The notes beneath the pieces were generated by a model. The model was not told the origin of the DNA. It searched no databases and saw only the letters and a program-made list of their open reading frames with translations. From Candidatus Gastranaerophilales bacterium (GTDB taxonomy: Bacteria; Cyanobacteriota; Vampirovibrionia; Gastranaerophilales; Gastranaerophilaceae): 64,000 bases of DNA. The translations under genes were made by a program, and so were the position numbers. The first letter of the stretch is position 1. The number at the start of each line of letters is the position of its first letter. The stretch lies in NCBI GenBank assembly GCA_944323145.1, contig CALURJ010000001.1, positions 1-64,000 of the forward strand, written 5' to 3'. Of this stretch, positions 1-64,000 are shown one piece after another.

Positions 1-96
<96 letters not shown>

Positions 97-118
97 TTCT
101 TAAAATTATAATAAAAAA

Positions 119-152
119 AAGAGTCTGATATTTTTATCGGACTCTTTTTTTG
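119..152 (+). terminator. Rho-independent terminator after gap
   Basis: The arms AGAGTCTGATA and TATCGGACTCT pair with a single G-T wobble and are followed by a run of T. The 3' arm and T-run are nearly identical to those of the terminator at 27545, so the same terminator sequence is used twice in the window. Confidence 0.85.
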
Positions 153-217
153 CTCTGTTTACCGATATAAAGTTTTTTATTTTTCTTGATAATAGTTTTG
201 AAAGTGAGGGCTCATTT

Positions 218-421
218 ATGCAAGTTGTAAAAATAATTACTTATATTCTGATTTTAGCCGGGGCTTTAAACTGGGGATTAGTCGGATTTTTTAATATTGA
301 TTTAGTCCGGCTTATATTTGGGGATATGACATTATGGGTCAGAATTGTTTATGGCTTAATTGGTGTAAGTGCAATTCTTTATGTATTTTCTTCTTATCAC
401 GATATATTTGAAAATAATTAA
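218..421 (+). CDS. DUF378 family small membrane protein
   Basis: A 67-residue protein with two hydrophobic segments, about residues 5-28 and 38-60. The first contains the LAGALNWGLVGFFNIDLV block typical of DUF378 (YuzA-like) proteins, small two-helix inner-membrane proteins of unknown function. A GAGGG ribosome binding site precedes the ATG by about 7 bases. It stands alone between the gap terminator and the next gene. Confidence 0.85.
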   Translation: MQVVKIITYILILAGALNWGLVGFFNIDLVRLIFGDMTLWVRIVYGLIGVSAILYVFSSYHDIFENN

Positions 422-456
422 CTTTTTGTAAATAAGTTTGTTTTTTTATATGCTGT

Positions 457-484
457 ATGATATCCTTATAAAAAAGGGTATCAT
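457..484 (+). promoter_or_regulatory. Inverted repeat abutting the start codon at 485
   Basis: ATGATATCC at 457-465 and GGGTATCAT at 476-484 are inverted repeats with one mismatch. The right arm ends on the base before the ATG. The purine-rich stretch that would serve as ribosome binding site lies in the loop and right arm, so a hairpin here could limit translation, or the repeat could be an operator. Function is inference. Confidence 0.4.
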
Positions 485-862
485 ATGAAAAAATTAATGT
501 TTATTATATTATCATTTGTTCTGCTATTACAGGCTTCTCAAGCTTTTGCAGGTTCATATTTAAGGACTGAAATTCCTTTGGCAGGGGCGACGATGCTTCC
601 AGCAAAAATGCATGCAATGGTTCTTGGCCCAGTTTATGCCGAAGTTGATAAAAGTGTTGATGACTGCCGTAAATTTCATCTTACAGATACTAAAATTACA
701 AAACCAAAAACAAATGTGGAATATGGCCGCAATGGCAGAGAAATTGCCGGTATCTGGTCTGAAGAATGGATTGTTGACGCTTGCGGAACTCCTGTCAGTG
801 TTCCTATTGACTTTACAATCCGTGGCAAAGGTGTGAAGTTTGATATTAAGCCGCTACAATAG
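485..862 (+). CDS. Secreted protein of unknown function
   Basis: A 125-residue protein. Residues 1-23 form a typical signal peptide: KK, a long Leu/Ile/Phe core and an AFA-G cleavage site. The mature part is about 100 residues with two cysteines (DDC about residue 59 and DAC about 99) that could form a disulfide outside the cytoplasm. I do not recognise the family. The gene runs towards the M16 peptidase gene, with one base between the two stop codons. Its start codon directly follows a hairpin-forming sequence. Confidence 0.7.
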   Translation: MKKLMFIILSFVLLLQASQAFAGSYLRTEIPLAGATMLPAKMHAMVLGPVYAEVDKSVDDCRKFHLTDTKITKPKTNVEYGRNGREIAGIWSEEWIVDACGTPVSVPIDFTIRGKGVKFDIKPLQ

Positions 863-863
863 A

Positions 864-3671
864 CTATAATTTCAGATTTTCAATATATTCTTTGTTGGCA
901 TTTAAAGTGTTTTCTGTAGCCACAATTGAGTAGACAGGCTTACCTGCAAATACGTAATTCGCGGTGTTATAAATATCATCGGCTGTAATACTGTCTATCA
1001 TTTTTAATACTTGGTTATCCCTTGATATTCCGTAAGGAGTGTTAAGAGAGTATAATAATCCGCAGGTTTGAGAAACGCTTGTATTATTTATATTTAAAAT
1101 TGTATTTTTCAAATTTAATTTTGCATTTTTTAATTCTTCGTCAGTGACTTTTTCAGATTTAATTTTTTGTATGTGTTTGTTAAACCCGTCAATTGATTTT
1201 TGAATGTTATCATAACTTATTTCGTTTGTATCTTTATTTTCTGTAGTTGTACCGATTTTCAGATAAAAGAGGCCGGTATTATCTGTGATATCAAAGTTTG
1301 AACGGACATGGTATGCAAGTTTTTGTTTTTCCCGCAGGTCATTAAATAGTCTGGATGAAGAGTTTCCTCCGAGTATTGTATTTAAAAGCTCAAGGCATAT
1401 ATCATCTTTTATATTATTGCCTGCTCTGAATTTGAAAGCTTCAATTATTTCGGCCTGATTTTTGTTATCAGTATCTGTGAGAACTTTGGTTTCAGTATTT
1501 GGTATATATTTATCCAGTATTTCATTAGGTCTGTAAGCATTGAATTTTTTGTAAGAAGCTATATTTTTGAACAGGATGTCATTAAGTTCCGGCTTTTTGT
1601 TAAATGGTGCTGTTACTGCAATTGAAGCTTTTGAATTTGTCATAATAGTATTGTACAAGTTTTTTACGTCATCAAGTGTCAGAGTTTGCAATTCTTTCAA
1701 AAGATCACTTTTAGTTTTTCCCTGCGGAAGATTTTTGTATACTTCTGCATCAAGTTTATCAAAGGCTGATTTTTGAGAAATCGAGATATTATCAATAACT
1801 CTTGATTTTACTTCGTTAAATGTTTCCTGATTAAATCTCGGGCTGTCAAGAAGTTCTTTTGCCGATTTTAAGGCTTTATCCATATCTTCGGATGCGAATT
1901 TAGAATAAACTGTAACGGATTTGTTGTTACTTTCAAAATTTGCATTTATACCGGACTTTTGAAGATTTTTATAGAATTCTTCTTGATTTTTATTTAAGGT
2001 CCCTTCATTTAAAAGCTCATTGAGTACAATTACTGCAGCAAATTTGTCTGTATTATATCCTTCTGTTGAAAATTCCATCTTAACGTAACAGTTATCAGTT
2101 CTGCCGTTATTTGTTACTATTTTGAAATTATTATTCGGCATAGTGTATTCTTTTACGTTGTTTAAATCAATTGCTTCTTTTCTGCCGGTAAAAGATATAC
2201 TTTTTGCGTCGTTGTAATTTTTGTTTATACTTTCAGCATTTGCAGATGATGGGTGAACAACTGTCACTGACGCTTTATTTATATCAAGATATTTTTTTGC
2301 GGCGTTAACAATATCATCGGCTGTCATTGATTTAATAATTTCCTGATAATTGTTCAGATAATCTGCATTATTTTCCAACATTGCTGTACCTATTGCGTTG
2401 TTAGTTCTGAATGAGTGTTCAAAAATAGTTGAAAACTCATTAAGCATACGTTTTTTTATAATCTGCATTTCATCATCTGTAGGCGGATTGTTTGCAACAT
2501 TGGCGATTTCATTAAATATTACTTTCAGAACTTTTTCGGAGTTTTCATCGGATGTTTCTGCAATAAACATCAATGCTCTTCCGTCTTTTGGATTTGTACT
2601 TATTTTTTCTTCTGCTGTATAAAAAGAAGCATTATAAGTTTTTAGTTTTTTATCAATACGGGAAGTCGATGAGCCTGATAAAAGTTCCGTAAGTGCTTCT
2701 TCATACACTCTATCTTTAATATTTTGAGCGTCTGCTCCGTTAAATCCGACTGCTATATGCGCAGCTGTTGCTTTATCGGATATAAAATCTTCTCTTACTG
2801 TTTTTTGAACGGGAATAAGTTTTTCAAAATTGCGATGTCCGGATGGTTGTTTTTTAGATGTAAAGTATTTGGAGATTAATTTCATTGTTTCTTCAGGCTT
2901 TACATCTCCGGTTATAACTGTTACCATGTTCGCGGGGTAATAGTTGTTATTATAGTAATTTACAACATCTTCACGCGTCAGATTTGTTATATTATCTGTT
3001 GTCCCGCCAATCATGTCGGTTGAGGTCGTTTTGATATTGTACAAATTTTTAAGCATCTTATTTACTGCAAGATTTTCTGGATCCGAGGTAATCATGTTAA
3101 TTTCGGAATTTACAATACCTTTTTCTTTTTCAAGTTTATCTGCCGCAAACAGCGGAGTTTCTAACATTGAGGCATGAATTTTTATCTTGTTTTCCAAATC
3201 ACCTTCATTCAGGAGATTTGAACTTATATAATAGTTTGTTTCCGCAAAGCCTGTTGACGCATTTGTTGAAGCTCCCATTTTATCTACCTGTTTGAAAAAG
3301 TCACCCTGTTCAAGTCCTTGGGAGCCGTTAAATAAATTATGCTCAATATAGTGGCTGATTCCCCGCAAGTTATCCGGTTCATTCATTGAACCTGTGTTAA
3401 CGTATGTCCTTAAAACGGTTTCGCCTTCCTGCGGAACAATAATTACCCTTTGACCGTTTGCAAGTTTGTAGCAATAAGCTTTTGTGTCATAAGGAAAGTT
3501 CATTTCTCCGGTTTTGGTATAAGCAATAGGAGTTTTTACCGCAAAATCAGGTTGTATATTTGATAATTGTTCAATTTGCGGATTTGTCTGAACTGCTTCG
3601 GTCCCCTTGAAAACCTGCTTATTACTGTATTGATAATTATTTACACTATTAATAGAATTTATTCTAACCAC
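864..3671 (-). CDS. M16 (insulinase/pitrilysin) family metallopeptidase, two-module
   Basis: A 935-residue zinc peptidase with two consecutive M16 modules. The inverted zinc motif HxxEH is present as H107-Y-I-E110-H111, and a glutamate in VNSEI (about residue 190) fits the third ligand. The C-terminal half carries the R/Y-type M16 substrate-binding region (GGNSSSRLFNDLREK), as in presequence-protease-like enzymes. No signal peptide is visible. The N-terminus is instead Asn/Tyr-rich and ends in VFKG near residue 23, a pattern shared with several unrelated proteins here. The start is GTG (VRINSIN...) without a clear ribosome binding site. A second, shorter M16 protein is encoded at 30536-31864. 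Confidence 0.9.
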   Translation of the reverse strand: MVRINSINSVNNYQYSNKQVFKGTEAVQTNPQIEQLSNIQPDFAVKTPIAYTKTGEMNFPYDTKAYCYKLANGQRVIIVPQEGETVLRTYVNTGSMNEPDNLRGISHYIEHNLFNGSQGLEQGDFFKQVDKMGASTNASTGFAETNYYISSNLLNEGDLENKIKIHASMLETPLFAADKLEKEKGIVNSEINMITSDPENLAVNKMLKNLYNIKTTSTDMIGGTTDNITNLTREDVVNYYNNNYYPANMVTVITGDVKPEETMKLISKYFTSKKQPSGHRNFEKLIPVQKTVREDFISDKATAAHIAVGFNGADAQNIKDRVYEEALTELLSGSSTSRIDKKLKTYNASFYTAEEKISTNPKDGRALMFIAETSDENSEKVLKVIFNEIANVANNPPTDDEMQIIKKRMLNEFSTIFEHSFRTNNAIGTAMLENNADYLNNYQEIIKSMTADDIVNAAKKYLDINKASVTVVHPSSANAESINKNYNDAKSISFTGRKEAIDLNNVKEYTMPNNNFKIVTNNGRTDNCYVKMEFSTEGYNTDKFAAVIVLNELLNEGTLNKNQEEFYKNLQKSGINANFESNNKSVTVYSKFASEDMDKALKSAKELLDSPRFNQETFNEVKSRVIDNISISQKSAFDKLDAEVYKNLPQGKTKSDLLKELQTLTLDDVKNLYNTIMTNSKASIAVTAPFNKKPELNDILFKNIASYKKFNAYRPNEILDKYIPNTETKVLTDTDNKNQAEIIEAFKFRAGNNIKDDICLELLNTILGGNSSSRLFNDLREKQKLAYHVRSNFDITDNTGLFYLKIGTTTENKDTNEISYDNIQKSIDGFNKHIQKIKSEKVTDEELKNAKLNLKNTILNINNTSVSQTCGLLYSLNTPYGISRDNQVLKMIDSITADDIYNTANYVFAGKPVYSIVATENTLNANKEYIENLKL

Positions 3672-3716
3672 ATTAATATAAAAACATGAACAAATAAAAA
3701 ATTGCCTTTTTATTTA

Positions 3717-4994
3717 TTATCTGAAAATAGTTTGTTCTCTGTCAGGGCCGACACTTACGATTGAAATCGGAACTTCAAGAAGTTCTTCAAGCCTTGTTAG
3801 ATATTTTTTACAATTTTCAGGTAATTTGTTATATTCTTTAATATCAGAAACATTTACCCCCCAGCCTTTGTGAGTTTCGTAAACAGGTTCTAAATATTTA
3901 TGGATAAATACATCTGTCGGATAGCTTGTATAAATTTTTCCGTCACGTGTGTCTTTATAGGCCGTACATACTTTAATCTCATCGAAACTGTCGAATACAT
4001 CTATTTTTGTTAATGCAATTGATGTCAAACCTCCGACTAAAACGGCATATTTCATCGTCACAGCATCAAACCAGCCGCAGCGTCTAGGCCTGCCTGTTGT
4101 AACTCCGTATTCGTGTCCTATTTCTCTTATTTTATCGCCTGTTTTATCTTTAAGCTCAGTTACAAAAGGCCCTTCACCTACTCTTGTTACATATGCTTTT
4201 GCAACACCTATAACTTCATCAATCATTGTAGGCCCGTAACCTGAGCCGGTTGCAGCACCGCCGCCTATAGGATTTGATGATGTTACAAAAGGATAGGTTC
4301 CATAGTCTATATCAAGCATAACACCCTGTGCGCCTTCAAAAAGTATTGCTTTTTTATCCCGTTTTGCATTTTCAAGCTCTTTTTGCCAGTCAAAGCAGAC
4401 GTAAGGCTTAAAAATTCCCGCATATTTTTCGCATAATGCAAGAATGCAGTCTTTTGTATAAGGTTCAAGTCCGTAAACTTTTTCAAGGGTTTTATTTTTC
4501 AAAGGCAGAATAATGTCCAGTTTTTCATTTAAGGCTTCCGGAGAATATAAATCCTGAATTTTAAGTCCTATTCTTGCCATTTTGTCTGTATAAGTCGGAC
4601 CGATCCCTTTTTTAGTTGTTCCGATTTTTCCTTTTCCTGCAGTATTTTCTGTGTAGCCGTCGACTTCTGTGTGATAAGGCATTGTGATAGACGCGAGCGG
4701 ATTAATTCTTAACCCTGAAACATCAATTCCTTCTTTGATAAGCCCCTGTATTTCCTGTTCAAAATATTCCGGCAGAATGACGGTTCCTGCACCGATAAAG
4801 CAGGTTTTGCCTTTGTATAAAATTCCTGACGGTATCAAATGGAATTTGAATGTTTTGTTATGTGCAACAACAGTGTGTCCTGCATTGCATCCGCCCTGAT
4901 ATCTTATAATTAAATCAGCATCCTGAGCTAATAAATCAGTAATTTTAGCTTTCCCTTCATCGCCCCACTGCGCGCCTACTACAACCTTATTCAT
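3717..4994 (-). CDS. purA: Adenylosuccinate synthetase
   Basis: Full-length PurA (425 residues), which makes adenylosuccinate from IMP, aspartate and GTP in AMP synthesis. The N-terminus VVVGAQWGDEGKAKITDLL is the family's GTP/IMP-binding signature; GHTVV, the GIGPTY loop and TTGRPRRCGWFD are also present. No neighbouring purine gene is in the window. The monocistronic arrangement between the M16 peptidase and the prepilin gene says little about regulation. Confidence 0.98.
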   Translation of the reverse strand: MNKVVVGAQWGDEGKAKITDLLAQDADLIIRYQGGCNAGHTVVAHNKTFKFHLIPSGILYKGKTCFIGAGTVILPEYFEQEIQGLIKEGIDVSGLRINPLASITMPYHTEVDGYTENTAGKGKIGTTKKGIGPTYTDKMARIGLKIQDLYSPEALNEKLDIILPLKNKTLEKVYGLEPYTKDCILALCEKYAGIFKPYVCFDWQKELENAKRDKKAILFEGAQGVMLDIDYGTYPFVTSSNPIGGGAATGSGYGPTMIDEVIGVAKAYVTRVGEGPFVTELKDKTGDKIREIGHEYGVTTGRPRRCGWFDAVTMKYAVLVGGLTSIALTKIDVFDSFDEIKVCTAYKDTRDGKIYTSYPTDVFIHKYLEPVYETHKGWGVNVSDIKEYNKLPENCKKYLTRLEELLEVPISIVSVGPDREQTIFR

Positions 4995-5071
4995 ATCCCT
5001 TAAATCCTTTCTGTGAAAAACAGGTTAATTACTGATTTATTTTAACACAAAAATTTTATTTAATAAAATTT

Positions 5072-5908
5072 TTACGGTAGGCATTCAAAATATGTTTTGT
5101 TGTCATCATACGGGCATTTATTCATAAGCGCATAATAAGAACATCCTATACCGTTAGCTTTCTGGCTAGAGTTTAGATTGCATGGATTACCTGCTCTATC
5201 GTCATAGTTCCCTGCTTCAATTTCTTCATCTGTGTAATTTTTTGGTTCTGAATAGGATGTAACCATATCCTTTTGTTTATCCAATTTAAAAAAGAAAATG
5301 TCATGTCCCAGTCTGTTCGGTTTTTGGGCTCCGTTAGTATCAATGACTATGTTTAGTGAGGCCTCAATTATAGAGAATCCTATATAACTACCGTCAGGTA
5401 AAACATTTGTATAATATAGAGCATTCCCGAGCCCGGAGAGTGATGAAGTTGTTATATCGGCTTTGTTATTATAAGTCCGAATTGTTTCATTCAGTCTTAC
5501 AATATGAGTGTCAGTATTATTATATATACTTTTTACACCATCTATATTAAGAAGTGTTTTGTGTAAAATTTCATAGCATTCAGGGGCATTATCATAAGGC
5601 TTTCCGCTGTTACCCGCGTACGGGTAATATGTGCAGTATTGAGCAAAGTTATCAAGTCCAAAATCCGTTTTTGCTTTTAGAAATACCTGCTGTGTAACTG
5701 AAAGAGTTTTTTTAAATTGACTTTCAAGAGCTTTATGTTGAAATTTTGCAACAACACTCGGGATTGTAATTGCCGCAACAACTCCGATAATTCCGAGAGT
5801 GATAAGTACTTCTGCAAGTGTAAAAGCAAATAATTCCTTAGAAAACCTTGTTATAGTTAACTTTTCGGGGGGGGGGAAGGCAATTCTCAGCTTCTTACCT
5901 TTTTCCAT
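5072..5908 (-). CDS. Type IV pilin-like prepilin with a C10 tract in its leader
   Basis: A 278-residue pseudopilin/major-pilin-like protein. Prepilin peptidase should cut at A28|F29 before FTLAEVLITLGIIGVVAA, with Glu5 of the mature protein (E33) present. The C-terminal part is a Cys-containing globular domain (CNLNSSQKANGIGC). The ATG is well supported: AGGAG lies 7 bases upstream. The leader is unusually long (28 residues) and its middle is encoded by ten consecutive C residues (FPPP, residues 11-14). Gain or loss of one base would shift the frame before the cleavage site, so expression could switch on and off. Pilus type (type IV pilus or type II secretion) cannot be told. Confidence 0.85.
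   Translation of the reverse strand: MEKGKKLRIAFPPPEKLTITRFSKELFAFTLAEVLITLGIIGVVAAITIPSVVAKFQHKALESQFKKTLSVTQQVFLKAKTDFGLDNFAQYCTYYPYAGNSGKPYDNAPECYEILHKTLLNIDGVKSIYNNTDTHIVRLNETIRTYNNKADITTSSLSGLGNALYYTNVLPDGSYIGFSIIEASLNIVIDTNGAQKPNRLGHDIFFFKLDKQKDMVTSYSEPKNYTDEEIEAGNYDDRAGNPCNLNSSQKANGIGCSYYALMNKCPYDDNKTYFECLP
5867..5876 (-). repeat. Homopolymer tract of 10 G (10 C on the coding strand)
   Basis: Ten uninterrupted G residues on the plus strand, inside codons 11-14 of the minus-strand prepilin gene. The AT-rich flanks on the coding strand (ATTGCC before, GAAAA after) resemble those of the tract at 33062-33071. A candidate slippage site. Confidence 0.9.
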
Positions 5909-5973
5909 AATAAAACTCCTCTTATATATAACAATCTATTCAATTATTTATCATTTTTCAAATTTTGTCAAGA

Positions 5974-6966
5974 TTAGCCAGTTTTTAAGATATTTGTTAA
6001 TTCAGGCAAAACTTCAAATACGTCGCCAACAAGACCACAGGCGCATATATCAAATATCGGCGCTTTTTCATCTGTATTAATTGCAATAATTTTGTCACTG
6101 TCCTGCATTCCTACAATATGCTGAATAGCCCCTGAAATCCCGCAGGCTATATAGAGTTTTGGTGTAACTGTTTTTCCTGTCTGTCCGATTTGAATATCTG
6201 CAGGAGCAAGCCCCATCTCAACAGCACCGCGGCTAGCGGCAACACACGCTCCAATGCTTTCTGCAAAGTTTTTTAGTAATTCAAATCCCGCTTCATTTTT
6301 CATCCCCTTGCCGCCGGCAACAATAATTTCTGCACTGTCAAGTTCATTTATTGCGGTATTTACACCTTTTACAAATTCCACAAATTTAACTTTAGTTTCA
6401 ATATTATCTATATTTGGTTTGATATAAATAAATTTTGTATCTTTTACAATATTTTCAGGAGCCGGCTTAAAAACTTTCGGACGTACAGTTGCCATTTGAG
6501 GCATTGTTTTGCATAAAATTGTAGCCATAAGTTTTCCGCCAAAGGTAGGACGTGTTGCAGCAAGCTGTCCCTTTTCGTTTATGTCAAGTCCTGTGCAATC
6601 AGCAGTTAAGCCTGTATGCAAAGATGAGGAAACCCTCGGTGCTAAATCACGCCCTTGAGTTGTCGCGCCGATAAGTACAATTTCCGGTTTAACTTCGTTT
6701 ATAACATCAACGGCAATTTTTGAATACAACTCGGTTGAGTAGTTAGCAAGCCTGTCATCTTCTGCAATATAAACGTAATCAAATCCCGAATTAATAAACG
6801 CTTCTTTAAATTCTTCCGCCAATCCTGTTTTACATATAAGCAGAGCAGAAACATCTGCATTATTAAGTTTTTTTGAAAGTTCCTGAGCCTTGTAAGCCAA
6901 TTCAAAAAGAACCGTGTGGAGATAATTTTCTTTTGTAACTTCTGTATATAACATTATATTACTCAT
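5974..6966 (-). CDS. etfA: Electron transfer flavoprotein, alpha subunit
   Basis: A 330-residue EtfA, the FAD-binding subunit of the ETF heterodimer. The C-terminal FAD domain shows GQTGKTVTPKLYIACGISG and HIVGMQDS, the family's hallmark. I chose the ATG at 6966 because GGAGGAA lies 6-8 bases upstream; a TTG five codons earlier is less likely. It overlaps the end of etfB by 8 bases, so the two are translationally coupled. The neighbouring NfnA-like flavoprotein suggests a role in NAD(P)H/ferredoxin electron flow of an anaerobe, but the sequence does not prove bifurcation. Confidence 0.95.
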   Translation of the reverse strand: MSNIMLYTEVTKENYLHTVLFELAYKAQELSKKLNNADVSALLICKTGLAEEFKEAFINSGFDYVYIAEDDRLANYSTELYSKIAVDVINEVKPEIVLIGATTQGRDLAPRVSSSLHTGLTADCTGLDINEKGQLAATRPTFGGKLMATILCKTMPQMATVRPKVFKPAPENIVKDTKFIYIKPNIDNIETKVKFVEFVKGVNTAINELDSAEIIVAGGKGMKNEAGFELLKNFAESIGACVAASRGAVEMGLAPADIQIGQTGKTVTPKLYIACGISGAIQHIVGMQDSDKIIAINTDEKAPIFDICACGLVGDVFEVLPELTNILKTG

Positions 6967-7744
6967 TAGAAATTCCTCCAAATTCGCTTATTTTTTCTGC
7001 CAGTTCATTATAGTCCGAGCAAATTTCGCATTCTCCCCTGTTGTGTTCGGGGCGGAATGCTCTGCTTACAAATGTCGGGGAACCTTTAATCCCTGTTTCT
7101 TCAGGTGTAAGCCCTATATCTTCCATTGAATAAACAGTAATTTCAGCATTTTTTGCTTTTATATAACCGTTAATTTTTGCTCGTGTTGTCTCTTCAAAAC
7201 CTTTTAATACACAAATCAGTGCGGGAAGTTCAACTCTCAGGGTTTCAAGACCTTCTTCTATTTCTCTGACCGCGCAGATATGTGTGTTTTCACATTCTTT
7301 CAGTTCTTTTACAAAGGTAATTTGAGGAATGCCTAATTGATTTGCAATGCTCGGGCCTGTCTGGGCTGTATCTCCGTCTATTGCAAATTGACCGCATATA
7401 ATTAAGTCAAAATCAGGAAGTTTCGACTTAATCGCGGAGGTTATGGTTTTGCCTGTTGCGTAAGTATCTGCTCCTGCAAACTTTTTATCCGTAATTAAAA
7501 TGCCATTATCACATCCTAGTGCAATTGCCTGCCTTAACATTTTTTCAGCCTGTATAGGCCCCATGGTTATGGCAGTAATTTCAACATCCTCAATAATTTT
7601 TTTTAGTTTCAGAGCTTCTTCAATTGCATATACGTCAAAGGGGTTGATAATACTTTCTACCCCTTCCCTTTGTATAGTGTTATTTTCTGTCCACTTAATA
7701 TCTGTAGTATCAGGGACCTGTTTTATGCAGACAATAATTTTCAT
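6959..7744 (-). CDS. etfB: Electron transfer flavoprotein, beta subunit
   Basis: A 261-residue EtfB. The N-terminus (KIIVCIKQVPDT), NPFDVYAIEEALKLK and AIDGDTAQTGPSIANQLG match the family and its nucleotide-binding region. It pairs with EtfA to shuttle electrons between flavoprotein dehydrogenases. It lies first of the pair, 8 bases downstream of the Cys-rich mini-protein gene, in a run NfnA-like - mini-protein - etfB - etfA on the minus strand. Confidence 0.95.
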   Translation of the reverse strand: MKIIVCIKQVPDTTDIKWTENNTIQREGVESIINPFDVYAIEEALKLKKIIEDVEITAITMGPIQAEKMLRQAIALGCDNGILITDKKFAGADTYATGKTITSAIKSKLPDFDLIICGQFAIDGDTAQTGPSIANQLGIPQITFVKELKECENTHICAVREIEEGLETLRVELPALICVLKGFEETTRAKINGYIKAKNAEITVYSMEDIGLTPEETGIKGSPTFVSRAFRPEHNRGECEICSDYNELAEKISEFGGISNE

Positions 7745-7752
7745 ATAAAACC

Positions 7753-7935
7753 TTATCTGTGTACTTTAGCGGCTTTTTGTCTTGCTGTTGTTTCAAGCAA
7801 AGCATTGTATGCCAACATGTACATTGAGCATTTTCTTACACTTGGAACAAACCAGGCGCAGCTTTCAAGCGTACAAACTTTGTCAATATCTGAACCTGCA
7901 CTCATCAGCGGGCAATATGGAATATCTTTAGCCAT
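7753..7935 (-). CDS. Cys-rich 60-residue protein in the etf cluster
   Basis: A small protein with four cysteines spaced C8, C21, C26 and C36 (YCPLM, KVCTLESCAWFVP, RKCSMYML). The arrangement looks like a metal or iron-sulfur site. The ESCAW-x-VP...C block resembles small Cys proteins found in other anaerobes, but I cannot assign a named family. It is wedged between the NfnA-like gene (9 bases away) and etfB (8 bases away), which argues that it is translated with them and takes part in the same electron-transfer function. Confidence 0.75.
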   Translation of the reverse strand: MAKDIPYCPLMSAGSDIDKVCTLESCAWFVPSVRKCSMYMLAYNALLETTARQKAAKVHR

Positions 7936-7944
7936 AATTTTCTC

Positions 7945-8793
7945 CTATTTATTGATTGACTGTTTTAACAAATTACAGTTTTCGTCGCGTTTTCTTTCCT
8001 GATCTTTGTAAATTTTTGTCCTGTTTATAACTTCATCAAAGTCTATTTTGTGTGCATCAAAGTCAGGGCCGTCTACGCAGGCAAATTTAGTTTCTCCGCC
8101 GACCGTAATTCTGCATGCTCCGCACATTCCGGTGCCGTCAACCATGATAGGATTCATGCTCGCTTCAGTATAAATTCCTTTATCACGTGTTAAATCCGCC
8201 ACTGCTCTCATCATTGGCATAGGTCCGACGGCTATTGCATAGTCTACTTTTTCCTGACTCATAATTCTTTCAAGTACCTGTGTAACAAAACCTTTTTCGC
8301 CAAGGGTTCCGTCATCTGTAGTTATAAAAAGTTCCGTACAGGCATTTTTCATCTTGTCCTGCCAGAAGATTAAATCTTTTGTTCTTGCCCCCATAATCAT
8401 GTACACTTTGTTGCCGGCTTCTTTAAAAGCCTTTGCAATCAGATAACATGGAGCAGCACCGTAACCGCCTGCAAGGCAAACAACAGTGCCGTATTTTTTT
8501 ATATGTGTTGGCTGTCCCAGAGGGCCTACAATATCATGTATTTCATCACCTTCATTCAAGGCTGCCAGCTGCTTTGTTGAATATCCAACAGCCATAAATA
8601 CAAGTGTAAGTTCGCCTTTTTCTTTATTAACATCAGCTATAGTCAGAGGAACTCGTTCACTGTTTTTCGTTGCTCTGAAAATTATAAATTGTCCTGCCTT
8701 AGCGTTTCTGACTACATAGGGTGCGTCTACTGTAATTTCAAACTGGTTTGGACATAGTTCTTTTTTTGATAAAATTTTGTATCCCATACTCAT
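7945..8793 (-). CDS. NfnA/SudB-like ferredoxin-NAD(P) reductase subunit (FAD, 2Fe-2S)
   Basis: A 282-residue flavoprotein of the dihydroorotate-dehydrogenase-PyrK / sulfide-dehydrogenase-beta / NfnA type. The FAD motif RVPLTIAD (about 47-54), a Gly-rich NAD(P) loop LAGGYGAAPCYL, and a [2Fe-2S] site near the C-terminus (D-G-T-G-M-C-G-A-C, then C after 11 residues) are visible. An Asp plus three Cys is the NfnA ligand set. NfnA normally works with NfnB (GltD-like), which is absent next to it. Here the partner genes are etfAB and a Cys-rich mini-protein. It may supply or take electrons from ETF; that is inference. Confidence 0.88.
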   Translation of the reverse strand: MSMGYKILSKKELCPNQFEITVDAPYVVRNAKAGQFIIFRATKNSERVPLTIADVNKEKGELTLVFMAVGYSTKQLAALNEGDEIHDIVGPLGQPTHIKKYGTVVCLAGGYGAAPCYLIAKAFKEAGNKVYMIMGARTKDLIFWQDKMKNACTELFITTDDGTLGEKGFVTQVLERIMSQEKVDYAIAVGPMPMMRAVADLTRDKGIYTEASMNPIMVDGTGMCGACRITVGGETKFACVDGPDFDAHKIDFDEVINRTKIYKDQERKRDENCNLLKQSINK

Positions 8794-8869
8794 CTCTTTC
8801 TTATATATCTGAATTATACACTAAAAATTGAAAGAGAACAAGGATTTTTTCCGGCAATTAATTAATAAA

Positions 8870-8893
8870 TAAAAAAGCCCTTTTGGGGCTTTT
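8870..8893 (-). terminator. Rho-independent terminator after the 8926-9222 gene
   Basis: On the minus strand AAAAGCCCC and GGGCTTTTTT form a short G+C-rich stem followed by T residues. It separates the small unknown gene from the etf cluster. Confidence 0.75.
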
Positions 8894-8925
8894 CTATCGA
8901 TATATAGACAAAGTAGAATTAGTGG

Positions 8926-9222
8926 CTAGAAGTGCATATCAAACGATGAAGGCATTCCGTTTACTTTTTCATCTTCCATACGCATTGCAGAACCTATAGT
9001 GAAGCTTTCTGCATAAATTTTGTTGATTTTATAATTAATATCACCTGTAAATACTTCTTCATTATCTTCCAGAAATTTAAAAAGCGGTTCTGTCGGTGAT
9101 TTTACAATATGACCGAGTGTATCTCCTGCTTGTTTAAGGGTTCTTTCCCCTATTTCCGGAACTTTTACATTCATCCCGAACGGTTTATATGGTCTGTTAA
9201 ATGATGCTCCTGTATCTGCCAT
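8926..9222 (-). CDS. Hypothetical 98-residue protein
   Basis: No family recognised. The protein is soluble-looking, lacks a signal peptide and has no cysteine or obvious catalytic motif. The N-terminus (ASFNRPYKPFGMNVKVP) resembles the aromatic-x-x-Pro/Gly starts seen on other lineage-type proteins in this window, though only loosely. It has its own terminator and lies upstream of the etf cluster on the same strand. Confidence 0.6.
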   Translation of the reverse strand: MADTGASFNRPYKPFGMNVKVPEIGERTLKQAGDTLGHIVKSPTEPLFKFLEDNEEVFTGDINYKINKIYAESFTIGSAMRMEDEKVNGMPSSFDMHF

Positions 9223-9305
9223 CTTTGTATCCTTATTAACTACATTTAATTTATCGGCAGATATTTCAGAAAAATTTAATTATTTATTGTTTATTTTTAC
9301 AATTG

Positions 9306-10712
9306 TTAATAATTATTGTTACGGCGTTTCGTTACTTTGACTCCTAGTTTATTTGGTTCAATATTTCTTCCGCTTTCATAGAAAAATGTTTTAACCATTT
9401 CTACTGCTTTTTTGATAGGTATATTGCCTTTGTATGCTTCTTCGAAAATTTCTTTGAAATAAGTTTTTTGGTTTTTTATATCAAATTGTTTTATAAATTC
9501 AACAAGACTTTTGTTAGAACGCGTGTTATTATCATCTGCGCAGGCAAGTGCATAATTCCCCAAGTCATTAGGTCCGCCGAGTGATTTGGGGTGAATATGT
9601 TCTATTGTAACAATAGAAGGTCTTAAAATGTTATATCCGATTGCATCAGAGGCAGATCGTTCGTGTTTTGTAATAAATGCGTTTACACTTGTTTGTGATG
9701 TCGGAAGTTTTTCAACTATTGCATCTATTCTTTCGCGTAATTGGCTGTCAGGCATACCTTCCAGTATTTCATTTAAATCGTATTTAAAAGCTTTATTACT
9801 GAATTTGATTTTTACCGGTCGTTTTTCAATTGTATTGATTGCAATATCGCACTGATACAAAATATCTTTTCTGTTAAGAATTTCTCCGTATTGTTTTATT
9901 TTATTAATTATAATCAATTGAAGATCTTTTTTAGTGAGATTCTTTTTATTTACGTCACGAGTTTCAGTAAGTTTTAATATTTTATCTATAAATTTTGGAG
10001 TCAAAGGTTCTTTTTCTTTTTTAAATATCGGATGTGTAAGAGGTTCTGTCAATTGTTCAATTTTTTTTGCCATATATTCATCTTTTATTGTGACTCCTAT
10101 ACGTGACATTTTATATTTAAATTCTTTTCCGCTAAATTCCGGTGGAATATATCCTTTTTCTTCCAATCTTAATTTTGAAATTTTTAGAAGTTCTTTAAAT
10201 TTAGTTTTATAACCATGCGGCATTTCATCACTTAAAGCGGATAGCTCTTTAAATATTGGCTTTTGTTCTTCAAGTAATTCTTTGTTTGCTGCAGGGTACA
10301 TTAATTTGATGGCTTCAGATAATCTTATATCAGGCTTATCAAATGCTAAAATAGCAACTCTTTTTAAAAATTCTTTTTCTGTAGGATGAATGTACTCAAT
10401 GTAATTTAACATTTCTTGCACAAACTTATTTATAGGGCCGGAAAAGATTCCGCTGCTTTTTAATCTATTTACAATTTTATCACTCAATAGAGGTCTTCCG
10501 CAGTATATGCAGTGTATTTTCCTTTGATATGCAAGATTGCGAAACCCGGAAGCACTGTTGATGGCTGTAAATGACGGTTGGTTTTTAACAAAAACATCAC
10601 CTTCTATGTTATTGTTGTTTACAGGAAACCTGTAAACAGAATAATCTTCCGGATTATTCTTGTAATCCCCTAAAGGTTTAATAAAATTATTTAATACAGG
10701 CGTAATCCTCAT
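9306..10712 (-). CDS. HNH-nuclease-like protein (longer paralog, degraded zinc site)
   Basis: About 468 residues. A CxxC pair near residue 70 (HCIYCGRPLL) and, far downstream, an HNH-like core (VTIEHIHPKSLGG..N..NYALAC..DNN.RSN). The His-Asn pattern and EH suit an HNH/McrA-type nuclease. The second zinc pair, which should read CxxC, is CADD here, so metal binding may be weakened. The middle is Lys-rich and helical. The neighbour at 10763-11734 shares the layout. The start at 10712 (MRITPVLNN) was chosen over a GTG five codons earlier; neither has a good ribosome binding site. The N-terminus contains QPSFT, similar to the shared N-terminal motif. Target and role are unknown. Confidence 0.7.
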   Translation of the reverse strand: MRITPVLNNFIKPLGDYKNNPEDYSVYRFPVNNNNIEGDVFVKNQPSFTAINSASGFRNLAYQRKIHCIYCGRPLLSDKIVNRLKSSGIFSGPINKFVQEMLNYIEYIHPTEKEFLKRVAILAFDKPDIRLSEAIKLMYPAANKELLEEQKPIFKELSALSDEMPHGYKTKFKELLKISKLRLEEKGYIPPEFSGKEFKYKMSRIGVTIKDEYMAKKIEQLTEPLTHPIFKKEKEPLTPKFIDKILKLTETRDVNKKNLTKKDLQLIIINKIKQYGEILNRKDILYQCDIAINTIEKRPVKIKFSNKAFKYDLNEILEGMPDSQLRERIDAIVEKLPTSQTSVNAFITKHERSASDAIGYNILRPSIVTIEHIHPKSLGGPNDLGNYALACADDNNTRSNKSLVEFIKQFDIKNQKTYFKEIFEEAYKGNIPIKKAVEMVKTFFYESGRNIEPNKLGVKVTKRRNNNY

Positions 10713-10762
10713 AGAGTAAAAATACACCTGATTAGTATTTTTTGCTAGTTTATTAACAAATA

Positions 10763-11734
10763 TTACGTAATATACAATTTCGAGATATCCAGATCAATAG
10801 TTCTTTCGGAAAGCCAGTAAAGGACTTCTCTAAGATTTTCTATGTATTCTTTATTGCATACTCCTTTTTTGCAAAGAGATATCAGTTTGTCTGCCTGAAG
10901 CTGAGCATTATGCGGCATATAAGGGTTTTCTTCGACCTGAGTTGTTATTGGATAGTGGTGGCGGGAATTGTTGCAATGTGAACATTCAAGCGCAAAATTA
11001 AGAGAATTACTCAGGCCAAGCATACATTTTGGTGTGAGATGTTCAAATGTTCCGACAGAAGGGTGTATAAGATTAAGAGCAATAACATCAGAGCTTTTTC
11101 TTGCATTTTTTACAACGAAAGCTGATACTTCATCGCTTGAACGCGGTAATCTGCGGGCAATTTCAATTATTTCATCCTTAAGTTTTTTATTTTCAAGATT
11201 TTTGATTATATTTTTTAATTTATGTATGAAAATCCTCCTAGAAAAAGGTTTATGCGGTTCGGGATCAAAAATTATATCGTTGGTCTTAATCATAAGTTTT
11301 CTAAGCTGTCTTGCCATTTTTTTAGGAAGTATCCGCCTGTAAAAGCTTACCTTGTTGAATATAGAACTTTGTATTTTTACAAGAGCTAATTCATGTACAT
11401 CCTTTTTTAACAAAAGAAGTTCTCTAAAATCTTTATCCGGATATTTTACTGCCATTGATTTAAACATGTTGAATACCTGTCTTTCAACAGGGTGCATAAT
11501 ATTTTCAAAAGGTTCAAGCAGTTTTATTACATCGGATGCCTTACCGTTTAATTCTTTTTTATCTATAAGACGCATATAAATATCAGGATGAAGCATTTCT
11601 TTTCCGCAGCACAGGCATGGAATCCGGTAATTCAAAAGGTTTTTCAATTCCTTTCTTGTAAGCGGAATTTGGGGCAGTTCGCTTTTAAAAGATGTTATTT
11701 TTGTTTTTTTTACTTTCTTCTCCATACGTGCCAT
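10763..11734 (-). CDS. HNH-nuclease-like protein (shorter paralog, intact zinc site)
   Basis: A 323-residue protein with the same order of motifs as the preceding paralog: CLCCGKEML near residue 40, a helical Lys-rich middle, then FEHLTPKCMLG..NFALECSHCNNSRHH near residues 235-265. Here both CxxC pairs are intact, as in Zn-stabilised HNH folds. AGGA lies about 7 bases upstream of the ATG. It follows tsaB by 43 bases and may be the last gene of that operon. No toxin, phage or restriction gene is nearby, so a defence role is only a guess. Confidence 0.72.
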   Translation of the reverse strand: MARMEKKVKKTKITSFKSELPQIPLTRKELKNLLNYRIPCLCCGKEMLHPDIYMRLIDKKELNGKASDVIKLLEPFENIMHPVERQVFNMFKSMAVKYPDKDFRELLLLKKDVHELALVKIQSSIFNKVSFYRRILPKKMARQLRKLMIKTNDIIFDPEPHKPFSRRIFIHKLKNIIKNLENKKLKDEIIEIARRLPRSSDEVSAFVVKNARKSSDVIALNLIHPSVGTFEHLTPKCMLGLSNSLNFALECSHCNNSRHHYPITTQVEENPYMPHNAQLQADKLISLCKKGVCNKEYIENLREVLYWLSERTIDLDISKLYIT

Positions 11735-11777
11735 CGGGGATTCCTGTTCAATTATATTATTCCCGATTTTGCGTATT

Positions 11778-12383
11778 TTATATCCCGGGCGGCGGCTGAA
11801 TATAAAGTGGTTTCAGTTTTCTCCAGTTCCCTTCATCATTTTTTTGCTCCGCAAGATTAGCAAGAATTTCGCCTAACGGGTAAGCTCCTTCCTGATACGA
11901 AATTCCGCCTAAAATCGGTTTTAATTTGTCATCTGTAATAACTATGTACTCACCTGATGATATAATATTTTTAACTTCTTCTAACGGCACAGCTCCTTTA
12001 ATTTCTCCTTCACAATAAAGGTATGCACAATTTTTTCTTGCATCAAGAGCGACAAGAGGATTTTTATCTGCAATTTTAGATAAAATTTCTAAAGATGAAA
12101 TCCCGACAGCCCTGCAATTAAGCTGCTGCGCCATTACGCGGGCCACTGTTACGCAGGCTCTTATACCGGTAAAGCTTCCCGGGCCTATATTCACCGCTAT
12201 TAAATCAACGTCCTGCGGTTTAATATTATTTTTGCTCATAATCTCCTGCAAAGTTGAGATTAAAAAAGCCGAATGGTATTTATTGTCTTTATTTTCTACG
12301 ACGCGTGAAGATAGTATTTGTCCGTCTTTTTTTATAACCGCATACATTTTATCAAGGCAGGTGTCAAAAGCCAGTGTAATCAT
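11778..12383 (-). CDS. tsaB: tRNA threonylcarbamoyladenosine biosynthesis protein TsaB
   Basis: A 201-residue ASKHA-fold protein. ITLAFDTCLDKMYAVI at the start and NIGPGSFTGIRACVTVAR around residue 68 are the TsaB/YeaZ signatures. TsaB forms a complex with TsaD and TsaE for t6A37 formation in ANN-decoding tRNAs. It overlaps tsaE by 4 bases, so the two are translationally coupled. TsaD is not in the window. Confidence 0.93.
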   Translation of the reverse strand: MITLAFDTCLDKMYAVIKKDGQILSSRVVENKDNKYHSAFLISTLQEIMSKNNIKPQDVDLIAVNIGPGSFTGIRACVTVARVMAQQLNCRAVGISSLEILSKIADKNPLVALDARKNCAYLYCEGEIKGAVPLEEVKNIISSGEYIVITDDKLKPILGGISYQEGAYPLGEILANLAEQKNDEGNWRKLKPLYIQPPPGI

Positions 12384-12841
12384 TTTTCTAATCCTTCTAT
12401 TATTTCATCTTTTCCGCAGGAGATGAATTCATAAATTCTTGATTCATCATCAGAGTATGTAACATTAATTTTTATATGGTTAAAAGGTGCTTCGTTTTGA
12501 TTAAATTCCGCCCATTCAACAAATGTAACCTGTTTGCCTTCTGAATATTCTCTCAGTTCGTCATAAATTGTTTTTATCCCTTCATTTTCCAATCTGTACA
12601 GGTCAAAGTGGTAGATGGGAATTGAACCCGTATGGTATTCGTTTAAGATTACAAAACTCGGGCTTGTAACTTTTTCTTTAACATCAAGCGCATCCGCAAC
12701 AAGTTTCACAAAGGCGGTTTTGCCGGCGCCTATTTCTCCGTAAAGGTTTATAAAACACCCGTCTTGAATTAGTGAGGCAAATTTATAAGCCAGTTTTTTT
12801 GTGTCATCTAGGTTTTTACATACTCTTTTGTAGCTATTCAT
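12380..12841 (-). CDS. tsaE: tRNA threonylcarbamoyladenosine biosynthesis ATPase TsaE
   Basis: A 153-residue P-loop ATPase. The Walker A motif GEIGAGKTAF is near residue 36, and TSPSFVILNEY, IYHFDLYRL and VEWAE are typical of TsaE/YjeE. It drives turnover of the TsaB-TsaD complex in t6A synthesis. It lies 2 bases after the GGDEF gene and overlaps tsaB, so all three should be co-transcribed. Confidence 0.95.
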   Translation of the reverse strand: MNSYKRVCKNLDDTKKLAYKFASLIQDGCFINLYGEIGAGKTAFVKLVADALDVKEKVTSPSFVILNEYHTGSIPIYHFDLYRLENEGIKTIYDELREYSEGKQVTFVEWAEFNQNEAPFNHIKINVTYSDDESRIYEFISCGKDEIIEGLEK

Positions 12842-12843
12842 TA

Positions 12844-14145
12844 TTATTCCTTTGTAACTGTTTTGTTTCTTCCGCTGTTTTTAGCGTCATACAGCGCCTT
12901 ATCAGCATTTTTTATAAATTCTTCTTCACTTTCTTCAGGTTTATATTGATGAATACCTAAACTGATTGTAACACTGATATTTTTAACATGTGCATCAGGA
13001 TTAATTTTTGAAATATCAATTTTAGTTTTTTCTATGGTTTTTCTGAGCCTTTCTCCTACCATTGAAGCTTCTTCAAGGTTTGTGAACGGAAGAAGTATGA
13101 CAAATTCTTCTCCTCCGTATCTCCCTGCAACGTCATAATCCCTCAGCTGCTGTTTAATAGTTCGGGCAACAGTTTTTAAGACCATATCCCCCGCAGCGTG
13201 TCCGTAAGTATCATTTACGTTTTTGAAAAAGTCAATATCTATCATTAGTGTACAAAGTGAACGTTTTTGTCGTTTTGCTCCGGAAACTTCTTGTCTTATT
13301 CGCTCTTCAAGCTGTCTTCTGTTATAAAAACCTGTTAAGGCATCAAGAGTTGCGTGTTTCAGAATTTCCGCATAAACGTTTGCTCTGTTTATAGTTGTTG
13401 CGGCCTGTTTGGAAAGCTGTTCAAGATATTCGATTTCTTTGTCGCTTAATACACTGTCTGTTCCCTTGGTAACGATGCAGCCAAGCAATTTGTTTTCGCT
13501 AATTAAAGGAAAAAGCCCTATTTTTCTGTCCGGAGTCAGAATGTATTCTGAATTGTTGTTAAGACATTTTATCAGTTCAAATATTTTTTCATCCTTGCAG
13601 GCAGAAGGCCATACAAGCTTGTTGTCAATGAAAATGTAAACAAGGTGATCAGATACAAATTTGTCAATCATTTCTCCGATAATAGGAACTATATAGCCTG
13701 TTTCATACTGAGTTTCTATTATTTTTGCAATATTTTTCATTGAATCCTGAAAATCAATGTTTTTTTGCATTCTTTCACTTAAGATTATATTTTGGATTTT
13801 TAATGAAATGCAAAATATTGAAAGTTCAAGAAATTCTAACAGCCTGCTGTGAAGTTTTTCTGTGAATTCAAGCATCCCTATAACCTGCCCGTTGTTGAAA
13901 AGGGCATAATAGGAATAATTGCCTTCAGTTATATATTTTTTTTCTCCAAAGCTTTTGAAAATATTATTTAACTCTTTGGATTTTATAAACATCCAGCTTT
14001 TGGAAAAATCTCTTAAGGAATCGGTTGTAGAATCGTAAATGTATATTGCGTTGAGAGGAAAAACTTCCTGCAGTACATTTACGATACTTTGAATATTTGA
14101 AGCACCGTCAAGAAATTTAAATATTTGTCTAAGATTATCAATCAT
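12844..14145 (-). CDS. Diguanylate cyclase (GAF-like sensor + GGDEF)
   Basis: A 433-residue protein. The first 260 residues look like a soluble GAF-type sensor, with no membrane segment. The C-terminal about 170 residues are a GGDEF domain starting at DALTGFYNRRQLEERI, with the active site as YGGEEFVILLP. The GGEEF signature and preceding Asp/Asn residues suggest an active c-di-GMP synthase. No RxxD inhibitory site is evident directly before GGEEF. It sits 1 base after yebC and 2 bases before tsaE, an operon mix whose logic is unclear. c-di-GMP commonly controls the pili and flagella also encoded in this window. Confidence 0.92.
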   Translation of the reverse strand: MIDNLRQIFKFLDGASNIQSIVNVLQEVFPLNAIYIYDSTTDSLRDFSKSWMFIKSKELNNIFKSFGEKKYITEGNYSYYALFNNGQVIGMLEFTEKLHSRLLEFLELSIFCISLKIQNIILSERMQKNIDFQDSMKNIAKIIETQYETGYIVPIIGEMIDKFVSDHLVYIFIDNKLVWPSACKDEKIFELIKCLNNNSEYILTPDRKIGLFPLISENKLLGCIVTKGTDSVLSDKEIEYLEQLSKQAATTINRANVYAEILKHATLDALTGFYNRRQLEERIRQEVSGAKRQKRSLCTLMIDIDFFKNVNDTYGHAAGDMVLKTVARTIKQQLRDYDVAGRYGGEEFVILLPFTNLEEASMVGERLRKTIEKTKIDISKINPDAHVKNISVTISLGIHQYKPEESEEEFIKNADKALYDAKNSGRNKTVTKE

Positions 14146-14146
14146 T

Positions 14147-14899
14147 TTAGTTTTCTAATTTTTGTAAAATATCGTCTGATATATCAAAGTTTGAATAAAC
14201 ATTTTGAACGTCGTCATGCTCTTCGAGTTTGTCCAAAAGTTTCAAAAGCTGATCCGCTGTTTTTTCATCCGTGATTTCAACAGTGTTTTGGGGAATTCTT
14301 GTGAGTTCGGCTGACTCTGCTTTAAAGCCTTCCTTTTCTAACCCTTCAACAACAGACTGAAAACTTTCCGGTGTTGTTAAAACTTTGTATGAATCTTCTT
14401 CTTCAATAACGTCAAGGGCATCAAGATTGATTGCCGCTTCAAAAAGCTTTTCAAAATCTGTTGTTGAACTGTCAAAAGTTATTAGTCCTCTTTGTTCAAA
14501 CATCCAGCCAACACATCCCGTTGCCCCTAGGCTTCCGTTATATTTTGTGAAAAAGCTTCTTATATCGCCTGCGGTTCTGTTTCTGTTATCGGTCATCGCT
14601 TCAACAACTATTGCAGCTCCGCCTGCGCCGTAGCCCTCATAGATTAATTCTTCGTAGTTTTCGGAAGCTCCTGCGCCTGCACCTTTTTCAATTGCTCGTT
14701 TAATATTGTCGTTGGGCAGTCCTGCTGCTTTTGCTTTTTCAATCGCAGTTCTTAAACGGAAGTTTCCGGCAGGATCCGGGCCGCCTAGTCTTGCAGATAC
14801 AATTAGTTCTCTTGAATATTTCTGAAACACAACAGCACGCTGTGAATCTACTTTAGCTTTTTTATGTTTAATGGTTGACCATTTTGAGTGTCCTGACAT
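14147..14899 (-). CDS. yebC: YebC/PmpR family protein (probable translation factor or regulator)
   Basis: A 250-residue protein with the canonical start [17 protein letters not shown], then [15 protein letters not shown] and [23 protein letters not shown]. All are YebC/TACO1 hallmarks. Family members were long annotated as transcription regulators; TACO1-type members help ribosomes through proline-rich stretches. It heads the minus-strand operon yebC - GGDEF - tsaE - tsaB. AGGAATAAAATT precedes the ATG. Confidence 0.96.
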
Positions 14900-14976
14900 A
14901 ATTTTATTCCTCTTTCTATTGTTTTAATTTAAGTTTAGCATAAAAAAATATAAGTAACTATTTAATTAATGTGTAC

Positions 14977-15004
14977 TTTACATTCTGCTTTGATAAATTA
15001 TAAT
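14977..15004 (+). promoter_or_regulatory. Probable sigma-70 promoter for glyS
   Basis: TTTACA at 14977-14982 and TATAAT at 14999-15004 with a 16-bp spacer, 36 bases before the glyS ATG and in the divergent gap with yebC. Confidence 0.6.
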
Positions 15005-15039
15005 TGAATTAAGGCAAAATATAATAAAAAGGACAGAGA

Positions 15040-17085
15040 ATGAGTAAGTATTTATTGGAAGTAGGATGTGAAGAATTACCTTATAAATTTATCCCCTCGG
15101 CTATTAATCAGCTGAAAACGGGTTTTGAAAACTTTTTAAATTCAAACAAAGTTGAATTTGAAGATGTTAAGGTTTATGCTACCCCGAGACGTCTTGCAGT
15201 TATTGTTTCAGGTCTGGATAAAGAAAGCAAAGACGAAGTAAAAATTGTAAAGGGGCCTATTAAAAAAGTTGCCTACGATGAACAAGGTAATTTGACAAAA
15301 GCGGGGGAAGGTTTTTGCCGTAAAAACGGAATTAATCCCGAAGATTTGTATATAGAAGATGATTATATTCACGCTAAAGTTACAATAAAAGGGAAATCTA
15401 TTGTTGAGCTTTTGCAGGAAAATGTTCCGTCAATTGTTTTGAAGCTTCAGGGCTCTCATTTTATGCGCTGGGCTGATAACGATGAAAAATTCTCCCGCCC
15501 TATAAGATGGATTGTTTCTATACTTGACAGAGATGAAGTTAAAATCAAAATTATTGATAAAGAATCTTCAAATGTAACTCGCGGTCACAGATTTGCCCAG
15601 CAAAACGTTTATATTAACAATCCGGACGATTATGTTGAAATTATGCGTAACTGTTGCGTAATTGTTGATCAGGAAGAAAGAAAACAACGAATTATAGAAA
15701 AAGCTAAAGAAGAAGCTGATAAATTAGGTGCGGCTCCATATTATACAGATGATTTACTGGAAGAAGTAACATTTATTACGGAATATCCTGTGCCTGCAGT
15801 GTGCGAGTTTTCCGAAGAGTACCTGAAACTTCCGGAAGAACTTGTTGTTACTGTTATGGCTGTTCATCAAAGATATTTTGCCCTTTATAAAGACGGTAAA
15901 CTTATTAACAAATTTATAACAATGACAAATTATATCGGCGATGAGTTTGAAAATATTAAGGCCGGTAATGTTCGTGTTATAAAAGCCCGTCTTGATGATG
16001 CTGTTTTCTTCTTTAATGAAGATACTAAAAAGCCTCTGGCAGACTATGTTGAAGATTTAAAAGGAATTACCTTCCAAAAAGGAATGGGGACAATGTATGA
16101 CAAGGCACAAAGACTTGTTATGCTTTCGAAACTTATTGCAGGTAATGACCCGATGATTGAAAGAACTGCTTTACTTGCAAAAGCTGACCTGACAACAAGC
16201 CTTGTATTTGAATTCACAGAACTTCAAGGTTTTATTGGTGCGGATTATGCAAGAGTATCGGGTGAACCTGAATGTGTCTGTGAAGGGATAAAAGAACACT
16301 ATTTCCCTCTTAATGCCGACGGAGAAACTGCCAAAACAAAAGAAGGACAAATTGTAGGTATAGCAGATAAAATTGATAATATATGTGCTGTGTTTGCAGA
16401 AGGGAAAAAACCGACCGGGTCTTCCGATCCTTTAGGTGTGCGCCGTGCTGCTCTCGGTATTATAAGAACTATACTTGCAAATAATTTAAAAATAGATTTG
16501 ACAAAACTTGTTAACGAAACATTATTACTGCTTCCTGTTGCAGGCAAAGGTGAAAATGTTCTTGATAAAGTTAAAAATTTTGCAGGTTCTTGTACTGACA
16601 GACTTTCAGGTAAAGTTACCGATGAAATTTATGAATTCTTTATACAAAGATTAATAATTTTCTTATCGGAAAAATACGGTAAAAATGTTCTTGAAGCCTG
16701 CGCATCAAACGTTAATCCGCTTGTAGATTTAACGGATTATGTAAAACGTGTTGAGGTTGTTTCAAAACTCAATTCTCCTGCAATGCTTGAAAGTGCAAAC
16801 AGAGTTTTGAGAATATTAAAGGAAGATTCTAAAAAGCAGGTAAATAAAAATCTCTTTAGAGAACCGGCTGAGGCTATGCTTTTGGAACAAATTAATACTT
16901 TGTCTGATGATATGGATTATGAAGCTTATTTGAAACAGCTTGAAGAAATTAATCCGTCGGTTGAAAAGTTCTTTAATGACGTTCTTGTCATGGACAAAGA
17001 CGAAAATGTTAAAGAAAACAGACTTGCATTATTAACACTTTTGAAATCTAAATACAACCGTCTTGCGGATTTCAGTAAATTATAA
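15040..17085 (+). CDS. glyS: Glycyl-tRNA synthetase, beta subunit
   Basis: A 681-residue GlyS of the bacterial alpha2-beta2 enzyme. It begins KYLLEVGCEELPYKFIPSA and carries ATPRRLAVIV, FSRPIRWIVS and an HD-like middle, as in the family, with the tRNA-binding region C-terminal. GlyQ (alpha), the catalytic partner, is not in this window, so the two subunits are unlinked here. AAGGACAGAGA precedes the ATG and a good promoter lies just upstream. Confidence 0.96.
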   Translation: MSKYLLEVGCEELPYKFIPSAINQLKTGFENFLNSNKVEFEDVKVYATPRRLAVIVSGLDKESKDEVKIVKGPIKKVAYDEQGNLTKAGEGFCRKNGINPEDLYIEDDYIHAKVTIKGKSIVELLQENVPSIVLKLQGSHFMRWADNDEKFSRPIRWIVSILDRDEVKIKIIDKESSNVTRGHRFAQQNVYINNPDDYVEIMRNCCVIVDQEERKQRIIEKAKEEADKLGAAPYYTDDLLEEVTFITEYPVPAVCEFSEEYLKLPEELVVTVMAVHQRYFALYKDGKLINKFITMTNYIGDEFENIKAGNVRVIKARLDDAVFFFNEDTKKPLADYVEDLKGITFQKGMGTMYDKAQRLVMLSKLIAGNDPMIERTALLAKADLTTSLVFEFTELQGFIGADYARVSGEPECVCEGIKEHYFPLNADGETAKTKEGQIVGIADKIDNICAVFAEGKKPTGSSDPLGVRRAALGIIRTILANNLKIDLTKLVNETLLLLPVAGKGENVLDKVKNFAGSCTDRLSGKVTDEIYEFFIQRLIIFLSEKYGKNVLEACASNVNPLVDLTDYVKRVEVVSKLNSPAMLESANRVLRILKEDSKKQVNKNLFREPAEAMLLEQINTLSDDMDYEAYLKQLEEINPSVEKFFNDVLVMDKDENVKENRLALLTLLKSKYNRLADFSKL

Positions 17086-17197
17086 AGAATTGTAAACAAT
17101 CTTTGTAAAAAAGTAAATTATTTTTTTCAGGATACTTTACAATAATACAAAGAAGGTAATTCAATTTTAAACAATAAATTATGGTAGGAGTCAACAA

Positions 17198-17512
17198 ATG
17201 CTAAACCGATTTAAAAATTTAAAGATTGTGAAAACTTTAAAACAGCAGCTTAGTCCGAAATTGCGCTGGTTAAATTTCATGAATCATAATATGGATAAAT
17301 CATCTCCGGATTATGTAAGGTTGATTAGCGGAGTTGACGAATTGAAATCAAGTTCTGACGAACGTAAGCTGGAAGCAATGGTCAGAGAACAACTCAAAGA
17401 AGAATTCCCGAATATCGAGAATATGAAATCTTATGAGCTTCTTGTAGATGCGGTAATACATAATTACAAGAAAAAACAGCTTCAAGCTATGGATGAGATG
17501 GAAAATAATTAA
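17198..17512 (+). CDS. Hypothetical 104-residue helical protein
   Basis: No family recognised. It is soluble, charged and mostly helical by composition, with a Lys/Arg-rich first 25 residues and no signal peptide. AGGAG lies 7 bases before the ATG, so it is very likely translated. It lies 112 bases after glyS and ends 21 bases before a strong terminator, so it may be the last gene of the glyS unit. Confidence 0.65.
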   Translation: MLNRFKNLKIVKTLKQQLSPKLRWLNFMNHNMDKSSPDYVRLISGVDELKSSSDERKLEAMVREQLKEEFPNIENMKSYELLVDAVIHNYKKKQLQAMDEMENN

Positions 17513-17533
17513 CTCATCAAAATTAATAAAAGG

Positions 17534-17562
17534 TAACACCCGTTAGCGGGTGTTATTTTTTT
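17534..17562 (+). terminator. Rho-independent terminator
   Basis: TAACACCCG, loop TTAG, CGGGTGTTA, then a T run. A perfect 9-bp stem closing the transcript of the gene at 17198-17512. Confidence 0.92.
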
Positions 17563-17614
17563 ATTCTCTTTTTTATGTTTGATGTGTGTACATTGACATA
17601 AAATATGTTATTAG

Positions 17615-17674
17615 AAGACGCTAAGTCTCTAAGACGTTAGGACGATAAGTCCATTGCGGTGCGCTAAAGCGCAC
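17615..17674. repeat. Degenerate direct repeats plus a GTGCGC hairpin
   Basis: First come imperfect repeats of the form GACG-x-TAAG (GACGCTAAG, AAGACGTTAGG, GACGATAAG). Then GTGCGC (17659-17664), loop TAAA, GCGCAC (17669-17674) form a perfect 6-bp hairpin. It is more G+C-rich than its surroundings and non-coding. Part of a repeat mosaic filling the gap from 17563 to 17940. Confidence 0.6.
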
Positions 17675-17687
17675 GAAAAAATATAAT

Positions 17688-17815
17688 AATCTGCACTTAA
17701 TGAAACATCAACAAAGCGGATGCTGTTTGAGCGAGAAAATTAGATTGCGCAACAGGTGCGCAATGACAAGGATATATAGCGAGTTCATCCGCTCAGGTTG
17801 AATTTAGTGCAGATT
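17688..17815. repeat. Nested inverted-repeat element of about 128 bp
   Basis: Three concentric inverted repeats. Outer: AATCTGCACTTAA (17688) with TTTAGTGCAGATT (ending 17815), one mismatch. Middle: GCGGATG (17716-17722) with CATCCGC (17786-17792). Inner: ATTGCGCA (17744-17751), loop ACAGG, TGCGCAAT (17757-17764), perfect. The whole stretch can fold as one long interrupted hairpin. It fits a MITE-like remnant or a structured RNA; no ORF supports coding. Confidence 0.65.
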
Positions 17816-17845
17816 AAACGGTCTGCGTGTTTCTTTTTCTTATCC

Positions 17846-17887
17846 AATATTCTTTTTCTTTGCATCGCAACAAAGAAAAAGAATATT
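17846..17887. repeat. Perfect 17-bp inverted repeat
   Basis: AATATTCTTTTTCTTTG at 17846-17862 and CAAAGAAAAAGAATATT at 17871-17887, separated by 8 bases (CATCGCAA). It is followed by a G-rich stretch (GGTGCGGGGGGCGGGG). It lies 69 bases upstream of the TM1266-like gene and could act as a transcriptional roadblock or be a mobile repeat. Confidence 0.75.
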
Positions 17888-17955
17888 TGGTGCGGGGGGC
17901 GGGGACGCATAGTTCCCGACTTCCGATAACATATTTTATGCAGAAAGGAGAATAT

Positions 17956-18192
17956 ATGACAATTACAATTATTGGTGTGGCTTTGGAAAACCGTCTTGAA
18001 ACATCTCTTGAATTCCAAAAAATCGTGACCGATTTCGGCTGCGGAATTAGAACACGTATCGGGCTGCATGCTTCTAAAGAACAGGTTTGCCTTAACAGAG
18101 GAATTGTGCTTCTTGAAGTTTCCGGCGACGCAGAACTTTTAAAATTAGAACTTTCCAAACATTGGCAAATTCAGACAATGGAATTTGAATAA
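17956..18192 (+). CDS. TM1266-like ACT-fold regulator (putative iron-only hydrogenase system regulator)
   Basis: A 78-residue protein beginning TITIIGVALENRLETS, with IRTRIGLHAS and a final beta-strand pattern. This matches the small ACT/ferredoxin-fold TM1266 family often found with [FeFe]-hydrogenase maturation genes. I placed the start at 17956, where AAAGGAG lies 5 bases upstream. Longer in-frame starts run back through the inverted repeat and are unlikely. No hydrogenase gene is in the window, so the functional label is by family only. Confidence 0.65.
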   Translation: MTITIIGVALENRLETSLEFQKIVTDFGCGIRTRIGLHASKEQVCLNRGIVLLEVSGDAELLKLELSKHWQIQTMEFE

Positions 18193-18248
18193 TAATTTTT
18201 GTAAACTATTTAAATTTTAAATAGCAAAAATTTTTTTCAGGGTGTTTC

Positions 18249-19811
18249 ATGCCTAAGGGAACTAACCAGATGATAACGCCCGTCAATGTTTTACAGACCA
18301 ATTTAATTTCTCAGGCGCTTCTAAAAAAATCGCCCGACGGTAAAACAGAAGCTAATCAACCTTTAAGAACAAGCATTTTTTATATTAATGATTTTCACGG
18401 GAAGTCTATAAATATCGAAAGAACAATAACTGCCTCAAATGCGTTTGACAGTTTTGTCCCTTCTGTCCCAACGGATAAGCTGAAACTTTCTTCAGGTGAT
18501 ATTCAGCTCGGTGAGCCTGCTCCCGCAAATCAGGTTATGGTGGAAGCGCAAAATATTATGGGAATAATGGCTTCTGCAATGGGAAACCATGAATATGACA
18601 CTCCTTCGCATATTGCAGAACTTATACCTCTTATGGGGTATAAAATGCTTGCATGTAATGTAAATATAAAGCCTGATAATCCGCTTTACGGAAAGGTTGA
18701 AAAATCCTATATTCAAGAGATTAACGGCAACAAATACGGTATAATCGGTGCAACTCCCGTAGATTTGTTCTCAAGATTAAAATACAGCAGATTGTTTGAG
18801 GAACTTGAAATTGACGGAATAGATGGAACTATCAAAGATATTCAAAATGAAGTCAATAATTTGAAAAGGCAGGGCGTAAATAAAATAATTCTTTTATCAC
18901 ATGTAGGTTTTGGCTATGATCAGCGTATTGCAAGAGAAACTGACGGAATTGATATTATTCTCGGTGGGCATTCTCATAATCTTATAACAGATGTAAAACC
19001 GAACATAAATTTATTTAGTTCAAAATCGGGAGAACCTGTTGTGATAACACAGGCAGGACGTGATGGAAATTATTTCGGAGTGCTTAATGTTGAGTGGAAT
19101 AAAAACGGCGTAATGACAAAGGTGCAAAATAATGTAACAAGTACACGCGGCTTTAAACGTAACCCTGTCGTAAGGCATATTTTTGAACAAATTCTTGGTA
19201 AACCTAAAGTTGTGGGAGTTATAAATTCCGCTCCTTTACCGCCTAAAAATGCGTCAATAGAACCAAGCGGTCATGCAAACTTTATGTGCGATTGTATGAG
19301 GGAAGAACTCGGAACAGATGTTGCGTTATTCGGTTCTGCTACTATCAGGGGATTTTTCGAGGCGGGTAAATTGGATACAAGGTGGCTTGAAGATATTTCT
19401 CCGTTTAAAAACAATTTAGTTGTGACTGATTATTCAGAAAAACAACTTGTTGATGCTTTAAAGGTTTCTGCAAAATCCCTTGTAAATACTAACAATAAAC
19501 CGGGAATTGTACATGTTTCAGGATTGAAGTATACAATTTCAAAGGACGGGCAGTTAAAAAGCGCAGCTTTTGTCGATAAGTCAGGGAAAGAAACGCCTAT
19601 TGATATAAACAATCCAAGGACGGATAAATTTTATAAAACGGCATTGACAGATTATTACTGCCAGGGACATGATGGATTTTCTATGTTAAAAAATTATGAC
19701 AAAGCTGTTAAATATGATTTTGATATTACAAAGTGTGTAGAAGATTATTTTAAAAAGCATCCTCAGCCCGTTGAAATTAAAGATGACGGAAGAATACAAA
19801 TTGTTGATTAA
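18249..19811 (+). CDS. 5'-nucleotidase/UshA-like metallophosphoesterase, no signal peptide (paralog 1)
   Basis: A 520-residue protein. The calcineurin-like metal motifs are all present: D48-F-H50, G-D84, G-N113-H114-E, a His in LLSHVGF and GGHSHN. A 5'-nucleotidase C-terminal domain follows (about 310-500). Enzymes of this type hydrolyse nucleotides or UDP-sugars and are usually periplasmic. Here the first 40 residues have no hydrophobic core, so export would need another route or the enzyme is cytosolic. AGGG precedes the ATG. A paralog with the same layout is at 60478-62133. A terminator follows immediately. Confidence 0.88.
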   Translation: MPKGTNQMITPVNVLQTNLISQALLKKSPDGKTEANQPLRTSIFYINDFHGKSINIERTITASNAFDSFVPSVPTDKLKLSSGDIQLGEPAPANQVMVEAQNIMGIMASAMGNHEYDTPSHIAELIPLMGYKMLACNVNIKPDNPLYGKVEKSYIQEINGNKYGIIGATPVDLFSRLKYSRLFEELEIDGIDGTIKDIQNEVNNLKRQGVNKIILLSHVGFGYDQRIARETDGIDIILGGHSHNLITDVKPNINLFSSKSGEPVVITQAGRDGNYFGVLNVEWNKNGVMTKVQNNVTSTRGFKRNPVVRHIFEQILGKPKVVGVINSAPLPPKNASIEPSGHANFMCDCMREELGTDVALFGSATIRGFFEAGKLDTRWLEDISPFKNNLVVTDYSEKQLVDALKVSAKSLVNTNNKPGIVHVSGLKYTISKDGQLKSAAFVDKSGKETPIDINNPRTDKFYKTALTDYYCQGHDGFSMLKNYDKAVKYDFDITKCVEDYFKKHPQPVEIKDDGRIQIVD

Positions 19812-19841
19812 AAAAGCGCCTGTTTAAATGGCGCTTTTTTC
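19811..19841. terminator. Bidirectional terminator between convergent genes
   Basis: AAAAAGCGCC and GGCGCTTTTTT, a perfect 10-bp stem with A and T runs on both sides. It can serve the plus-strand nucleotidase gene and the minus-strand membrane-protein gene, whose stop codon (19824-19826) lies in its loop. Confidence 0.88.
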
Positions 19842-20609
19842 TCTCATTATCGGTAGTAATTTTTCTTTATAAACCTGTACTAAACAATAATACCACACAA
19901 GTTGTGCTAAAAAGCCTAAATATCCGCCGACTGCTCCTACAATGATATTATATGCTGGAAACTGTGCATTACCTGAACTTATTAAGTAAAGCACAATTGC
20001 GATAGCAAAAGTCGGTATTAATGACAGTATTCCCGCAACCGGTATAAATAATATACCTAATAGCACCAGCATCCCTATAGATGGGGTAATAAACCTGAAT
20101 GGCAACATTACATTAAATAGACCTTTAGCGTCAAAATATTCACTGAAAGCTATAAATACAAATATTAAAAAAGTTGCCATTAAGAAAAATAATATTAATA
20201 ATAATATTCCCAAAATAGGTGCAATTATAGCAAAAATACTGGCAATAATAGCAAATACCGTCAAATATATAATCCAAACAATCATTAAAGGAAGAGCTTT
20301 CAGAAAAGTCCCTAGAGAAGTTAAATCAATATCAGGGAGCAATTCAGGACTTTGTTCAGAAAAAGCATTATGCATGAAGTTGTATGTGTATCCGCACAGA
20401 TAAATAGCGACAGCAAGCATACATATAATGCCTAAAATAGATGTTGATAAATCGGACGGTAAAAATTTAGAATGTTCAAATTTTTCAAAATAAAGTGAAA
20501 ATAAAGTAAAAATAGAAACTAAGGCAAATAATGAAATATGTTTCAATATTGCATTAGGACCGGAAAATAGTTTTTTGTACCCATCAAGAATTAGTGTTAC
20601 TGCGTTCAT
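19824..20609 (-). CDS. Multi-span membrane protein, cluster member 1
   Basis: A 261-residue integral membrane protein with about six hydrophobic segments, rich in Ile/Leu/Phe/Ala. I set the start at 20609 (NAVTLILDGYKKLFSG): it has AAGGAAAG upstream and aligns with the starts of its two neighbours, which also read x-x-Y/F-x-x-L/I-F/L-S-G-x. It overlaps the next gene upstream by 26 bases. The three proteins look like diverged paralogs of DUF-type permease-like membrane proteins. No transport motif is recognisable. Confidence 0.72.
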   Translation of the reverse strand: MNAVTLILDGYKKLFSGPNAILKHISLFALVSIFTLFSLYFEKFEHSKFLPSDLSTSILGIICMLAVAIYLCGYTYNFMHNAFSEQSPELLPDIDLTSLGTFLKALPLMIVWIIYLTVFAIIASIFAIIAPILGILLLILFFLMATFLIFVFIAFSEYFDAKGLFNVMLPFRFITPSIGMLVLLGILFIPVAGILSLIPTFAIAIVLYLISSGNAQFPAYNIIVGAVGGYLGFLAQLVWYYCLVQVYKEKLLPIMREKSAI

Positions 20610-21342
20610 TTTTTCTCTTTCCTTCATACGTTTTTATCAATTCATAATCCCAAATTAGAGTTCCGATTGTTAATGTATATACCATTAAAACACCTGTCAT
20701 ATAAGTTGATACTGCTTTGATGGCATATTCTTTTGATGATATTACAAATCCTATTGTGGTCAAATCGCCTTTATATAATATTGCGGCGGACAGCCCGATA
20801 ACAAAAAATATACAAAATATTGTTGTGAATGTTGTTACATAAGCAAGAATTATAATCCATAGTCTTTTGAAAAAGAGCATAATATAATCTGTTATTTTGA
20901 ATTTTGTAAAGAGCATTTTCCAGTCTTTATCATCAAAGTTATAAGAAAAACCGGCCTGCATCATTGTTAAAGGTACTGCAAGCAATGCCTCCGCACAAAA
21001 AGCATAATTCTGGTATTTTGTAAAGAGTGAAACAAGCGCAAGCGGAACACATACGAGAAATACTGACAGAGGAATTTTATTTTTTAAAATTTTTATTGAA
21101 CGCATATCAATATCCGGTAATTCACGTTCTTTCATAAAAAGGATTTCATATCCTGTAAGAAACAACGTAAAAATAACGGATACAACGGCAAGCATATATT
21201 TCCAGACAATGTCTGCTTCGCCTAATGCTATATAGCCCTGAAATAAGCCTGCAATTCCGCATATTGAAAACAGAGTAATTTGCCTTGGAAAAGCATCTTT
21301 ACCTGATAAGAGATTTACAAAGCCCTCAAACATTTTCGCCAT
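20584..21342 (-). CDS. Multi-span membrane protein, cluster member 2
   Basis: A 252-residue protein with about six membrane segments. The N-terminus (FEGFVNLLSGKDAF) matches the layout of members 1 and 3. AAGGAAG lies about 6 bases upstream of the ATG. It overlaps member 3 by 17 bases and member 1 by 26, so the three are translated together and probably form one membrane complex. Substrate unknown. Confidence 0.72.
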   Translation of the reverse strand: MAKMFEGFVNLLSGKDAFPRQITLFSICGIAGLFQGYIALGEADIVWKYMLAVVSVIFTLFLTGYEILFMKERELPDIDMRSIKILKNKIPLSVFLVCVPLALVSLFTKYQNYAFCAEALLAVPLTMMQAGFSYNFDDKDWKMLFTKFKITDYIMLFFKRLWIIILAYVTTFTTIFCIFFVIGLSAAILYKGDLTTIGFVISSKEYAIKAVSTYMTGVLMVYTLTIGTLIWDYELIKTYEGKRKNERSNTNS

Positions 21343-22108
21343 TGTCTTCTTCCTTTCTCAACAGCGGTTTTATTTTCTCTTTGTAAGTATTTATAAGAGA
21401 ATAAGGGTATGCAAAATACCATGTTATAATCATAAAGTATCCTGCACAGGTAATTACCGCGAAATCGACAGCATAATATTCCCCTGCAACATGTCCTATT
21501 GTGTCAAGCCCAGTTATTGCCGCTGCTGCATAAATCAATATACAAATAAGCAGAGCTGCAAGTGTCACAAGACTAAACAGACACAGTTTAATTAGGGTTT
21601 CTTTAAAGGCCGGTTTAATAAATTTGAATATTAATGCTATATTAAAAAGACCTTTTGTATCGAGATTTTCTGCGTAGGCCAGATAAATATAGTATACAAA
21701 TATTGCTACAAATGCTGTTAATCCGATAACAACAATCGGGAAAATTATGGTATTAATTACGGTCATATAAATAACAACAGACGCAATAAGTACTGTAATT
21801 GTATAAATACACCATACAATATCAAGCTTAATCATTCCCCAGTATACTTTTCCTTTAATATCTCTGAAATTTGGTACAATACCGGAGTTAATATTGTTAA
21901 TTGCATTATGTAAGAATTGAAGACTATGTGCTCCTATAAACAGTCCGAATAATATATCAAAAATATTCTGTTTATAATTGTCAGGTCTTCCTGTTGCAAT
22001 ATCAAGAAGCAATGAACATACAGTCCAAGCAAAAGCAATAATAAAAAGTCCTATATGTATTTTTTTGTTTTCAAAAATTTTTTTATAACTGTTAACTATT
22101 CCCGCCAT
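21326..22108 (-). CDS. Multi-span membrane protein, cluster member 3
   Basis: A 260-residue protein, first in the transcript of the three-gene cluster. About six hydrophobic helices; GGAGAGAG precedes the ATG. The motif AYAENLDTKGLFNIALIFKFIKPAF in its middle corresponds to AFSEYFDAKGLFNVMLPFRFITPSI in member 1, direct evidence that the genes are paralogs. The conserved (F/A)(S/A)E-x-x-D-(A/T)-KGLFN core lies between two helices and may be the functional site. Confidence 0.74.
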   Translation of the reverse strand: MAGIVNSYKKIFENKKIHIGLFIIAFAWTVCSLLLDIATGRPDNYKQNIFDILFGLFIGAHSLQFLHNAINNINSGIVPNFRDIKGKVYWGMIKLDIVWCIYTITVLIASVVIYMTVINTIIFPIVVIGLTAFVAIFVYYIYLAYAENLDTKGLFNIALIFKFIKPAFKETLIKLCLFSLVTLAALLICILIYAAAAITGLDTIGHVAGEYYAVDFAVITCAGYFMIITWYFAYPYSLINTYKEKIKPLLRKEEDNGENV

Positions 22109-22156
22109 TTTCTCTCTCCATTTTTATTTAGTTTATTATAGCAGTTTTTCAGGCGA

Positions 22157-22186
22157 TTGCAAGAATGTATTTTTTTGTTGTAAAAT
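22157..22186 (+). promoter_or_regulatory. Promoter placing the start of transcription at the prfB ATG
   Basis: TTGCAA at 22157-22162, 18-bp spacer, TAAAAT at 22181-22186. The -10 box ends 7 bases before the ATG at 22193, so the mRNA would start at or next to the start codon. No Shine-Dalgarno sequence precedes the ATG. Confidence 0.5.
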
Positions 22187-22192
22187 TTTTTT

Positions 22193-23279
22193 ATGGATAC
22201 AGAATTAAAACAAAAAATAAATAATTTGAACACACGTTTTACCAAAATTAAGGAGTGTCTTTGACTCTGCCCAATTGAATAAAGATTTGGCTGAACTTGA
22301 AGGCAAACTTCAAAATCCTGATATTTGGTCTGATCAAAAGAAGGCTTCAGATATTGGAGCTCAGGTACGCTCAATAAAAGATAATCTTGAGTTTTTAGAT
22401 AAATGGCAGAATGTTCTGGATGATTCCTATATAGCACTTGATATCGGCGATTCCGAGTTGATAAATGAAAGTGCTGAAAATCTAAAGGAAATGGAGCGTG
22501 CACTTGATTCCTTTGAAGTTAAGCAGATGTTGAGCGGAGAATATGACGGTGCTGATGCAATTTTGACGATAAATGCCGGAGCAGGCGGAACGGATGCACA
22601 GGACTGGGCAAGCCTGCTTCTTAGAATGTATACAAGATGGGCAGAAAATAAAGGCTGGAAGGTTGAACTTTTAGACAAACTTGACGGAGAGGAAGCCGGT
22701 ATAAAATCAGCGACCATAAAAATTACGGGTAAGTTCGCGTTTGGTTATGCTAAAGCTGAAAAAGGAGTGCACAGACTTGTTAGAATATCCCCTTTTAATG
22801 CGAATGGAAAACGCCAGACAAGTTTCGCTTCAGTTGAAGTTACGCCGATTATTGAGGATATTGAAAAAACTATAACAATTCCGCCTGAAGAACTTGAAAT
22901 TGACACGATGCGTTCTGGTGGTGCGGGCGGTCAAAATGTAAACAAGGTAGAAACGGCTGTTCGAATTTTGCATAAACCTACAGGAATTGTTGTCAAATGT
23001 CAGCAGGAAAGATCACAGCTTCAAAATAAAGAGAATGCAATGCAGATTCTTGCCTCAAAACTTCTTGCGATACGTCAGGCAGAGCATGAGAAAAAACTTG
23101 CCCAATTAAAAGGTGAAAGTGCCGATATAAATTTCGGTTCACAGATTAGGTCTTATGTTTTTCATCCTTATAAGATGGTCAAGGATCACAGAACAGGCTT
23201 TGAATCGAGTAATGTTGATGCTGTTATGGATGGTGAACTTGACGGGTTTATTGAAGCTTATTTAAGAAATCTTAAATAA
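22193..23279 (+). CDS. prfB: Peptide chain release factor 2, with programmed +1 frameshift
   Basis: RF2 releases peptides at UGA and UAA. The zero frame starts at 22193 and meets an in-frame TGA at 22262-22264 after 23 codons; reading resumes in the +1 frame at GAC (22263), giving join(22193..22261,22263..23279), about 361 residues, near the usual RF2 length. The GGQ peptidyl-hydrolysis motif ([14 protein letters not shown]) and the SPF stop-recognition tripeptide (RISPFNANG) are present. The shift site has the classic form: AAGGAG, then TGT CTT TGA C. When RF2 is scarce the ribosome pauses at UGA and shifts, so the gene senses its own product. Confidence 0.97.
22250..22265 (+). promoter_or_regulatory. 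prfB recoding site (SD-like element, slippery CTT, TGA C)
   Basis: AAGGAG at 22250-22255 lies 3 bases before the slippery codon CTT (22259-22261) and the UGA stop followed by C. The spacing matches the internal Shine-Dalgarno that promotes +1 slippage in known bacterial prfB genes. Confidence 0.93.
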
Positions 23280-23345
23280 AAACGCAATTTTTTGATTAAA
23301 AAATACTTTATATATGAGTAGATTGTAGGTTTAAGGTATTTTTTT

Positions 23346-24242
23346 GTGTCATTAAATCAAGTTTCATTATCTGCTCAAAATCAATATATAAATAAACCCC
23401 GCGAAGATGACAATCATGCCGCTGTTGATACTATTTTGGAACCTGTAGAACAAACGGTTGTGAATAGTGTTGCCCCTGCAAGACGTATCGCGGGAATTCC
23501 TGACATGTTAAAAAATGGGGATACATTTAGCGCTACAGGTATTGCAGCGTTGACGCTTATAAACCTTCCTGAAGATTGCAGGGATTTAAAAGCCGCTTAT
23601 AGACATTCTGCTTGTGCATTAACAAGAAAAAATATTCCAAAAGCTTATGATTATAAAAAATATCAACATGATTTTTCTTTTTTTAGAGGAACACTCCTAC
23701 ATGAAGGAATGAAAAAAATAAAATCTAAAAATGGCAAGATAGTAGTAGACCGTTTATATAATGCGGATAAAACTTTGTATAACACTAAATTAGGAAAATG
23801 GTTTCAAAAAAAACTCGGGATAACAGACGGTGCCCCTGTTCAATCAAAGGTAAAGGATTTATGGGGCAATATGCTTCCTGTTCGTTCAATAAATGTGAAA
23901 AATGATTTTCTGGGATTAAAAGAGCTGACCGGCCGTGCCTTAAAACGTACAACCGTATTGGGACTTGCATTTATGGGACTGTTGGAACTCCCGAAAATTA
24001 TAAAGTCATTGAAAAAAGGCGATAATGCAAAAGAAAAAACAAAATCTTTTACGGTTCAGTCGGCTAAATCTGCTATGAATGTTTTAAGCGTAAGTGCAGG
24101 CATGGGATATATCGGCGCCTTAGGCGCGAAACACTTCGGGGCATTAGGTTCTCTGGTCGGAATGGGGTTAGGGGTAATTGCAGGTGCTGCAGCTTCGTCC
24201 GGCATTCAAAAAACAATAAAAAAAATGAATAATCAAAATTAA
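23346..24242 (+). CDS. Hypothetical protein with a Gly/Ala-rich membrane-like C-terminus
   Basis: A 298-residue protein, GTG start with AAGG about 8 bases upstream. It has no signal peptide. Residues about 215-235 and 245-285 are hydrophobic and Gly/Ala-rich (GMGYIGALGAKHFGALGSLVGMGLGVIAGAA), like the glycine-zipper segments of membrane-inserting proteins. The front half is Lys/Arg-rich and soluble. I do not recognise a family. It runs convergent with the PHP gene, overlapping its 3' end by 4 bases. The style resembles the unknown proteins at 39928 and 40695. Confidence 0.65.
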   Translation: MSLNQVSLSAQNQYINKPREDDNHAAVDTILEPVEQTVVNSVAPARRIAGIPDMLKNGDTFSATGIAALTLINLPEDCRDLKAAYRHSACALTRKNIPKAYDYKKYQHDFSFFRGTLLHEGMKKIKSKNGKIVVDRLYNADKTLYNTKLGKWFQKKLGITDGAPVQSKVKDLWGNMLPVRSINVKNDFLGLKELTGRALKRTTVLGLAFMGLLELPKIIKSLKKGDNAKEKTKSFTVQSAKSAMNVLSVSAGMGYIGALGAKHFGALGSLVGMGLGVIAGAAASSGIQKTIKKMNNQN

Positions 24243-24847
24243 TTCAGCTGTGTTTTATGTAAGTCAGTGCCGCCGGTTTTAATTAGATTGTATTTGTCAG
24301 CAATTTTATTAACAGTTTCTGCTTTATGAAATTTTATTATTCCTCTGTGTCTTTCATACGGGTAATAAACCTCAATTCCGTCCAATCCGTAAGAAATGAG
24401 CTTTTTTACAAATCTTTCAAGGCTTATTGCCCAGCAGCAGGCCGGATGTGCAAGAACAGCTTTACCGCCTGCATTGTGAATTGCCTTAATAAGTTTTTTT
24501 ATATCTCTTTTTGCAAAAATCCTTACAATATCAAGCTCGGTTTCTTTTTTTGTTTTGGCGCAGAAAGATAAAAGTTCTTTATTATCAATATCAATATCAT
24601 ATGCTAAAAGATGCATAAAAACATAACCGCACCAGACATCAAATTCAACAGCCGGCAGAAGTATTTTATCTTTTATAATTTTATGCGCTTCAATAGTATT
24701 ATGATCGCATATAGCTATTTTTTTGTAGCCTTTTTCTTTGGCCTGTTTTACAAGGTCTGTTGGATCTGCTTCGCCATCCGAAAATTTTGTGTGAAGGTGT
24801 AAATTTACTTTTTTATTAAGATAATCTTCTTTTGTATACTTTTCCAT
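24239..24847 (-). CDS. PHP-domain phosphoesterase
   Basis: A 202-residue protein of the polymerase-and-histidinol-phosphatase fold. Metal motifs are LHLHTKFSDG near residue 17, ICDHNT near 45, an AHPA block and a late GGTDLHK. Small single-domain members hydrolyse 3',5'-bisphosphonucleotides or similar phosphoesters; the exact substrate cannot be told. I chose the ATG at 24847. Longer in-frame starts would run into the divergent gene at 24899. No ribosome binding site is seen; a TATAAT box lies about 15 bases upstream. Confidence 0.85.
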   Translation of the reverse strand: MEKYTKEDYLNKKVNLHLHTKFSDGEADPTDLVKQAKEKGYKKIAICDHNTIEAHKIIKDKILLPAVEFDVWCGYVFMHLLAYDIDIDNKELLSFCAKTKKETELDIVRIFAKRDIKKLIKAIHNAGGKAVLAHPACCWAISLERFVKKLISYGLDGIEVYYPYERHRGIIKFHKAETVNKIADKYNLIKTGGTDLHKTQLN

Positions 24848-24898
24848 ATTTGTAATAAAATTATTATACAATAAATCAAAAATTACTATAGGAGAGAT

Positions 24899-25894
24899 AT
24901 GGCAAAAGAAGATAAAAGTGTTTGGCTTGTATTTTTTGAAGGTATAAAAATTTATGCATTGAATATTCATAAATTTTTGTTATATATGGCTTTTCCTGTA
25001 TTGGGGCAGATTTTGGGATTATTTTTGATTTTTGGATTGACATACTGGTATACCCGGAATTATCAGAATCTTGCTGTAAAATATGCTCCGTTAAATGACT
25101 TTTCAACAATGCTTACGGTTGTTGTTTTAACGGTTATTCCCGGCTTACTGATATGGGCAAGGGCCTTTTGGGATTATCTTGTTTCCTACGGAGCCGTTAA
25201 TTCAATGGCGGAAGGGTACCTAAATACCGGAAAAGTATACGATTTCAGGGCACATAATGAAGTTGTGACAAAAAGAACATTTTTTTATATTTTATTGTGG
25301 CTGTTATTCAGTATTTTTACATTGCTTGCAGTTATTCCAGTTTTTTGGGTAATAGGGGCGGTATTTTTTATATATTTTGTTCTTATTTTTCAGGTATTTA
25401 CATTTGAGGATGGTGTTTCTCCTGTAGGCTGTTTTAAAAGAAGTTTAAGTCTTGTAAAGGGCAAATTTTCAAGAACATTTTTGCTTATGACTTTGTTGGT
25501 AATTTTTACATATTACTTGTTGCCGGCAGGACTTTCGGTGATATTTGACTCTTTAAATCTGACAGGAGTTTTATCTAAAGTTTTTGAAGGCTGGGCTTAC
25601 AGCCTGCCGTTACCTTTTGAAGCTGTTGAGCGTTTTAATATTACGCCTGCCGTTATAGCTGTGGAAATGGTTAAACAGCTCGTATTTTTTATAGTTGTCG
25701 GATTTACTTTGCCTGTTAGAAGTATCTGCTGGGCTTTGTGGTATAAAAATCTTTATTTTGAAGATTCTGCAGAGATTATCGAAAAAAAGAGAAAATCTGC
25801 CAAAAAAGCTTCTGCAAAAACATTTAAGATTGAAAAAAGAGGTATAGATCCGGAAATTATCAGGCGTGCAAGACTTGAAGACGACGAGTATTAA
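24899..25894 (+). CDS. Integral membrane protein of unknown function
   Basis: A 331-residue protein with about six membrane segments between residues 20 and 275, followed by a Lys/Arg-rich cytoplasmic tail (EKKRKSAKKASAKTFKIEKR) and an acidic end. AGGAG is 5 bases before the ATG. Gene order with a zinc-ribbon mini-protein (4-base gap) and rph suggests one operon. It resembles the three-gene membrane cluster at 19.8-22.1 kb in style, with an FEDGVSPVGCFKRSLSLVKG loop, but clear homology is not visible. Confidence 0.7.
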   Translation: MAKEDKSVWLVFFEGIKIYALNIHKFLLYMAFPVLGQILGLFLIFGLTYWYTRNYQNLAVKYAPLNDFSTMLTVVVLTVIPGLLIWARAFWDYLVSYGAVNSMAEGYLNTGKVYDFRAHNEVVTKRTFFYILLWLLFSIFTLLAVIPVFWVIGAVFFIYFVLIFQVFTFEDGVSPVGCFKRSLSLVKGKFSRTFLLMTLLVIFTYYLLPAGLSVIFDSLNLTGVLSKVFEGWAYSLPLPFEAVERFNITPAVIAVEMVKQLVFFIVVGFTLPVRSICWALWYKNLYFEDSAEIIEKKRKSAKKASAKTFKIEKRGIDPEIIRRARLEDDEY

Positions 25895-25897
25895 ATT

Positions 25898-26113
25898 ATG
25901 TTTATTTGTAAGAACTGTAAATCTGTTGATAAATTTGAATTGATGTTTTCTCCTGAATATAGAGGGGACAAAAATTTTAAGCAGGAATACAATAAAGACG
26001 GCGATATAGAAATAACCGTTGACGGATACAAATTTGTACCTGATTTGCAGTTTATGAATGATCATGCAGTATGCAGATACTGCGGTCAAATTTATATGTG
26101 GGATTACGAGTAA
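25898..26113 (+). CDS. Zinc-ribbon mini-protein
   Basis: A 71-residue protein with two CxxC knuckles: CKNC at the N-terminus (FICKNCKS) and CRYC near the C-terminus (VCRYCGQIYMW). This is a zinc-ribbon arrangement spanning the whole protein, with a beta-rich middle. No enzyme motif. It starts 4 bases after the membrane-protein stop and ends 12 bases before rph. Confidence 0.75.
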   Translation: MFICKNCKSVDKFELMFSPEYRGDKNFKQEYNKDGDIEITVDGYKFVPDLQFMNDHAVCRYCGQIYMWDYE

Positions 26114-26125
26114 AAGAGGTTTAGA

Positions 26126-26830
26126 ATGAAAAGAGAAGGACGAAAAAATAACGAAACACGTGAAATAAGATTTATTAAAGATTTTACCAAACATGCATTA
26201 GGTTCGGTTCTTGTAGAATTTGGAGATACAAGAGTTTTAACAACCGCATCTGTTGAAGAGGGAAAACCTAAATGGATGGACAAAGAGGATAAACGCGGCT
26301 GGCTTACGGCAGAATATTCTCTTTTGCCTTCTGCTCCTAATACGAGATGCCAGAGAGAAAGAACAAAGATTTCCGGCAGAACTCAGGAAATTCAACGTCT
26401 TATAGGCAGAAGCCTGCGCGCGTGCATTGATTTGGAAAAAATCCCTGATTTGACAATAACAATTGATGCCGATGTAATTCAAGCTGATGGAGGGACGAGA
26501 ACAGCAAGTATTTGCGGCGGCTTTTTAGCTCTAAAACTTGCTGTTGAAAAACTTCTCAAAAATGGAACATTAAAAGAAGATCCGATAATTGAATCCGTTG
26601 CAGCTATATCAGCGGGTATTGTAGACGGAGATGTCCGATTGGATTTGGATTACGAAGAAGATTCTCATGCGCAGGTTGACAGCAATATAGTCCTTACAAA
26701 GAGTGGTAAAATTATAGAATTTCAAACTACTGCGGAAGGTGAACCATATGAAAAAGCGCAGATGCTTGAAATTTTTAATGTGGCAGAGCAAGGAATAAAA
26801 AAAATAGTTGATATGTACAATTTAATTTAG
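26126..26830 (+). CDS. rph: Ribonuclease PH
   Basis: A 234-residue phosphorolytic 3'-to-5' exoribonuclease that trims tRNA 3' ends. Typical blocks are FTKHALGSVLVEFGDTRVLT, the GWLTAEYSLLPSAPNTR active-site region, ISGRTQEIQRLIGRSLRA and ADVIQADGGTRTASICG. Length matches the family. It follows the zinc-ribbon gene by 12 bases; GAGGTTTAGA precedes the ATG. Confidence 0.97.
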   Translation: MKREGRKNNETREIRFIKDFTKHALGSVLVEFGDTRVLTTASVEEGKPKWMDKEDKRGWLTAEYSLLPSAPNTRCQRERTKISGRTQEIQRLIGRSLRACIDLEKIPDLTITIDADVIQADGGTRTASICGGFLALKLAVEKLLKNGTLKEDPIIESVAAISAGIVDGDVRLDLDYEEDSHAQVDSNIVLTKSGKIIEFQTTAEGEPYEKAQMLEIFNVAEQGIKKIVDMYNLI

Positions 26831-26867
26831 TATAATTATTTGTGTAGAAAAAAAAGGAGAGTGTATT

Positions 26868-27194
26868 ATGAAAAAGTTATTAATTGCATCTTTAGTTTTG
26901 GCTCTGACAGGAGCAGCTGCAGTTTATGCAGCAGATTCATCTTCAACAACTTACACTGAACGTTTTATTCAAAAACATACCCAGAAAATAGTCGATAAAG
27001 AAAAAGAATTGCAGCAGCAGCAACAGGCAAGAGAAGAAGCCAGAGCAAAACAACAGCAGGAAAGACTTGAAAAGCAACAAGCATTTCAAAAAAAATTAGA
27101 AGCTGACAAAAAGGCTCGTCAGGAAGCCCGTCAGGAAAGACAACAAAAAATTGAAAAGAAAAAACAATTGTGGAATGAGCTAATCTCTGAGTAA
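26868..27194 (+). CDS. Secreted Gln/Lys/Glu-rich coiled-coil protein A
   Basis: A 108-residue protein. Residues 1-21 are a signal peptide ending VYA-A. The rest is almost wholly Q, K, E, R and A in heptad-like spacing (about residues 40-100), a predicted long coiled coil, ending KKKQLWNELISE. No cysteine. It is a tandem paralog of the next gene: same signal peptide style, same charge pattern, and the same C-terminal end KKKxLxxELxSE. Function unknown. AAGGAG is 7 bases before the ATG. Confidence 0.75.
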   Translation: MKKLLIASLVLALTGAAAVYAADSSSTTYTERFIQKHTQKIVDKEKELQQQQQAREEARAKQQQERLEKQQAFQKKLEADKKARQEARQERQQKIEKKKQLWNELISE

Positions 27195-27217
27195 TATAAT
27201 TTGAAAGCGAGGTTATT

Positions 27218-27541
27218 ATGAAAAAAAAGTTAGTTGCCTTACTGGCTGTAGCTGTTTTAAGTATGTCTTCTGTTTATGCTGCAGAAGCTCAAGGTCCTGT
27301 ATCAAGATGGCTTGATAATCTTACGGGTAAGGTCGCAAGAAAAGAACAATCAGCGTACCAAAAACAGCAGGCCAAACAGCAAAAACTTGCAGAAAAAAAG
27401 AAAAAAAGAGAACAAAAACTGGCGCAAAAACGAGCAAAACAAAGACAAAAACAATTAGAAAGACAAAGAAAAGCCCAGGAACATCAAAAGAAAGTTCAAA
27501 AGAAAAAATCTTTGTTAAAAGAATTGTTTTCTGAAGATTAA
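27218..27541 (+). CDS. Secreted Gln/Lys-rich coiled-coil protein B
   Basis: A 107-residue paralog of protein A, 23 bases downstream. Signal peptide 1-22 (VYA-AEA), then the short sequence GPVSRWLDNLTGKVARKEQ, then a K/Q/R-rich coiled coil ending KKKSLLKELFSED. Being far more basic than A, it may bind nucleic acid, lipid A or acidic surface polymer outside the membrane; that is a guess. A terminator follows 5 bases after the stop. Confidence 0.75.
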   Translation: MKKKLVALLAVAVLSMSSVYAAEAQGPVSRWLDNLTGKVARKEQSAYQKQQAKQQKLAEKKKKREQKLAQKRAKQRQKQLERQRKAQEHQKKVQKKKSLLKELFSED

Positions 27542-27544
27542 TCC

Positions 27545-27577
27545 AAAAGAGTCCGTTTTATCGGACTCTTTTTTTCT
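27545..27577 (+). terminator. Rho-independent terminator after the coiled-coil pair
   Basis: AAGAGTCCG, short loop, CGGACTCTT, then a T run. The 3' arm and T tract match those of the terminator at 119-152. Confidence 0.9.
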
Positions 27578-27632
27578 AATTTGTATAAAAATTTCCTCTG
27601 TGTTAAAATTCATTTATTAAAATGGAGTTATT

Positions 27633-29273
27633 ATGCAGACTTTAACTAAAACTCTTACAGGTGCACAAATTCTTGTTAAAACTTTAAAGGATCTCGGTGT
27701 AGATACTATTTTCGGTTATCCGGGCGGCATTGTTTTAAGTGTTTATGATGAACTGTTTAAACAGAATGATATCAAGCACTATCTTGTCCGCCATGAGCAG
27801 GCGGCAGTTCATGCGGCGGAAGGTTATGCAAGAGTGTCGGGCAAATGCGGAGTTGTTATTGTCACCTCCGGTCCGGGAGCAACTAATATTGTAACTGGAG
27901 TTGCAGATGCTTACCTTGACGGAACTCCTCTTATTGTTTTAACAGGGCAGGTTATGGCAAATCTTCTTCATCAGGATGCTTTTCAGGAAGTTGATATTGT
28001 TGATATTACAAAATCCTGTACAAAGAAAAATTTTCAGGTTACGGATGTCAAAAATCTTGAATCTGTTCTTGTTGAAGCATTTAATACTGCAATTTCTGGC
28101 AGACAGGGGCCTGTTGTTGTTGATTTAACAAAGAATATTTTTTCAGAAACAGCAGAATTTAATCCGGATATTGCTATTTTAAACTCGAATAATGATAATT
28201 GTAAGATGCCTGATTTGATGAAAGTTTTCAAGGCGTTGGAAAATGCAGAGAAACCGCTAATTATAGCAGGCGGCGGAGTTATTCAGGCAGACGCATCTTC
28301 TGAACTTATCGAATTTGCTCATCTTTTAAATATCCCTGTTGTGTCGTCTATGATGGGGCTCGGTGCTTTTCCGGCGAATGATAAAAATTATATAGGGATG
28401 ATTGGTATTTTCGGACACCCGTCGGCCAATATGGCTGTTCGGGAAAGTGACCTTGTTTTTGCAATCGGGACAAGGTTCAATGATCGTATAAGGTGCTGTT
28501 TTTCAGAAAACGAACTTTCTAAAAAATTGATTCATCTTGATATAAGCAAAAAAGAAATTTCAAGAGTAATTCCTTCTTCAATAGAAATTGTAGGAGATGC
28601 GAAAGAAATTCTTATCGGAATGATTGAGGGTTATAAAAAGGGAAACTATAATATATTCTTTAATCAGAGCTGGTACAATTGTCTAAATGAATTGAAAAAA
28701 CAAAATATTCTGCCGGAAAAAAAATCTGAAAAACTTCATTCTTTTGAGGTAATGCTAGAAATCCAAAATTGTTTAAAAGATAAAGCTCCTGTTATATCAA
28801 CAGAAGTCGGACAGCATCAGGTTTGGGCGGCAAGATATTTGCAATTTAACGAACCGCGTAAATTTCTGACCTCAGGCGGGCTTGGAACAATGGGTTTTGG
28901 ATTTCCTGCGGCGATTGGTGCATCTGTTGCTCTAAACGGGCAGCCTGTCGTTTGCATTGCAGGCGACGGTTCTTTTCAGATGAATTTACAGGAACTTGCA
29001 ACATGTGTTGATTATAATATTCCCGTTAAGGTCTTTATTATAAATAACGGTTATCTTGGTATGGTAAGGCAATTTCAGGAAAAAATGTGCGATGAGAGGT
29101 ATTTTGCAACAAAAATTTCAAGTCCCGATTATATAAAGCTTGCTGAAAGCTACGGTATAAAAGGAATTAGAGTTGAAAAATTTGAAGATATTAAACCTGC
29201 AGTTGAAGCTGCTTATAATTCAAAAAGTCCTTTTATTGTTGATTTTGTTGTTGAACCTATGGAAGTTTTATAA
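27633..29273 (+). CDS. ilvB: Acetolactate synthase large (catalytic) subunit
   Basis: A 546-residue ThDP enzyme condensing two pyruvates (or pyruvate and 2-oxobutyrate) in branched-chain amino acid synthesis. It has FGYPGGIVLSVYDEL and RHEQAAVHAAEGYAR in the N-terminal ThDP domain and GDGSFQMNLQELATC as the ThDP/Mg motif. Family length is normal. No regulatory small subunit (ilvN/ilvH) or ilvC follows; a pilin-like gene comes next after 11 bases. The GTG/TGA-rich leader expected for attenuation is absent. A catabolic or other ThDP carboligase role is possible but less likely. Confidence 0.92.
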   Translation: MQTLTKTLTGAQILVKTLKDLGVDTIFGYPGGIVLSVYDELFKQNDIKHYLVRHEQAAVHAAEGYARVSGKCGVVIVTSGPGATNIVTGVADAYLDGTPLIVLTGQVMANLLHQDAFQEVDIVDITKSCTKKNFQVTDVKNLESVLVEAFNTAISGRQGPVVVDLTKNIFSETAEFNPDIAILNSNNDNCKMPDLMKVFKALENAEKPLIIAGGGVIQADASSELIEFAHLLNIPVVSSMMGLGAFPANDKNYIGMIGIFGHPSANMAVRESDLVFAIGTRFNDRIRCCFSENELSKKLIHLDISKKEISRVIPSSIEIVGDAKEILIGMIEGYKKGNYNIFFNQSWYNCLNELKKQNILPEKKSEKLHSFEVMLEIQNCLKDKAPVISTEVGQHQVWAARYLQFNEPRKFLTSGGLGTMGFGFPAAIGASVALNGQPVVCIAGDGSFQMNLQELATCVDYNIPVKVFIINNGYLGMVRQFQEKMCDERYFATKISSPDYIKLAESYGIKGIRVEKFEDIKPAVEAAYNSKSPFIVDFVVEPMEVL

Positions 29274-29284
29274 ATATTGTTGTT

Positions 29285-29911
29285 ATGAATAAGAAACAGA
29301 GAAAGTTAATATTATTTGGTATTTATTTAATAATTCTTTTATTTTTTGTAACTAAATATTCTGTTAATTTGGTGGAAAAATCTGCTGTAACTTCTTTTAA
29401 AAAACTGTATTCCGCATATTCTCAAGCTTTGAATATGACGGTTTATGAGATGGATGGTGAAACCGGCTGTTTTTTCAGCTCGGATAATACTGTTAAGAGT
29501 GATTTTTCAGGATGCGACAGATTTTATAAAACTTTCGCTACAAATTTAAAGGTTAGAAAATATTGTAAAAATAACGCATTAAAGGAAGGATGTGTTCCTG
29601 TTTATAAGAAATATGCTGTTACTCCTTCCTGTGCCGGATTTTCGGAAAGTATGTTCAACAAATACAATCAGGTTTTTGTTATGGATGATAATTCAAATAT
29701 TGTAGTGTTTAATCAGCCGGCAAGAGTTCAAAAACCTATGTTTGCTGTTGACAGCAACGGAAAGCTTTTTCCGAATAAAAGCGGTCGGGATTTGTTCAGT
29801 TTTGTCATCACGAGGGGAAAAACAGGAAATTACTATTTTCATACAAATGTAACGTATTGTCTGCCGGTTGAAAAAGACGGAATTCATATCCTTCAGGATG
29901 TTTATAAGTAA
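29285..29911 (+). CDS. Pilin-like protein lacking the prepilin peptidase motif
   Basis: A 208-residue protein with one N-terminal membrane segment (about 9-27) and a Cys-rich extracytoplasmic domain (CFFSS, GCDRF, YCKNNALKEGC, SCAGF, YCLP). After the helix comes FKKLYSAYSQALN, matching FKKTLSVTQQVF and FKKQYAAVQSAI in the two prepilins here. The late VDSNGKLFPNKSGRDLFSFVI matches DVNGEKGPNKWGYDVFLLV. However the FTLAE cleavage signature is missing, so it probably stays an uncleaved membrane anchor. It may be a minor pilus-machine component or a decayed pilin. Confidence 0.65.
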   Translation: MNKKQRKLILFGIYLIILLFFVTKYSVNLVEKSAVTSFKKLYSAYSQALNMTVYEMDGETGCFFSSDNTVKSDFSGCDRFYKTFATNLKVRKYCKNNALKEGCVPVYKKYAVTPSCAGFSESMFNKYNQVFVMDDNSNIVVFNQPARVQKPMFAVDSNGKLFPNKSGRDLFSFVITRGKTGNYYFHTNVTYCLPVEKDGIHILQDVYK

Positions 29912-29934
29912 TCCTGATAAAAATAGATATTTTA

Positions 29935-30534
29935 TTAATCCATCTGCGAATATACTCTTTTGATTTCCTGAATATCCTGCCACATAAGCCATTTTGGGCT
30001 TCCTTTTTCTCTGGAATCGTTTCTCAAAAGATATGACGGGTGAAAAATAGGCATCATTTTAGACATATATGGACCTTCAAACCATCTGCCTCTAAGTTTT
30101 GTAATCCCCTGAGTTGTTTCAAGGAGGGAATGTACGGCAACACGTCCGCAAAGAAGTATGATACGCGGTTTCAAAATTTCAATCTGTGCATCAAGATATT
30201 CCCTGCAGGCAGCTTTTTCTTCGGGCAGCGGGTCACGATTGTCTGGCGGCCGGCATTTTAGGGTGTTGCAGATATAAACATCTTTTTGCCTTGATAAGCC
30301 GACTGATGCAAATATTTTATCCAGAAGCTGGCCTGCTTTTCCGACAAAAGGCTCTCCTTTTTGATCTTCATAGTACCCGGGAGCTTCGCCGATTAGCATA
30401 AGTTTGTGATTTGGCAGACCGCCTGAAAAAACAATATTTGTACGGGTTTTGCCGAGCGGACATTTCTTGCAGGAAAGGCATTTTTCTCTGACTTTTTCAA
30501 GTTGTTCAATTTCGGTTGTAGTTGCTTCCTGCAT
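29935..30534 (-). CDS. Uracil-DNA glycosylase, family 4 (Fe-S type)
   Basis: A 199-residue enzyme that removes uracil from DNA to start base excision repair. Family-4 marks: CLSCKKCPLGKTRTNIVFSG with the first cluster cysteines, GEAPGYYEDQKGEPFVGKAG as motif 1, NTLKCRPPDNRDP with a further cysteine, and HPSYLLRN as motif 3. The cysteines suit a [4Fe-4S] cluster. It begins 1 base after the M16 peptidase stop, so they are probably co-transcribed. Confidence 0.92.
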   Translation of the reverse strand: MQEATTTEIEQLEKVREKCLSCKKCPLGKTRTNIVFSGGLPNHKLMLIGEAPGYYEDQKGEPFVGKAGQLLDKIFASVGLSRQKDVYICNTLKCRPPDNRDPLPEEKAACREYLDAQIEILKPRIILLCGRVAVHSLLETTQGITKLRGRWFEGPYMSKMMPIFHPSYLLRNDSREKGSPKWLMWQDIQEIKRVYSQMD

Positions 30535-30535
30535 A

Positions 30536-31864
30536 TTAATATTCCGGTTCTAATATTGAAATAACGGCATTGTTAATATCTAAATATTTTTTGATAGTAT
30601 TTTCTAAATCATCTATTGTTATGGCTTCAACATCTTTCAGGTAATTTTCTATAAGTTTTAAATCTTCGCACACTGTCATATAGTAGCCGATTGTTTCGCC
30701 GATTTCTGAAACTGTTTCCGCAGCATAAGCAAATCGTGATTTTGTTTTTTTCTTCGCTTTCTCAAGTTCTTCTTCTGTTATTCTGTTTGTCAAAAGATTT
30801 TCAATCTCTTTTTTTACAAGGCTTATTGCAATATCGCGTTTTTCCGGTTTAAAGTTTGCCTGAACAAAGAAATTGTTTCCGTCTTTAAACTGGTAATGCT
30901 CGGCATTTGCCATATTAAATATTTGTTCCGGCTGTTTTTCGATTAAATTCTGGTATAATCTTGAACTTGTGCTTTCTCCTAAGATTATGCTTATAATATC
31001 AAGTTCAATATTTTCTTTCAGCTGATTAGCTTTCGGCCCCAAGAAGCCTATCATAAGATATGATGTATTTGACTTTCCTTTATTTTCAACGACTATTGTG
31101 TGATCTGTCGGAGTATCGATTTCATTAATTTTTTTAGGAGCGTTAGGGCGGTCTTTAAAGTCAAATTCTTTTTCAACTTTTTCTAGGACTTTTTCTTTAT
31201 CAAAGTCGCCTACAATAATTGTCGTCATATTTTCCGGTGAATAGAATGTTTTATAGTAGTTCATTATTTCATCTCTGGTTACTCCGGAAATTATTTCAGG
31301 CGTCCCTATAACATCGCGTTTGTAAGGGTGTTTTTTGTACATGTTGAAATTGCAGGCATTGTAAACTTTTGTCCAGTTTTGATCTTTACGCATTCTAATT
31401 TCTTCTATAACGACATGCCGTTCGCGTTTGTCCGTAACTTTCGGATTGTTAAGGTCAAACGGTGCGCCTATTTCTTCTTCAGGAAGTACGGGATCAAGCA
31501 TCATATCTGCATGAAGTTCTATTGCAAGGTTTAAGTCGCAATCCTGCGGGCCTTTGGGGAGTGTTACATAATAGAATGTATAATCTTTCCAGGTTGCAGC
31601 GTTTACGATTGCCCCTTTAGCTTCAAGAGTTTTGTCAAAATATCCGGCTTTGTGTTTGTGAGTACCTTTGAACATCAAGTGCTCAAGAAAATGTGAAATT
31701 CCGTTATTTGTGTCATCCTCGTTAATTGAACCTGTTTTAACCCAGGTACTGACATTCACAAGTTCACCTTCTTTATGTGCAATTACAATTTTATGTCCGT
31801 TCTCTCTTTCGTAAATCTCTACATCTTCTGTAAGGTACGGATATTTTACTAAACTCTTTTTCAT
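30536..31864 (-). CDS. M16 family zinc peptidase (single-unit, PqqF/processing-peptidase-like)
   Basis: A 442-residue peptidase. The zinc motif is H58-F-L-E61-H62, with the downstream Glu in VVIEEIRMRKDQN (about residues 154-155). The size corresponds to one pitrilysin half (two M16 modules). The start at 31864 has GGAG 7 bases upstream; the longer in-frame start overlaps the preceding glycosyltransferase gene. No signal peptide is visible. Likely role is degradation or processing of peptides. It is separate from the 935-residue M16 protein at 864-3671. Confidence 0.92.
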   Translation of the reverse strand: MKKSLVKYPYLTEDVEIYERENGHKIVIAHKEGELVNVSTWVKTGSINEDDTNNGISHFLEHLMFKGTHKHKAGYFDKTLEAKGAIVNAATWKDYTFYYVTLPKGPQDCDLNLAIELHADMMLDPVLPEEEIGAPFDLNNPKVTDKRERHVVIEEIRMRKDQNWTKVYNACNFNMYKKHPYKRDVIGTPEIISGVTRDEIMNYYKTFYSPENMTTIIVGDFDKEKVLEKVEKEFDFKDRPNAPKKINEIDTPTDHTIVVENKGKSNTSYLMIGFLGPKANQLKENIELDIISIILGESTSSRLYQNLIEKQPEQIFNMANAEHYQFKDGNNFFVQANFKPEKRDIAISLVKKEIENLLTNRITEEELEKAKKKTKSRFAYAAETVSEIGETIGYYMTVCEDLKLIENYLKDVEAITIDDLENTIKKYLDINNAVISILEPEY

Positions 31865-31884
31865 GTATTTTCTCCATTTTAAAT

Positions 31885-33564
31885 TTATTTTATACCAAAT
31901 ATGTAAATTTCCCAATTCTTATTTACAATTTTTTGTTTCAGTTTATAGTTTTTGCTGAAAACTTTAACCATATCATTATACAGTTTTGATAATCGTAGAA
32001 ACTGGAACGGGTATTTATCGAAATTTTCTGATTGTACTGCCGTTGTTAACTGGCTATCTGTAAATATTGCAATACTTCTGTCTTTTATTAAAACAATATT
32101 GCTATTGGTTGAAAAGTTTTTGAGTACATAATTTTCAAAGTCTTCAGAAATATTTTCCTGCATCAAAAAACGTTTGATGTATTTGTTTTTGTTGTTTTTA
32201 TCAGTATTAATTCCATTGATTTCGTCTTCAGTTAAGTATGTTTTTTGGGCTTCAGGCGCCGTAAGCTTATAAATGCTGTATTTTTCTCCGTCAATGTAAA
32301 AATATTTGTCAAGAAGATCAACTCTGATTGGCATTATATAGTTGTATTCATGCGAAATTCCGGCTTTAGCCAAGGTGTCTGCAAGTACTTTATAGCCGTC
32401 GGGTCTTTTAATATGGGGCGCACCTGAAATTGATATTATCCCGATTATATTTATTATTACAAACAGGGGAATAATAATTTTATTTTTAATTTGTGCAATT
32501 CCCGCGGAAGATACAAGCAGTAAAAGCGGAAGAATTGGAAGTGTGTATCTGACAAGGACATTATACCCTGTAGTAAAGGTAAAAATTATGTGCAGGGCTG
32601 TGTAACAGAATACAGTTAGGAATAAATATAGTGAAACTTTTGTTTTATCTGATTTTATACCTTTAATTATTCCGTATATGATAAAAGCTGCGGGGAATAT
32701 CACAAATATCCATAATTTAATGCTTAAAATATGTGATATTAAATATAAATGATAGTTTAAAATATTATTTTGCAGTCCGTTAAGCAATGGTGTAAACCAG
32801 TTTTGTACGGCAAGCAGAATAAATGAATTGTCATAAACTACAGCATCAAAGTTGCCTGAAACATAATTCTTAAAAAATAAACTTGCAATAAGCGGGATAA
32901 GAAAACTTAAAGAGTATATTAACATCTCTTTGTAATTACATATTTTCTTTATAACAAGGTAGATTAGGGCTGCTGCAAATAGTAAGACTGCAAGAAGAAT
33001 TTGTGAAGTGTAAGCAGAGATTAATATAAAATTCAAGCCTGTCAATATCAGGAGATTTTTCGGGGGGGGGGCAATACTGCTTGACTTGTCAAAAATAAAT
33101 TTAAGCCAGTACAATAAAATCAGGTTTATAATAAAGAAAGTTAAAGAATAAAATTTTGCCTCCTGTGCATAGTAAATAAAAGAAGAGTTTACTGCATAAA
33201 GAAGCATATAAATTAATCCTGTTTTATCATGTTTAATATCAAGATTTTTCCCGAGCTGTCTGCCCGTAAAATAAGCCGTAATAATTGCAAGTATGTCAAA
33301 AAATACAGACATCAGCCTTATAATTAAATCTGAATTGCCTAAAATATTTATCCATAGATTGTATATAATGTAATAAAGCGGGAACAAAAGGAAGCGGTGG
33401 CTGTCTGCATTGTACATCCCGCTTAAACCGTGCTGTGAAGCAATAGAATATATCGTTGCTTCGTCATACCAGAGTCCTCCTGACTTATCAAGATTTATAA
33501 GTCTGAAAAGTATTCCTGCAGCTAATATAAGTCCGAACATTATATAATTTTTTGTTTTGTCCAT
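31885..33564 (-). CDS. Membrane glycosyltransferase, GT39/GT83 (PMT/ArnT-like), with an internal C10 tract
   Basis: A 559-residue polytopic protein. The N-terminal loop RLINLDKSGGLWYDEATIYS carries the acidic catalytic-type Asp-Glu of the GT-C fold, and about ten membrane segments follow, with a soluble C-terminal part. Such enzymes move a sugar from a polyprenyl-phosphate donor to lipid or protein on the outer face. GGGGA precedes the ATG. Residues about 165-168 (APPP) come from ten consecutive C. The paralog at 42209-43855 aligns through this loop but lacks about six residues here, so the Pro-run is an insertion. Slippage would truncate the protein after about 170 residues. Confidence 0.85.
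   Translation of the reverse strand: MDKTKNYIMFGLILAAGILFRLINLDKSGGLWYDEATIYSIASQHGLSGMYNADSHRFLLFPLYYIIYNLWINILGNSDLIIRLMSVFFDILAIITAYFTGRQLGKNLDIKHDKTGLIYMLLYAVNSSFIYYAQEAKFYSLTFFIINLILLYWLKFIFDKSSSIAPPPKNLLILTGLNFILISAYTSQILLAVLLFAAALIYLVIKKICNYKEMLIYSLSFLIPLIASLFFKNYVSGNFDAVVYDNSFILLAVQNWFTPLLNGLQNNILNYHLYLISHILSIKLWIFVIFPAAFIIYGIIKGIKSDKTKVSLYLFLTVFCYTALHIIFTFTTGYNVLVRYTLPILPLLLLVSSAGIAQIKNKIIIPLFVIINIIGIISISGAPHIKRPDGYKVLADTLAKAGISHEYNYIMPIRVDLLDKYFYIDGEKYSIYKLTAPEAQKTYLTEDEINGINTDKNNKNKYIKRFLMQENISEDFENYVLKNFSTNSNIVLIKDRSIAIFTDSQLTTAVQSENFDKYPFQFLRLSKLYNDMVKVFSKNYKLKQKIVNKNWEIYIFGIK
33062..33071 (-). repeat. Homopolymer tract of 10 G (10 C on the coding strand)
   Basis: Lies in the third exposed loop of the glycosyltransferase gene. 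Coding-strand flanks are ATTG before and GAAAAA after, matching the tract in the prepilin leader (5867-5876) apart from a short TT interruption. Confidence 0.9.
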
Positions 33565-33610
33565 GTTTTTTCCCCTTCATTATTCTATTGTATTCTTTTT
33601 TTCATATTTA

Positions 33611-33626
33611 TGCTAATATTTAATAT
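33611..33626 (+). promoter_or_regulatory. Extended -10 box directly before nanE
   Basis: TGCTAATAT has the TG-n-TAnnnT form of an extended -10 promoter; the box ends 7-8 bases before the ATG at 33627. No Shine-Dalgarno sequence is present, so the nanE transcript may be leaderless. Confidence 0.45.
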
Positions 33627-34310
33627 ATGAATATAATTAACCGTTTAAAACATAAGGTTGTAGTATCCTGTCAGGCAATGCCTTCGGAACCTTTGTATCT
33701 TGAAAAATGTATGGTTGCAATGATGAAATCCGTTGTAAAAGGCGGGGCAGGCGGTTTGCGTGTCGCAGGCGTAAGAGATGTAAAAAATGCAAAACATCTT
33801 TTTGATGTTCCGATTATCGGAATTACAAAACCTGATATAATACCCTCGAATTGGCAGGAAATTGTTTATATCACTCCGGTTTTAAAAGATGTAATAGATT
33901 TAGTTGAAGCGGGTGCTGATGTTATTGCGTTTGACGGAACAATGAGAGAAAGACCGAACGGCGAAAAACTTGAAGATTTGATTAAATATGTAAAAATAAA
34001 TAAACGTGTTTCAATGGCTGATGTTTCGACTCTTGAAGAGGGTATGAATGCGGAAAAACTCGGAGCGAATATTCTTTCAACAACTTTATCAGGTTATACC
34101 CAATTCTCTCAAAACCGCGGTTCGGGGCCGGATTTTGAACTGCTGAAACAATTGGTTGATAATACAAATTTGCCTGTTGTTCTTGAGGGACGTATCTGGG
34201 AGCCTGAAGAAGTTGATAAAGCATTTGAACTTGGCGCTCACTGCGTCGTTATAGGTTCAGCTATAACAAGACCGCAATTAATTACTAAAAGATTTGTGCA
34301 GAGGGGGTAA
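33627..34310 (+). CDS. nanE: N-acetylmannosamine-6-phosphate 2-epimerase
   Basis: A 227-residue TIM-barrel epimerase that turns ManNAc-6-P into GlcNAc-6-P. Typical NanE blocks: VSCQAMPSEPLY, GGAGGLRVAGVRD, PIIGITKP, DVIAFDGTMRERP, MADVSTLEEG and TLSGYTQ, with the C-terminal VVIGSAITRP. It is followed after 6 bases by a ROK kinase gene, giving the standard nanEK order for use of host sialic acid or ManNAc. The lyase NanA and a transporter are not in the window. Confidence 0.95.
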   Translation: MNIINRLKHKVVVSCQAMPSEPLYLEKCMVAMMKSVVKGGAGGLRVAGVRDVKNAKHLFDVPIIGITKPDIIPSNWQEIVYITPVLKDVIDLVEAGADVIAFDGTMRERPNGEKLEDLIKYVKINKRVSMADVSTLEEGMNAEKLGANILSTTLSGYTQFSQNRGSGPDFELLKQLVDNTNLPVVLEGRIWEPEEVDKAFELGAHCVVIGSAITRPQLITKRFVQRG

Positions 34311-34316
34311 AAGGTT

Positions 34317-35189
34317 ATGGCTTTAAAAAAGGCTCTTGCTATTGATGTTGGCGGAACAAAAATTTATAACACAATTGTTAATGAAAAAGGCGAAATTATT
34401 TCGGAAGTTGAAAAACATCATACACCGGATACGTTTAATGAGATAAAAGCGGTTTTCAAAAAAATTATTTCCAAATACGAAAATCAGGTTGATGTTATTG
34501 CATTTGCGACCTGCGGTGCCGTTAATAATTCAAATGACGGGATTTTAGGCTCGACGGGAAATATCGCAAAAGAATATCCGTCAATGGATTTTAAAAGTCT
34601 GAGTAAAAAGCCTGTTTTTGTCGAAAACGATGCTAATGCTGCTGCATGGGCTGAACACATAATCGGTTCTTCAAAAGGAATGCCTTATTCAATTATGCTT
34701 ACGCTCGGCACAGGAGTCGGTGGCGGAATTATTCTCGATAATAAACTTTATAAAGGAAAAAATGGTGCTGCAGGAGAAATGCATTTTAAACTGCGCAATG
34801 ACAAACATCGAAAATGTACCTGCGGAAGTTATGACTGTTTTGAGGCTTATGCATCAGGTACGGGATTAAAAAAGACTGCCGAAGAAATATCCGGAGATAC
34901 TGATATCACAACTTATGATGTGGTTGGAAGTAAAGACAGGCCTTTAATGAAAAAAATTCTTGAACAGTGGCAGAATGATATTCTGGAAGGCGTGATAGGA
35001 CTTGCAAATATTTTTGATCCGGATGTTATTGTTCTGTCGGGCTCAATGGCCGAGTTTGTCGATATTGAATATCTTGAAAAACAGGCTAATAAAGAAATAG
35101 TAACAACTCCCTTTAAAGTTGTAAAAGCTTCAGCCGGCAACTATTCCGGAATGATAGGTGCAGCCCTTTTAGCTCTGGGGGTAAAATAG
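34317..35189 (+). CDS. nanK: ROK-family kinase, probable N-acetylmannosamine kinase
   Basis: A 290-residue ROK kinase. ALAIDVGGTKIYNTIV is the phosphate-binding start; ENDANAAAWAEH and LTLGTGVGGGIIL are the catalytic region; CTCGSYDCFEAYASG is the ROK zinc site (CxCGxxxCxE). Position directly after nanE makes ManNAc (or a close amino sugar) the likely substrate, though ROK specificity is hard to read from sequence and glucokinase remains possible. Confidence 0.88.
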   Translation: MALKKALAIDVGGTKIYNTIVNEKGEIISEVEKHHTPDTFNEIKAVFKKIISKYENQVDVIAFATCGAVNNSNDGILGSTGNIAKEYPSMDFKSLSKKPVFVENDANAAAWAEHIIGSSKGMPYSIMLTLGTGVGGGIILDNKLYKGKNGAAGEMHFKLRNDKHRKCTCGSYDCFEAYASGTGLKKTAEEISGDTDITTYDVVGSKDRPLMKKILEQWQNDILEGVIGLANIFDPDVIVLSGSMAEFVDIEYLEKQANKEIVTTPFKVVKASAGNYSGMIGAALLALGVK

Positions 35190-35190
35190 C

Positions 35191-35409
35191 GTGGGCAAGT
35201 CCAAAAAACGTATTATCTATAAGGGTAAAAATCTCCAGTTTACAAATCTCACGCGGGAAGAAGCTGTTAAAACAACCGCAGAATTGTTAAAGTCTGATAA
35301 AAAGGAAGCATATTCGCTAATTACTCTCTTTGGTCTTACTGCCGAGGAAATTCTTGAGGCAGGAGCAAATTATGAGGACGTAAAGGGTATGGAAAGTCTT
35401 TTGGGATGA
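35191..35409 (+). CDS. Hypothetical 72-residue protein
   Basis: Starts with GTG one base after the nanK stop and overlaps the next gene by 4 bases, so it is clearly part of this operon. Basic N-terminus (KSKKRIIYKGKN), then two helices with Leu/Glu; no cysteine or membrane segment. AGCTCTGGGGG precedes the start. Family not recognised. Confidence 0.7.
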   Translation: MGKSKKRIIYKGKNLQFTNLTREEAVKTTAELLKSDKKEAYSLITLFGLTAEEILEAGANYEDVKGMESLLG

Positions 35410-36278
35410 TAAAAACAATTAAATTCTGGCTTGAAAATTCAAGAATATTTTCGCTGCCTATGACTATTCTTTCATGGCTTGTCATATTTGTTTATTCGTT
35501 AAAGGCGGACGGTGACATTCTTAATGGTATTATTGCTTTAATCGGGATATCTTTTGCCCACCTTGCAACAAATTTATTTGATGATTATATTGATTATAAA
35601 AAATTAACAGAAAACTCTCAAAAGTGTAAGTGTTCTTATATAAAAGAAGGAAAAGCGACACTAGATGATGTTTTAAAAGTCGTTTTTATTTACTGTTTCT
35701 TTGCCTGTTTGGCAGGTCTTTTTCTTCTTTTAAGGTGCGGGTGGCCGGTTATCTGCCTTGCTTTAATCGGAGGGATTATAACTTTAGTATACGCAAAGCT
35801 TTCTCAGAACGGTTTGAGTGAAGTTGCTGTCGGATTAGCATTCGGCCCGTTGCTTTTTGAGGGCGTTTATTTCGTTATGACAGGGCATTTTTCTTTTCCC
35901 GTGTTTATTATGTCAGTTGCGGTTGTAATGTTTACAATCGGACTTCTTTATGTACATACTCTTTTGGATTTTGAGGGAGATATGTATGCGCATAAAAAAA
36001 CTCTTGTTTGTAGAATCGGAAATAAAAACATTGCATTGAAAGGCGTGTTTGTCGTTTATGGTCTGGGGTATATTTTTACAATAATTCTTGCTTTTATGCT
36101 CAAAAATTATTTTATCTTACTGACGTTTTTGCTCGTCCCTCTTGTATTTAATATTTATAATTCTCTGAAAACATTCACCTGCGGTGAAGATACAGCAGAG
36201 TTTTATTCAAGGCTTTTGAAAGCACGAAATGTCATGGTCTATTATTCTTTTTTAATTACACTATTTTTACTATTTTAA
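35406..36278 (+). CDS. UbiA-family prenyltransferase (MenA-like)
   Basis: A 290-residue protein with about eight membrane helices. The first Asp-rich motif is N-L-F-D-D-Y-I-D (near residue 59) and the second is DFEGD near residue 190, the two Mg-pyrophosphate sites of the UbiA fold. MenA (making demethylmenaquinone) is the closest by feel, but tocopherol- or heme-type enzymes share the fold. Its ATG overlaps the stop of the 72-residue gene. No other quinone gene is near. Confidence 0.82.
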   Translation: MIKTIKFWLENSRIFSLPMTILSWLVIFVYSLKADGDILNGIIALIGISFAHLATNLFDDYIDYKKLTENSQKCKCSYIKEGKATLDDVLKVVFIYCFFACLAGLFLLLRCGWPVICLALIGGIITLVYAKLSQNGLSEVAVGLAFGPLLFEGVYFVMTGHFSFPVFIMSVAVVMFTIGLLYVHTLLDFEGDMYAHKKTLVCRIGNKNIALKGVFVVYGLGYIFTIILAFMLKNYFILLTFLLVPLVFNIYNSLKTFTCGEDTAEFYSRLLKARNVMVYYSFLITLFLLF

Positions 36279-36327
36279 TTTTAAATTAATTGTGTTATTC
36301 TTATAATATAAGAAGTAAGGGACATCA

Positions 36328-37656
36328 ATGGATAGCACAAATCAGTTATTAAAACCTGTAACGGCAAAAATTAATGAATCGGGAAATATAGAAATAGGCG
36401 GATGCGATCTTGTAAAGCTTGCAGAAAAATACGGGACGCCTCTTTATGTTTTGGATGAAGAAACAATCAGAAGTGTTTGCAGAGATTATAAAAATGCTTT
36501 TAAAAACTATCCTAAAGTAAATATGATGTATGCTTCAAAAGCTTTATGCACTATGGCAACATCAAAATTGCTTTTTGACGAAGGCTTTGGCTTTGACGTT
36601 GTATCGGCAGGAGAAATTTATACTGTCTATAAAGCTGGAGTTGATATGTCGAGAGTTTTGTTTAACGGAAACAACAAATCTTTCGATGAGTTGACACTTG
36701 CTATAGAACTCGGCGTCGGCAGAATTTCTGTTGACAACTTTTTTGAACTTTCTTTGTTAAATGAAATTGCCAAAAGTCATAATAAAATCGTTGATATTCT
36801 TTTAAGAATTACTCCGGGGATTGAGTGCCATACTCATGAATATATTCAAACAGGCCATCTTGATTCAAAATTCGGATTTGATTTAACTCAGGTTGATGAT
36901 GCTGTTGAGCTTATTTTGAATGAGTATAAAAATTTGAAACTCCACGGATTGCACGCCCATATTGGTTCGCAAATTTTTGAAACTTCTGTTTACGGGGATG
37001 AAATAGAAATTTTAATTAAAGAAATTGCAAGATTGGATGAAAAGTTCTCTTTGAAATTAGACGAAATTAATATTGGCGGCGGATTGGGAGTAAAATATAC
37101 GGAAAATGACTGCCCGCCTTCGACTTATACTATTGCCGATATTATTATAAAAAGGCTGGATGATTGTATAAAAAAATATAATATTGAACCGCCTGCTCTG
37201 TTTATAGAACCGGGACGAAGTGTAATTTCTACTGCCGGAGTTACTCTATATACTGTAGGAAGTTCTAAACAGGTTCCCAAAGGTAAAAAATACATTGCGG
37301 TTGACGGCGGAATGGCTGATAACCCGAGGCCTTCCATGTATCAGGCAAAATATGTTGCGGGAGTTGCAAATAAAAAAGAGGTTTCTTCTTCAAAAACTGT
37401 TACTATTGCCGGCCGATTTTGCGAATCAGGTGATATTTTAATTGACGGAATCAATCTTCCTGAGCTTGAAGAAGGCGATATATTGTGTGTTTACAATACA
37501 GGTGCTTATAATTATTCTATGGCATCAAATTATAACAGGGTACAAAAACCGGCTATGATACTTGTAAATAATTCACAATCTGATATGCTAGTAAAGAGAG
37601 AGACACTTGAAGATTTAATATCTCATGATGAGATACCAGGCAGGTTAAAAAAATAA
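36328..37656 (+). CDS. lysA: Diaminopimelate decarboxylase
   Basis: A 442-residue PLP enzyme, meso-DAP to L-lysine. The PLP lysine is in MMYASKALCT (about residue 71); HIGSQI, the glycine loop NIGGGLGVKY, the EPGRSV phosphate motif and the late CESGD substrate motif are all present. The stop is directly followed by the ATG of cdaA with no spacer, so the two are coupled. Confidence 0.95.
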   Translation: MDSTNQLLKPVTAKINESGNIEIGGCDLVKLAEKYGTPLYVLDEETIRSVCRDYKNAFKNYPKVNMMYASKALCTMATSKLLFDEGFGFDVVSAGEIYTVYKAGVDMSRVLFNGNNKSFDELTLAIELGVGRISVDNFFELSLLNEIAKSHNKIVDILLRITPGIECHTHEYIQTGHLDSKFGFDLTQVDDAVELILNEYKNLKLHGLHAHIGSQIFETSVYGDEIEILIKEIARLDEKFSLKLDEINIGGGLGVKYTENDCPPSTYTIADIIIKRLDDCIKKYNIEPPALFIEPGRSVISTAGVTLYTVGSSKQVPKGKKYIAVDGGMADNPRPSMYQAKYVAGVANKKEVSSSKTVTIAGRFCESGDILIDGINLPELEEGDILCVYNTGAYNYSMASNYNRVQKPAMILVNNSQSDMLVKRETLEDLISHDEIPGRLKK

Positions 37657-38556
37657 ATGATAAATGATTTGATAGCATACATTTTAAAATATATTGGAAC
37701 TCTGGAAATGTCATTTAACTGGTCTGATTTTATCCAGATAGTTTTTCTTGCTGCTGTTCTTTTATTTTTATACCGTAAATTTATTAGAAATACATCTTCT
37801 GAAAAATTTGTAAAAGGTCTTTTAATTTTAATTTGTGTTTGGTTTTTTAGTGAAGTTCTGTTGAGAATTGATTTGAAAATTATAGGAATGTTTTTAAAGG
37901 CTATTGTAACACTCGTTTCTTTAAGCTTGATTGTTATATTCCAGCCGGAATTAAGACGTTTTCTCGGTTTCCTCGGACAGGTTGATTTTATAAGTAAGTT
38001 GTTTAATTCAAATAATAACAAGCAAAAAGAGCAAAAGATTGATGTCGTGAAAGAGTTAATTGAAAGTGTAAAATTCCTTTCCAAATCACACACAGGTGCT
38101 TTAATCGTTTTTCAAAGCGATTTAAGCAATACTTATACTGATGTCGGTACAATTTTAAATGCGGATTTGTCAACGGAGCTTATACTTACAATTTTTCACC
38201 CGAATACCCCCTTACATGACGGTGCGGTAGTAATAAATGATGATAAAATTATTTCTGCGGGAGTTCTTTTACCGCTGACTGAAGATCCTAAATTAAGCTG
38301 GAAATACGGAACGCGTCACAGAGCAGCTATTGGAATGTCAGAAGTTAGTGATGCTGCGTGTCTTGTAGTTTCTGAAGAAACAGGCGATGTTTCCGTTGCT
38401 ATTGACGGCAGTTTGAAAAAGTATGAGGATCTTGTAACATTAAAATCTGATTTGGAAAATATACTGGGTTATAAAGATCAAACTGAAGATAATAAAAATA
38501 CTATATTTAAGATTAATAACTTTATGACAATAAAGAAAAATCCTAAAAATAAATAA
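37657..38556 (+). CDS. cdaA: Diadenylate cyclase CdaA (c-di-AMP synthase)
   Basis: A 299-residue membrane-bound DAC protein. Three hydrophobic segments lie in residues about 22-100, then the DisA_N domain with D188-G189-A190 and R220-H221-R222, the active-site DGA and RHR motifs. It makes c-di-AMP from two ATP; c-di-AMP usually controls potassium, osmotic state and cell wall. CdaR, its usual partner, is absent; the next gene is a YitT-family protein. The matching phosphodiesterase PgpH is encoded 6 kb further on. Confidence 0.96.
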   Translation: MINDLIAYILKYIGTLEMSFNWSDFIQIVFLAAVLLFLYRKFIRNTSSEKFVKGLLILICVWFFSEVLLRIDLKIIGMFLKAIVTLVSLSLIVIFQPELRRFLGFLGQVDFISKLFNSNNNKQKEQKIDVVKELIESVKFLSKSHTGALIVFQSDLSNTYTDVGTILNADLSTELILTIFHPNTPLHDGAVVINDDKIISAGVLLPLTEDPKLSWKYGTRHRAAIGMSEVSDAACLVVSEETGDVSVAIDGSLKKYEDLVTLKSDLENILGYKDQTEDNKNTIFKINNFMTIKKNPKNK

Positions 38557-38568
38557 AGAAGGAAAATT

Positions 38569-39444
38569 ATGCCGGATAAAGACCTAACTAAAAAGGAACA
38601 GTTCTTTTTATTTTTGAATAAACTTTTTTTTCTTACTCTTGGTCCTTTTATAGCAGCTTTTGCGCTTGAAATATTTTTGGTTCCAAACAACATCATTGAC
38701 GGTGGAATTGTTGGTGTTTCGATTATTACAAGTTATTTAACAAAGATAAATTTAGGTTTGTTGGTATTTGTTATAAATATTCCGTTTTTCTTTCTTGCAT
38801 TTAATAAGATTGGTAAAAAATTTGTTGTGCAGACGTTTTATGCAATCGGAATGCTGTCATTATTTTTGAACTTTTTTAATACCCATCATCATCCTGTATC
38901 TCATGATCTTTTATTGTCTACTGTTTTCGGCGGGATTATTCTCGGAACAGGAGTCGGTCTTGTTTTGAAACATGAAGGATCGCTTGACGGAACTGAAATT
39001 ATGTCTTTAGTCTTATCTAAAAAATTTGGTTTTTCGGTCGGCGAATGGATAATGGCATTTAATATTTTTATATACGGTGCATCCGGTCTGGTATTTGGCT
39101 GGAATAAGGCTATGTATGCCGTATTAACTTATTTTATTGCATACAGGGTTATAGATGTCGTGCTGGAAGGTTTGAACTCGGCTAAATCAATTGAAATTAT
39201 TAGTGATAAAGGCTATGAAATCGGACAGGAGCTTTTGGAAAGACTTGATATAGGTGTTACTTATTTGAAGGGAATCGGTGCATATTCTGGCAAGGAAAAG
39301 AATATTATATATTGTGTAATTTCAAGATTAGAGCTTGCAAAATTAAAACAAATCATTAAAGAAATTGATCCGCGAGCTTTTATCGCAATTGTGGATGTTC
39401 ATGAAGCTTACGGCGGAAGACGAAGAGGCGGAAGGAAAAGTTGA
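38569..39444 (+). CDS. YitT family membrane protein (DUF161 + DUF2179)
   Basis: A 291-residue protein. About six membrane segments in the first 200 residues (FLVPNNIIDGGIVGVSII, FGGIILGTGVGLVLKHEGSLDGTE, both typical of YitT) are followed by a cytoplasmic DUF2179 domain with GAYSGKEKNIIYCVI. It follows cdaA by 12 bases, which suggests a link to c-di-AMP or ion balance, but the family's function is not established. Confidence 0.9.
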   Translation: MPDKDLTKKEQFFLFLNKLFFLTLGPFIAAFALEIFLVPNNIIDGGIVGVSIITSYLTKINLGLLVFVINIPFFFLAFNKIGKKFVVQTFYAIGMLSLFLNFFNTHHHPVSHDLLLSTVFGGIILGTGVGLVLKHEGSLDGTEIMSLVLSKKFGFSVGEWIMAFNIFIYGASGLVFGWNKAMYAVLTYFIAYRVIDVVLEGLNSAKSIEIISDKGYEIGQELLERLDIGVTYLKGIGAYSGKEKNIIYCVISRLELAKLKQIIKEIDPRAFIAIVDVHEAYGGRRRGGRKS

Positions 39445-39527
39445 TAAAATTTAACAATATAGACAATTTATAAAGGATATAGTATTATTATATAGAAGTT
39501 GATTAAAATATTGAGAAGGATAAAAAA

Positions 39528-39875
39528 ATGGCAAAAAATATTGATACAGTGCCAATAGAGGTATGTATATTAACAGCTGATCATGATATAAAAGGCGTGG
39601 TTCACGTTTCGAAATATACAAATACAAACAGAGAGTTAACAGATTTGCTGAACGATAGAGAACGGCGTTTTCTTGCAGTTACAAATGCTGAAATTTATCC
39701 GCGCAACTCAAATCAGTCTCCGAGAAAATATAATTTTCTTGAAATTCATATGGATTATGTCTTGATGGTTCATCCGTCTTCTCAAGCAGTATTTCAGGAA
39801 TCAGGAAGAACTCAGGAAGATATTTCAAGGTTTAGAGAACTTAGACTTAAATTAAATCAAACAAAACCGTTTTAG
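39528..39875 (+). CDS. Conserved-looking hypothetical 115-residue protein
   Basis: A compact soluble protein without cysteine pairs or signal peptide. The beta-rich front (VPIEVCILTADHDIKGVVHVS) and the TNRELTDLLNDRERRFLAVTNAEIY stretch resemble small cyanobacteria-type conserved proteins with an Sm-like strand pattern, a weak impression. GAGAAGGATAAAAAA precedes the ATG. A bidirectional terminator follows. Confidence 0.65.
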   Translation: MAKNIDTVPIEVCILTADHDIKGVVHVSKYTNTNRELTDLLNDRERRFLAVTNAEIYPRNSNQSPRKYNFLEIHMDYVLMVHPSSQAVFQESGRTQEDISRFRELRLKLNQTKPF

Positions 39876-39901
39876 TAAATACCTTTATTTAAACATAATA
39901 T

Positions 39902-39930
39902 AAAAAGCCGAATTTCGTTTCGGCTTTTTA
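39902..39930. terminator. Bidirectional terminator between convergent genes
   Basis: AAAAAGCCGA and TCGGCTTTTT pair across the loop ATTTCGTT, with A and T runs on both sides. The stop codon of the minus-strand gene (39928) lies at its edge. Confidence 0.9.
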
Positions 39931-40695
39931 TTGCTTATATCCTTGGTTTTGCGGCATAATTCCATGTTTAACATATTTTGCAAGCAGATTTGAATTATGA
40001 TAAACTTCATGTTTTGTAAGATTTACATCTGTTTTAAGTTCTTCATGTTCATCATCATTGTCATCATCGTCGTCTTTTTCGGTTTTAGCAGATGTTTCCT
40101 CTTTCTGAGTGGATAGCTTATTATCCATTTTATTTTTAACTTTTTGAGCAAGAGGTGTTGCAATAAACGGAACAATAACACGTTTTGCCAAAATTGTAGC
40201 TGCTGCGAGTTCTGTTATAAACTTGAAAGTATCAAGGCAGTCTTTTCTAATTTTGTCGTACTCTTTTCTAAGAGTGAGTTTTCTAGAAACTGTTTCTCCG
40301 GCGTCTCTTTGTGTTTTTCGTATTTTTGTTGCAATTGATTTGAATACCTGTCCGCCTTTGTCAAATGATTTTTCGAAAATTTTGTTGAATAAAGGCTCAT
40401 TAAGTTTTCTCATTCCGAAGAATAACCCGAGCTGTGCAACAATCATTAAAATACCATTTGTTAAATCAAGTGCGGCAACAAATTTCCTTTTATCTTCCGG
40501 TATTTTTTCATTGTTTAAGCTCTGGTTAACATACATATAACATCCGATACCGTCTTTGCCGACAACTGATGCAATTGTGGAGTATGCAATTGCTTTTTCA
40601 GGGTCTTTTTTAAAGAAGTTACAGCATTTTTGTACCGGTTTAAAGTTTGTAATACCACCTATTATTTTAGAACTTACGGAACCGACAGAAGCCAT
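39928..40695 (-). CDS. Unknown membrane-associated protein with an acidic run
   Basis: A 255-residue protein. Two hydrophobic segments (about 80-100 and 165-185) sit among Lys-rich helices; near the C-terminus lies an Asp/Glu run (KDDDDDNDDEHEE). No signal peptide. The start codon shares its A with the stop of the upstream gene (TAATG), with GGAGGTGA as ribosome binding site, so the two are translationally coupled. I recall proteins with an (V/I)AALDLTNGILM block in Gastranaerophilales genomes, but no function is known to me. Confidence 0.72.
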   Translation of the reverse strand: MASVGSVSSKIIGGITNFKPVQKCCNFFKKDPEKAIAYSTIASVVGKDGIGCYMYVNQSLNNEKIPEDKRKFVAALDLTNGILMIVAQLGLFFGMRKLNEPLFNKIFEKSFDKGGQVFKSIATKIRKTQRDAGETVSRKLTLRKEYDKIRKDCLDTFKFITELAAATILAKRVIVPFIATPLAQKVKNKMDNKLSTQKEETSAKTEKDDDDDNDDEHEELKTDVNLTKHEVYHNSNLLAKYVKHGIMPQNQGYKQ

Positions 40696-42140
40696 TATTT
40701 GTCACCTCCGTTCTTAATTTTCTGGGTATCATCTTTTTTCTTCCCTGAAAGTTTCGGGAAGCAAAGATCCATAAATCTCGGATATACCCAGTTTAGAGCA
40801 GTACATGTTATAGGAAGTGTTATACAAAGGCCGATTGCAATTTTTGAAATCTGGTTAAAGCCTTTATACCTTTTTTCTATAACCTTTTTATATCCTTCAG
40901 TAATGTCTTTATAGATTTTTTTGAGCAGATTTTCATTATCTGTTTGGAAGGTTGATGTTTCCTGGAATTTTTTATCAAGCCTGAAGTTCCTCTTGTCATA
41001 TTTACAACATTCGGCAGCTTTTCTTATAGCGGATTGAATTGTTTCTTCCGTTACATTTTCGAGATCTTTAATTTTAGCATTTTCTAATTTTTTAATTATG
41101 CTGTCTAATACATTGTTGGTTTCTTTCATTTTTTCTAAGTATAATTCAGAACTGAATTTACCGCCGCAAGTCTTTTTAATTGTATCAATACGTTCTAAAG
41201 TTCTCTGGCATCGGCTTGCTCTAAGGTTTTCTGAAGTATTAATAATCTCTTCAAGTATAGTTTTTATATCTTGGTTATCTGTTTTCAAGCTTTCTTTTTT
41301 TAGAAAATCAGCGATTTCATTACCTGTTTTGGGAAGGTCTTTAAATAATTTTTGGAAGGTAGCCTCATTTTCAACAAGTATTTCTGCACGTCGTTTGTAG
41401 AACTTAAGCCCTTCATCGCTTGTTTTTAATTTTTTTGCATCTTCTATATAGTCATCTATTGATTGATTTATTATTTCGGCGGTAGTCTTATTATCTACAG
41501 CGCGTTCGCCGATGTAAATTTTTCCGGTTTCTCTTAATTTTTCTGCAGTTTGACCTATTTGCATATTTAATTTTTCTTCTACGCGTTTGTCAAGTTCTTT
41601 TTTAAAGGCTTCTTTATTTTCAAATTTTAGCCCTTCATCTTTCATTTCCTTTTTAACTTGTTTTTCAACATAGGATTTTTTACTTAAGGTGCTTTGATCC
41701 AAGCTTATCCATAAATTTTTAGCATATTTGGGATTATTAAACAGTATTTCTAAGCCTTTATCTATCGGCTTTAATATACTTGTTTGTATTAAAACCGCTA
41801 AAACAGCTGAAACAGGCTGTCTCATTGCTGTATATTTTTTAGTGTTTTCAACATCTTCTTTTTGTTCTTCTGTTGCATCTTTAGGTGCCTTAACAAACGG
41901 GTTATACGCGATAAATATAGGAGCAACTGCACCTGTACCTAAAGCTGTTATTAAAATCCCGCCAAGCTCCCCTTTTAACCATTTAAATTTTTCCATAATT
42001 TTAATTGCTGTTTTATTCGGCAATTGTTCCATAATTTCTTTGTTAATATTTCCGGTAAAATATGGGACCGATGCGGCGTGGGAATTATTCAACTGCCGTC
42101 TTGATGCAGAATAATTTTGATTAATTTTTTCGATTTTCAT
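40695..42140 (-). CDS. Unknown large helical protein, partner of the 39928 gene
   Basis: A 481-residue protein. It starts KIEKINQNYSASRRQ and reaches VPYFTGN near residue 30, the N-terminal pattern shared with the M16 peptidase and others. Hydrophobic segments at about 55-75 (GGILITALGTGAVAPIFIAY) and 430-455 frame a long Lys/Glu-rich helical region (about 130-420) that should form coiled coils. Catalytic motifs are not visible. A membrane tether or scaffold is a fair guess. Translation is coupled to the next gene. Confidence 0.72.
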   Translation of the reverse strand: MKIEKINQNYSASRRQLNNSHAASVPYFTGNINKEIMEQLPNKTAIKIMEKFKWLKGELGGILITALGTGAVAPIFIAYNPFVKAPKDATEEQKEDVENTKKYTAMRQPVSAVLAVLIQTSILKPIDKGLEILFNNPKYAKNLWISLDQSTLSKKSYVEKQVKKEMKDEGLKFENKEAFKKELDKRVEEKLNMQIGQTAEKLRETGKIYIGERAVDNKTTAEIINQSIDDYIEDAKKLKTSDEGLKFYKRRAEILVENEATFQKLFKDLPKTGNEIADFLKKESLKTDNQDIKTILEEIINTSENLRASRCQRTLERIDTIKKTCGGKFSSELYLEKMKETNNVLDSIIKKLENAKIKDLENVTEETIQSAIRKAAECCKYDKRNFRLDKKFQETSTFQTDNENLLKKIYKDITEGYKKVIEKRYKGFNQISKIAIGLCITLPITCTALNWVYPRFMDLCFPKLSGKKKDDTQKIKNGGDK

Positions 42141-42208
42141 TTTTCTACCTACACATCAATATGAAATCTTCTTCTATATATATAGAGGTTTAAACATAAT
42201 AAAAATTG

Positions 42209-43855
42209 CTAGTCATGCCTTATATTATTAAGTTTTGTAAACTTGATTAACATCCAGCTTCCCTTCTGCTCTATGCGTGTCAAAGTAAGAGTTTTCGACA
42301 TTTCAATAAAGGTTTTGTTTTTGAGATATGAGAAAACCATAAATAATAATGGTTGTTTTTGGTACAGTGCATCATTTTTGGTTATATTAACCATAGCATC
42401 CGGGTTTATAAATGAAACGCTGTTTAGGATTATTAGGTCAACACTTTGACCCGGTTTCATGTTATTTAAAATTTCCTGATTAAGTTTATTTTCAAAATAC
42501 GGGTTACTGTAATTTGAGAATATATCTTTATATAGTGTTTTACCATCATATAATACTTCACTGTAACTGTGATTTTCGGATAGAAAATCAGGAAAATTTC
42601 CTTTATTTATTGTTATTACCCTATAATCAGAAAAATCAAAATATTTTGTAAATCTATTTTGAGAGTAATATTGTAATAAGATAATATCCCCTTTTTTGAT
42701 TTCGGAATTTTTTATCAGATCTGCAACCAGTTTATGTCCTTCCGGTCGCCGCATTTTTGGTGCAGAATTCGGAGCTTGTATTATATACCAGAGTGAAAGA
42801 AGAGAATAAATTATTATTAAAGTTATTCTAAGTCCCTTTTTATTAATGGAAGCAAGACCAGAGCATGCGAGTATTATTAATACAGGGTATATTTCTATAG
42901 AATATTTGGTAATAAATACAAGTTTGCCTGTTACTGAAGCGGCAATAAGAACAAGCGTTGTAAAAAATGCTATCCCAAACAATTGTAAATTTAATTTATC
43001 TTTTATCAAAGACTTAAATATACAAAAAATTGCGATTAACGCAGGAACAAACATGTATAATGCGAACTTTGGTATGTAAAACAGATTATCGGGAGCATTG
43101 GTGAGATTTGTTAATACTGGAGAAAAGTAATCCGTAAATAAAAAGCCGATTTTTGAAAGTGAAAAATGCCCCCACCATTGAGAAAATGATTGTGTAGTAA
43201 AAATTTTTATTACAAGCGGAGATAATATTAATCCACCCGCAGTAATACTAATCCACATTATTTTTATAATCTTTTTAAAACGGCTGTACAAATTAAAACT
43301 TAAAAATATTAAATTAAAAAACACAAATACAAAACCGATTGTGTGTGTGAAAAGAATTAAAAAGTTAAATAATGCACATAAAATAAAGTTTTTTTTCAAA
43401 GGTTCTTTTATGACCTTAAGTGTATAAAGCAGAGCAAGGGCTGAAAACAGAAATAGTACAGAATACAGTCTGACTTCCTGAGAATAGTAAATTAAGAATG
43501 AACTTATTGCGGTGAGCCATGAACATAAATATGCGGTTGTTTTATTCCTTTCCAGTCCGACAAAATACATTACGGGAATCGCAATAACTCCTGCCAGTAC
43601 AGAAGTAAGTCTTAACAAAATATCATTCTGTCCGAAAATTGACATAAAGAATTTCAGATAGAGATAATAAAACGGCATGTGGCATTGAGATTTTACAGCA
43701 TCTGTAAAGCCGTCAAATAAAGAAGTTGCAGAAATCATGTAGCTTACATATTCATCATTCCAAAGTCCGTCAGGTTTGTTGATACAGATAAGTCTTAATA
43801 TAAGACCGATGAATGTTATCCCTAATATCCAAAAGTGTTTTTTCACGATTGTCAA
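42209..43855 (-). CDS. Membrane glycosyltransferase, GT39/GT83-like (paralog without the C tract)
   Basis: A 548-residue polytopic protein aligned with the glycosyltransferase at 31885-33564: RLICINKPDGLWNDEYVSY holds the catalytic-type Asp-Glu, then FLIYYSQEVRLYSVLF matches FIYYAQEAKFYSLTF of the paralog. About ten membrane helices and a soluble C-terminal portion. At the site where the paralog has APPP it has a shorter loop (KEPLKKN). The start is TTG at 43855 or GTG at 43846; ribosome-site spacing is poor for both. It faces away from the GT2 gene at 43906, whose product could supply its lipid-linked donor. Confidence 0.85.
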   Translation of the reverse strand: MTIVKKHFWILGITFIGLILRLICINKPDGLWNDEYVSYMISATSLFDGFTDAVKSQCHMPFYYLYLKFFMSIFGQNDILLRLTSVLAGVIAIPVMYFVGLERNKTTAYLCSWLTAISSFLIYYSQEVRLYSVLFLFSALALLYTLKVIKEPLKKNFILCALFNFLILFTHTIGFVFVFFNLIFLSFNLYSRFKKIIKIMWISITAGGLILSPLVIKIFTTQSFSQWWGHFSLSKIGFLFTDYFSPVLTNLTNAPDNLFYIPKFALYMFVPALIAIFCIFKSLIKDKLNLQLFGIAFFTTLVLIAASVTGKLVFITKYSIEIYPVLIILACSGLASINKKGLRITLIIIYSLLSLWYIIQAPNSAPKMRRPEGHKLVADLIKNSEIKKGDIILLQYYSQNRFTKYFDFSDYRVITINKGNFPDFLSENHSYSEVLYDGKTLYKDIFSNYSNPYFENKLNQEILNNMKPGQSVDLIILNSVSFINPDAMVNITKNDALYQKQPLLFMVFSYLKNKTFIEMSKTLTLTRIEQKGSWMLIKFTKLNNIRHD

Positions 43856-43905
43856 AATCCCTCTTTAATTATATAATAAAAAGAAAAATTTAAAAGAGGA
43901 TAGTT

Positions 43906-44850
43906 ATGAAGTTGATTATTCAAATTCCCTGTTATAACGAAGAGGAAGCTTTGCCGGTAACTTTAAGTGCGCTGCCTAAAGAAATTGACGGAATCGATGA
44001 AATTGAAGTTTTAATAATAGACGACGGCTCAAAAGATAATACAATAAATGTCGCAAAACAATACGGCGTAAAAAATTTTGTTGAAATGGGGCATAATTGC
44101 GGCCTTGCAAAGGCGTTTCTTGCGGGCATTAAAAAAGCTCTGGAACTCGGTGCCGATATAATTGTTAACACTGATGCCGATAACCAGTACTGTGCTGATA
44201 ATATCAAGGATCTTATAAAACCTATTCTTGATAAAGAAGCTGATATTGTTATAGGTTCAAGACCTGTGTCAAAAATCAGACATTTTTCTTTGATGAAAAA
44301 GTTGCTTCAAAAACTCGGTTCATGGGTAATGCGTATGATAAGTTCGACATCCGTAGAAGATGCCCCGAGCGGTTTTAGAGCATTTTCCAGAAATGCAGCA
44401 CTCCAGTTGAATATATTTGATAATTATACATACACTCTCGAAACTATTATTCAAGCAAAAGCTAAAGGGTTACAGCTTGTGTGCGTGCCTGTCGATGTAA
44501 ATGCCGATTTAAGAGAATCAAAACTTGTAAAAAACATGTTTGATTATATAAAACGTTCAATATTTACCATGATAAGGATGTTTATTATATATCGTCCGTT
44601 CAGATTTTTTATGATTCTGTCCGGGGTATTTTTCCTGCCGGGAGTTTTGTTGGCTGTCAGGTTTTTATGGTATTATTTTTCGGACAGCGGCAGCGGACAT
44701 ATTCAGTCCTTGATATTATCTGCAATTCTTATAATAATCAGTGTGCAAATCGGTGTTATAGCTGTTCTTTCTGAACTTTTTTCAATTAACAGAAAAATTC
44801 TTGAAGATATTCAAAAACGCCTGAAAGTACAAGACTTGAAAAATTTTTAG
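43906..44850 (+). CDS. Family-2 glycosyltransferase, polyprenyl-phosphate sugar synthase-like
   Basis: A 314-residue GT2/DPM1-like protein. Substrate motifs: IPCYNEEEALP, IIDDGSKDNT, NTDADNQY (the DxD metal site) and EDAPSGFRAFSR. Two C-terminal membrane helices (about 228-250 and 265-290) anchor it. It probably makes a polyprenyl-phosphate monosaccharide on the inner face, as ArnC or DPM1 does, to feed a GT-C transferase such as the divergent neighbour. AGAGGATAGTT precedes the ATG. Confidence 0.9.
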   Translation: MKLIIQIPCYNEEEALPVTLSALPKEIDGIDEIEVLIIDDGSKDNTINVAKQYGVKNFVEMGHNCGLAKAFLAGIKKALELGADIIVNTDADNQYCADNIKDLIKPILDKEADIVIGSRPVSKIRHFSLMKKLLQKLGSWVMRMISSTSVEDAPSGFRAFSRNAALQLNIFDNYTYTLETIIQAKAKGLQLVCVPVDVNADLRESKLVKNMFDYIKRSIFTMIRMFIIYRPFRFFMILSGVFFLPGVLLAVRFLWYYFSDSGSGHIQSLILSAILIIISVQIGVIAVLSELFSINRKILEDIQKRLKVQDLKNF

Positions 44851-44899
44851 GACGTTATAAAATATATAGAGATTAATTAAAAATAAGGTATTTTTATAT

Positions 44900-47119
44900 A
44901 TGGTAAAATTAGAATTTATTTCGAAATTTAAGGATGTTTTAACTTCTGCACAAACGGTTAAAGTATTGTCTTTTTTTGCGTTTACAGTGATATTGACGGC
45001 TATAATTTCATCCCAGAATTTCTTTTTTCAAAACATAATTGAAAACGGAATAAGCAAACGTGATATTATTGCTCAAAAAACATTAATTGTTGAAGATGTA
45101 AAACGAACCGAGCAGCACAAAAAAGAGGTTGCGCAAAAGATTGAGCCGATTATGGCTCCTGCGGAAGATGATTTTATAAAAGGAAATCTGCAGACTCTTC
45201 AATCTTCTATTATGCAAATCCGCCGTAAAGATGTAGAAGAAACTGTAAAAAAAGAAGAAGTCGGAATTCTATTTGACCTTTCTGATAACTCTAAACGTGA
45301 TTTTGTTATAAATTATTTGTTGAAAGCTGATGATAACAGTTTGCATGAAGTTTTTGACAAATCATCGTTAATACTGACAAACATATTAAATGCCGGTATT
45401 ACTGAAAAGGATTATGAAAAAGATAATATTGATAAGATTATATTGAATAACCTTGTATCAAATGTTTCCAAGCGACAGGTATCTGTGATTACAGCCCTTC
45501 TAGAACAGGTAATAGTTCCAAACCTCGTGGTAGATGAATTTGCGACAGAGATTGCCAGAAAAAATGCACAGAATTCGGTAAAACCTTATGAAGTTGTATT
45601 CCAAAAAGGTGATAAAATCCTTTTTGAGGGTGAACCGGTAACCCGTTTAAAAAGAGATGCTTTGCGTCAGGCCGGCTACAATGTATACCAGTTAAACTGG
45701 CAGGGGCTTGCTGCAATTTATATTATTGTTTTTATTGCTACCGCGCTTTTTTTAGGGTTCATGAAATTTTTTGAAAAAGAATATTTGGAACCAAGATATC
45801 TTTCAATATCAGCTGTTTTATCAATACTGCTGGCATTGATTGGAGTAATGCTTCCTGTCGGTTTTTCTCCTTATGTTCTTCCTATTCCCGCGTTTTTAAT
45901 GTTAATGTCTATATTTACAAATCCGCGTGTTGCACTTGTTGCTTCTGTCGTACTCCTTTCGGTTATGGCTGCCGGATATCAATATAATATTCAATTTATT
46001 GTGACTTTTTTGATATTAACATTATTCTCTGTTATTTTGATGTCGCAGATAAAATATGCAAAACGTGTTGACCTGATTAAAATCGGATTTAATATTTCAA
46101 TTGCAGGTATTGTAATTGTACTGAGTATATATATACTTGAAAAATGTCTTATTGATGTTGATAATGTCCTGATATTAAAAGATGTTTCCTTTATATTTTT
46201 AAACGGTATATTAAGTTCAATTATAACACTAGGTTCTTTGCCATTGTTTGAAAGTTCTTTTAAAATTATTACTTCTTACGGTCTTGCAGAACTCGGTGAC
46301 CATAATCAAAAACTGTTAAAACGTTTGCAGATTGATGCGCCGGGGACTTATCATCATAGTTTAATGGTGTCCAATTTATGTGAAGCTGCTGCTGAAGCAA
46401 TTGGTGCAGATCCTATTTTAGCAAGAGTCGGAGCTTTATACCATGATATAGGAAAATTAAAACGTCCGTTATTTTTTGTGGAAAACCAATCTTACTTTTT
46501 GATTGAGAATCCGCATAACAAATTTACTCCGAGAATAAGTAAAATGATAATCACAGCCCATCCGAAAGACGGTATCGAAATTGCTAGAGATAAGGAATAT
46601 AAACTGCCTCAGGTAATACAAAATTTTATTATACAGCATCACGGTGATGGGCTTGCAAGTTATTTTTATAATCAGGCGGTGAAAGAAGAGGGGGCTGAAA
46701 ATGTTAAAGAAGAGCAGTTCAGATATGCCGGTCCGAAACCAAATACAAAAGAAACTGCAATATTAATGATTGCAGATGCTGTTGAATCCGCCGTAAGGTC
46801 TTTGAAAAATCCTACTCCTGAAGAAATAGAAGCTATGATAAATAAAATTATTGTAGAAAGATTAAACGATGGACAGTTATCTGAAAGTCCGCTTACTTTA
46901 AAAGATTTAAAAACTATTGCTTCAACCTTCTCAAGAATACTAAGAGGTATGCAGCATAACAGAATTAAATATCAGGAAAATCTTGCTGAAGAACTGCAGA
47001 AACAAAAAATAAATATGCCTGCAAAACTTGATGAAGATTTGGAAAATAAAATTAAACAGCTGGAGGGCGAGAAAAAGCCGGAAGAAACTCCAAAAACTGA
47101 TGAGGATAAGAATGCCTGA
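44900..47119 (+). CDS. pgpH: Cyclic-di-AMP phosphodiesterase PgpH (7TM-HD)
   Basis: A 739-residue protein. One N-terminal helix (about 18-38), an extracytoplasmic 7TMR-HDED-type domain (about 50-270), seven membrane helices (about 275-455) and a cytoplasmic HD domain with TYHHSLMVS and H515-D516-I-G-K. This is the PgpH/YqfF layout; it hydrolyses c-di-AMP to pApA. With CdaA (37657-38556) the window holds both ends of c-di-AMP turnover. The last residues are Glu/Lys-rich. ybeY begins inside its last codons (8-base overlap). Confidence 0.95.
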   Translation: MVKLEFISKFKDVLTSAQTVKVLSFFAFTVILTAIISSQNFFFQNIIENGISKRDIIAQKTLIVEDVKRTEQHKKEVAQKIEPIMAPAEDDFIKGNLQTLQSSIMQIRRKDVEETVKKEEVGILFDLSDNSKRDFVINYLLKADDNSLHEVFDKSSLILTNILNAGITEKDYEKDNIDKIILNNLVSNVSKRQVSVITALLEQVIVPNLVVDEFATEIARKNAQNSVKPYEVVFQKGDKILFEGEPVTRLKRDALRQAGYNVYQLNWQGLAAIYIIVFIATALFLGFMKFFEKEYLEPRYLSISAVLSILLALIGVMLPVGFSPYVLPIPAFLMLMSIFTNPRVALVASVVLLSVMAAGYQYNIQFIVTFLILTLFSVILMSQIKYAKRVDLIKIGFNISIAGIVIVLSIYILEKCLIDVDNVLILKDVSFIFLNGILSSIITLGSLPLFESSFKIITSYGLAELGDHNQKLLKRLQIDAPGTYHHSLMVSNLCEAAAEAIGADPILARVGALYHDIGKLKRPLFFVENQSYFLIENPHNKFTPRISKMIITAHPKDGIEIARDKEYKLPQVIQNFIIQHHGDGLASYFYNQAVKEEGAENVKEEQFRYAGPKPNTKETAILMIADAVESAVRSLKNPTPEEIEAMINKIIVERLNDGQLSESPLTLKDLKTIASTFSRILRGMQHNRIKYQENLAEELQKQKINMPAKLDEDLENKIKQLEGEKKPEETPKTDEDKNA

Positions 47120-47618
47120 TTTCAATATTTTCAGTGAGAATATTTATAATTGTTGGGAAGTTGATGAAAAAGAATTTATAGATAAGGCACGTGATATCTT
47201 AAAGTTTTATCTTTCCTTGCCTGATGTTTATGAAAAATGCTGTTTAAACAGTTTTGATTATGATACTGTATCGTTTGATTTTCTATACTGTGACAGTCAA
47301 AAAACGCATCAAATAAACAAGGAATACCGAAATAAGGATTATCCGGCTGACATAATTACATTTGCTATTTTTGCAGATAGTGAAGAAAAATTCATTTTTG
47401 ACGGAGAAATTAATCTCGGGGAAGTCATAATAGCTCTTGATAAAGTTATCGAAGAAGCAGAAAAGAAAAATGTTTCAAAAGAATATGAATTGGCTTTTTT
47501 AATCAGTCATGGTATATTGCATTTGTTGGGATTTGACCATCAAACCGAAGAAGATTATAATTTTGTTATAGATTTACAGAATAAAGCGCTGGAAAGTATA
47601 GGATATGACAAAGTTTAA
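47112..47618 (+). CDS. ybeY: Endoribonuclease YbeY (rRNA maturation)
   Basis: A 168-residue zinc protein. The metal motif HGILHLLGFDH, of form H-G-x-L-H-L-x-G-x-D-H, lies near residue 130. YbeY matures 16S rRNA 3' ends and takes part in ribosome quality control. I placed the start at 47112 (PDFNIFSEN), which overlaps pgpH by 8 bases; the longer in-frame reading is inside pgpH. The order pgpH - ybeY - dgkA is common in Firmicutes and Cyanobacteria-like genomes. Confidence 0.95.
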   Translation: MPDFNIFSENIYNCWEVDEKEFIDKARDILKFYLSLPDVYEKCCLNSFDYDTVSFDFLYCDSQKTHQINKEYRNKDYPADIITFAIFADSEEKFIFDGEINLGEVIIALDKVIEEAEKKNVSKEYELAFLISHGILHLLGFDHQTEEDYNFVIDLQNKALESIGYDKV

Positions 47619-47985
47619 ACAACAGGGATTTTCAAAAACATTCAAAAATGCCAGAAAGGGTATGCGTCTTGTGTTGAAATCAGAAGTAAATATAAGAGTC
47701 CATTTTTGTATTGCAATGGCTGTACTTGCGCTGGGAATAGTTTTGGACTTCAGTATTGAGCGGATGTGTATACTGCTTTTAACAATTGCATTTGTTATTG
47801 TTACAGAGATGCTTAATTCTGCTGTAGAATTTTCTCTTGATGCTGTTTTTCATAACAGGTATTCCAAACTTGTTGGTATGGCAAAAGATATTTCAGCGGG
47901 TGCAGTTATGTTTGCATCAGTTGTTGCGATAGTAATTGGAGTTTTGCTTTTCGGGTCGGCATTGTTGAATATTATTGCACACTAA
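47605..47985 (+). CDS. dgkA: Diacylglycerol/undecaprenol kinase
   Basis: A 126-residue membrane enzyme with three helices. VTEMLNSAVEFSLD and AKDISAGAV carry the DgkA-family Glu and Asp residues. In Gram-positive-type bacteria this family phosphorylates undecaprenol, in proteobacteria diacylglycerol; here the neighbourhood (pgpH, ybeY) is of the undecaprenol type. Overlaps ybeY by 14 bases. Confidence 0.93.
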   Translation: MTKFKQQGFSKTFKNARKGMRLVLKSEVNIRVHFCIAMAVLALGIVLDFSIERMCILLLTIAFVIVTEMLNSAVEFSLDAVFHNRYSKLVGMAKDISAGAVMFASVVAIVIGVLLFGSALLNIIAH

Positions 47986-48011
47986 GTTTGATTTTATGTT
48001 ATATTTATAAT

Positions 48012-48536
48012 ATGACGGAACTCTTGATTTTATATGTTTTATTAAAAAGAGATTTAACCATGTATGCTGTTCAAAAGCATATTGAGGATATTTTTTCTCC
48101 GTATACAAAACCGAGTTTCGGAGCTTTAAACCCGGCCTTAAAGCGTCTTGTGGAAAAAGGTTATCTTTCTGCAAGGAAAATGATGTCTGAGGGCGGGAAG
48201 TTGTCTGTTTATTATTCGATAACAAAGCAGGGGCAAAACGAGTTGAACAGGCTGATCCTTGAAGATATGAGCGATAATCCGCTTCAATTTTATTCAAATG
48301 CCAGAATAAAAATCGGCTGTGCGGATGTGCTGTCTGTTGAAGAAAAGAAGCGGCTGTTTTTCTCTGTTAAGGCGCGTGCCATGAAATTTAAAACAGAGGC
48401 GCAAAATATTTTAAATGATGAATATAAGCATACAAATTTTTATCAAAAAATTGTCCTTGATAATACTGTTTGTGACTTTTCAAATTTTATAACAATAGTT
48501 GAAGGATTGGAAAAAGATAATGCCGGCAATAGTTAG
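48012..48536 (+). CDS. PadR-family transcriptional regulator
   Basis: A 174-residue protein. The winged helix begins TELLILYVLLKRDLTMYAVQKHIEDIF and continues with FGALNPALKRLVEKGYLSARK and VYYSITKQGQNEL, the PadR wing. The C-terminal half is the usual helical dimer part. The start at 48012 lacks a ribosome binding site but TATATT with a preceding TG sits 7 bases upstream, so it may be leaderless. It overlaps the DUF512 gene by 17 bases, hence could regulate its own unit. Confidence 0.85.
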   Translation: MTELLILYVLLKRDLTMYAVQKHIEDIFSPYTKPSFGALNPALKRLVEKGYLSARKMMSEGGKLSVYYSITKQGQNELNRLILEDMSDNPLQFYSNARIKIGCADVLSVEEKKRLFFSVKARAMKFKTEAQNILNDEYKHTNFYQKIVLDNTVCDFSNFITIVEGLEKDNAGNS

Positions 48537-49788
48537 TGAAGTTTTAAAAGGCTCGATTGCCGAAGAACTTGAAATACAGCCTAAAGATGAAATTGTTTCT
48601 ATCGACAATACCGCAATGTCTGATATGATTGATTATAATTTCCTTTGCAAGTCTGAGTTAATTACCCTTGAAATAAAAAAGGCTGACGGAGAAACTGAGA
48701 TTATAGAAATCGAAAAAGATTTTGATGAAGATTTGGGAATTGTTTTTGAAAGTGCGGTATTTGACAGAGTGAAACCCTGTTTAAACCATTGCATATTTTG
48801 TTTTGTTGATCAGCAGCCAAAAGGATTGCGGGACACGCTTTACATAAAAGACGATGATTACAGACTTTCTTATCTTCAAGAAACTTATATTACTTTGACA
48901 AATCTTACCGAACAGGACAAAGAGAGAATAAAAAGGATGCAGCTCGGGCCTTTTTATGTTTCTGTTCATACTACAAATCCTGATTTGCGTGTAAAGATGC
49001 TAAGAAATCCTAATGCGGGTAAAGCTCTTGAAAATTTGAACTGGTTTCGTAAAAATAAAATACCTTTTCATGCTCAAATAGTTCTTTGCCCCGGCTACAA
49101 TGACGGAGAGGAACTTGAAAGAACTCTGTCGGATCTTGCTAAATTAAAAACAACGGTTCTTTCAACGGCAATTGTTCCTGTTGGAATTACCCAGTTTAGG
49201 ACTGAAGGTTTAAAGCGTGTTGATAAAAAATGCGCCGAACAAACGATTGATATTGCTTCAAAATACAAACGGGTCTGCTGTTCAGATGAGTTTTTTCTTC
49301 TCGCTGAACGAGAAATTCCGCCGGCAAAATACTACGGGAGTTTTTCTCAGCTTGATGACGGTGTAGGTTCTTTGAGAATACTCATAGATGATTTTAAATC
49401 AAGAAAACTCCCCAAAAGGATTAAATCGCCGTTGAAAATTTCTTTTGCTACTGGGTATGCCGCTAAATATGCAATAGATAAAATATCAGAGGGCTTAAAT
49501 AAAATAGAAAATCTTTCAGTAACTGTCAATCCGGTAAAATCCGAATACTGGGGAGATGATATAACTGTTTCGGGGCTTATTACAACTGATGATTTAATTA
49601 GAACCGTAAAAGATTTGGATAATGACCTTGTTATTATACCGTCTGTAATGCTAAGACCTTATTCCGAGGACTTTTTGGACGGAAAAACATTAGATTATGT
49701 GAAAGAACAGACACAAAAAGAATTCTTTGTTGTAAAGGATATATATTCAGCAAAAGAGATTGTGGAATATTTAAAAAGCCTCTCATAA
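48520..49788 (+). CDS. DUF512 protein (PDZ-like + radical-SAM-like)
   Basis: A 422-residue protein. An N-terminal PDZ-like part (AIVSEVLKGSIAEELEIQPKDEIVSID) is followed by CLNHCIFCFVDQQPKGLRDTLY, the CxxxCxxC cluster of DUF512 proteins, and YVSVHTTNP further on. The cluster is like that of radical SAM enzymes; the function of the family is not settled, but it is common in Firmicutes and Cyanobacteria. The start at 48520 (PAIVSEV) suits the family better than an upstream TTG. Its stop lies in the loop of the terminator. Confidence 0.9.
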   Translation: MPAIVSEVLKGSIAEELEIQPKDEIVSIDNTAMSDMIDYNFLCKSELITLEIKKADGETEIIEIEKDFDEDLGIVFESAVFDRVKPCLNHCIFCFVDQQPKGLRDTLYIKDDDYRLSYLQETYITLTNLTEQDKERIKRMQLGPFYVSVHTTNPDLRVKMLRNPNAGKALENLNWFRKNKIPFHAQIVLCPGYNDGEELERTLSDLAKLKTTVLSTAIVPVGITQFRTEGLKRVDKKCAEQTIDIASKYKRVCCSDEFFLLAEREIPPAKYYGSFSQLDDGVGSLRILIDDFKSRKLPKRIKSPLKISFATGYAAKYAIDKISEGLNKIENLSVTVNPVKSEYWGDDITVSGLITTDDLIRTVKDLDNDLVIIPSVMLRPYSEDFLDGKTLDYVKEQTQKEFFVVKDIYSAKEIVEYLKSLS

Positions 49789-49801
49789 GAGAGGCTTTTT
49801 G
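49773..49801. terminator. Bidirectional terminator between the DUF512 gene and glnA
   Basis: AAAAAGCCTCTC, loop ATAA, GAGAGGCTTTTT, perfect 12-bp stem. It overlaps the DUF512 stop codon and abuts the glnA stop on the other strand. Confidence 0.95.
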
Positions 49802-51166
49802 TTAATATCTTTCTAAATATCTGTCTATTTCCCACTGTGAAACATAAGTTCTGAATGAATCCCATTCTTTTTTCTTTGCGGATAGAAATTCATTAAAGAT
49901 ATGTTCTCCGAGTGCGGCTCTGGACACAAGCGATTTGTCAAAATAATCAAGTGCTTCGGCCAAACTTCCCGGAAGCGCATCAATTCTTTGTTTTTTACGC
50001 TCTTTTGTTGTTAATTTGTAAATATTGCTTTCGACAGGAGCCGGAGGGTCAATTTTATTTCTAACCCCGTCAAGGCAGGCCTCCAAAATCGCTGCAAATG
50101 CTAAATACGGGTTGCAGGCAGGATCAGGAGACCGAAGTTCTACACGCGTTGAACTTCCGCGTTTTGCCGGAACCCTTAAAAGGGCACTTCTGTTAGCCAA
50201 AGACCAGGCAAGATAAACCGGTGCTTCATAACCCGGAACAAGACGTTTGAAACTGTTTACTGTCGGATTTAATATTGCCGTAATGCTTTTTACGTGTTTA
50301 AGCAGCCCGCCTATAGAATATTTTGCAATATCCGAAAGCTGGTATTCCGCTTTTTCATCATAAAAAGCGTTTTTGTTATCTTTAAACAGAGAAATATTGC
50401 AGTGCATACCTGAACCGTTAATTCCATATATAGGTTTAGGCATAAATGTTGCATGCAGATTGTGTTTCGCGGCAATTGCCTTTACCGCAATTTTGAATGT
50501 TGCAACATTATCGGCAGCAGTCAAAACATCAGCGTATCTGAAATCAACTTCATGCTGGCCGTCTGCAACTTCGTGGTGAGATGCTTCAATATCAAATCCC
50601 ATTTCCTGTAAAGTTAAAACAATATCGGATCTTACATCTTCTCCTAAATCTTCAGGCCCTACATCGTAATAACCTGCGCTGTCCTGAGTCGTTGTTGTAA
50701 CATTTCCGTCTTTGTCTTTGGAAAATAAGAAAAATTCTGCTTCAGGCCCGATATTCATGGAGAAGCCCATTTTTTCCGCTTCTTTCATAATCCTTTTTAA
50801 ATTACATCTCGGGCAGCCTTCGAAAGGTGTGCCGTCTGCATTATAAATATCGCATATAAGTCTTGCGGAATGCATTCCTTCATTTTCACGCCAAGGAAGA
50901 ATCTGGAAAGAATTTTTATCAGGATAAAAGAACATATCAGATGTTTCAATACTTCTGAAGCCTTTAATCGATGAACCGTCAAGCATAATTTCGTTATTCA
51001 AAACTTTTTCAATATGCTGGGACGGAACAGTCATATTTTTAACCTGTCCGTTCAAATCTACAAACTGCAATTTGATAAATTTGATGTTGTACTCTTTAAT
51101 GTACCCCTTGATGTCATCTTCGCTGAATTGTCTGTTATCCAGACGGGTGTGGGAAAATTCTTTCAT
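49802..51166 (-). CDS. glnA: Glutamine synthetase, type I
   Basis: A 454-residue GSI. Conserved parts: MLDGSSIKGFRSIETSDM, GPEAEFFLF, HEVADGQHEVDFRY, NGSGMHCN, KRLVPGYEAPVYLAWS and RVELRSPDPACNPYLAFA. It assimilates ammonia into glutamine. The length matches GSI-alpha (Firmicutes-type). The Tyr adenylylation loop of GSI-beta (NLYDLPPEE) is not seen, so feedback control is more likely. GAGG precedes the ATG by 5 bases. A promoter lies about 45-70 bases upstream. Confidence 0.96.
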   Translation of the reverse strand: MKEFSHTRLDNRQFSEDDIKGYIKEYNIKFIKLQFVDLNGQVKNMTVPSQHIEKVLNNEIMLDGSSIKGFRSIETSDMFFYPDKNSFQILPWRENEGMHSARLICDIYNADGTPFEGCPRCNLKRIMKEAEKMGFSMNIGPEAEFFLFSKDKDGNVTTTTQDSAGYYDVGPEDLGEDVRSDIVLTLQEMGFDIEASHHEVADGQHEVDFRYADVLTAADNVATFKIAVKAIAAKHNLHATFMPKPIYGINGSGMHCNISLFKDNKNAFYDEKAEYQLSDIAKYSIGGLLKHVKSITAILNPTVNSFKRLVPGYEAPVYLAWSLANRSALLRVPAKRGSSTRVELRSPDPACNPYLAFAAILEACLDGVRNKIDPPAPVESNIYKLTTKERKKQRIDALPGSLAEALDYFDKSLVSRAALGEHIFNEFLSAKKKEWDSFRTYVSQWEIDRYLERY

Positions 51167-51209
51167 TCAAACCTCTTTCCTTAAAGCTGTAACTAATTTT
51201 TATCTTATT

Positions 51210-51238
51210 ATTAGAATACTTTTTTTAAAAAAGGTCAA
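51210..51238 (-). promoter_or_regulatory. Probable sigma-70 promoter for glnA
   Basis: On the minus strand TTGACC (51238-51233), 17-bp spacer, TCTAAT (51215-51210). The spacer is unusually A/T-tract rich (T7 followed by A7). No NtcA-type GTA-N8-TAC site was found near it. Confidence 0.55.
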
Positions 51239-51627
51239 GTATTTTACGTATAAAGATTAAATAAAGAAAAAAATATACACTATGTAAAAAATATGGATGT
51301 TTTTCTAAAAATAGTGTTAAAAATATATAATTTTTGGGAAATATATAATCAGGAAAGAGGGGATTAAGAGTAAATATTTAAAATGAATTAATTTCTCAAA
51401 TACTTTTAAACTCTGTCATTTCAGATGCTATATGAAGAAATGTAACAAAATGAATAGGATATAGCAATTATATACTAAAAAAATACTTTATTAATATGTA
51501 AGTAATAAACAATATCCATTATGAGGAATTAAATAAACACGAGACATAAACTACACACTAACTATTTACACTACCTACTACACACTAACCTTCTACACAC
51601 ACGAGGAATTACGTAAAAAGAATTCCG
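51239..51627. other. AT-rich gene-free stretch with short direct repeats
   Basis: No credible ORF. It is extremely AT-rich to about 51535, then carries two copies of CTACACACTAAC, and GAGGAATTA twice. A terminator-like hairpin closes it at 51628. It could hold a small RNA on the plus strand, but I see no defined fold or clear promoter. Confidence 0.4.
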
Positions 51628-51658
51628 AACTCTATCTTTCAGATAGGGTTTTTTTTTT
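51628..51658 (+). terminator. Orphan rho-independent terminator
   Basis: AACTCTATCT, loop TTC, AGATAGGGTT form a 10-bp stem with one G-T pair, followed by eight further T. No plus-strand gene lies upstream within 1.8 kb (the DUF512 gene has its own terminator), so it either ends an unannotated transcript or is a relic. Confidence 0.65.
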
Positions 51659-51689
51659 AGGACGAGCAGAGGCAGGAGAAATACTATGT

Positions 51690-51815
51690 ATTTCGACAGT
51701 CGAACAAGCATAAGCGAAAATCGCATTTTTCGCTTTGATTGGGAGCGGTGCCGTTTAATGCGAGTCCGTTGTGCAACGTACGCGGGTACAACTAGTGCCG
51801 CTCGACCCGCTATAA
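51690..51815. repeat. G+C-richer hairpin cluster in the glnA-mannosidase gap
   Basis: AAGCGAAAA / TTTTCGCTT, CGTTG-TG-CAACG, and GTAC-GCGG-GTAC form short stems in succession; GAGCGG and CCGCTC pair at longer range. This is a composition jump from the AT-rich flank and resembles the mosaic at 17615-17815 in style, though the sequences differ. Confidence 0.5.
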
Positions 51816-51852
51816 TTCCCCTCTCTTGGAAGATGGAGTAAATGAAAATCTT

Positions 51853-51872
51853 CCTTCCCTTATTAGGGAAGG
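51853..51872. repeat. Palindromic repeat, copy 1 (CCTTCCCT-TATT-AGGGAAGG)
   Basis: Perfect 8-bp stem with loop TATT. Same pattern as copy 2 at 51908-51927, 55 bp away; both are followed by GG...GTAAG. Confidence 0.8.
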
Positions 51873-51907
51873 GTAAGAGGAAGGGTAACAATCACTACCC
51901 ACCCCAT

Positions 51908-51927
51908 CCCTCCCTGATTAGGGAGGG
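51908..51927. repeat. Palindromic repeat, copy 2 (CCCTCCCT-GATT-AGGGAGGG)
   Basis: Perfect 8-bp stem with loop GATT, followed by GGGTAAG as in copy 1. The pair suggests a dispersed repetitive family with pyrimidine-rich left and purine-rich right arms. Confidence 0.8.
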
Positions 51928-51982
51928 GGTAAGCAAAACAAAATATCAGTTTGGCGTCATGTCATTGCGCACTTGTTGCTTT

Positions 51983-53935
51983 TTAATTTATTGGCGGGTA
52001 TACCATATCAATATATTTTTGATAATCTTCCTGCTCAAAAAATCCAACAGAAAATTCCGCGCAATTATAACCGAGCTGCTGGGCATCCGGCACTTCTATA
52101 GGCGGTCCAGCCGGAGTTGAACGGGACGGGTTTTTAGGGTTAGAAATCACACCAATGCTTCTCAAAAGGGTTATAAGTAGCGACTTTTCTTTTACCTCAT
52201 ATTCTGTTAAGCCTTTTGTTATAACACCAAACCCTTGAGCCCCAACGTATCTTTGCATTGGAGCAAAGTTTGTTTTAACTTCAATACCTCTTGTTTTTGG
52301 CAGGTGCTTTCTCATATCATAATTCGGGTCAAATTCTCTGCGGATAATTGCGTTCAAATCTTCCGAAAAAGTTTCAGTTACAGGTGATTTCAGGTTAAAT
52401 TTTACCTGCCATAGTTTGTTTTTAAGCTTGTTGTCCCATTCTATTTTAAAGTTTACAAGTTTGCCTTGAACTGCCACCTGCACATCAAAAAAGCTTGTTT
52501 TTATTATGTTGTTTTTGAAAGAATATATTTCTGCTTTTTCGCCCTTATCATCTTCTACTGCGCCGAAATTGTAGGTATCGCCGTCATCCTGAAAACGGAC
52601 AAATTCCATAGAAATCCCCCCGCCGCAAGCTGCCATCTCCCCTTTAGCAAGGGGGGAGATATATATTTTGCCGTTTTTGACTTCACAATTAATCTCAGGT
52701 TTTACGGCAGATGAGTATTTAAGCGTGTAAATATCTGTAAAATCTTCTGTTACGGGGATTTTTTGAGTGTCATAGAGAAGCGAATTTTCTACCCCGAAAT
52801 GTTTTGAAACAATTTTATATTCAGGAATAAGCTCTTTGCTGTCCATAACAGGTGTTTTAAAGTTATATTTAAGCCTTAATTCTTCGATAATTGTGTTTGC
52901 AATTTGGATAATTTTTTCGTAGCGTGTAATATTTTCTCTATGAACTAAATCAGTTGAACACCCGTAAATCCCGTCGTGTGCCTGATTTTTTAAAAGAAGC
53001 TTATACGCATATTCTATAATTGCATCATATTGTGAGCCGTATTTTTTCTGTAATTTGTCAGCCTGTTCAAGCAGATATGTGCATTTTACATTATATTGTT
53101 TAAGCTTCATTCTCGCAGAAAATGAACCTTGCAGAATAAATGTAAGGCTGTTATCTCTGAGTTCGTCATTCCATTCAAAATTTTTAAAATTATCTTTTAC
53201 AAGTTCAAAATATTCAAACGGGTTGGACAATTTTATTTCGTAATCCTCAAGCAGACTGTTGACTTTTGATATTTGGTCTGCAATATCAGGTTCAACACCA
53301 AGGTGGTCTGCCCCGATTGGCAATAACAAATAATCCTTTGATTTTGCGGCAATTTTATCAAGATTTCCCTTAAGCCATTTTGCTTTTTCTTCAATTGTCA
53401 TCGGAGAAGAAAAGATATCCATAAAATACCCGCGGATGAGATTTACGGTATTAACTCCGTTAAATGTGAATTCTGACGGGATATCTCCGCATCCTCTCCA
53501 TACAACACATTTATCAATACCGAATTTTTGCAAAATGTTCGGGATATTTTTGCTATGGCCGAAAGTATCGGCAAAATATCCTATGAAATCCGTACATCCA
53601 AAGTCTTTTGATATTTTTAATCCAATTTCGAGATTTTTTTCAAAAACAGTTTTATCTGTAAGAAATTCATCAATGAGTGTGTAAAACGGCCCGATAAATA
53701 ATTTTTTTTCAGCGATGAATTTTCTGATAATTTGTTCTTTTTCGGGTCTTATTTCTAAATAGTCAAGAAGCGCTCCGACCTGTCCGTCAAAGTAGAAAGA
53801 CGGAATTTTATTATTTTCAAGGAGTTCAAGAACATTATCAAAAACTCTCAAAAGTCTAAGTCTAAAAACCTCAAACTCCCTATACCATTCTCTGTCCCAG
53901 TGGGTATGTAAATATGCAATAACTTTCTTTTTCAT
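51983..53935 (-). CDS. GH38-family alpha-mannosidase-like glycosidase, short C-terminus, in-frame repeat insertion
   Basis: A 650-residue protein. YLHTHWDREWYREF is the GH38 metal/substrate start, and YFADTFGHSKNIP contains the nucleophile Asp of the family. It has the middle helical domain (LLKNQAHDGIYGCSTD) and a beta-rich C-terminal part that stops soon after RSTPAGPPIEVPDAQQLG; related enzymes usually go on for another 100-200 residues. Residues SPLAKGEMAACGGGIS (about 427-442) are encoded by a palindromic repeat and probably form an added surface loop. It would release mannose from host or own glycans. It has no signal peptide, so it acts in the cytosol on imported sugars. Confidence 0.85.
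   Translation of the reverse strand: MKKKVIAYLHTHWDREWYREFEVFRLRLLRVFDNVLELLENNKIPSFYFDGQVGALLDYLEIRPEKEQIIRKFIAEKKLFIGPFYTLIDEFLTDKTVFEKNLEIGLKISKDFGCTDFIGYFADTFGHSKNIPNILQKFGIDKCVVWRGCGDIPSEFTFNGVNTVNLIRGYFMDIFSSPMTIEEKAKWLKGNLDKIAAKSKDYLLLPIGADHLGVEPDIADQISKVNSLLEDYEIKLSNPFEYFELVKDNFKNFEWNDELRDNSLTFILQGSFSARMKLKQYNVKCTYLLEQADKLQKKYGSQYDAIIEYAYKLLLKNQAHDGIYGCSTDLVHRENITRYEKIIQIANTIIEELRLKYNFKTPVMDSKELIPEYKIVSKHFGVENSLLYDTQKIPVTEDFTDIYTLKYSSAVKPEINCEVKNGKIYISPLAKGEMAACGGGISMEFVRFQDDGDTYNFGAVEDDKGEKAEIYSFKNNIIKTSFFDVQVAVQGKLVNFKIEWDNKLKNKLWQVKFNLKSPVTETFSEDLNAIIRREFDPNYDMRKHLPKTRGIEVKTNFAPMQRYVGAQGFGVITKGLTEYEVKEKSLLITLLRSIGVISNPKNPSRSTPAGPPIEVPDAQQLGYNCAEFSVGFFEQEDYQKYIDMVYPPIN
52612..52660 (-). 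repeat. Palindromic element inserted in frame in the mannosidase gene
   Basis: ATCTCCCCTT, loop TAGC, AAGGGGGGAGAT (52635-52660) form a hairpin with a two-base bulge; next to it lies a second G+C-rich stretch (CCCCCCGCCGCAAGCTGCC). The composition and the arm type (pyrimidine-rich then purine-rich) match the hairpins at 51853 and 51908. It reads through in the coding frame. The situation is like the in-frame palindromic elements of Rickettsia, by analogy only. Confidence 0.7.
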
Positions 53936-53999
53936 AAAAAATTTTTAACATATTTTTTACATTAATGCAAAGAATTAACAAATATGTTAAAAGTCGGGA

Positions 54000-54010
54000 G
54001 GGGGGGGGGG
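54000..54010 (+). repeat. Homopolymer tract of 11 G upstream of a prepilin gene
   Basis: Eleven G residues, 28 bases before the -35 box of the prepilin gene. It is in an open frame that runs into the prepilin from an ATG at 53965, which lacks a ribosome binding site. Either promoter strength or a long-leader form could change with tract length. Confidence 0.85.
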
Positions 54011-54038
54011 CTCATGACTTTGCACCTGAATTTTGGGC

Positions 54039-54066
54039 TTGCAAAAGAAATATAAAATGCTATAAT
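54039..54066 (+). promoter_or_regulatory. Extended -10 promoter of the prepilin gene
   Basis: TTGCAA (54039-54044), 16-bp spacer ending in TGC, TATAAT (54061-54066). The box ends 7 bases before the ATG at 54073; no ribosome binding site, so the transcript may be leaderless. Confidence 0.6.
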
Positions 54067-54072
54067 AGTGAT

Positions 54073-54753
54073 ATGGTATATCATAAAAAATTTGCATTTA
54101 CTTTAGCAGAGGTCTTAATAACTCTTGGTATAATCGGTGTTGTTGCTGCGATAACTATACCTAATCTGGTCTCCAAATATCAAATGAAAGTTTTTGAAAC
54201 AGGTTTTAAGAAGCAGTATGCAGCAGTGCAATCGGCAATTGATTTACAATTTTTGAATAATGGTTTAGTTGATTGTTATATGTATTATGATAGAACAAGT
54301 GATTTGTATAGATCTGTTTTATCACAATGTTCTCAGTTGAATTCCGAAATAAGAAATTATATGAATTTATTTAAAATTGATGATGATATAAGAAATAATT
54401 ATGCTAAAAAGGCAGAAGTTCAGGCAAATGGCGGTAAATTTGTAAATTCATCTGTTAGTTATGATACTTATATAAACGCTGGTATTGCGTATGCTTCACA
54501 AAACGGCGCAACTTTCTTATTTTCTGATAAGTTCCCTATTTTAATTATAGATGTAAACGGTGAAAAGGGACCAAATAAATGGGGTTATGATGTTTTCTTG
54601 CTGGTATATTCAAATCATGACGGAAATTTAAACAGAATTCTTTTAACTGATGAATTTGCATCTATAGTAGAAAAAGGTGGGCGACTGCCAAGGACTATTT
54701 TGACTAATAAAGAAAAAACTGAGAACAGTGATTTTTCCTGGTTTTGGAAGTAG
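54073..54753 (+). CDS. Type IV pilin-like prepilin
   Basis: A 226-residue prepilin. Short leader VYHKKFA, cleavage before FTLAEVLITLGIIGVVAA, Glu5 present, then FKKQYAAVQSAIDLQ and a C-terminal DVNGEKGPNKWGYDVFLL block shared with the other prepilin and the pilin-like protein at 29285. I prefer the ATG at 54073 because the promoter -10 box would leave the ATG at 53965 outside the mRNA, and the short leader is typical. An 11-G tract lies upstream. The gene stands alone, divergent from the mannosidase gene. Confidence 0.85.
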   Translation: MVYHKKFAFTLAEVLITLGIIGVVAAITIPNLVSKYQMKVFETGFKKQYAAVQSAIDLQFLNNGLVDCYMYYDRTSDLYRSVLSQCSQLNSEIRNYMNLFKIDDDIRNNYAKKAEVQANGGKFVNSSVSYDTYINAGIAYASQNGATFLFSDKFPILIIDVNGEKGPNKWGYDVFLLVYSNHDGNLNRILLTDEFASIVEKGGRLPRTILTNKEKTENSDFSWFWK

Positions 54754-54829
54754 CCTTTGAAATAGCCCTGAAAGTTAATGAAATATTTTACATATCTGTT
54801 TATCCTCTTTTAAAAGAGATGAGGTAAAT

Positions 54830-55642
54830 ATGAAGAAAAAAATATTCGCAACTGTCGGTTTATTATTCTGTGTTTCTTTATCAGCTAATGCAGGAATTTT
54901 ATCAAATATATTCGGCTTTAATTCAGGGTATAACAACGGCTACTATTACAATCCGTCTTATGTAAGATATCGCAATACCGGTTATTATCCGTATCGCTAT
55001 AACAATTATTATAACAGAAACTATTACAGCCCTAATTACAGGTATAACCGCTATTATAACAGGTATCCGAATAATTATTACTACAGACCTAATGTCATCA
55101 GGCGAACAAATGTTATCAGAAGAAGTGATAAGACTGACATGAATATAAAACCTGTATCAAACAGCTTTTCTGGACTTGACAAAATGGAAAAGAAAATTCT
55201 TCTCCAAACCTATGAGTATGATTCAGCAAAAAATCGTATTGAAAGACTCGAACAAAAATTATTCGGCGCGGCACAGAATGGTGATTTAAATCAGAGGTTT
55301 TATACACTGAAAAGTGTTGCAAAAAATTATAAGGCTTTTGACTCTAATGCCATGTATGCAACTAATCAGGAATATGATACATACAGCGGTTATCGTCCAC
55401 CAATTTTTACTGGTTCAATGGGTAGCGGCTGGCAAAATACCCTATGGAGCAATTTTAAAAATCAGTTTATAGGCATGCCGACTGGTATGACACCGGCTAT
55501 GGATCCTGCTTATATGGATTATTTTGAGGCTGAACGAGCAATGATGGGCAGTGGCAAAGATGTTGATATAAGAACAAATACGGGATATTACAGATCCCGT
55601 ACAAACAGAAGTTCCGGAGCGGGGGTAACTATATTAGATTGA
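54830..55642 (+). CDS. Secreted Tyr/Asn-rich protein with a conserved C-terminal helix
   Basis: A 270-residue protein. Signal peptide 1-21 (SANA-G). Residues about 26-90 are very rich in Tyr, Asn, Arg and Pro (YNNGYYYNPSYVRYRN-type repeats), then comes LDKMEKKILLQTYEYDSAKNR and RLEQKLFG-x-x-x-x-GDLNQR. The LExxLFG-x-x-x-x-GDL block occurs in cyanobacterial and Melainabacteria surface proteins as I recall. Low-complexity Tyr/Asn tracts may self-associate or bind the surface. GATGAGGTAAAT precedes the ATG. Confidence 0.75.
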   Translation: MKKKIFATVGLLFCVSLSANAGILSNIFGFNSGYNNGYYYNPSYVRYRNTGYYPYRYNNYYNRNYYSPNYRYNRYYNRYPNNYYYRPNVIRRTNVIRRSDKTDMNIKPVSNSFSGLDKMEKKILLQTYEYDSAKNRIERLEQKLFGAAQNGDLNQRFYTLKSVAKNYKAFDSNAMYATNQEYDTYSGYRPPIFTGSMGSGWQNTLWSNFKNQFIGMPTGMTPAMDPAYMDYFEAERAMMGSGKDVDIRTNTGYYRSRTNRSSGAGVTILD

Positions 55643-55682
55643 CTTTTTGCTTAACGTCATTAATATCATACATATAGATGTT

Positions 55683-55729
55683 TATAACACTCTGAAAATA
55701 AGTAATAATAAAACACAAAGAGTGATATA
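55683..55729 (+). promoter_or_regulatory. Inverted repeat before fliJ
   Basis: TATAACACTCT (55683-55693) and AGAGTGATATA (55719-55729) are inverted repeats with one mismatch, ending 2 bases before the fliJ ATG and covering the place of its ribosome binding site. Possible operator or translational hairpin of the flagellar unit. Confidence 0.45.
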
Positions 55730-55731
55730 AA

Positions 55732-56220
55732 ATGCCGTTCAGATACCGACTGCAAAAAGTTCTGGAATTCCGAATCCGCAAAAAAGAAGAACAGCTTCTG
55801 GTTGTTCAAAAAGCGCAGCAGGCAGTGCTGGTTGCAGAGGAGAATATCAGAAAAAACGAAGAAGAAATCGAATCAACAAAAGCAAATATGCGTCACGCTG
55901 ACCCTATGATGTTTGAAAGTTATGACAATTACCTTAAGCATCTCTGGGAAAAAGCAGAACAGCTTGAAGCAATAAGAGTGGAAGCTCAAAGAGTTCTGGA
56001 TGAAGAAAACGCTAAACTTGTAAAACTTGAACAGGGCGTAAAAGTTCTTGAAAAACACAAAGAAAAACACAGAGAGGCTTATATTGAAGAAGAAAAGAAA
56101 GCAGAATTAAAAACTTATTCGGAACTCGGTGTCACAAGGTATTTCAGGCAAACTCAGGAAAGAATTGAAGAAGAAGAGGAAATTCTCAAAAAGTTAGAAG
56201 AAATAGACGGAGGTAGTTAA
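55732..56220 (+). CDS. fliJ: Flagellar export protein FliJ-like
   Basis: A 162-residue protein that is one long antiparallel coiled coil (Glu/Lys/Ala-rich, residues about 15-155). It begins PFRYRLQKVLEFRIRKKEEQL, the FliJ start, and has the family length. FliJ links the FliI ATPase ring to the export gate. It is followed after 3 bases by the FliK-like gene and then a hook/rod gene. Identity rests on coiled-coil pattern plus context. Confidence 0.8.
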   Translation: MPFRYRLQKVLEFRIRKKEEQLLVVQKAQQAVLVAEENIRKNEEEIESTKANMRHADPMMFESYDNYLKHLWEKAEQLEAIRVEAQRVLDEENAKLVKLEQGVKVLEKHKEKHREAYIEEEKKAELKTYSELGVTRYFRQTQERIEEEEEILKKLEEIDGGS

Positions 56221-56223
56221 AAA

Positions 56224-57072
56224 ATGAATGTAAGCACAGCTGCAGCAGCTGCAACAGCAAGTACATCAGACGTAAGTTCAACACAATCACAGAGTAAAGC
56301 AAGCAGCAGCTCAAAAACTTCTGAAAAATCATTTGATGAAGAAATGAAGTCTGTTTCTTCCGCAGAAGAGAAAGAGGAAACCTCTAAAACCACAGAGGAA
56401 AACAAAACTTCAAACGATAAAAAAGCTGACTCTAAAGATGATTCTATAAAAAACAATCAACACTCAAAAGAAGCTGATGATATTGTGCCTCAGGACGCTC
56501 TGACAGGCGGGGTTAATTTTACTGATTACAAATATCATAATGAAGGCCAGTCTTTGCTGACTCAAAATATTCAAAGCCTTTTAAATACAAAGGATTTGAT
56601 GGCTACAGTAAATTCTGCTTCAAATTTTGACTATGATGTTATTAACATGTCTGACAGCGATGCTAATTTTTTTGCAAATCTTGTCCAAAATACTGATATG
56701 TCAATGAAAAGTATATCAGACTCTGTAAATCAATCTTTGATGAACGGAAATACTGAAAACGTGCAAAAAAATATTCAGGTTTCATCTGTTTTGATGGAAA
56801 AACTTTCAGAATCAATGAAAACAAGCCAGCCTTTCAGAATAGATTTTGACAAAGATGTTTCTGTCATTATAAAAGTAAATAAAGACGGCAGTCTCGCTGC
56901 TAATTTTATTCCGGGTGATAAGGCTGTAGAACAGTATTTAAGAAATAATATCTCTTCTTTAAGACAAAGATTTGACGAACAAAATCTTCCGTATTCCGAA
57001 TTGAGCTACAGCAATCAGAACAGGCAGCAGCAGGAAAGACGAAGAAATAATAAGGAGAACGGCAATGAATGA
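56224..57072 (+). CDS. FliK-like hook-length control protein (short)
   Basis: A 282-residue protein. Residues about 1-90 are Ser/Thr/Ala/Lys/Glu-rich and disordered, the middle is polar helical, and the C-terminus (about 195-265: FRIDFDKDVSVIIKVNKDGSLAANFI, then YLRNNISSLRQRFDEQNLPY) has the strand-strand-helix order of the FliK C-terminal domain. That, and its place between fliJ and the hook/rod gene, argue for FliK. It lacks the clear QLxLxPxxLG motif. It overlaps the next gene by 8 bases. Confidence 0.65.
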   Translation: MNVSTAAAAATASTSDVSSTQSQSKASSSSKTSEKSFDEEMKSVSSAEEKEETSKTTEENKTSNDKKADSKDDSIKNNQHSKEADDIVPQDALTGGVNFTDYKYHNEGQSLLTQNIQSLLNTKDLMATVNSASNFDYDVINMSDSDANFFANLVQNTDMSMKSISDSVNQSLMNGNTENVQKNIQVSSVLMEKLSESMKTSQPFRIDFDKDVSVIIKVNKDGSLAANFIPGDKAVEQYLRNNISSLRQRFDEQNLPYSELSYSNQNRQQQERRRNNKENGNE

Positions 57073-57901
57073 TTCTTTTATCACGGCGCTTAATACTCAA
57101 AAATCTACTGTTAACTGGATGGATGTTATCGCAAATAACATGACCAATGTTTATACCCCCGGTTTTCGAGAAGAACAGGTGACTTTTAAAACTTTTTTAG
57201 GCGGTGCTGTTTCTGAAAATTATGATAAAAAAATTGATCAGGGTAAATCTACTCCCGGTACTTCTGCCGAAAACTTGTTTCTTGAAGGAAAAGGTTTCTT
57301 TCTTGTAAAAGATGCAGAAGGAAAGAGCATTTACACAAGATTGGGCGAGTTTAAGTTTGACAGTGAAGGTGTTTATCGTGACAGAAACGGCAACACTGTT
57401 CAAGGGTATATTTTGAATGATAAAGGTGAAATTATGCAGGGAACAAAATCGGTTTCCTCTGACCTCTATCAGGAAACGGCTATGAAGGGCGGTGCTCTTG
57501 ATATTCCGACAACAAATATAAAACTCTGGATAGATCCGAATAACGGCAAATTTTTAGGAAAATATGATGATTACGAAATAAAAGGCGACGGTACAATTTA
57601 TGGTAAGGCCGACGGCGGCAAACGCTCCGTGCCTCTTTATAAGGTTACAACACGAAATTTTCATAATGCAGCTGCTCTTTATGAATTTAAACCGGGTTTA
57701 TTTTTGGAAACTGAAGAATCAGGTAAGCCGCTTCTCGGCGTCGGAGAAATCCGCTCCGGTCTTTTAGAGCTTTCTAATGCCGATTTTAAAGCTAACATTT
57801 CATATTACCAGATGGCAAAATTGCAGATGGAAGTTGCAAATAAACTGATTTCTTCAAATAAAGAACTGCTTGAAGAAGCTATGAGGCTTGTAAGCAACTA
57901 G
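57065..57901 (+). CDS. Flagellar hook/basal-body rod protein (FlgE/FlgG family)
   Basis: A 278-residue protein. The N-terminal helix holds the rod/hook motif VDIANNMTNVYTPGF-like (here WMDVIANNMTNVYTPGFR), the middle has GKGFFLVKDAEGKSIYTRLGEFKFD as in FlgE/FlgG, and the C-terminus ends ISYYQMAKLQMEVANKLISSNKELLEEAMRLV, the helix of axial proteins. Length fits FlgG better than FlgE, but the position after the FliK-like gene fits a hook or hook cap. Exported through the flagellar gate. A terminator follows. Confidence 0.85.
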   Translation: MNDSFITALNTQKSTVNWMDVIANNMTNVYTPGFREEQVTFKTFLGGAVSENYDKKIDQGKSTPGTSAENLFLEGKGFFLVKDAEGKSIYTRLGEFKFDSEGVYRDRNGNTVQGYILNDKGEIMQGTKSVSSDLYQETAMKGGALDIPTTNIKLWIDPNNGKFLGKYDDYEIKGDGTIYGKADGGKRSVPLYKVTTRNFHNAAALYEFKPGLFLETEESGKPLLGVGEIRSGLLELSNADFKANISYYQMAKLQMEVANKLISSNKELLEEAMRLVSN

Positions 57902-57932
57902 ACAAACAATACATATACATTTAAACTCCATT

Positions 57933-58904
57933 TTAGAAAGGGACTTTTGTCCCTTTTATTTCTTTTATTATTTCGCTTATTTCTTCGGAGATATCATCGG
58001 GGCTATTGATATTATTTTTTACTGCATGCGCAAATTCTGCTTTTTTAAAATCATGCAGCCCTCTGTGTTTGAAAAATTCTTCAAGAAATTCAACTTTTGA
58101 TGAGTAATCATTGAGACTCTCAATAGAGGTTAGGGAGATATTCTGCGTTTCATAATTTAATGTTTTTATAATCAATGAGTCCGGCAGTAAATCCTCAAAT
58201 TCTCCGCTTTTTAAAAGATGAATTTTGTCAAATTTTCGTAATTTTGGCTTAATTTCATTGAAATTTTCTCCGGCATCTTTATCCAGAAGGACAAATACCG
58301 GTATTTTTAGAGAATCCGCAAAGTTATAAAAATATTTGACAACCTGATTTTTTCCGCCTGCTGAAACTACATAAATTCCGTGTTTATTAAAATCGTAGCC
58401 GCAGAGTTTTGCAAATTCAGGCAGGAGTGTTTCCTCTGTTATACCCTCACAAAGAATTACTTTTTCAACCGGGAAACAAAATGCTTCTTTTTCTCTTTCT
58501 TCTGTCGGATTTCCTTTGTTAAGAGCCTTAAGATATTGTAAATTTAGAGGAATATCTTCCGGTAAAAGTTTTATTATTGCTTTGTAGTTAATTTTATTTT
58601 TCAAAAGTTTTTTAGTATTTTCATCAAGCTTAAAAATTGAATTCTCATAGTCGAACAGCCTCTGGTTTATCAGTGAATCTTCAAATTTTTCATCAAGTGA
58701 CGAATTTATTATGTCCTGCGCTAAATCTTTTAATTTTTCATACTCCATATCGTCAAGATCAGACTTTTTGAACTTTGGTTCTATAAGGTTATTCAAAATA
58801 ATATCTTTAAAAACGCGTAGATATTTTGACTCGGTTTCTTTAAATCTGGTTAATCTGTCTGTGGAGATTATAAGTTGTTCTTTTGTAAGCGGTTTAATTT
58901 TCAA
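57933..58904 (-). CDS. Stand-alone OLD-type TOPRIM protein
   Basis: A 323-residue protein. The C-terminal TOPRIM domain shows LCEGITEETLLPEFA with E153, and VLLDKDAG with D208 and D210; a further acidic pair in SGEFEDLLP is like that of OLD-family nucleases. The N-terminal 140 residues are helical and charged, without the ABC-type Walker motifs that OLD proteins normally carry. It could be a nuclease that works with another ATPase, or a stress/defence effector. No partner gene adjoins it. Runs against the flagellar unit. Confidence 0.7.
   Translation of the reverse strand: MKIKPLTKEQLIISTDRLTRFKETESKYLRVFKDIILNNLIEPKFKKSDLDDMEYEKLKDLAQDIINSSLDEKFEDSLINQRLFDYENSIFKLDENTKKLLKNKINYKAIIKLLPEDIPLNLQYLKALNKGNPTEEREKEAFCFPVEKVILCEGITEETLLPEFAKLCGYDFNKHGIYVVSAGGKNQVVKYFYNFADSLKIPVFVLLDKDAGENFNEIKPKLRKFDKIHLLKSGEFEDLLPDSLIIKTLNYETQNISLTSIESLNDYSSKVEFLEEFFKHRGLHDFKKAEFAHAVKNNINSPDDISEEISEIIKEIKGTKVPF
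57937..57960 (+). terminator. Rho-independent terminator of the flagellar unit
   Basis: AAAGGGAC, loop TTTT, GTCCCTTT, then T-rich. The hairpin overlaps the last codons of the convergent TOPRIM gene (ending KGTKVPF), so one sequence is both coding and terminating. Confidence 0.8.
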
Positions 58905-59008
58905 AGTATTCTAATTCCTGTTGTAACATTTGTTAATGAAGATTAAAATTTTAGCAAATTTTTTGTATTTTATTTTTTTTATATAATATGTAGTAGCGGA
59001 GTGGAATT

Positions 59009-60397
59009 GTGTATTCTTATAACATTAACAGTTATCAATATAATAATTATAACACAGTTAAGCCTGTAAAGACTTCTAATGTTTCAAATAATGAAAATGT
59101 AAAAGACAACAAACCTTCTTTTGCATCTAATCCTATTATGACACAAGTTCCGTTTAATCCGTCTTTTGCTGCTTCAAGACTAAGGACTGAACTGTCTTCT
59201 AAAGATGAGCAGAATAAATATAATGAATTAACAAAACTTCTTGACAAAGATTCAAAGAAACAGTTGAATACTCTCTTAAAAACAGGAGCTTTATTAAATT
59301 CAGCATCAAACGATAATTCAACAACTCTGGATAATCTTTATAAGATTGCTACTACTCCGAGAGCTCAGGGCTTAAATAATGTTGTCATTCTAAAAGATAC
59401 GATAGCATCTATTGCTGATCCTCATGTTATAACACAGCAATTTGGAAATATTCCGCAGCAATATAAAGCTCAAGTGGCAGCTCTTGAAAACGGACAGGAT
59501 GTTAATGTTGAACATTCAGGCACCTGTGTATCGGCAAGTATTGAATTTAATCTCGCTGATAAGCATCCTGCAGAGTTCGCAAGATTTGCGGAAGGATTAA
59601 GTTCTCCTTCAATGTCCGTAAAAAAAGATATTAAATTGAATAACCTTGCTGATAATACTCTTGATGCTATCTGGCTTTTAAATGCGTTTGAAATACCTTA
59701 TGAAGCAAGAGATTTTAATAAAGCAACTTTGACCTTTGCTCCGGATAAAAATGCAATTGTAAGAGCACATATTCAAACTGTTGACAGAGATAAACTTGAG
59801 CGGTCTCCGCTTGATGTTTTAATGCAGTCAACATTTATGCAGGTTGGCTCACAACAGTCTTATGATTCTCTGACTGATAAAAGAGCCGGTAAATTTAACC
59901 AGAATGAGAAAGGCTTGATAGAGTTTGAAAAAACATTTACTGAATCTGTTGTTGAAGATAAAAATAAAATTTCAGTTACTTATCAGACGGTTGACGAAAA
60001 TGCAAGGCTGGTCGGATATGAAACAGATTTTAATACAATGAAAAAACAGATAACAGATGCTTTAAATTTAGGTGAAAATGTTATCATCGGATACACTCAG
60101 GTTGATAATAATAATACTATAATTAACGGTCATGAAATAACAATTACAGGAACTAAAACCGGCAAGGACGGTAAAATGATATTTATTTGTAATGATACAG
60201 ACGATAATATGTCAAAATCCGTTGAATATTCGGAAGATTATCTGCTGCCGAAAATTCATCATGCGGCACTTCCGCAGTCAGTCGTTGCAAATGATGTAAA
60301 TCTTGTTGAAAACTGGGTAGAAGGTTTAAAAACTTATAAAGAACTCAAAAAACAGGCTCAACAGCAAGGTGTCAGCAGATTACAAATAGCGGCTTAA
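59009..60397 (+). CDS. Possible papain-fold (C39/peptidase-like) cytoplasmic protein of unknown function
   Basis: A 462-residue protein, GTG start with GGAG 7 bases upstream; TATAAT lies 22 bases before it. The first 40 residues are Asn/Tyr/Lys-rich (SYNINSYQYNNYN) and end KPSFAS, then PSFAASRLR. The core has EHSGTCVSASIEFN with C173, NGHEITITGTK with H375 and FICNDTDDN with N395/D396, in the order Cys-His-Asn expected of a papain-like fold. This assignment is inference from motif order only. No signal peptide. The next gene starts 80 bases on. Confidence 0.6.
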   Translation: MYSYNINSYQYNNYNTVKPVKTSNVSNNENVKDNKPSFASNPIMTQVPFNPSFAASRLRTELSSKDEQNKYNELTKLLDKDSKKQLNTLLKTGALLNSASNDNSTTLDNLYKIATTPRAQGLNNVVILKDTIASIADPHVITQQFGNIPQQYKAQVAALENGQDVNVEHSGTCVSASIEFNLADKHPAEFARFAEGLSSPSMSVKKDIKLNNLADNTLDAIWLLNAFEIPYEARDFNKATLTFAPDKNAIVRAHIQTVDRDKLERSPLDVLMQSTFMQVGSQQSYDSLTDKRAGKFNQNEKGLIEFEKTFTESVVEDKNKISVTYQTVDENARLVGYETDFNTMKKQITDALNLGENVIIGYTQVDNNNTIINGHEITITGTKTGKDGKMIFICNDTDDNMSKSVEYSEDYLLPKIHHAALPQSVVANDVNLVENWVEGLKTYKELKKQAQQQGVSRLQIAA

Positions 60398-60477
60398 TGT
60401 TATTTAACATTGAGCCCAAATTTTAGCAAAAAAAATATTGACAGTGTTTAATAAATTTAAATAATAGGTGAAAAAAT

Positions 60478-62133
60478 ATGAATTTAATTATAAGCAGATT
60501 TCCGGGAATTAGATTTAATGGAAAGCCAGCGGTTATTCCTAATGGTACTGCAATGCAGTTGCCGGTTCTTCCTTCGCTTCAAGACACTTTTGAAAAATCC
60601 GATAAAACTCGGAATAATTCACCTGAGGCTAGTGTTTCCTCAAAAACGGCAGTGTCTAAATATTCATCTCCTGACTATACAACTGCAAGTATATTATACA
60701 TAGCAGATATTCATGGAAAAATGACTAATATGGAGAGAATTTGTGAGATGGCGAAAATATTTGACTCAACTTCTACTGCAAATGCCAAATTGAAACTTGC
60801 CTCCGGAGATATTCTGCTTGGCTCAAATCCGATGACAAATAAAGTTGCAAGTCATTTTTTAAATTGGATTGGTGTTACAAATAACGGCCTCGGTAACCAT
60901 GAACTGGACGCTACCCCTGCGGCTCTTGCAGAGTCGTTAAAAGATGCCAAATATAATCTGCTTGCCGCTAATGTTACTGTAAATCCTAAAAGCCCTATGG
61001 CTGGAAAAATTAAGAAATCTGTTATAGAAGAATATAACGGTCAAAAGTTCGGAATTATTGGTACTGCTCCTTCTGATGCTCTGGAAAGGGTGGGTACCAG
61101 AGAATCTCTTGAAGATATGAAGATTGATGATATTGACACTACTATTAAAAAAGTTCAAGATGAAATTAATAAGTTAAAAGAGCAGAAAATTGATAAAATA
61201 ATACTGCTTTCACATTCCGGAAAAGATGCAGATAAGCGCTTGGCCCAAGAAACGGACGGAATTGATATTATTCTTGGCGGTCATACTCATGATTTATATA
61301 AAGGAGTTAATGAAGGTGAAAATCTTCTCTATTCCAAATCAGGTGAGCCTGTTGTTATTACACAAATTGGAAAAGATGGCGAATATGTGGGTGTGTTGAA
61401 CGCGGTATTTAATAAAGAAGGTGTTATCGCAAAAGTTCAAAATAATGTTATACGAACTGGAACTTTTACAAGAAAACTCCCTTTTAAAACTGCAGTTGAA
61501 TCAATTATCGGAAAACCTGAGGTTCTTGGTACCATAAAATCAGCTCCGCCTTCACCCGGTGACAGGTTAATCAGCAATAATCCGCATGGGAATTTAATTG
61601 TCGATGCAATGAGAAATGAACTCGGAACCGATATTGCATTACTTAATGCTGGTAATCTTCGCGGTTTTTTCCCGGAAGGAGAGGTGGACTCAAGAAGGAT
61701 TAATGATGTGACACCTTTTGAAGATAAGATGATGATTTGTAATTTATCTGAAAAACAAATTGTGGATGCTATAAAAAATGGTGCTAAATCATTTTTAAAT
61801 CCTGCACATAAGCCCGGAATACTTCTTGTTTCTGGATTAAAATATACTGTCACTGATAAAGGTGAATTAAAAAGTTTAACATTTATAGACAAACAAGGAA
61901 AAGAAAACCCGTTGAATATCAATAATCCAAGTACAAACAGAAAATTCACTGTAGCATGTGATGATTTTCTGGCTTATGGCGGTGATAATTATTTGCCTGT
62001 AAATCAAAATCCTGATTATGTTTTGCAAAAATTTGACGTAGACAAAAATGTTTATACTGCAAAATATATTAAAAACCATAAGGATCCTATTGAAATCAAG
62101 GAAGATGACAGAATAACGATTGTTAAATCTTAA
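60478..62133 (+). CDS. 5'-nucleotidase/UshA-like metallophosphoesterase, no signal peptide (paralog 2)
   Basis: A 551-residue protein homologous along its length to the one at 18249-19811. Metal motifs: IADIHGKM, SGDILLG, LGNHELD, LLSHSGKD and LGGHTHD, then the 5'-nucleotidase C-terminal domain with LNAGNLRGFF and a late DFLAYGGDN. It has a short N-terminal leader (SRFPGIRFNGKP) instead of a signal peptide and a polar linker to about residue 65. The catalytic set is complete, so activity on nucleotides or nucleotide sugars is likely. Its stop overlaps the convergent sigma factor stop by 4 bases. Confidence 0.88.
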   Translation: MNLIISRFPGIRFNGKPAVIPNGTAMQLPVLPSLQDTFEKSDKTRNNSPEASVSSKTAVSKYSSPDYTTASILYIADIHGKMTNMERICEMAKIFDSTSTANAKLKLASGDILLGSNPMTNKVASHFLNWIGVTNNGLGNHELDATPAALAESLKDAKYNLLAANVTVNPKSPMAGKIKKSVIEEYNGQKFGIIGTAPSDALERVGTRESLEDMKIDDIDTTIKKVQDEINKLKEQKIDKIILLSHSGKDADKRLAQETDGIDIILGGHTHDLYKGVNEGENLLYSKSGEPVVITQIGKDGEYVGVLNAVFNKEGVIAKVQNNVIRTGTFTRKLPFKTAVESIIGKPEVLGTIKSAPPSPGDRLISNNPHGNLIVDAMRNELGTDIALLNAGNLRGFFPEGEVDSRRINDVTPFEDKMMICNLSEKQIVDAIKNGAKSFLNPAHKPGILLVSGLKYTVTDKGELKSLTFIDKQGKENPLNINNPSTNRKFTVACDDFLAYGGDNYLPVNQNPDYVLQKFDVDKNVYTAKYIKNHKDPIEIKEDDRITIVKS

Positions 62134-62792
62134 TATCCGTATTGTTCTTTAGAGTTCAGGTATTCTTTTACAGTATTAAGTGATGACTGGACAATACGTG
62201 TAACTCTTGATGGAGAAAGTCCTACCTGTTTTGCAATATCTTTAACCTGCATGTTTCTGTAAAATCTGTATTCTACAACAGTTCTTTCTTTGGGAGGAAG
62301 TTTTGCTATAGCTTCTCTTATCATACGTCCCATTTCTGTTATTTCAGCATTTTCATCGGGTTGGGCATGATTATCTTTTAAGAAGTCAAACGGAGAATCA
62401 TTGTCGCTTGCAGCTGCGGCAAGTCCGTCAATTGACAGCACAGTTTCGTAAATAGCTTCACGAACCTTGGCTTTTTGCATATCCATGCCTTCTACGGCTT
62501 CTTCTTCGTCGTATTCACCTTCAGGTTTATGTTTTAAAGAGTACCATTTATATCTTATTCTTAATTCGTTTCTTATTGCCCAGCGTACCGCAGTTGCAAT
62601 ATATGCAGCATTATATCTTTCAAGCTGTTCAGGCGACTTATTTTTAATTAAAACCTGTATAGCAATAATGCCGATGGAAACAAGTTCTTCATACTCAACC
62701 ATATGTGAAGGTATTCTTCTTTGTTCCACTTTGGCAACTTTTTGGACAATATCTATATATTCTTTTAATTTATTTTTATCTTGTATAATCAT
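62130..62792 (-). CDS. FliA/WhiG-like sigma-70-family factor (flagellar)
   Basis: A 220-residue protein. Region 2 (VEYEELVSIGIIAIQVLIKNK, YIATAVRWAIRNELRIR) and region 4 (LPPKERTVVEYRFYRNMQVKDIAKQVGLSPSRVTRIVQSSL) are clear, with a polar region-3 linker containing acidic stretches. Size and layout fit sigma-28. flhB upstream on the same strand (31-base gap) supports a role in flagellar gene expression. Other flagellar genes are transcribed from the plus strand at 55.7-57.9 kb. Confidence 0.85.
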   Translation of the reverse strand: MIIQDKNKLKEYIDIVQKVAKVEQRRIPSHMVEYEELVSIGIIAIQVLIKNKSPEQLERYNAAYIATAVRWAIRNELRIRYKWYSLKHKPEGEYDEEEAVEGMDMQKAKVREAIYETVLSIDGLAAAASDNDSPFDFLKDNHAQPDENAEITEMGRMIREAIAKLPPKERTVVEYRFYRNMQVKDIAKQVGLSPSRVTRIVQSSLNTVKEYLNSKEQYGY

Positions 62793-62823
62793 GATTTACA
62801 ATATTATATTAGCATAGAACTTC

Positions 62824-63897
62824 TTATATTCTACCTTTATTTGTAGTATTTTTCAAGTTATAAACAAAAAGTAAGATTTCTGCTATTGCCTTGTACAATT
62901 CCGGCGGAATCTGCTGGTTTAAATCGACCATTTTAAATAGTGCTCGAGCAACGGGCGCATTTTCAATTACAGGTACTCCGTGTTCTTTTGCAATATTAAT
63001 AATTTGTTTTGCAATAAGCTCTGTACCTTTGGCAACAAGCATCGGCGAGGCCATTTCTTCTGCTTTATATTTAAGTGCGCAGGCTATATGGGTCGGGTTT
63101 GTTACTACAAAATCTGCATCCGGTACTGCATCCATCATGCCTCTCTGGAGCATCTGCATACGGCGTTGACGAAGTGCCGCTTTAACATTCGGGTCGCCTT
63201 CTGTGTTTTTGTATTCATCCTTGATTTCCTTAAAAGACATTTTTTGGTCTTTTAAAAATTTCCATTTGGTTACCCCATAGTCTGCAGCTGAGATTACCAG
63301 AAACGCTATGCAGGCTTTAAATATAAAGTCTGTTATAAGTTTGCCGAACTCTATCATAACAGCGAAATTATTATCTATTGCAGCCAGCATTAAAATATTT
63401 TCAATATGTTCCATATAAACACTGTAGCCGATATAACCAAGAAGAATTACTTTAAGGATATTTTTAAACAGTTCAAACAGTGTTTTTATAGACATCAGGT
63501 TTTTAAAATATTTTGTAGGATTTAATTTATCGAGTTTGGGAACTAAAGGGGCTGTAGCAACAAGCGGGCCAACCTGAATAAAGTCTGCCATAATTGCGAT
63601 AAACCAGGCTATAAAAAGTATTGGACCTATAATTAGTACAGTGCATTTTATAGTGACAGTTAATATATATGTGAGTCCTATATCTGACAGGTGTCCGTTT
63701 GGGATTTGTTCGTACAGAAGTACATATAACTGTACAATCTGATTCCAAACAAATGGCGCAAGTCCGAAAATTACTGAAAATAAAATAAGCAGCGACAAAG
63801 CTGTTGAAAAATCTTTTGATTTAACAACCTGACCTTCTTTTCTTGCCTGCTCGAGTTTCCTCGGGGTGGCATCAAATTGCTTGTCTTCATCACCCAT
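62824..63897 (-). CDS. flhB: Flagellar export switch protein FlhB
   Basis: A 357-residue protein. Four membrane helices (about 30-50, 75-105, 145-165, 185-205), then the cytoplasmic switch domain with N267-P268-T269-H270, the self-cleavage site that changes export from rod/hook to filament proteins. The start GDEDKQFDATPRKLEQARKEG is canonical for FlhB. AAGGA precedes the ATG. The sigma factor gene follows after 31 bases. Confidence 0.97.
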   Translation of the reverse strand: MGDEDKQFDATPRKLEQARKEGQVVKSKDFSTALSLLILFSVIFGLAPFVWNQIVQLYVLLYEQIPNGHLSDIGLTYILTVTIKCTVLIIGPILFIAWFIAIMADFIQVGPLVATAPLVPKLDKLNPTKYFKNLMSIKTLFELFKNILKVILLGYIGYSVYMEHIENILMLAAIDNNFAVMIEFGKLITDFIFKACIAFLVISAADYGVTKWKFLKDQKMSFKEIKDEYKNTEGDPNVKAALRQRRMQMLQRGMMDAVPDADFVVTNPTHIACALKYKAEEMASPMLVAKGTELIAKQIINIAKEHGVPVIENAPVARALFKMVDLNQQIPPELYKAIAEILLFVYNLKNTTNKGRI

Positions 63898-63939
63898 TTG
63901 CTAGTTCCTTATTAATTATAATTATAGCATGGTCAAGGG

Positions 63940-64000
63940 TTAGGAAACTATTTTTACTCCGGAACTCGTCCCCAGTCTTTCGGCTCCGGTCTCAAGCATT
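63940..64000 (-). CDS. deoC: Deoxyribose-phosphate aldolase, C-terminal end (partial)
   Basis: Only about 20 codons at the window edge, read on the minus strand: LETGAERLGTSSGVKIVS then a TAA stop. The AxRLGTSSGVKIV ending is the conserved C-terminal beta-strand/phosphate loop of DeoC, which splits deoxyribose 5-phosphate into glyceraldehyde 3-phosphate and acetaldehyde. It lies upstream of flhB on the same strand. The rest of the gene is beyond the window. Confidence 0.75.
   Translation of the reverse strand, partial: MLETGAERLGTSSGVKIVS

Follow-up and report, generated by a model that had tools for sequence, protein, structure and literature searches.

Does the run of ten C residues near the 5' end of a prepilin gene act as a phase switch and, if so, does it act alone? 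The gene lies near the beginning of the window (the whole stretch of 64,000 nucleotides analysed here), which belongs to a Candidatus Gastranaerophilales genome of 1.885 Mb in 35 contigs (G000). Its parts are as follows.

5072..5908, minus strand: prepilin ORF of 278 aa, in frame at C10, with a 28-residue leader and then FTLAEVLITLG
5916..5922, minus strand: Shine-Dalgarno sequence (SD), AGAGGAG
5906-5908, minus strand: start codon ATG
5867..5876, minus strand: C10 tract (codons 11-14)
5810..5824, minus strand: FTLAE prepilin-peptidase motif (codons 29-33)

The tract reads as G10 on the plus strand and C10 on the coding strand, where it occupies nucleotides 33-42 of the ORF; strand, codons and placement between SD/ATG and FTLAE are all as the initial annotation had them. 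The ORF has the hallmarks of a type IV prepilin, a prepilin-peptidase/N-methylation motif and a hydrophobic stretch (FTLAEVLITLGIIGVVAAITIP), and its family matches are weak (PF07963, E=0.11, below the cut-off; NCBIfam pilins also below cut-off). That a slip of one base would abolish the pilin is borne out by translation: C10 gives 278 aa, C9 gives 16 aa and C11 gives 23 aa. The repeat thus lies inside the reading frame, and a change of one unit toggles the full-length product, as at known phase-variable loci. The closest paralogue within the genome is ON at C11. In place of the usual G before the run, the window gene has GCCTT-C10.

Such runs are far more frequent than chance allows. The initial annotation counted three runs of at least 10 in the window (beginning at 5867, 33062 and 54000) and put the expectation below 0.01 per window; the count is correct, and the bound holds, with about 0.002 exact-10 runs expected per 64 kb. 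Two of the runs are of 10 and one is of 11, with zero of 7-9. The second and third are these.

33062..33071, minus strand: second element, a canonically flanked C10 run (ATTG-C10-GAAA) that lies in frame within a glycosyltransferase-like membrane protein
31885..33564, minus strand: that membrane protein, 559 aa, intact at C10, resembling ArnT/PMT-type glycosyltransferases by inspection
54000..54010, plus strand: third run, G11, with an atypical flank on one side (on the C strand, C11 then T)
53965..54753, plus strand: prepilin ORF open through the G11 run, with a possible second start (MVYHKKFAFTLAEV) downstream at 54073

No Pfam match was found for the 559-aa protein. Its orthologues in G011 and G024 are without the tract, so the run in the window was gained locally; in the G024 orthologue (L166), a TAG lies in frame upstream of the place that corresponds to the tract. 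The third gene exceeds the PF07963 cut-off as a prepilin (53965..54753, or from the start at 54073). At 54010-54080 of the window, as at L111:8432 and L191:4253, leaders of the CYNSD..HH kind encode at the DNA level a TATAATAGTGAT box, which in several leaders precedes an SD and own start (MKRAFTLSEV), and which is possibly, to judge from its sequence, an internal promoter and operator.

Beyond the window, G000 contains 43 runs of at least 10 (about 45 elements), three of 9 and two of 8, where independence predicts about 0.016 exact-10 runs per 449 kb. Runs of at least 10 are present in 31 of the 33 genomes of the genus. The congener G026 has 176, nearly all of exactly 10; the lengths of its G/C runs in 400 kb are seven of 6, none of 7-9, 45 of 10 and one of 11. 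G000 and other genomes also have runs of 9, 11 and more. When named genomes were scanned for the motif described below, almost all of the matches listed were Candidatus Gastranaerophilales MAGs; within the family it occurs also in genera g38, g3 and a few others, and in most others not at all. A scan of IMG/VR gave 0 matches.

The element is not distributed independently of gene type. About three quarters of the runs follow the SD and ATG of prepilin genes, typically by 21-36 nt, in both gene orientations, start codons being assigned by inspection. Prepilin runs are mostly on the G-rich strand (G-type leaders, ...GGG...), and the remainder have C-type leaders (K-LRIAPPPE). Among the other runs examined, the hosts are mostly glycosyltransferase-like, radical-SAM, acyltransferase-like and methyltransferase-like genes (named by inspection), and these are in frame at their present length. 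Prepilins usually are not. At a tract of exactly 10, 169 of 183 prepilin sites (92%) need +1 to come into frame, 11 (including the window's, a minority type that is ON at 10) are in frame, and 3 need -1, in a set that was partly selected for length 10 and whose paralogues are not independent. A protein-based search with no selection for length found nearly all tract-bearing homologues to be also of 10 and OFF. With 10 bases, most prepilins soon run into a stop downstream of the tract, and with 11 they are back in frame. The common need for +1 partly reflects shared ancestry of paralogues. An SD and own start follow the tract in 18 of 215 prepilins, so the tract need not control these 18. Some leaders have peculiarities of their own. 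In three (L007:12744, L014:3406 and L006:3324), a second FTLAE sequence, FTLAEGATRVA..PN..QR.AAFTLAEVLITLG, lies upstream of the cleavage motif as a repeated decoy, and in G000 others run to about 140 codons (L018, L011, L016 and others), open in the pilin frame, with the repeat-like sequences PSLIREGK and EVKRSGRQA.

The runs are embedded in a motif. Written on the C strand, the consensus is roughly AGCYTARARYYG-C10-GAMA, with the same flanks for genes of either direction; the signal is at the level of DNA and not of coding. At all 16 non-prepilin sites in G026, in unrelated genes, a pyrimidine and G precede the run and G and a purine follow it (YG...GR). On the G strand, C stands before 45 of 46 G026 runs and after 46 of 46; for runs of 3-5, by comparison, the neighbours are C in only about a quarter to two fifths of cases. 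YG-C10-GA occurs 22 to 59 times per genome in six genomes of the focal genus, and once in G002; its mirror image occurs zero times in all seven focal-genus genomes scanned. Prepilin runs in G002 are 12-16 long with different flanks, AAT-Cn-GATG (L119, L122 and L124), and are, by sequence, a divergent form of the element.

They are also polar. Among the first 100 G026 runs listed, all 45 on contig C1, all 19 on C2 and all 11 on C4 lie on one strand, and those on C3 are 17 and then 7, with a single strand switch between 123 and 163 kb. Genomes G025, G031 and G004 show the same one-strand pattern, with single switches, and in G000 the strand of motif-bearing runs is uniform within each contig. 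When GC3 skew was given its sign by the strand of the tract, it came out positive in 20 of 21 G000 stretches and 18 of 19 G026 stretches, which places the G run on the G-rich strand. That strand is conventionally taken as the leading one; from the skew, we infer that the G run lies on the leading strand. No polarity was found for runs of 1-6. A single run (G034 C5:20127, in another genus) breaks the rule. A G13 run in G000 (L031:3254, contig C21) lies on the strand opposite to its contig's, is without the motif and adjoins TTGACA; on these features it is likely a separate promoter-spacer tract.

Tract length differs between some similar loci. A C10 locus in G015 (OFF) and its C11 counterpart in G000 (ON), which is the closest paralogue of the window gene, match at 80 of 80 flanking positions and differ by 2 substitutions over the part of the 5' region compared, so that, at least here, length changes faster than sequence. 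The same holds for two further pairs, C10/C12 and C10/C11, in G021 and G034. Beside these three pairs that differ, all of them elsewhere than the window tract, there are about 90 similar pairs of a single length, in part because length 10 was a basis on which loci were chosen. Single colonies of Campylobacter are spread over G8-G12 at polyG tracts (PMC4965091); the G026 distribution (45 of 10, one of 11) is sharper than this, and points to a length attractor at 10. Length 10 is far sharper in G026 than free slippage would be expected to give, and this, together with the presence of MutL, counts against the slippage switch favoured below. Sequencing truncation of longer runs was rejected, since within the same assembly other genes (e.g. 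a GT2 gene, L071, with a PGGG motif) need exactly 10 bases for their frame and have them. Loss of mismatch repair was rejected too, since MutL is present. Contig breaks at tracts, considered as a sign of length mixtures, were set aside as confounded: in the pair looked at closely (G021 C71/C72), leader repeats are common to both.

What, then, became of the phase switch proposed for the window gene? A switch in tract length is still the best reading, inasmuch as C10 and C11 loci with identical flanks toggle the frame; the tract does not stand alone, though, but belongs to a dispersed, strand-polar, flank-defined element. On balance, we lean towards this element being a replication-polar slippage site that acts as a reading-frame switch, with OFF the resting state for most prepilins. 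The excess of runs, their polarity, the motif, the 169 of 183 sites at +1 and the natural C10/C11 pair all point this way. Replication slippage would turn 10 into 11, or back, in rare cells, so that, out of a large repertoire, each cell would express only a few prepilins, and not always the same ones. Tract-bearing surface-modification genes would normally be ON, and now and then OFF, and the window prepilin would be a variant that is ON at 10. Slippage alone leaves the conserved flanks and the polarity unexplained. For these, the simplest guess would be that a process coupled to replication acts on the G run when it is in the template of the lagging strand. A more specific version, to which we give limited credence, is that a dedicated process of this kind recognizes YG-C10-GA on one strand, brings the run back to exactly 10 and adds a single base at a fixed rate, leading to stochastic, few-of-many expression of more than 100 prepilins per genome.

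The shared need for +1 in 169 of 183 length-10 prepilins, the sharp length and the early 0-frame stop after the tract would also be expected of obligate recoding, in which -1 slippage of the ribosome on G10/C10 (or a base added there by RNA polymerase) allows a low level of prepilin to be made with no change to the DNA. We consider this improbable. Recoding predicts neither strand polarity nor flanks that are kept irrespective of gene direction. The slippery run lacks the RNA structure of a programmed -1 frameshift site: 198 leaders showed no excess of structure downstream of the tract (mean z -0.16 and -0.29). Moreover, the element is in frame in other genes, the two members of a G004/G026 pair, 96% identical, call for different shifts, and runs of 9, 11 and more occur in G000 and others.

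Joining of DNA at the tract is also improbable, and ranks next. Here, the G run would be a recombination site at which a module of SD, ATG and tract is swapped between prepilin bodies. Two G026 loci, L110 and L111, have one and the same sequence from SD to tract but diverge immediately beyond; similarity between prepilin loci is highest at the tract; and a patch of about 400 nt around it is 92-100% identical between G000 and G015, where sequences further out are 58-76% identical. However, examples are few, conserved promoters and leaders could yield the same pattern, and tracts occur also in unrelated genes. Recombination at the tract is compatible with switching, and the two may coexist.

Like KOPS and Chi, the element is polar along the replichores, and its near-complete agreement with GC3 skew would suit a chromosome-scale motif that merely happens to fall in these genes; but such a motif would not need the position, in prepilin starts, that about three quarters of the copies occupy, and the element is absent from many sister genera, making this very unlikely. 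Least probable of all is a functionless by-product of G-run growth on the leading strand, for while the GnT to Gn+1 hotspot has a leading-strand bias that fits the strand (PMC12344412), and the base after the run is C, never T, in G026, the inferred leading strand shows no depletion of G3T-G6T, runs of 4-6 lack polarity, and such growth would not put runs downstream of the start codons of prepilins. As the sole cause, hotspot growth was rejected, short runs giving it no support, as was templated rewriting by a reverse transcriptase (DGR- or retron-like), no RVT_1 being found in the tract-rich genomes G007, G024 and G025.

If the reading of a slippage-driven frame switch is true, the bank of switchable pilin genes in gut Gastranaerophilales is, to our knowledge, among the largest. 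Metagenome reads that already exist could then show length states directly, to the single base, and strict replication-strand polarity with a fixed length of 10 would offer a handle on the control of slippage that ordinary polyG tracts do not expose. In the open-access literature, we found no described phase variation tied to Gastranaerophilales, and what the sequences present has the look of a large set of pilin switches, in gut bacteria not yet cultured, that had not been described before.

Known systems resemble it in part. Chi and KOPS share its near-complete strand polarity, but the copies here are few and concentrated in prepilin leaders. Programmed -1 frameshifting and transcriptional slippage (PMC5009743, PMC1088944) likewise involve a homopolymer, an early stop and a product in the -1 frame; here, in contrast, there is replication polarity, flanks are kept in both gene directions, and downstream structure is missing. 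Neisseria pilE/pilS, with the pilE G4 (PMC3547852), also combines a G-rich element near pilin genes with a large pilin repertoire, and there, too, orientation matters. The present element, however, is a single uninterrupted G10 run and not four G runs; tract-bearing copies each come with an SD and a start codon, in place of silent copies without start, and no single expression locus was found; and frame, not gene conversion, separates the states of many complete genes. Closest are the polyG/polyC contingency loci of Campylobacter and Neisseria, in which, as here, a G/C run of about 8-12 lies near the 5' end of genes for surface structures, one base toggles the frame, and glycosyltransferases are among the targets. 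The Gastranaerophilales element differs from these in being a single motif whose flanks are conserved, which keeps to one replication strand and whose run is usually 10 long, present in up to 176 copies, mostly in prepilins and mostly OFF at 10.
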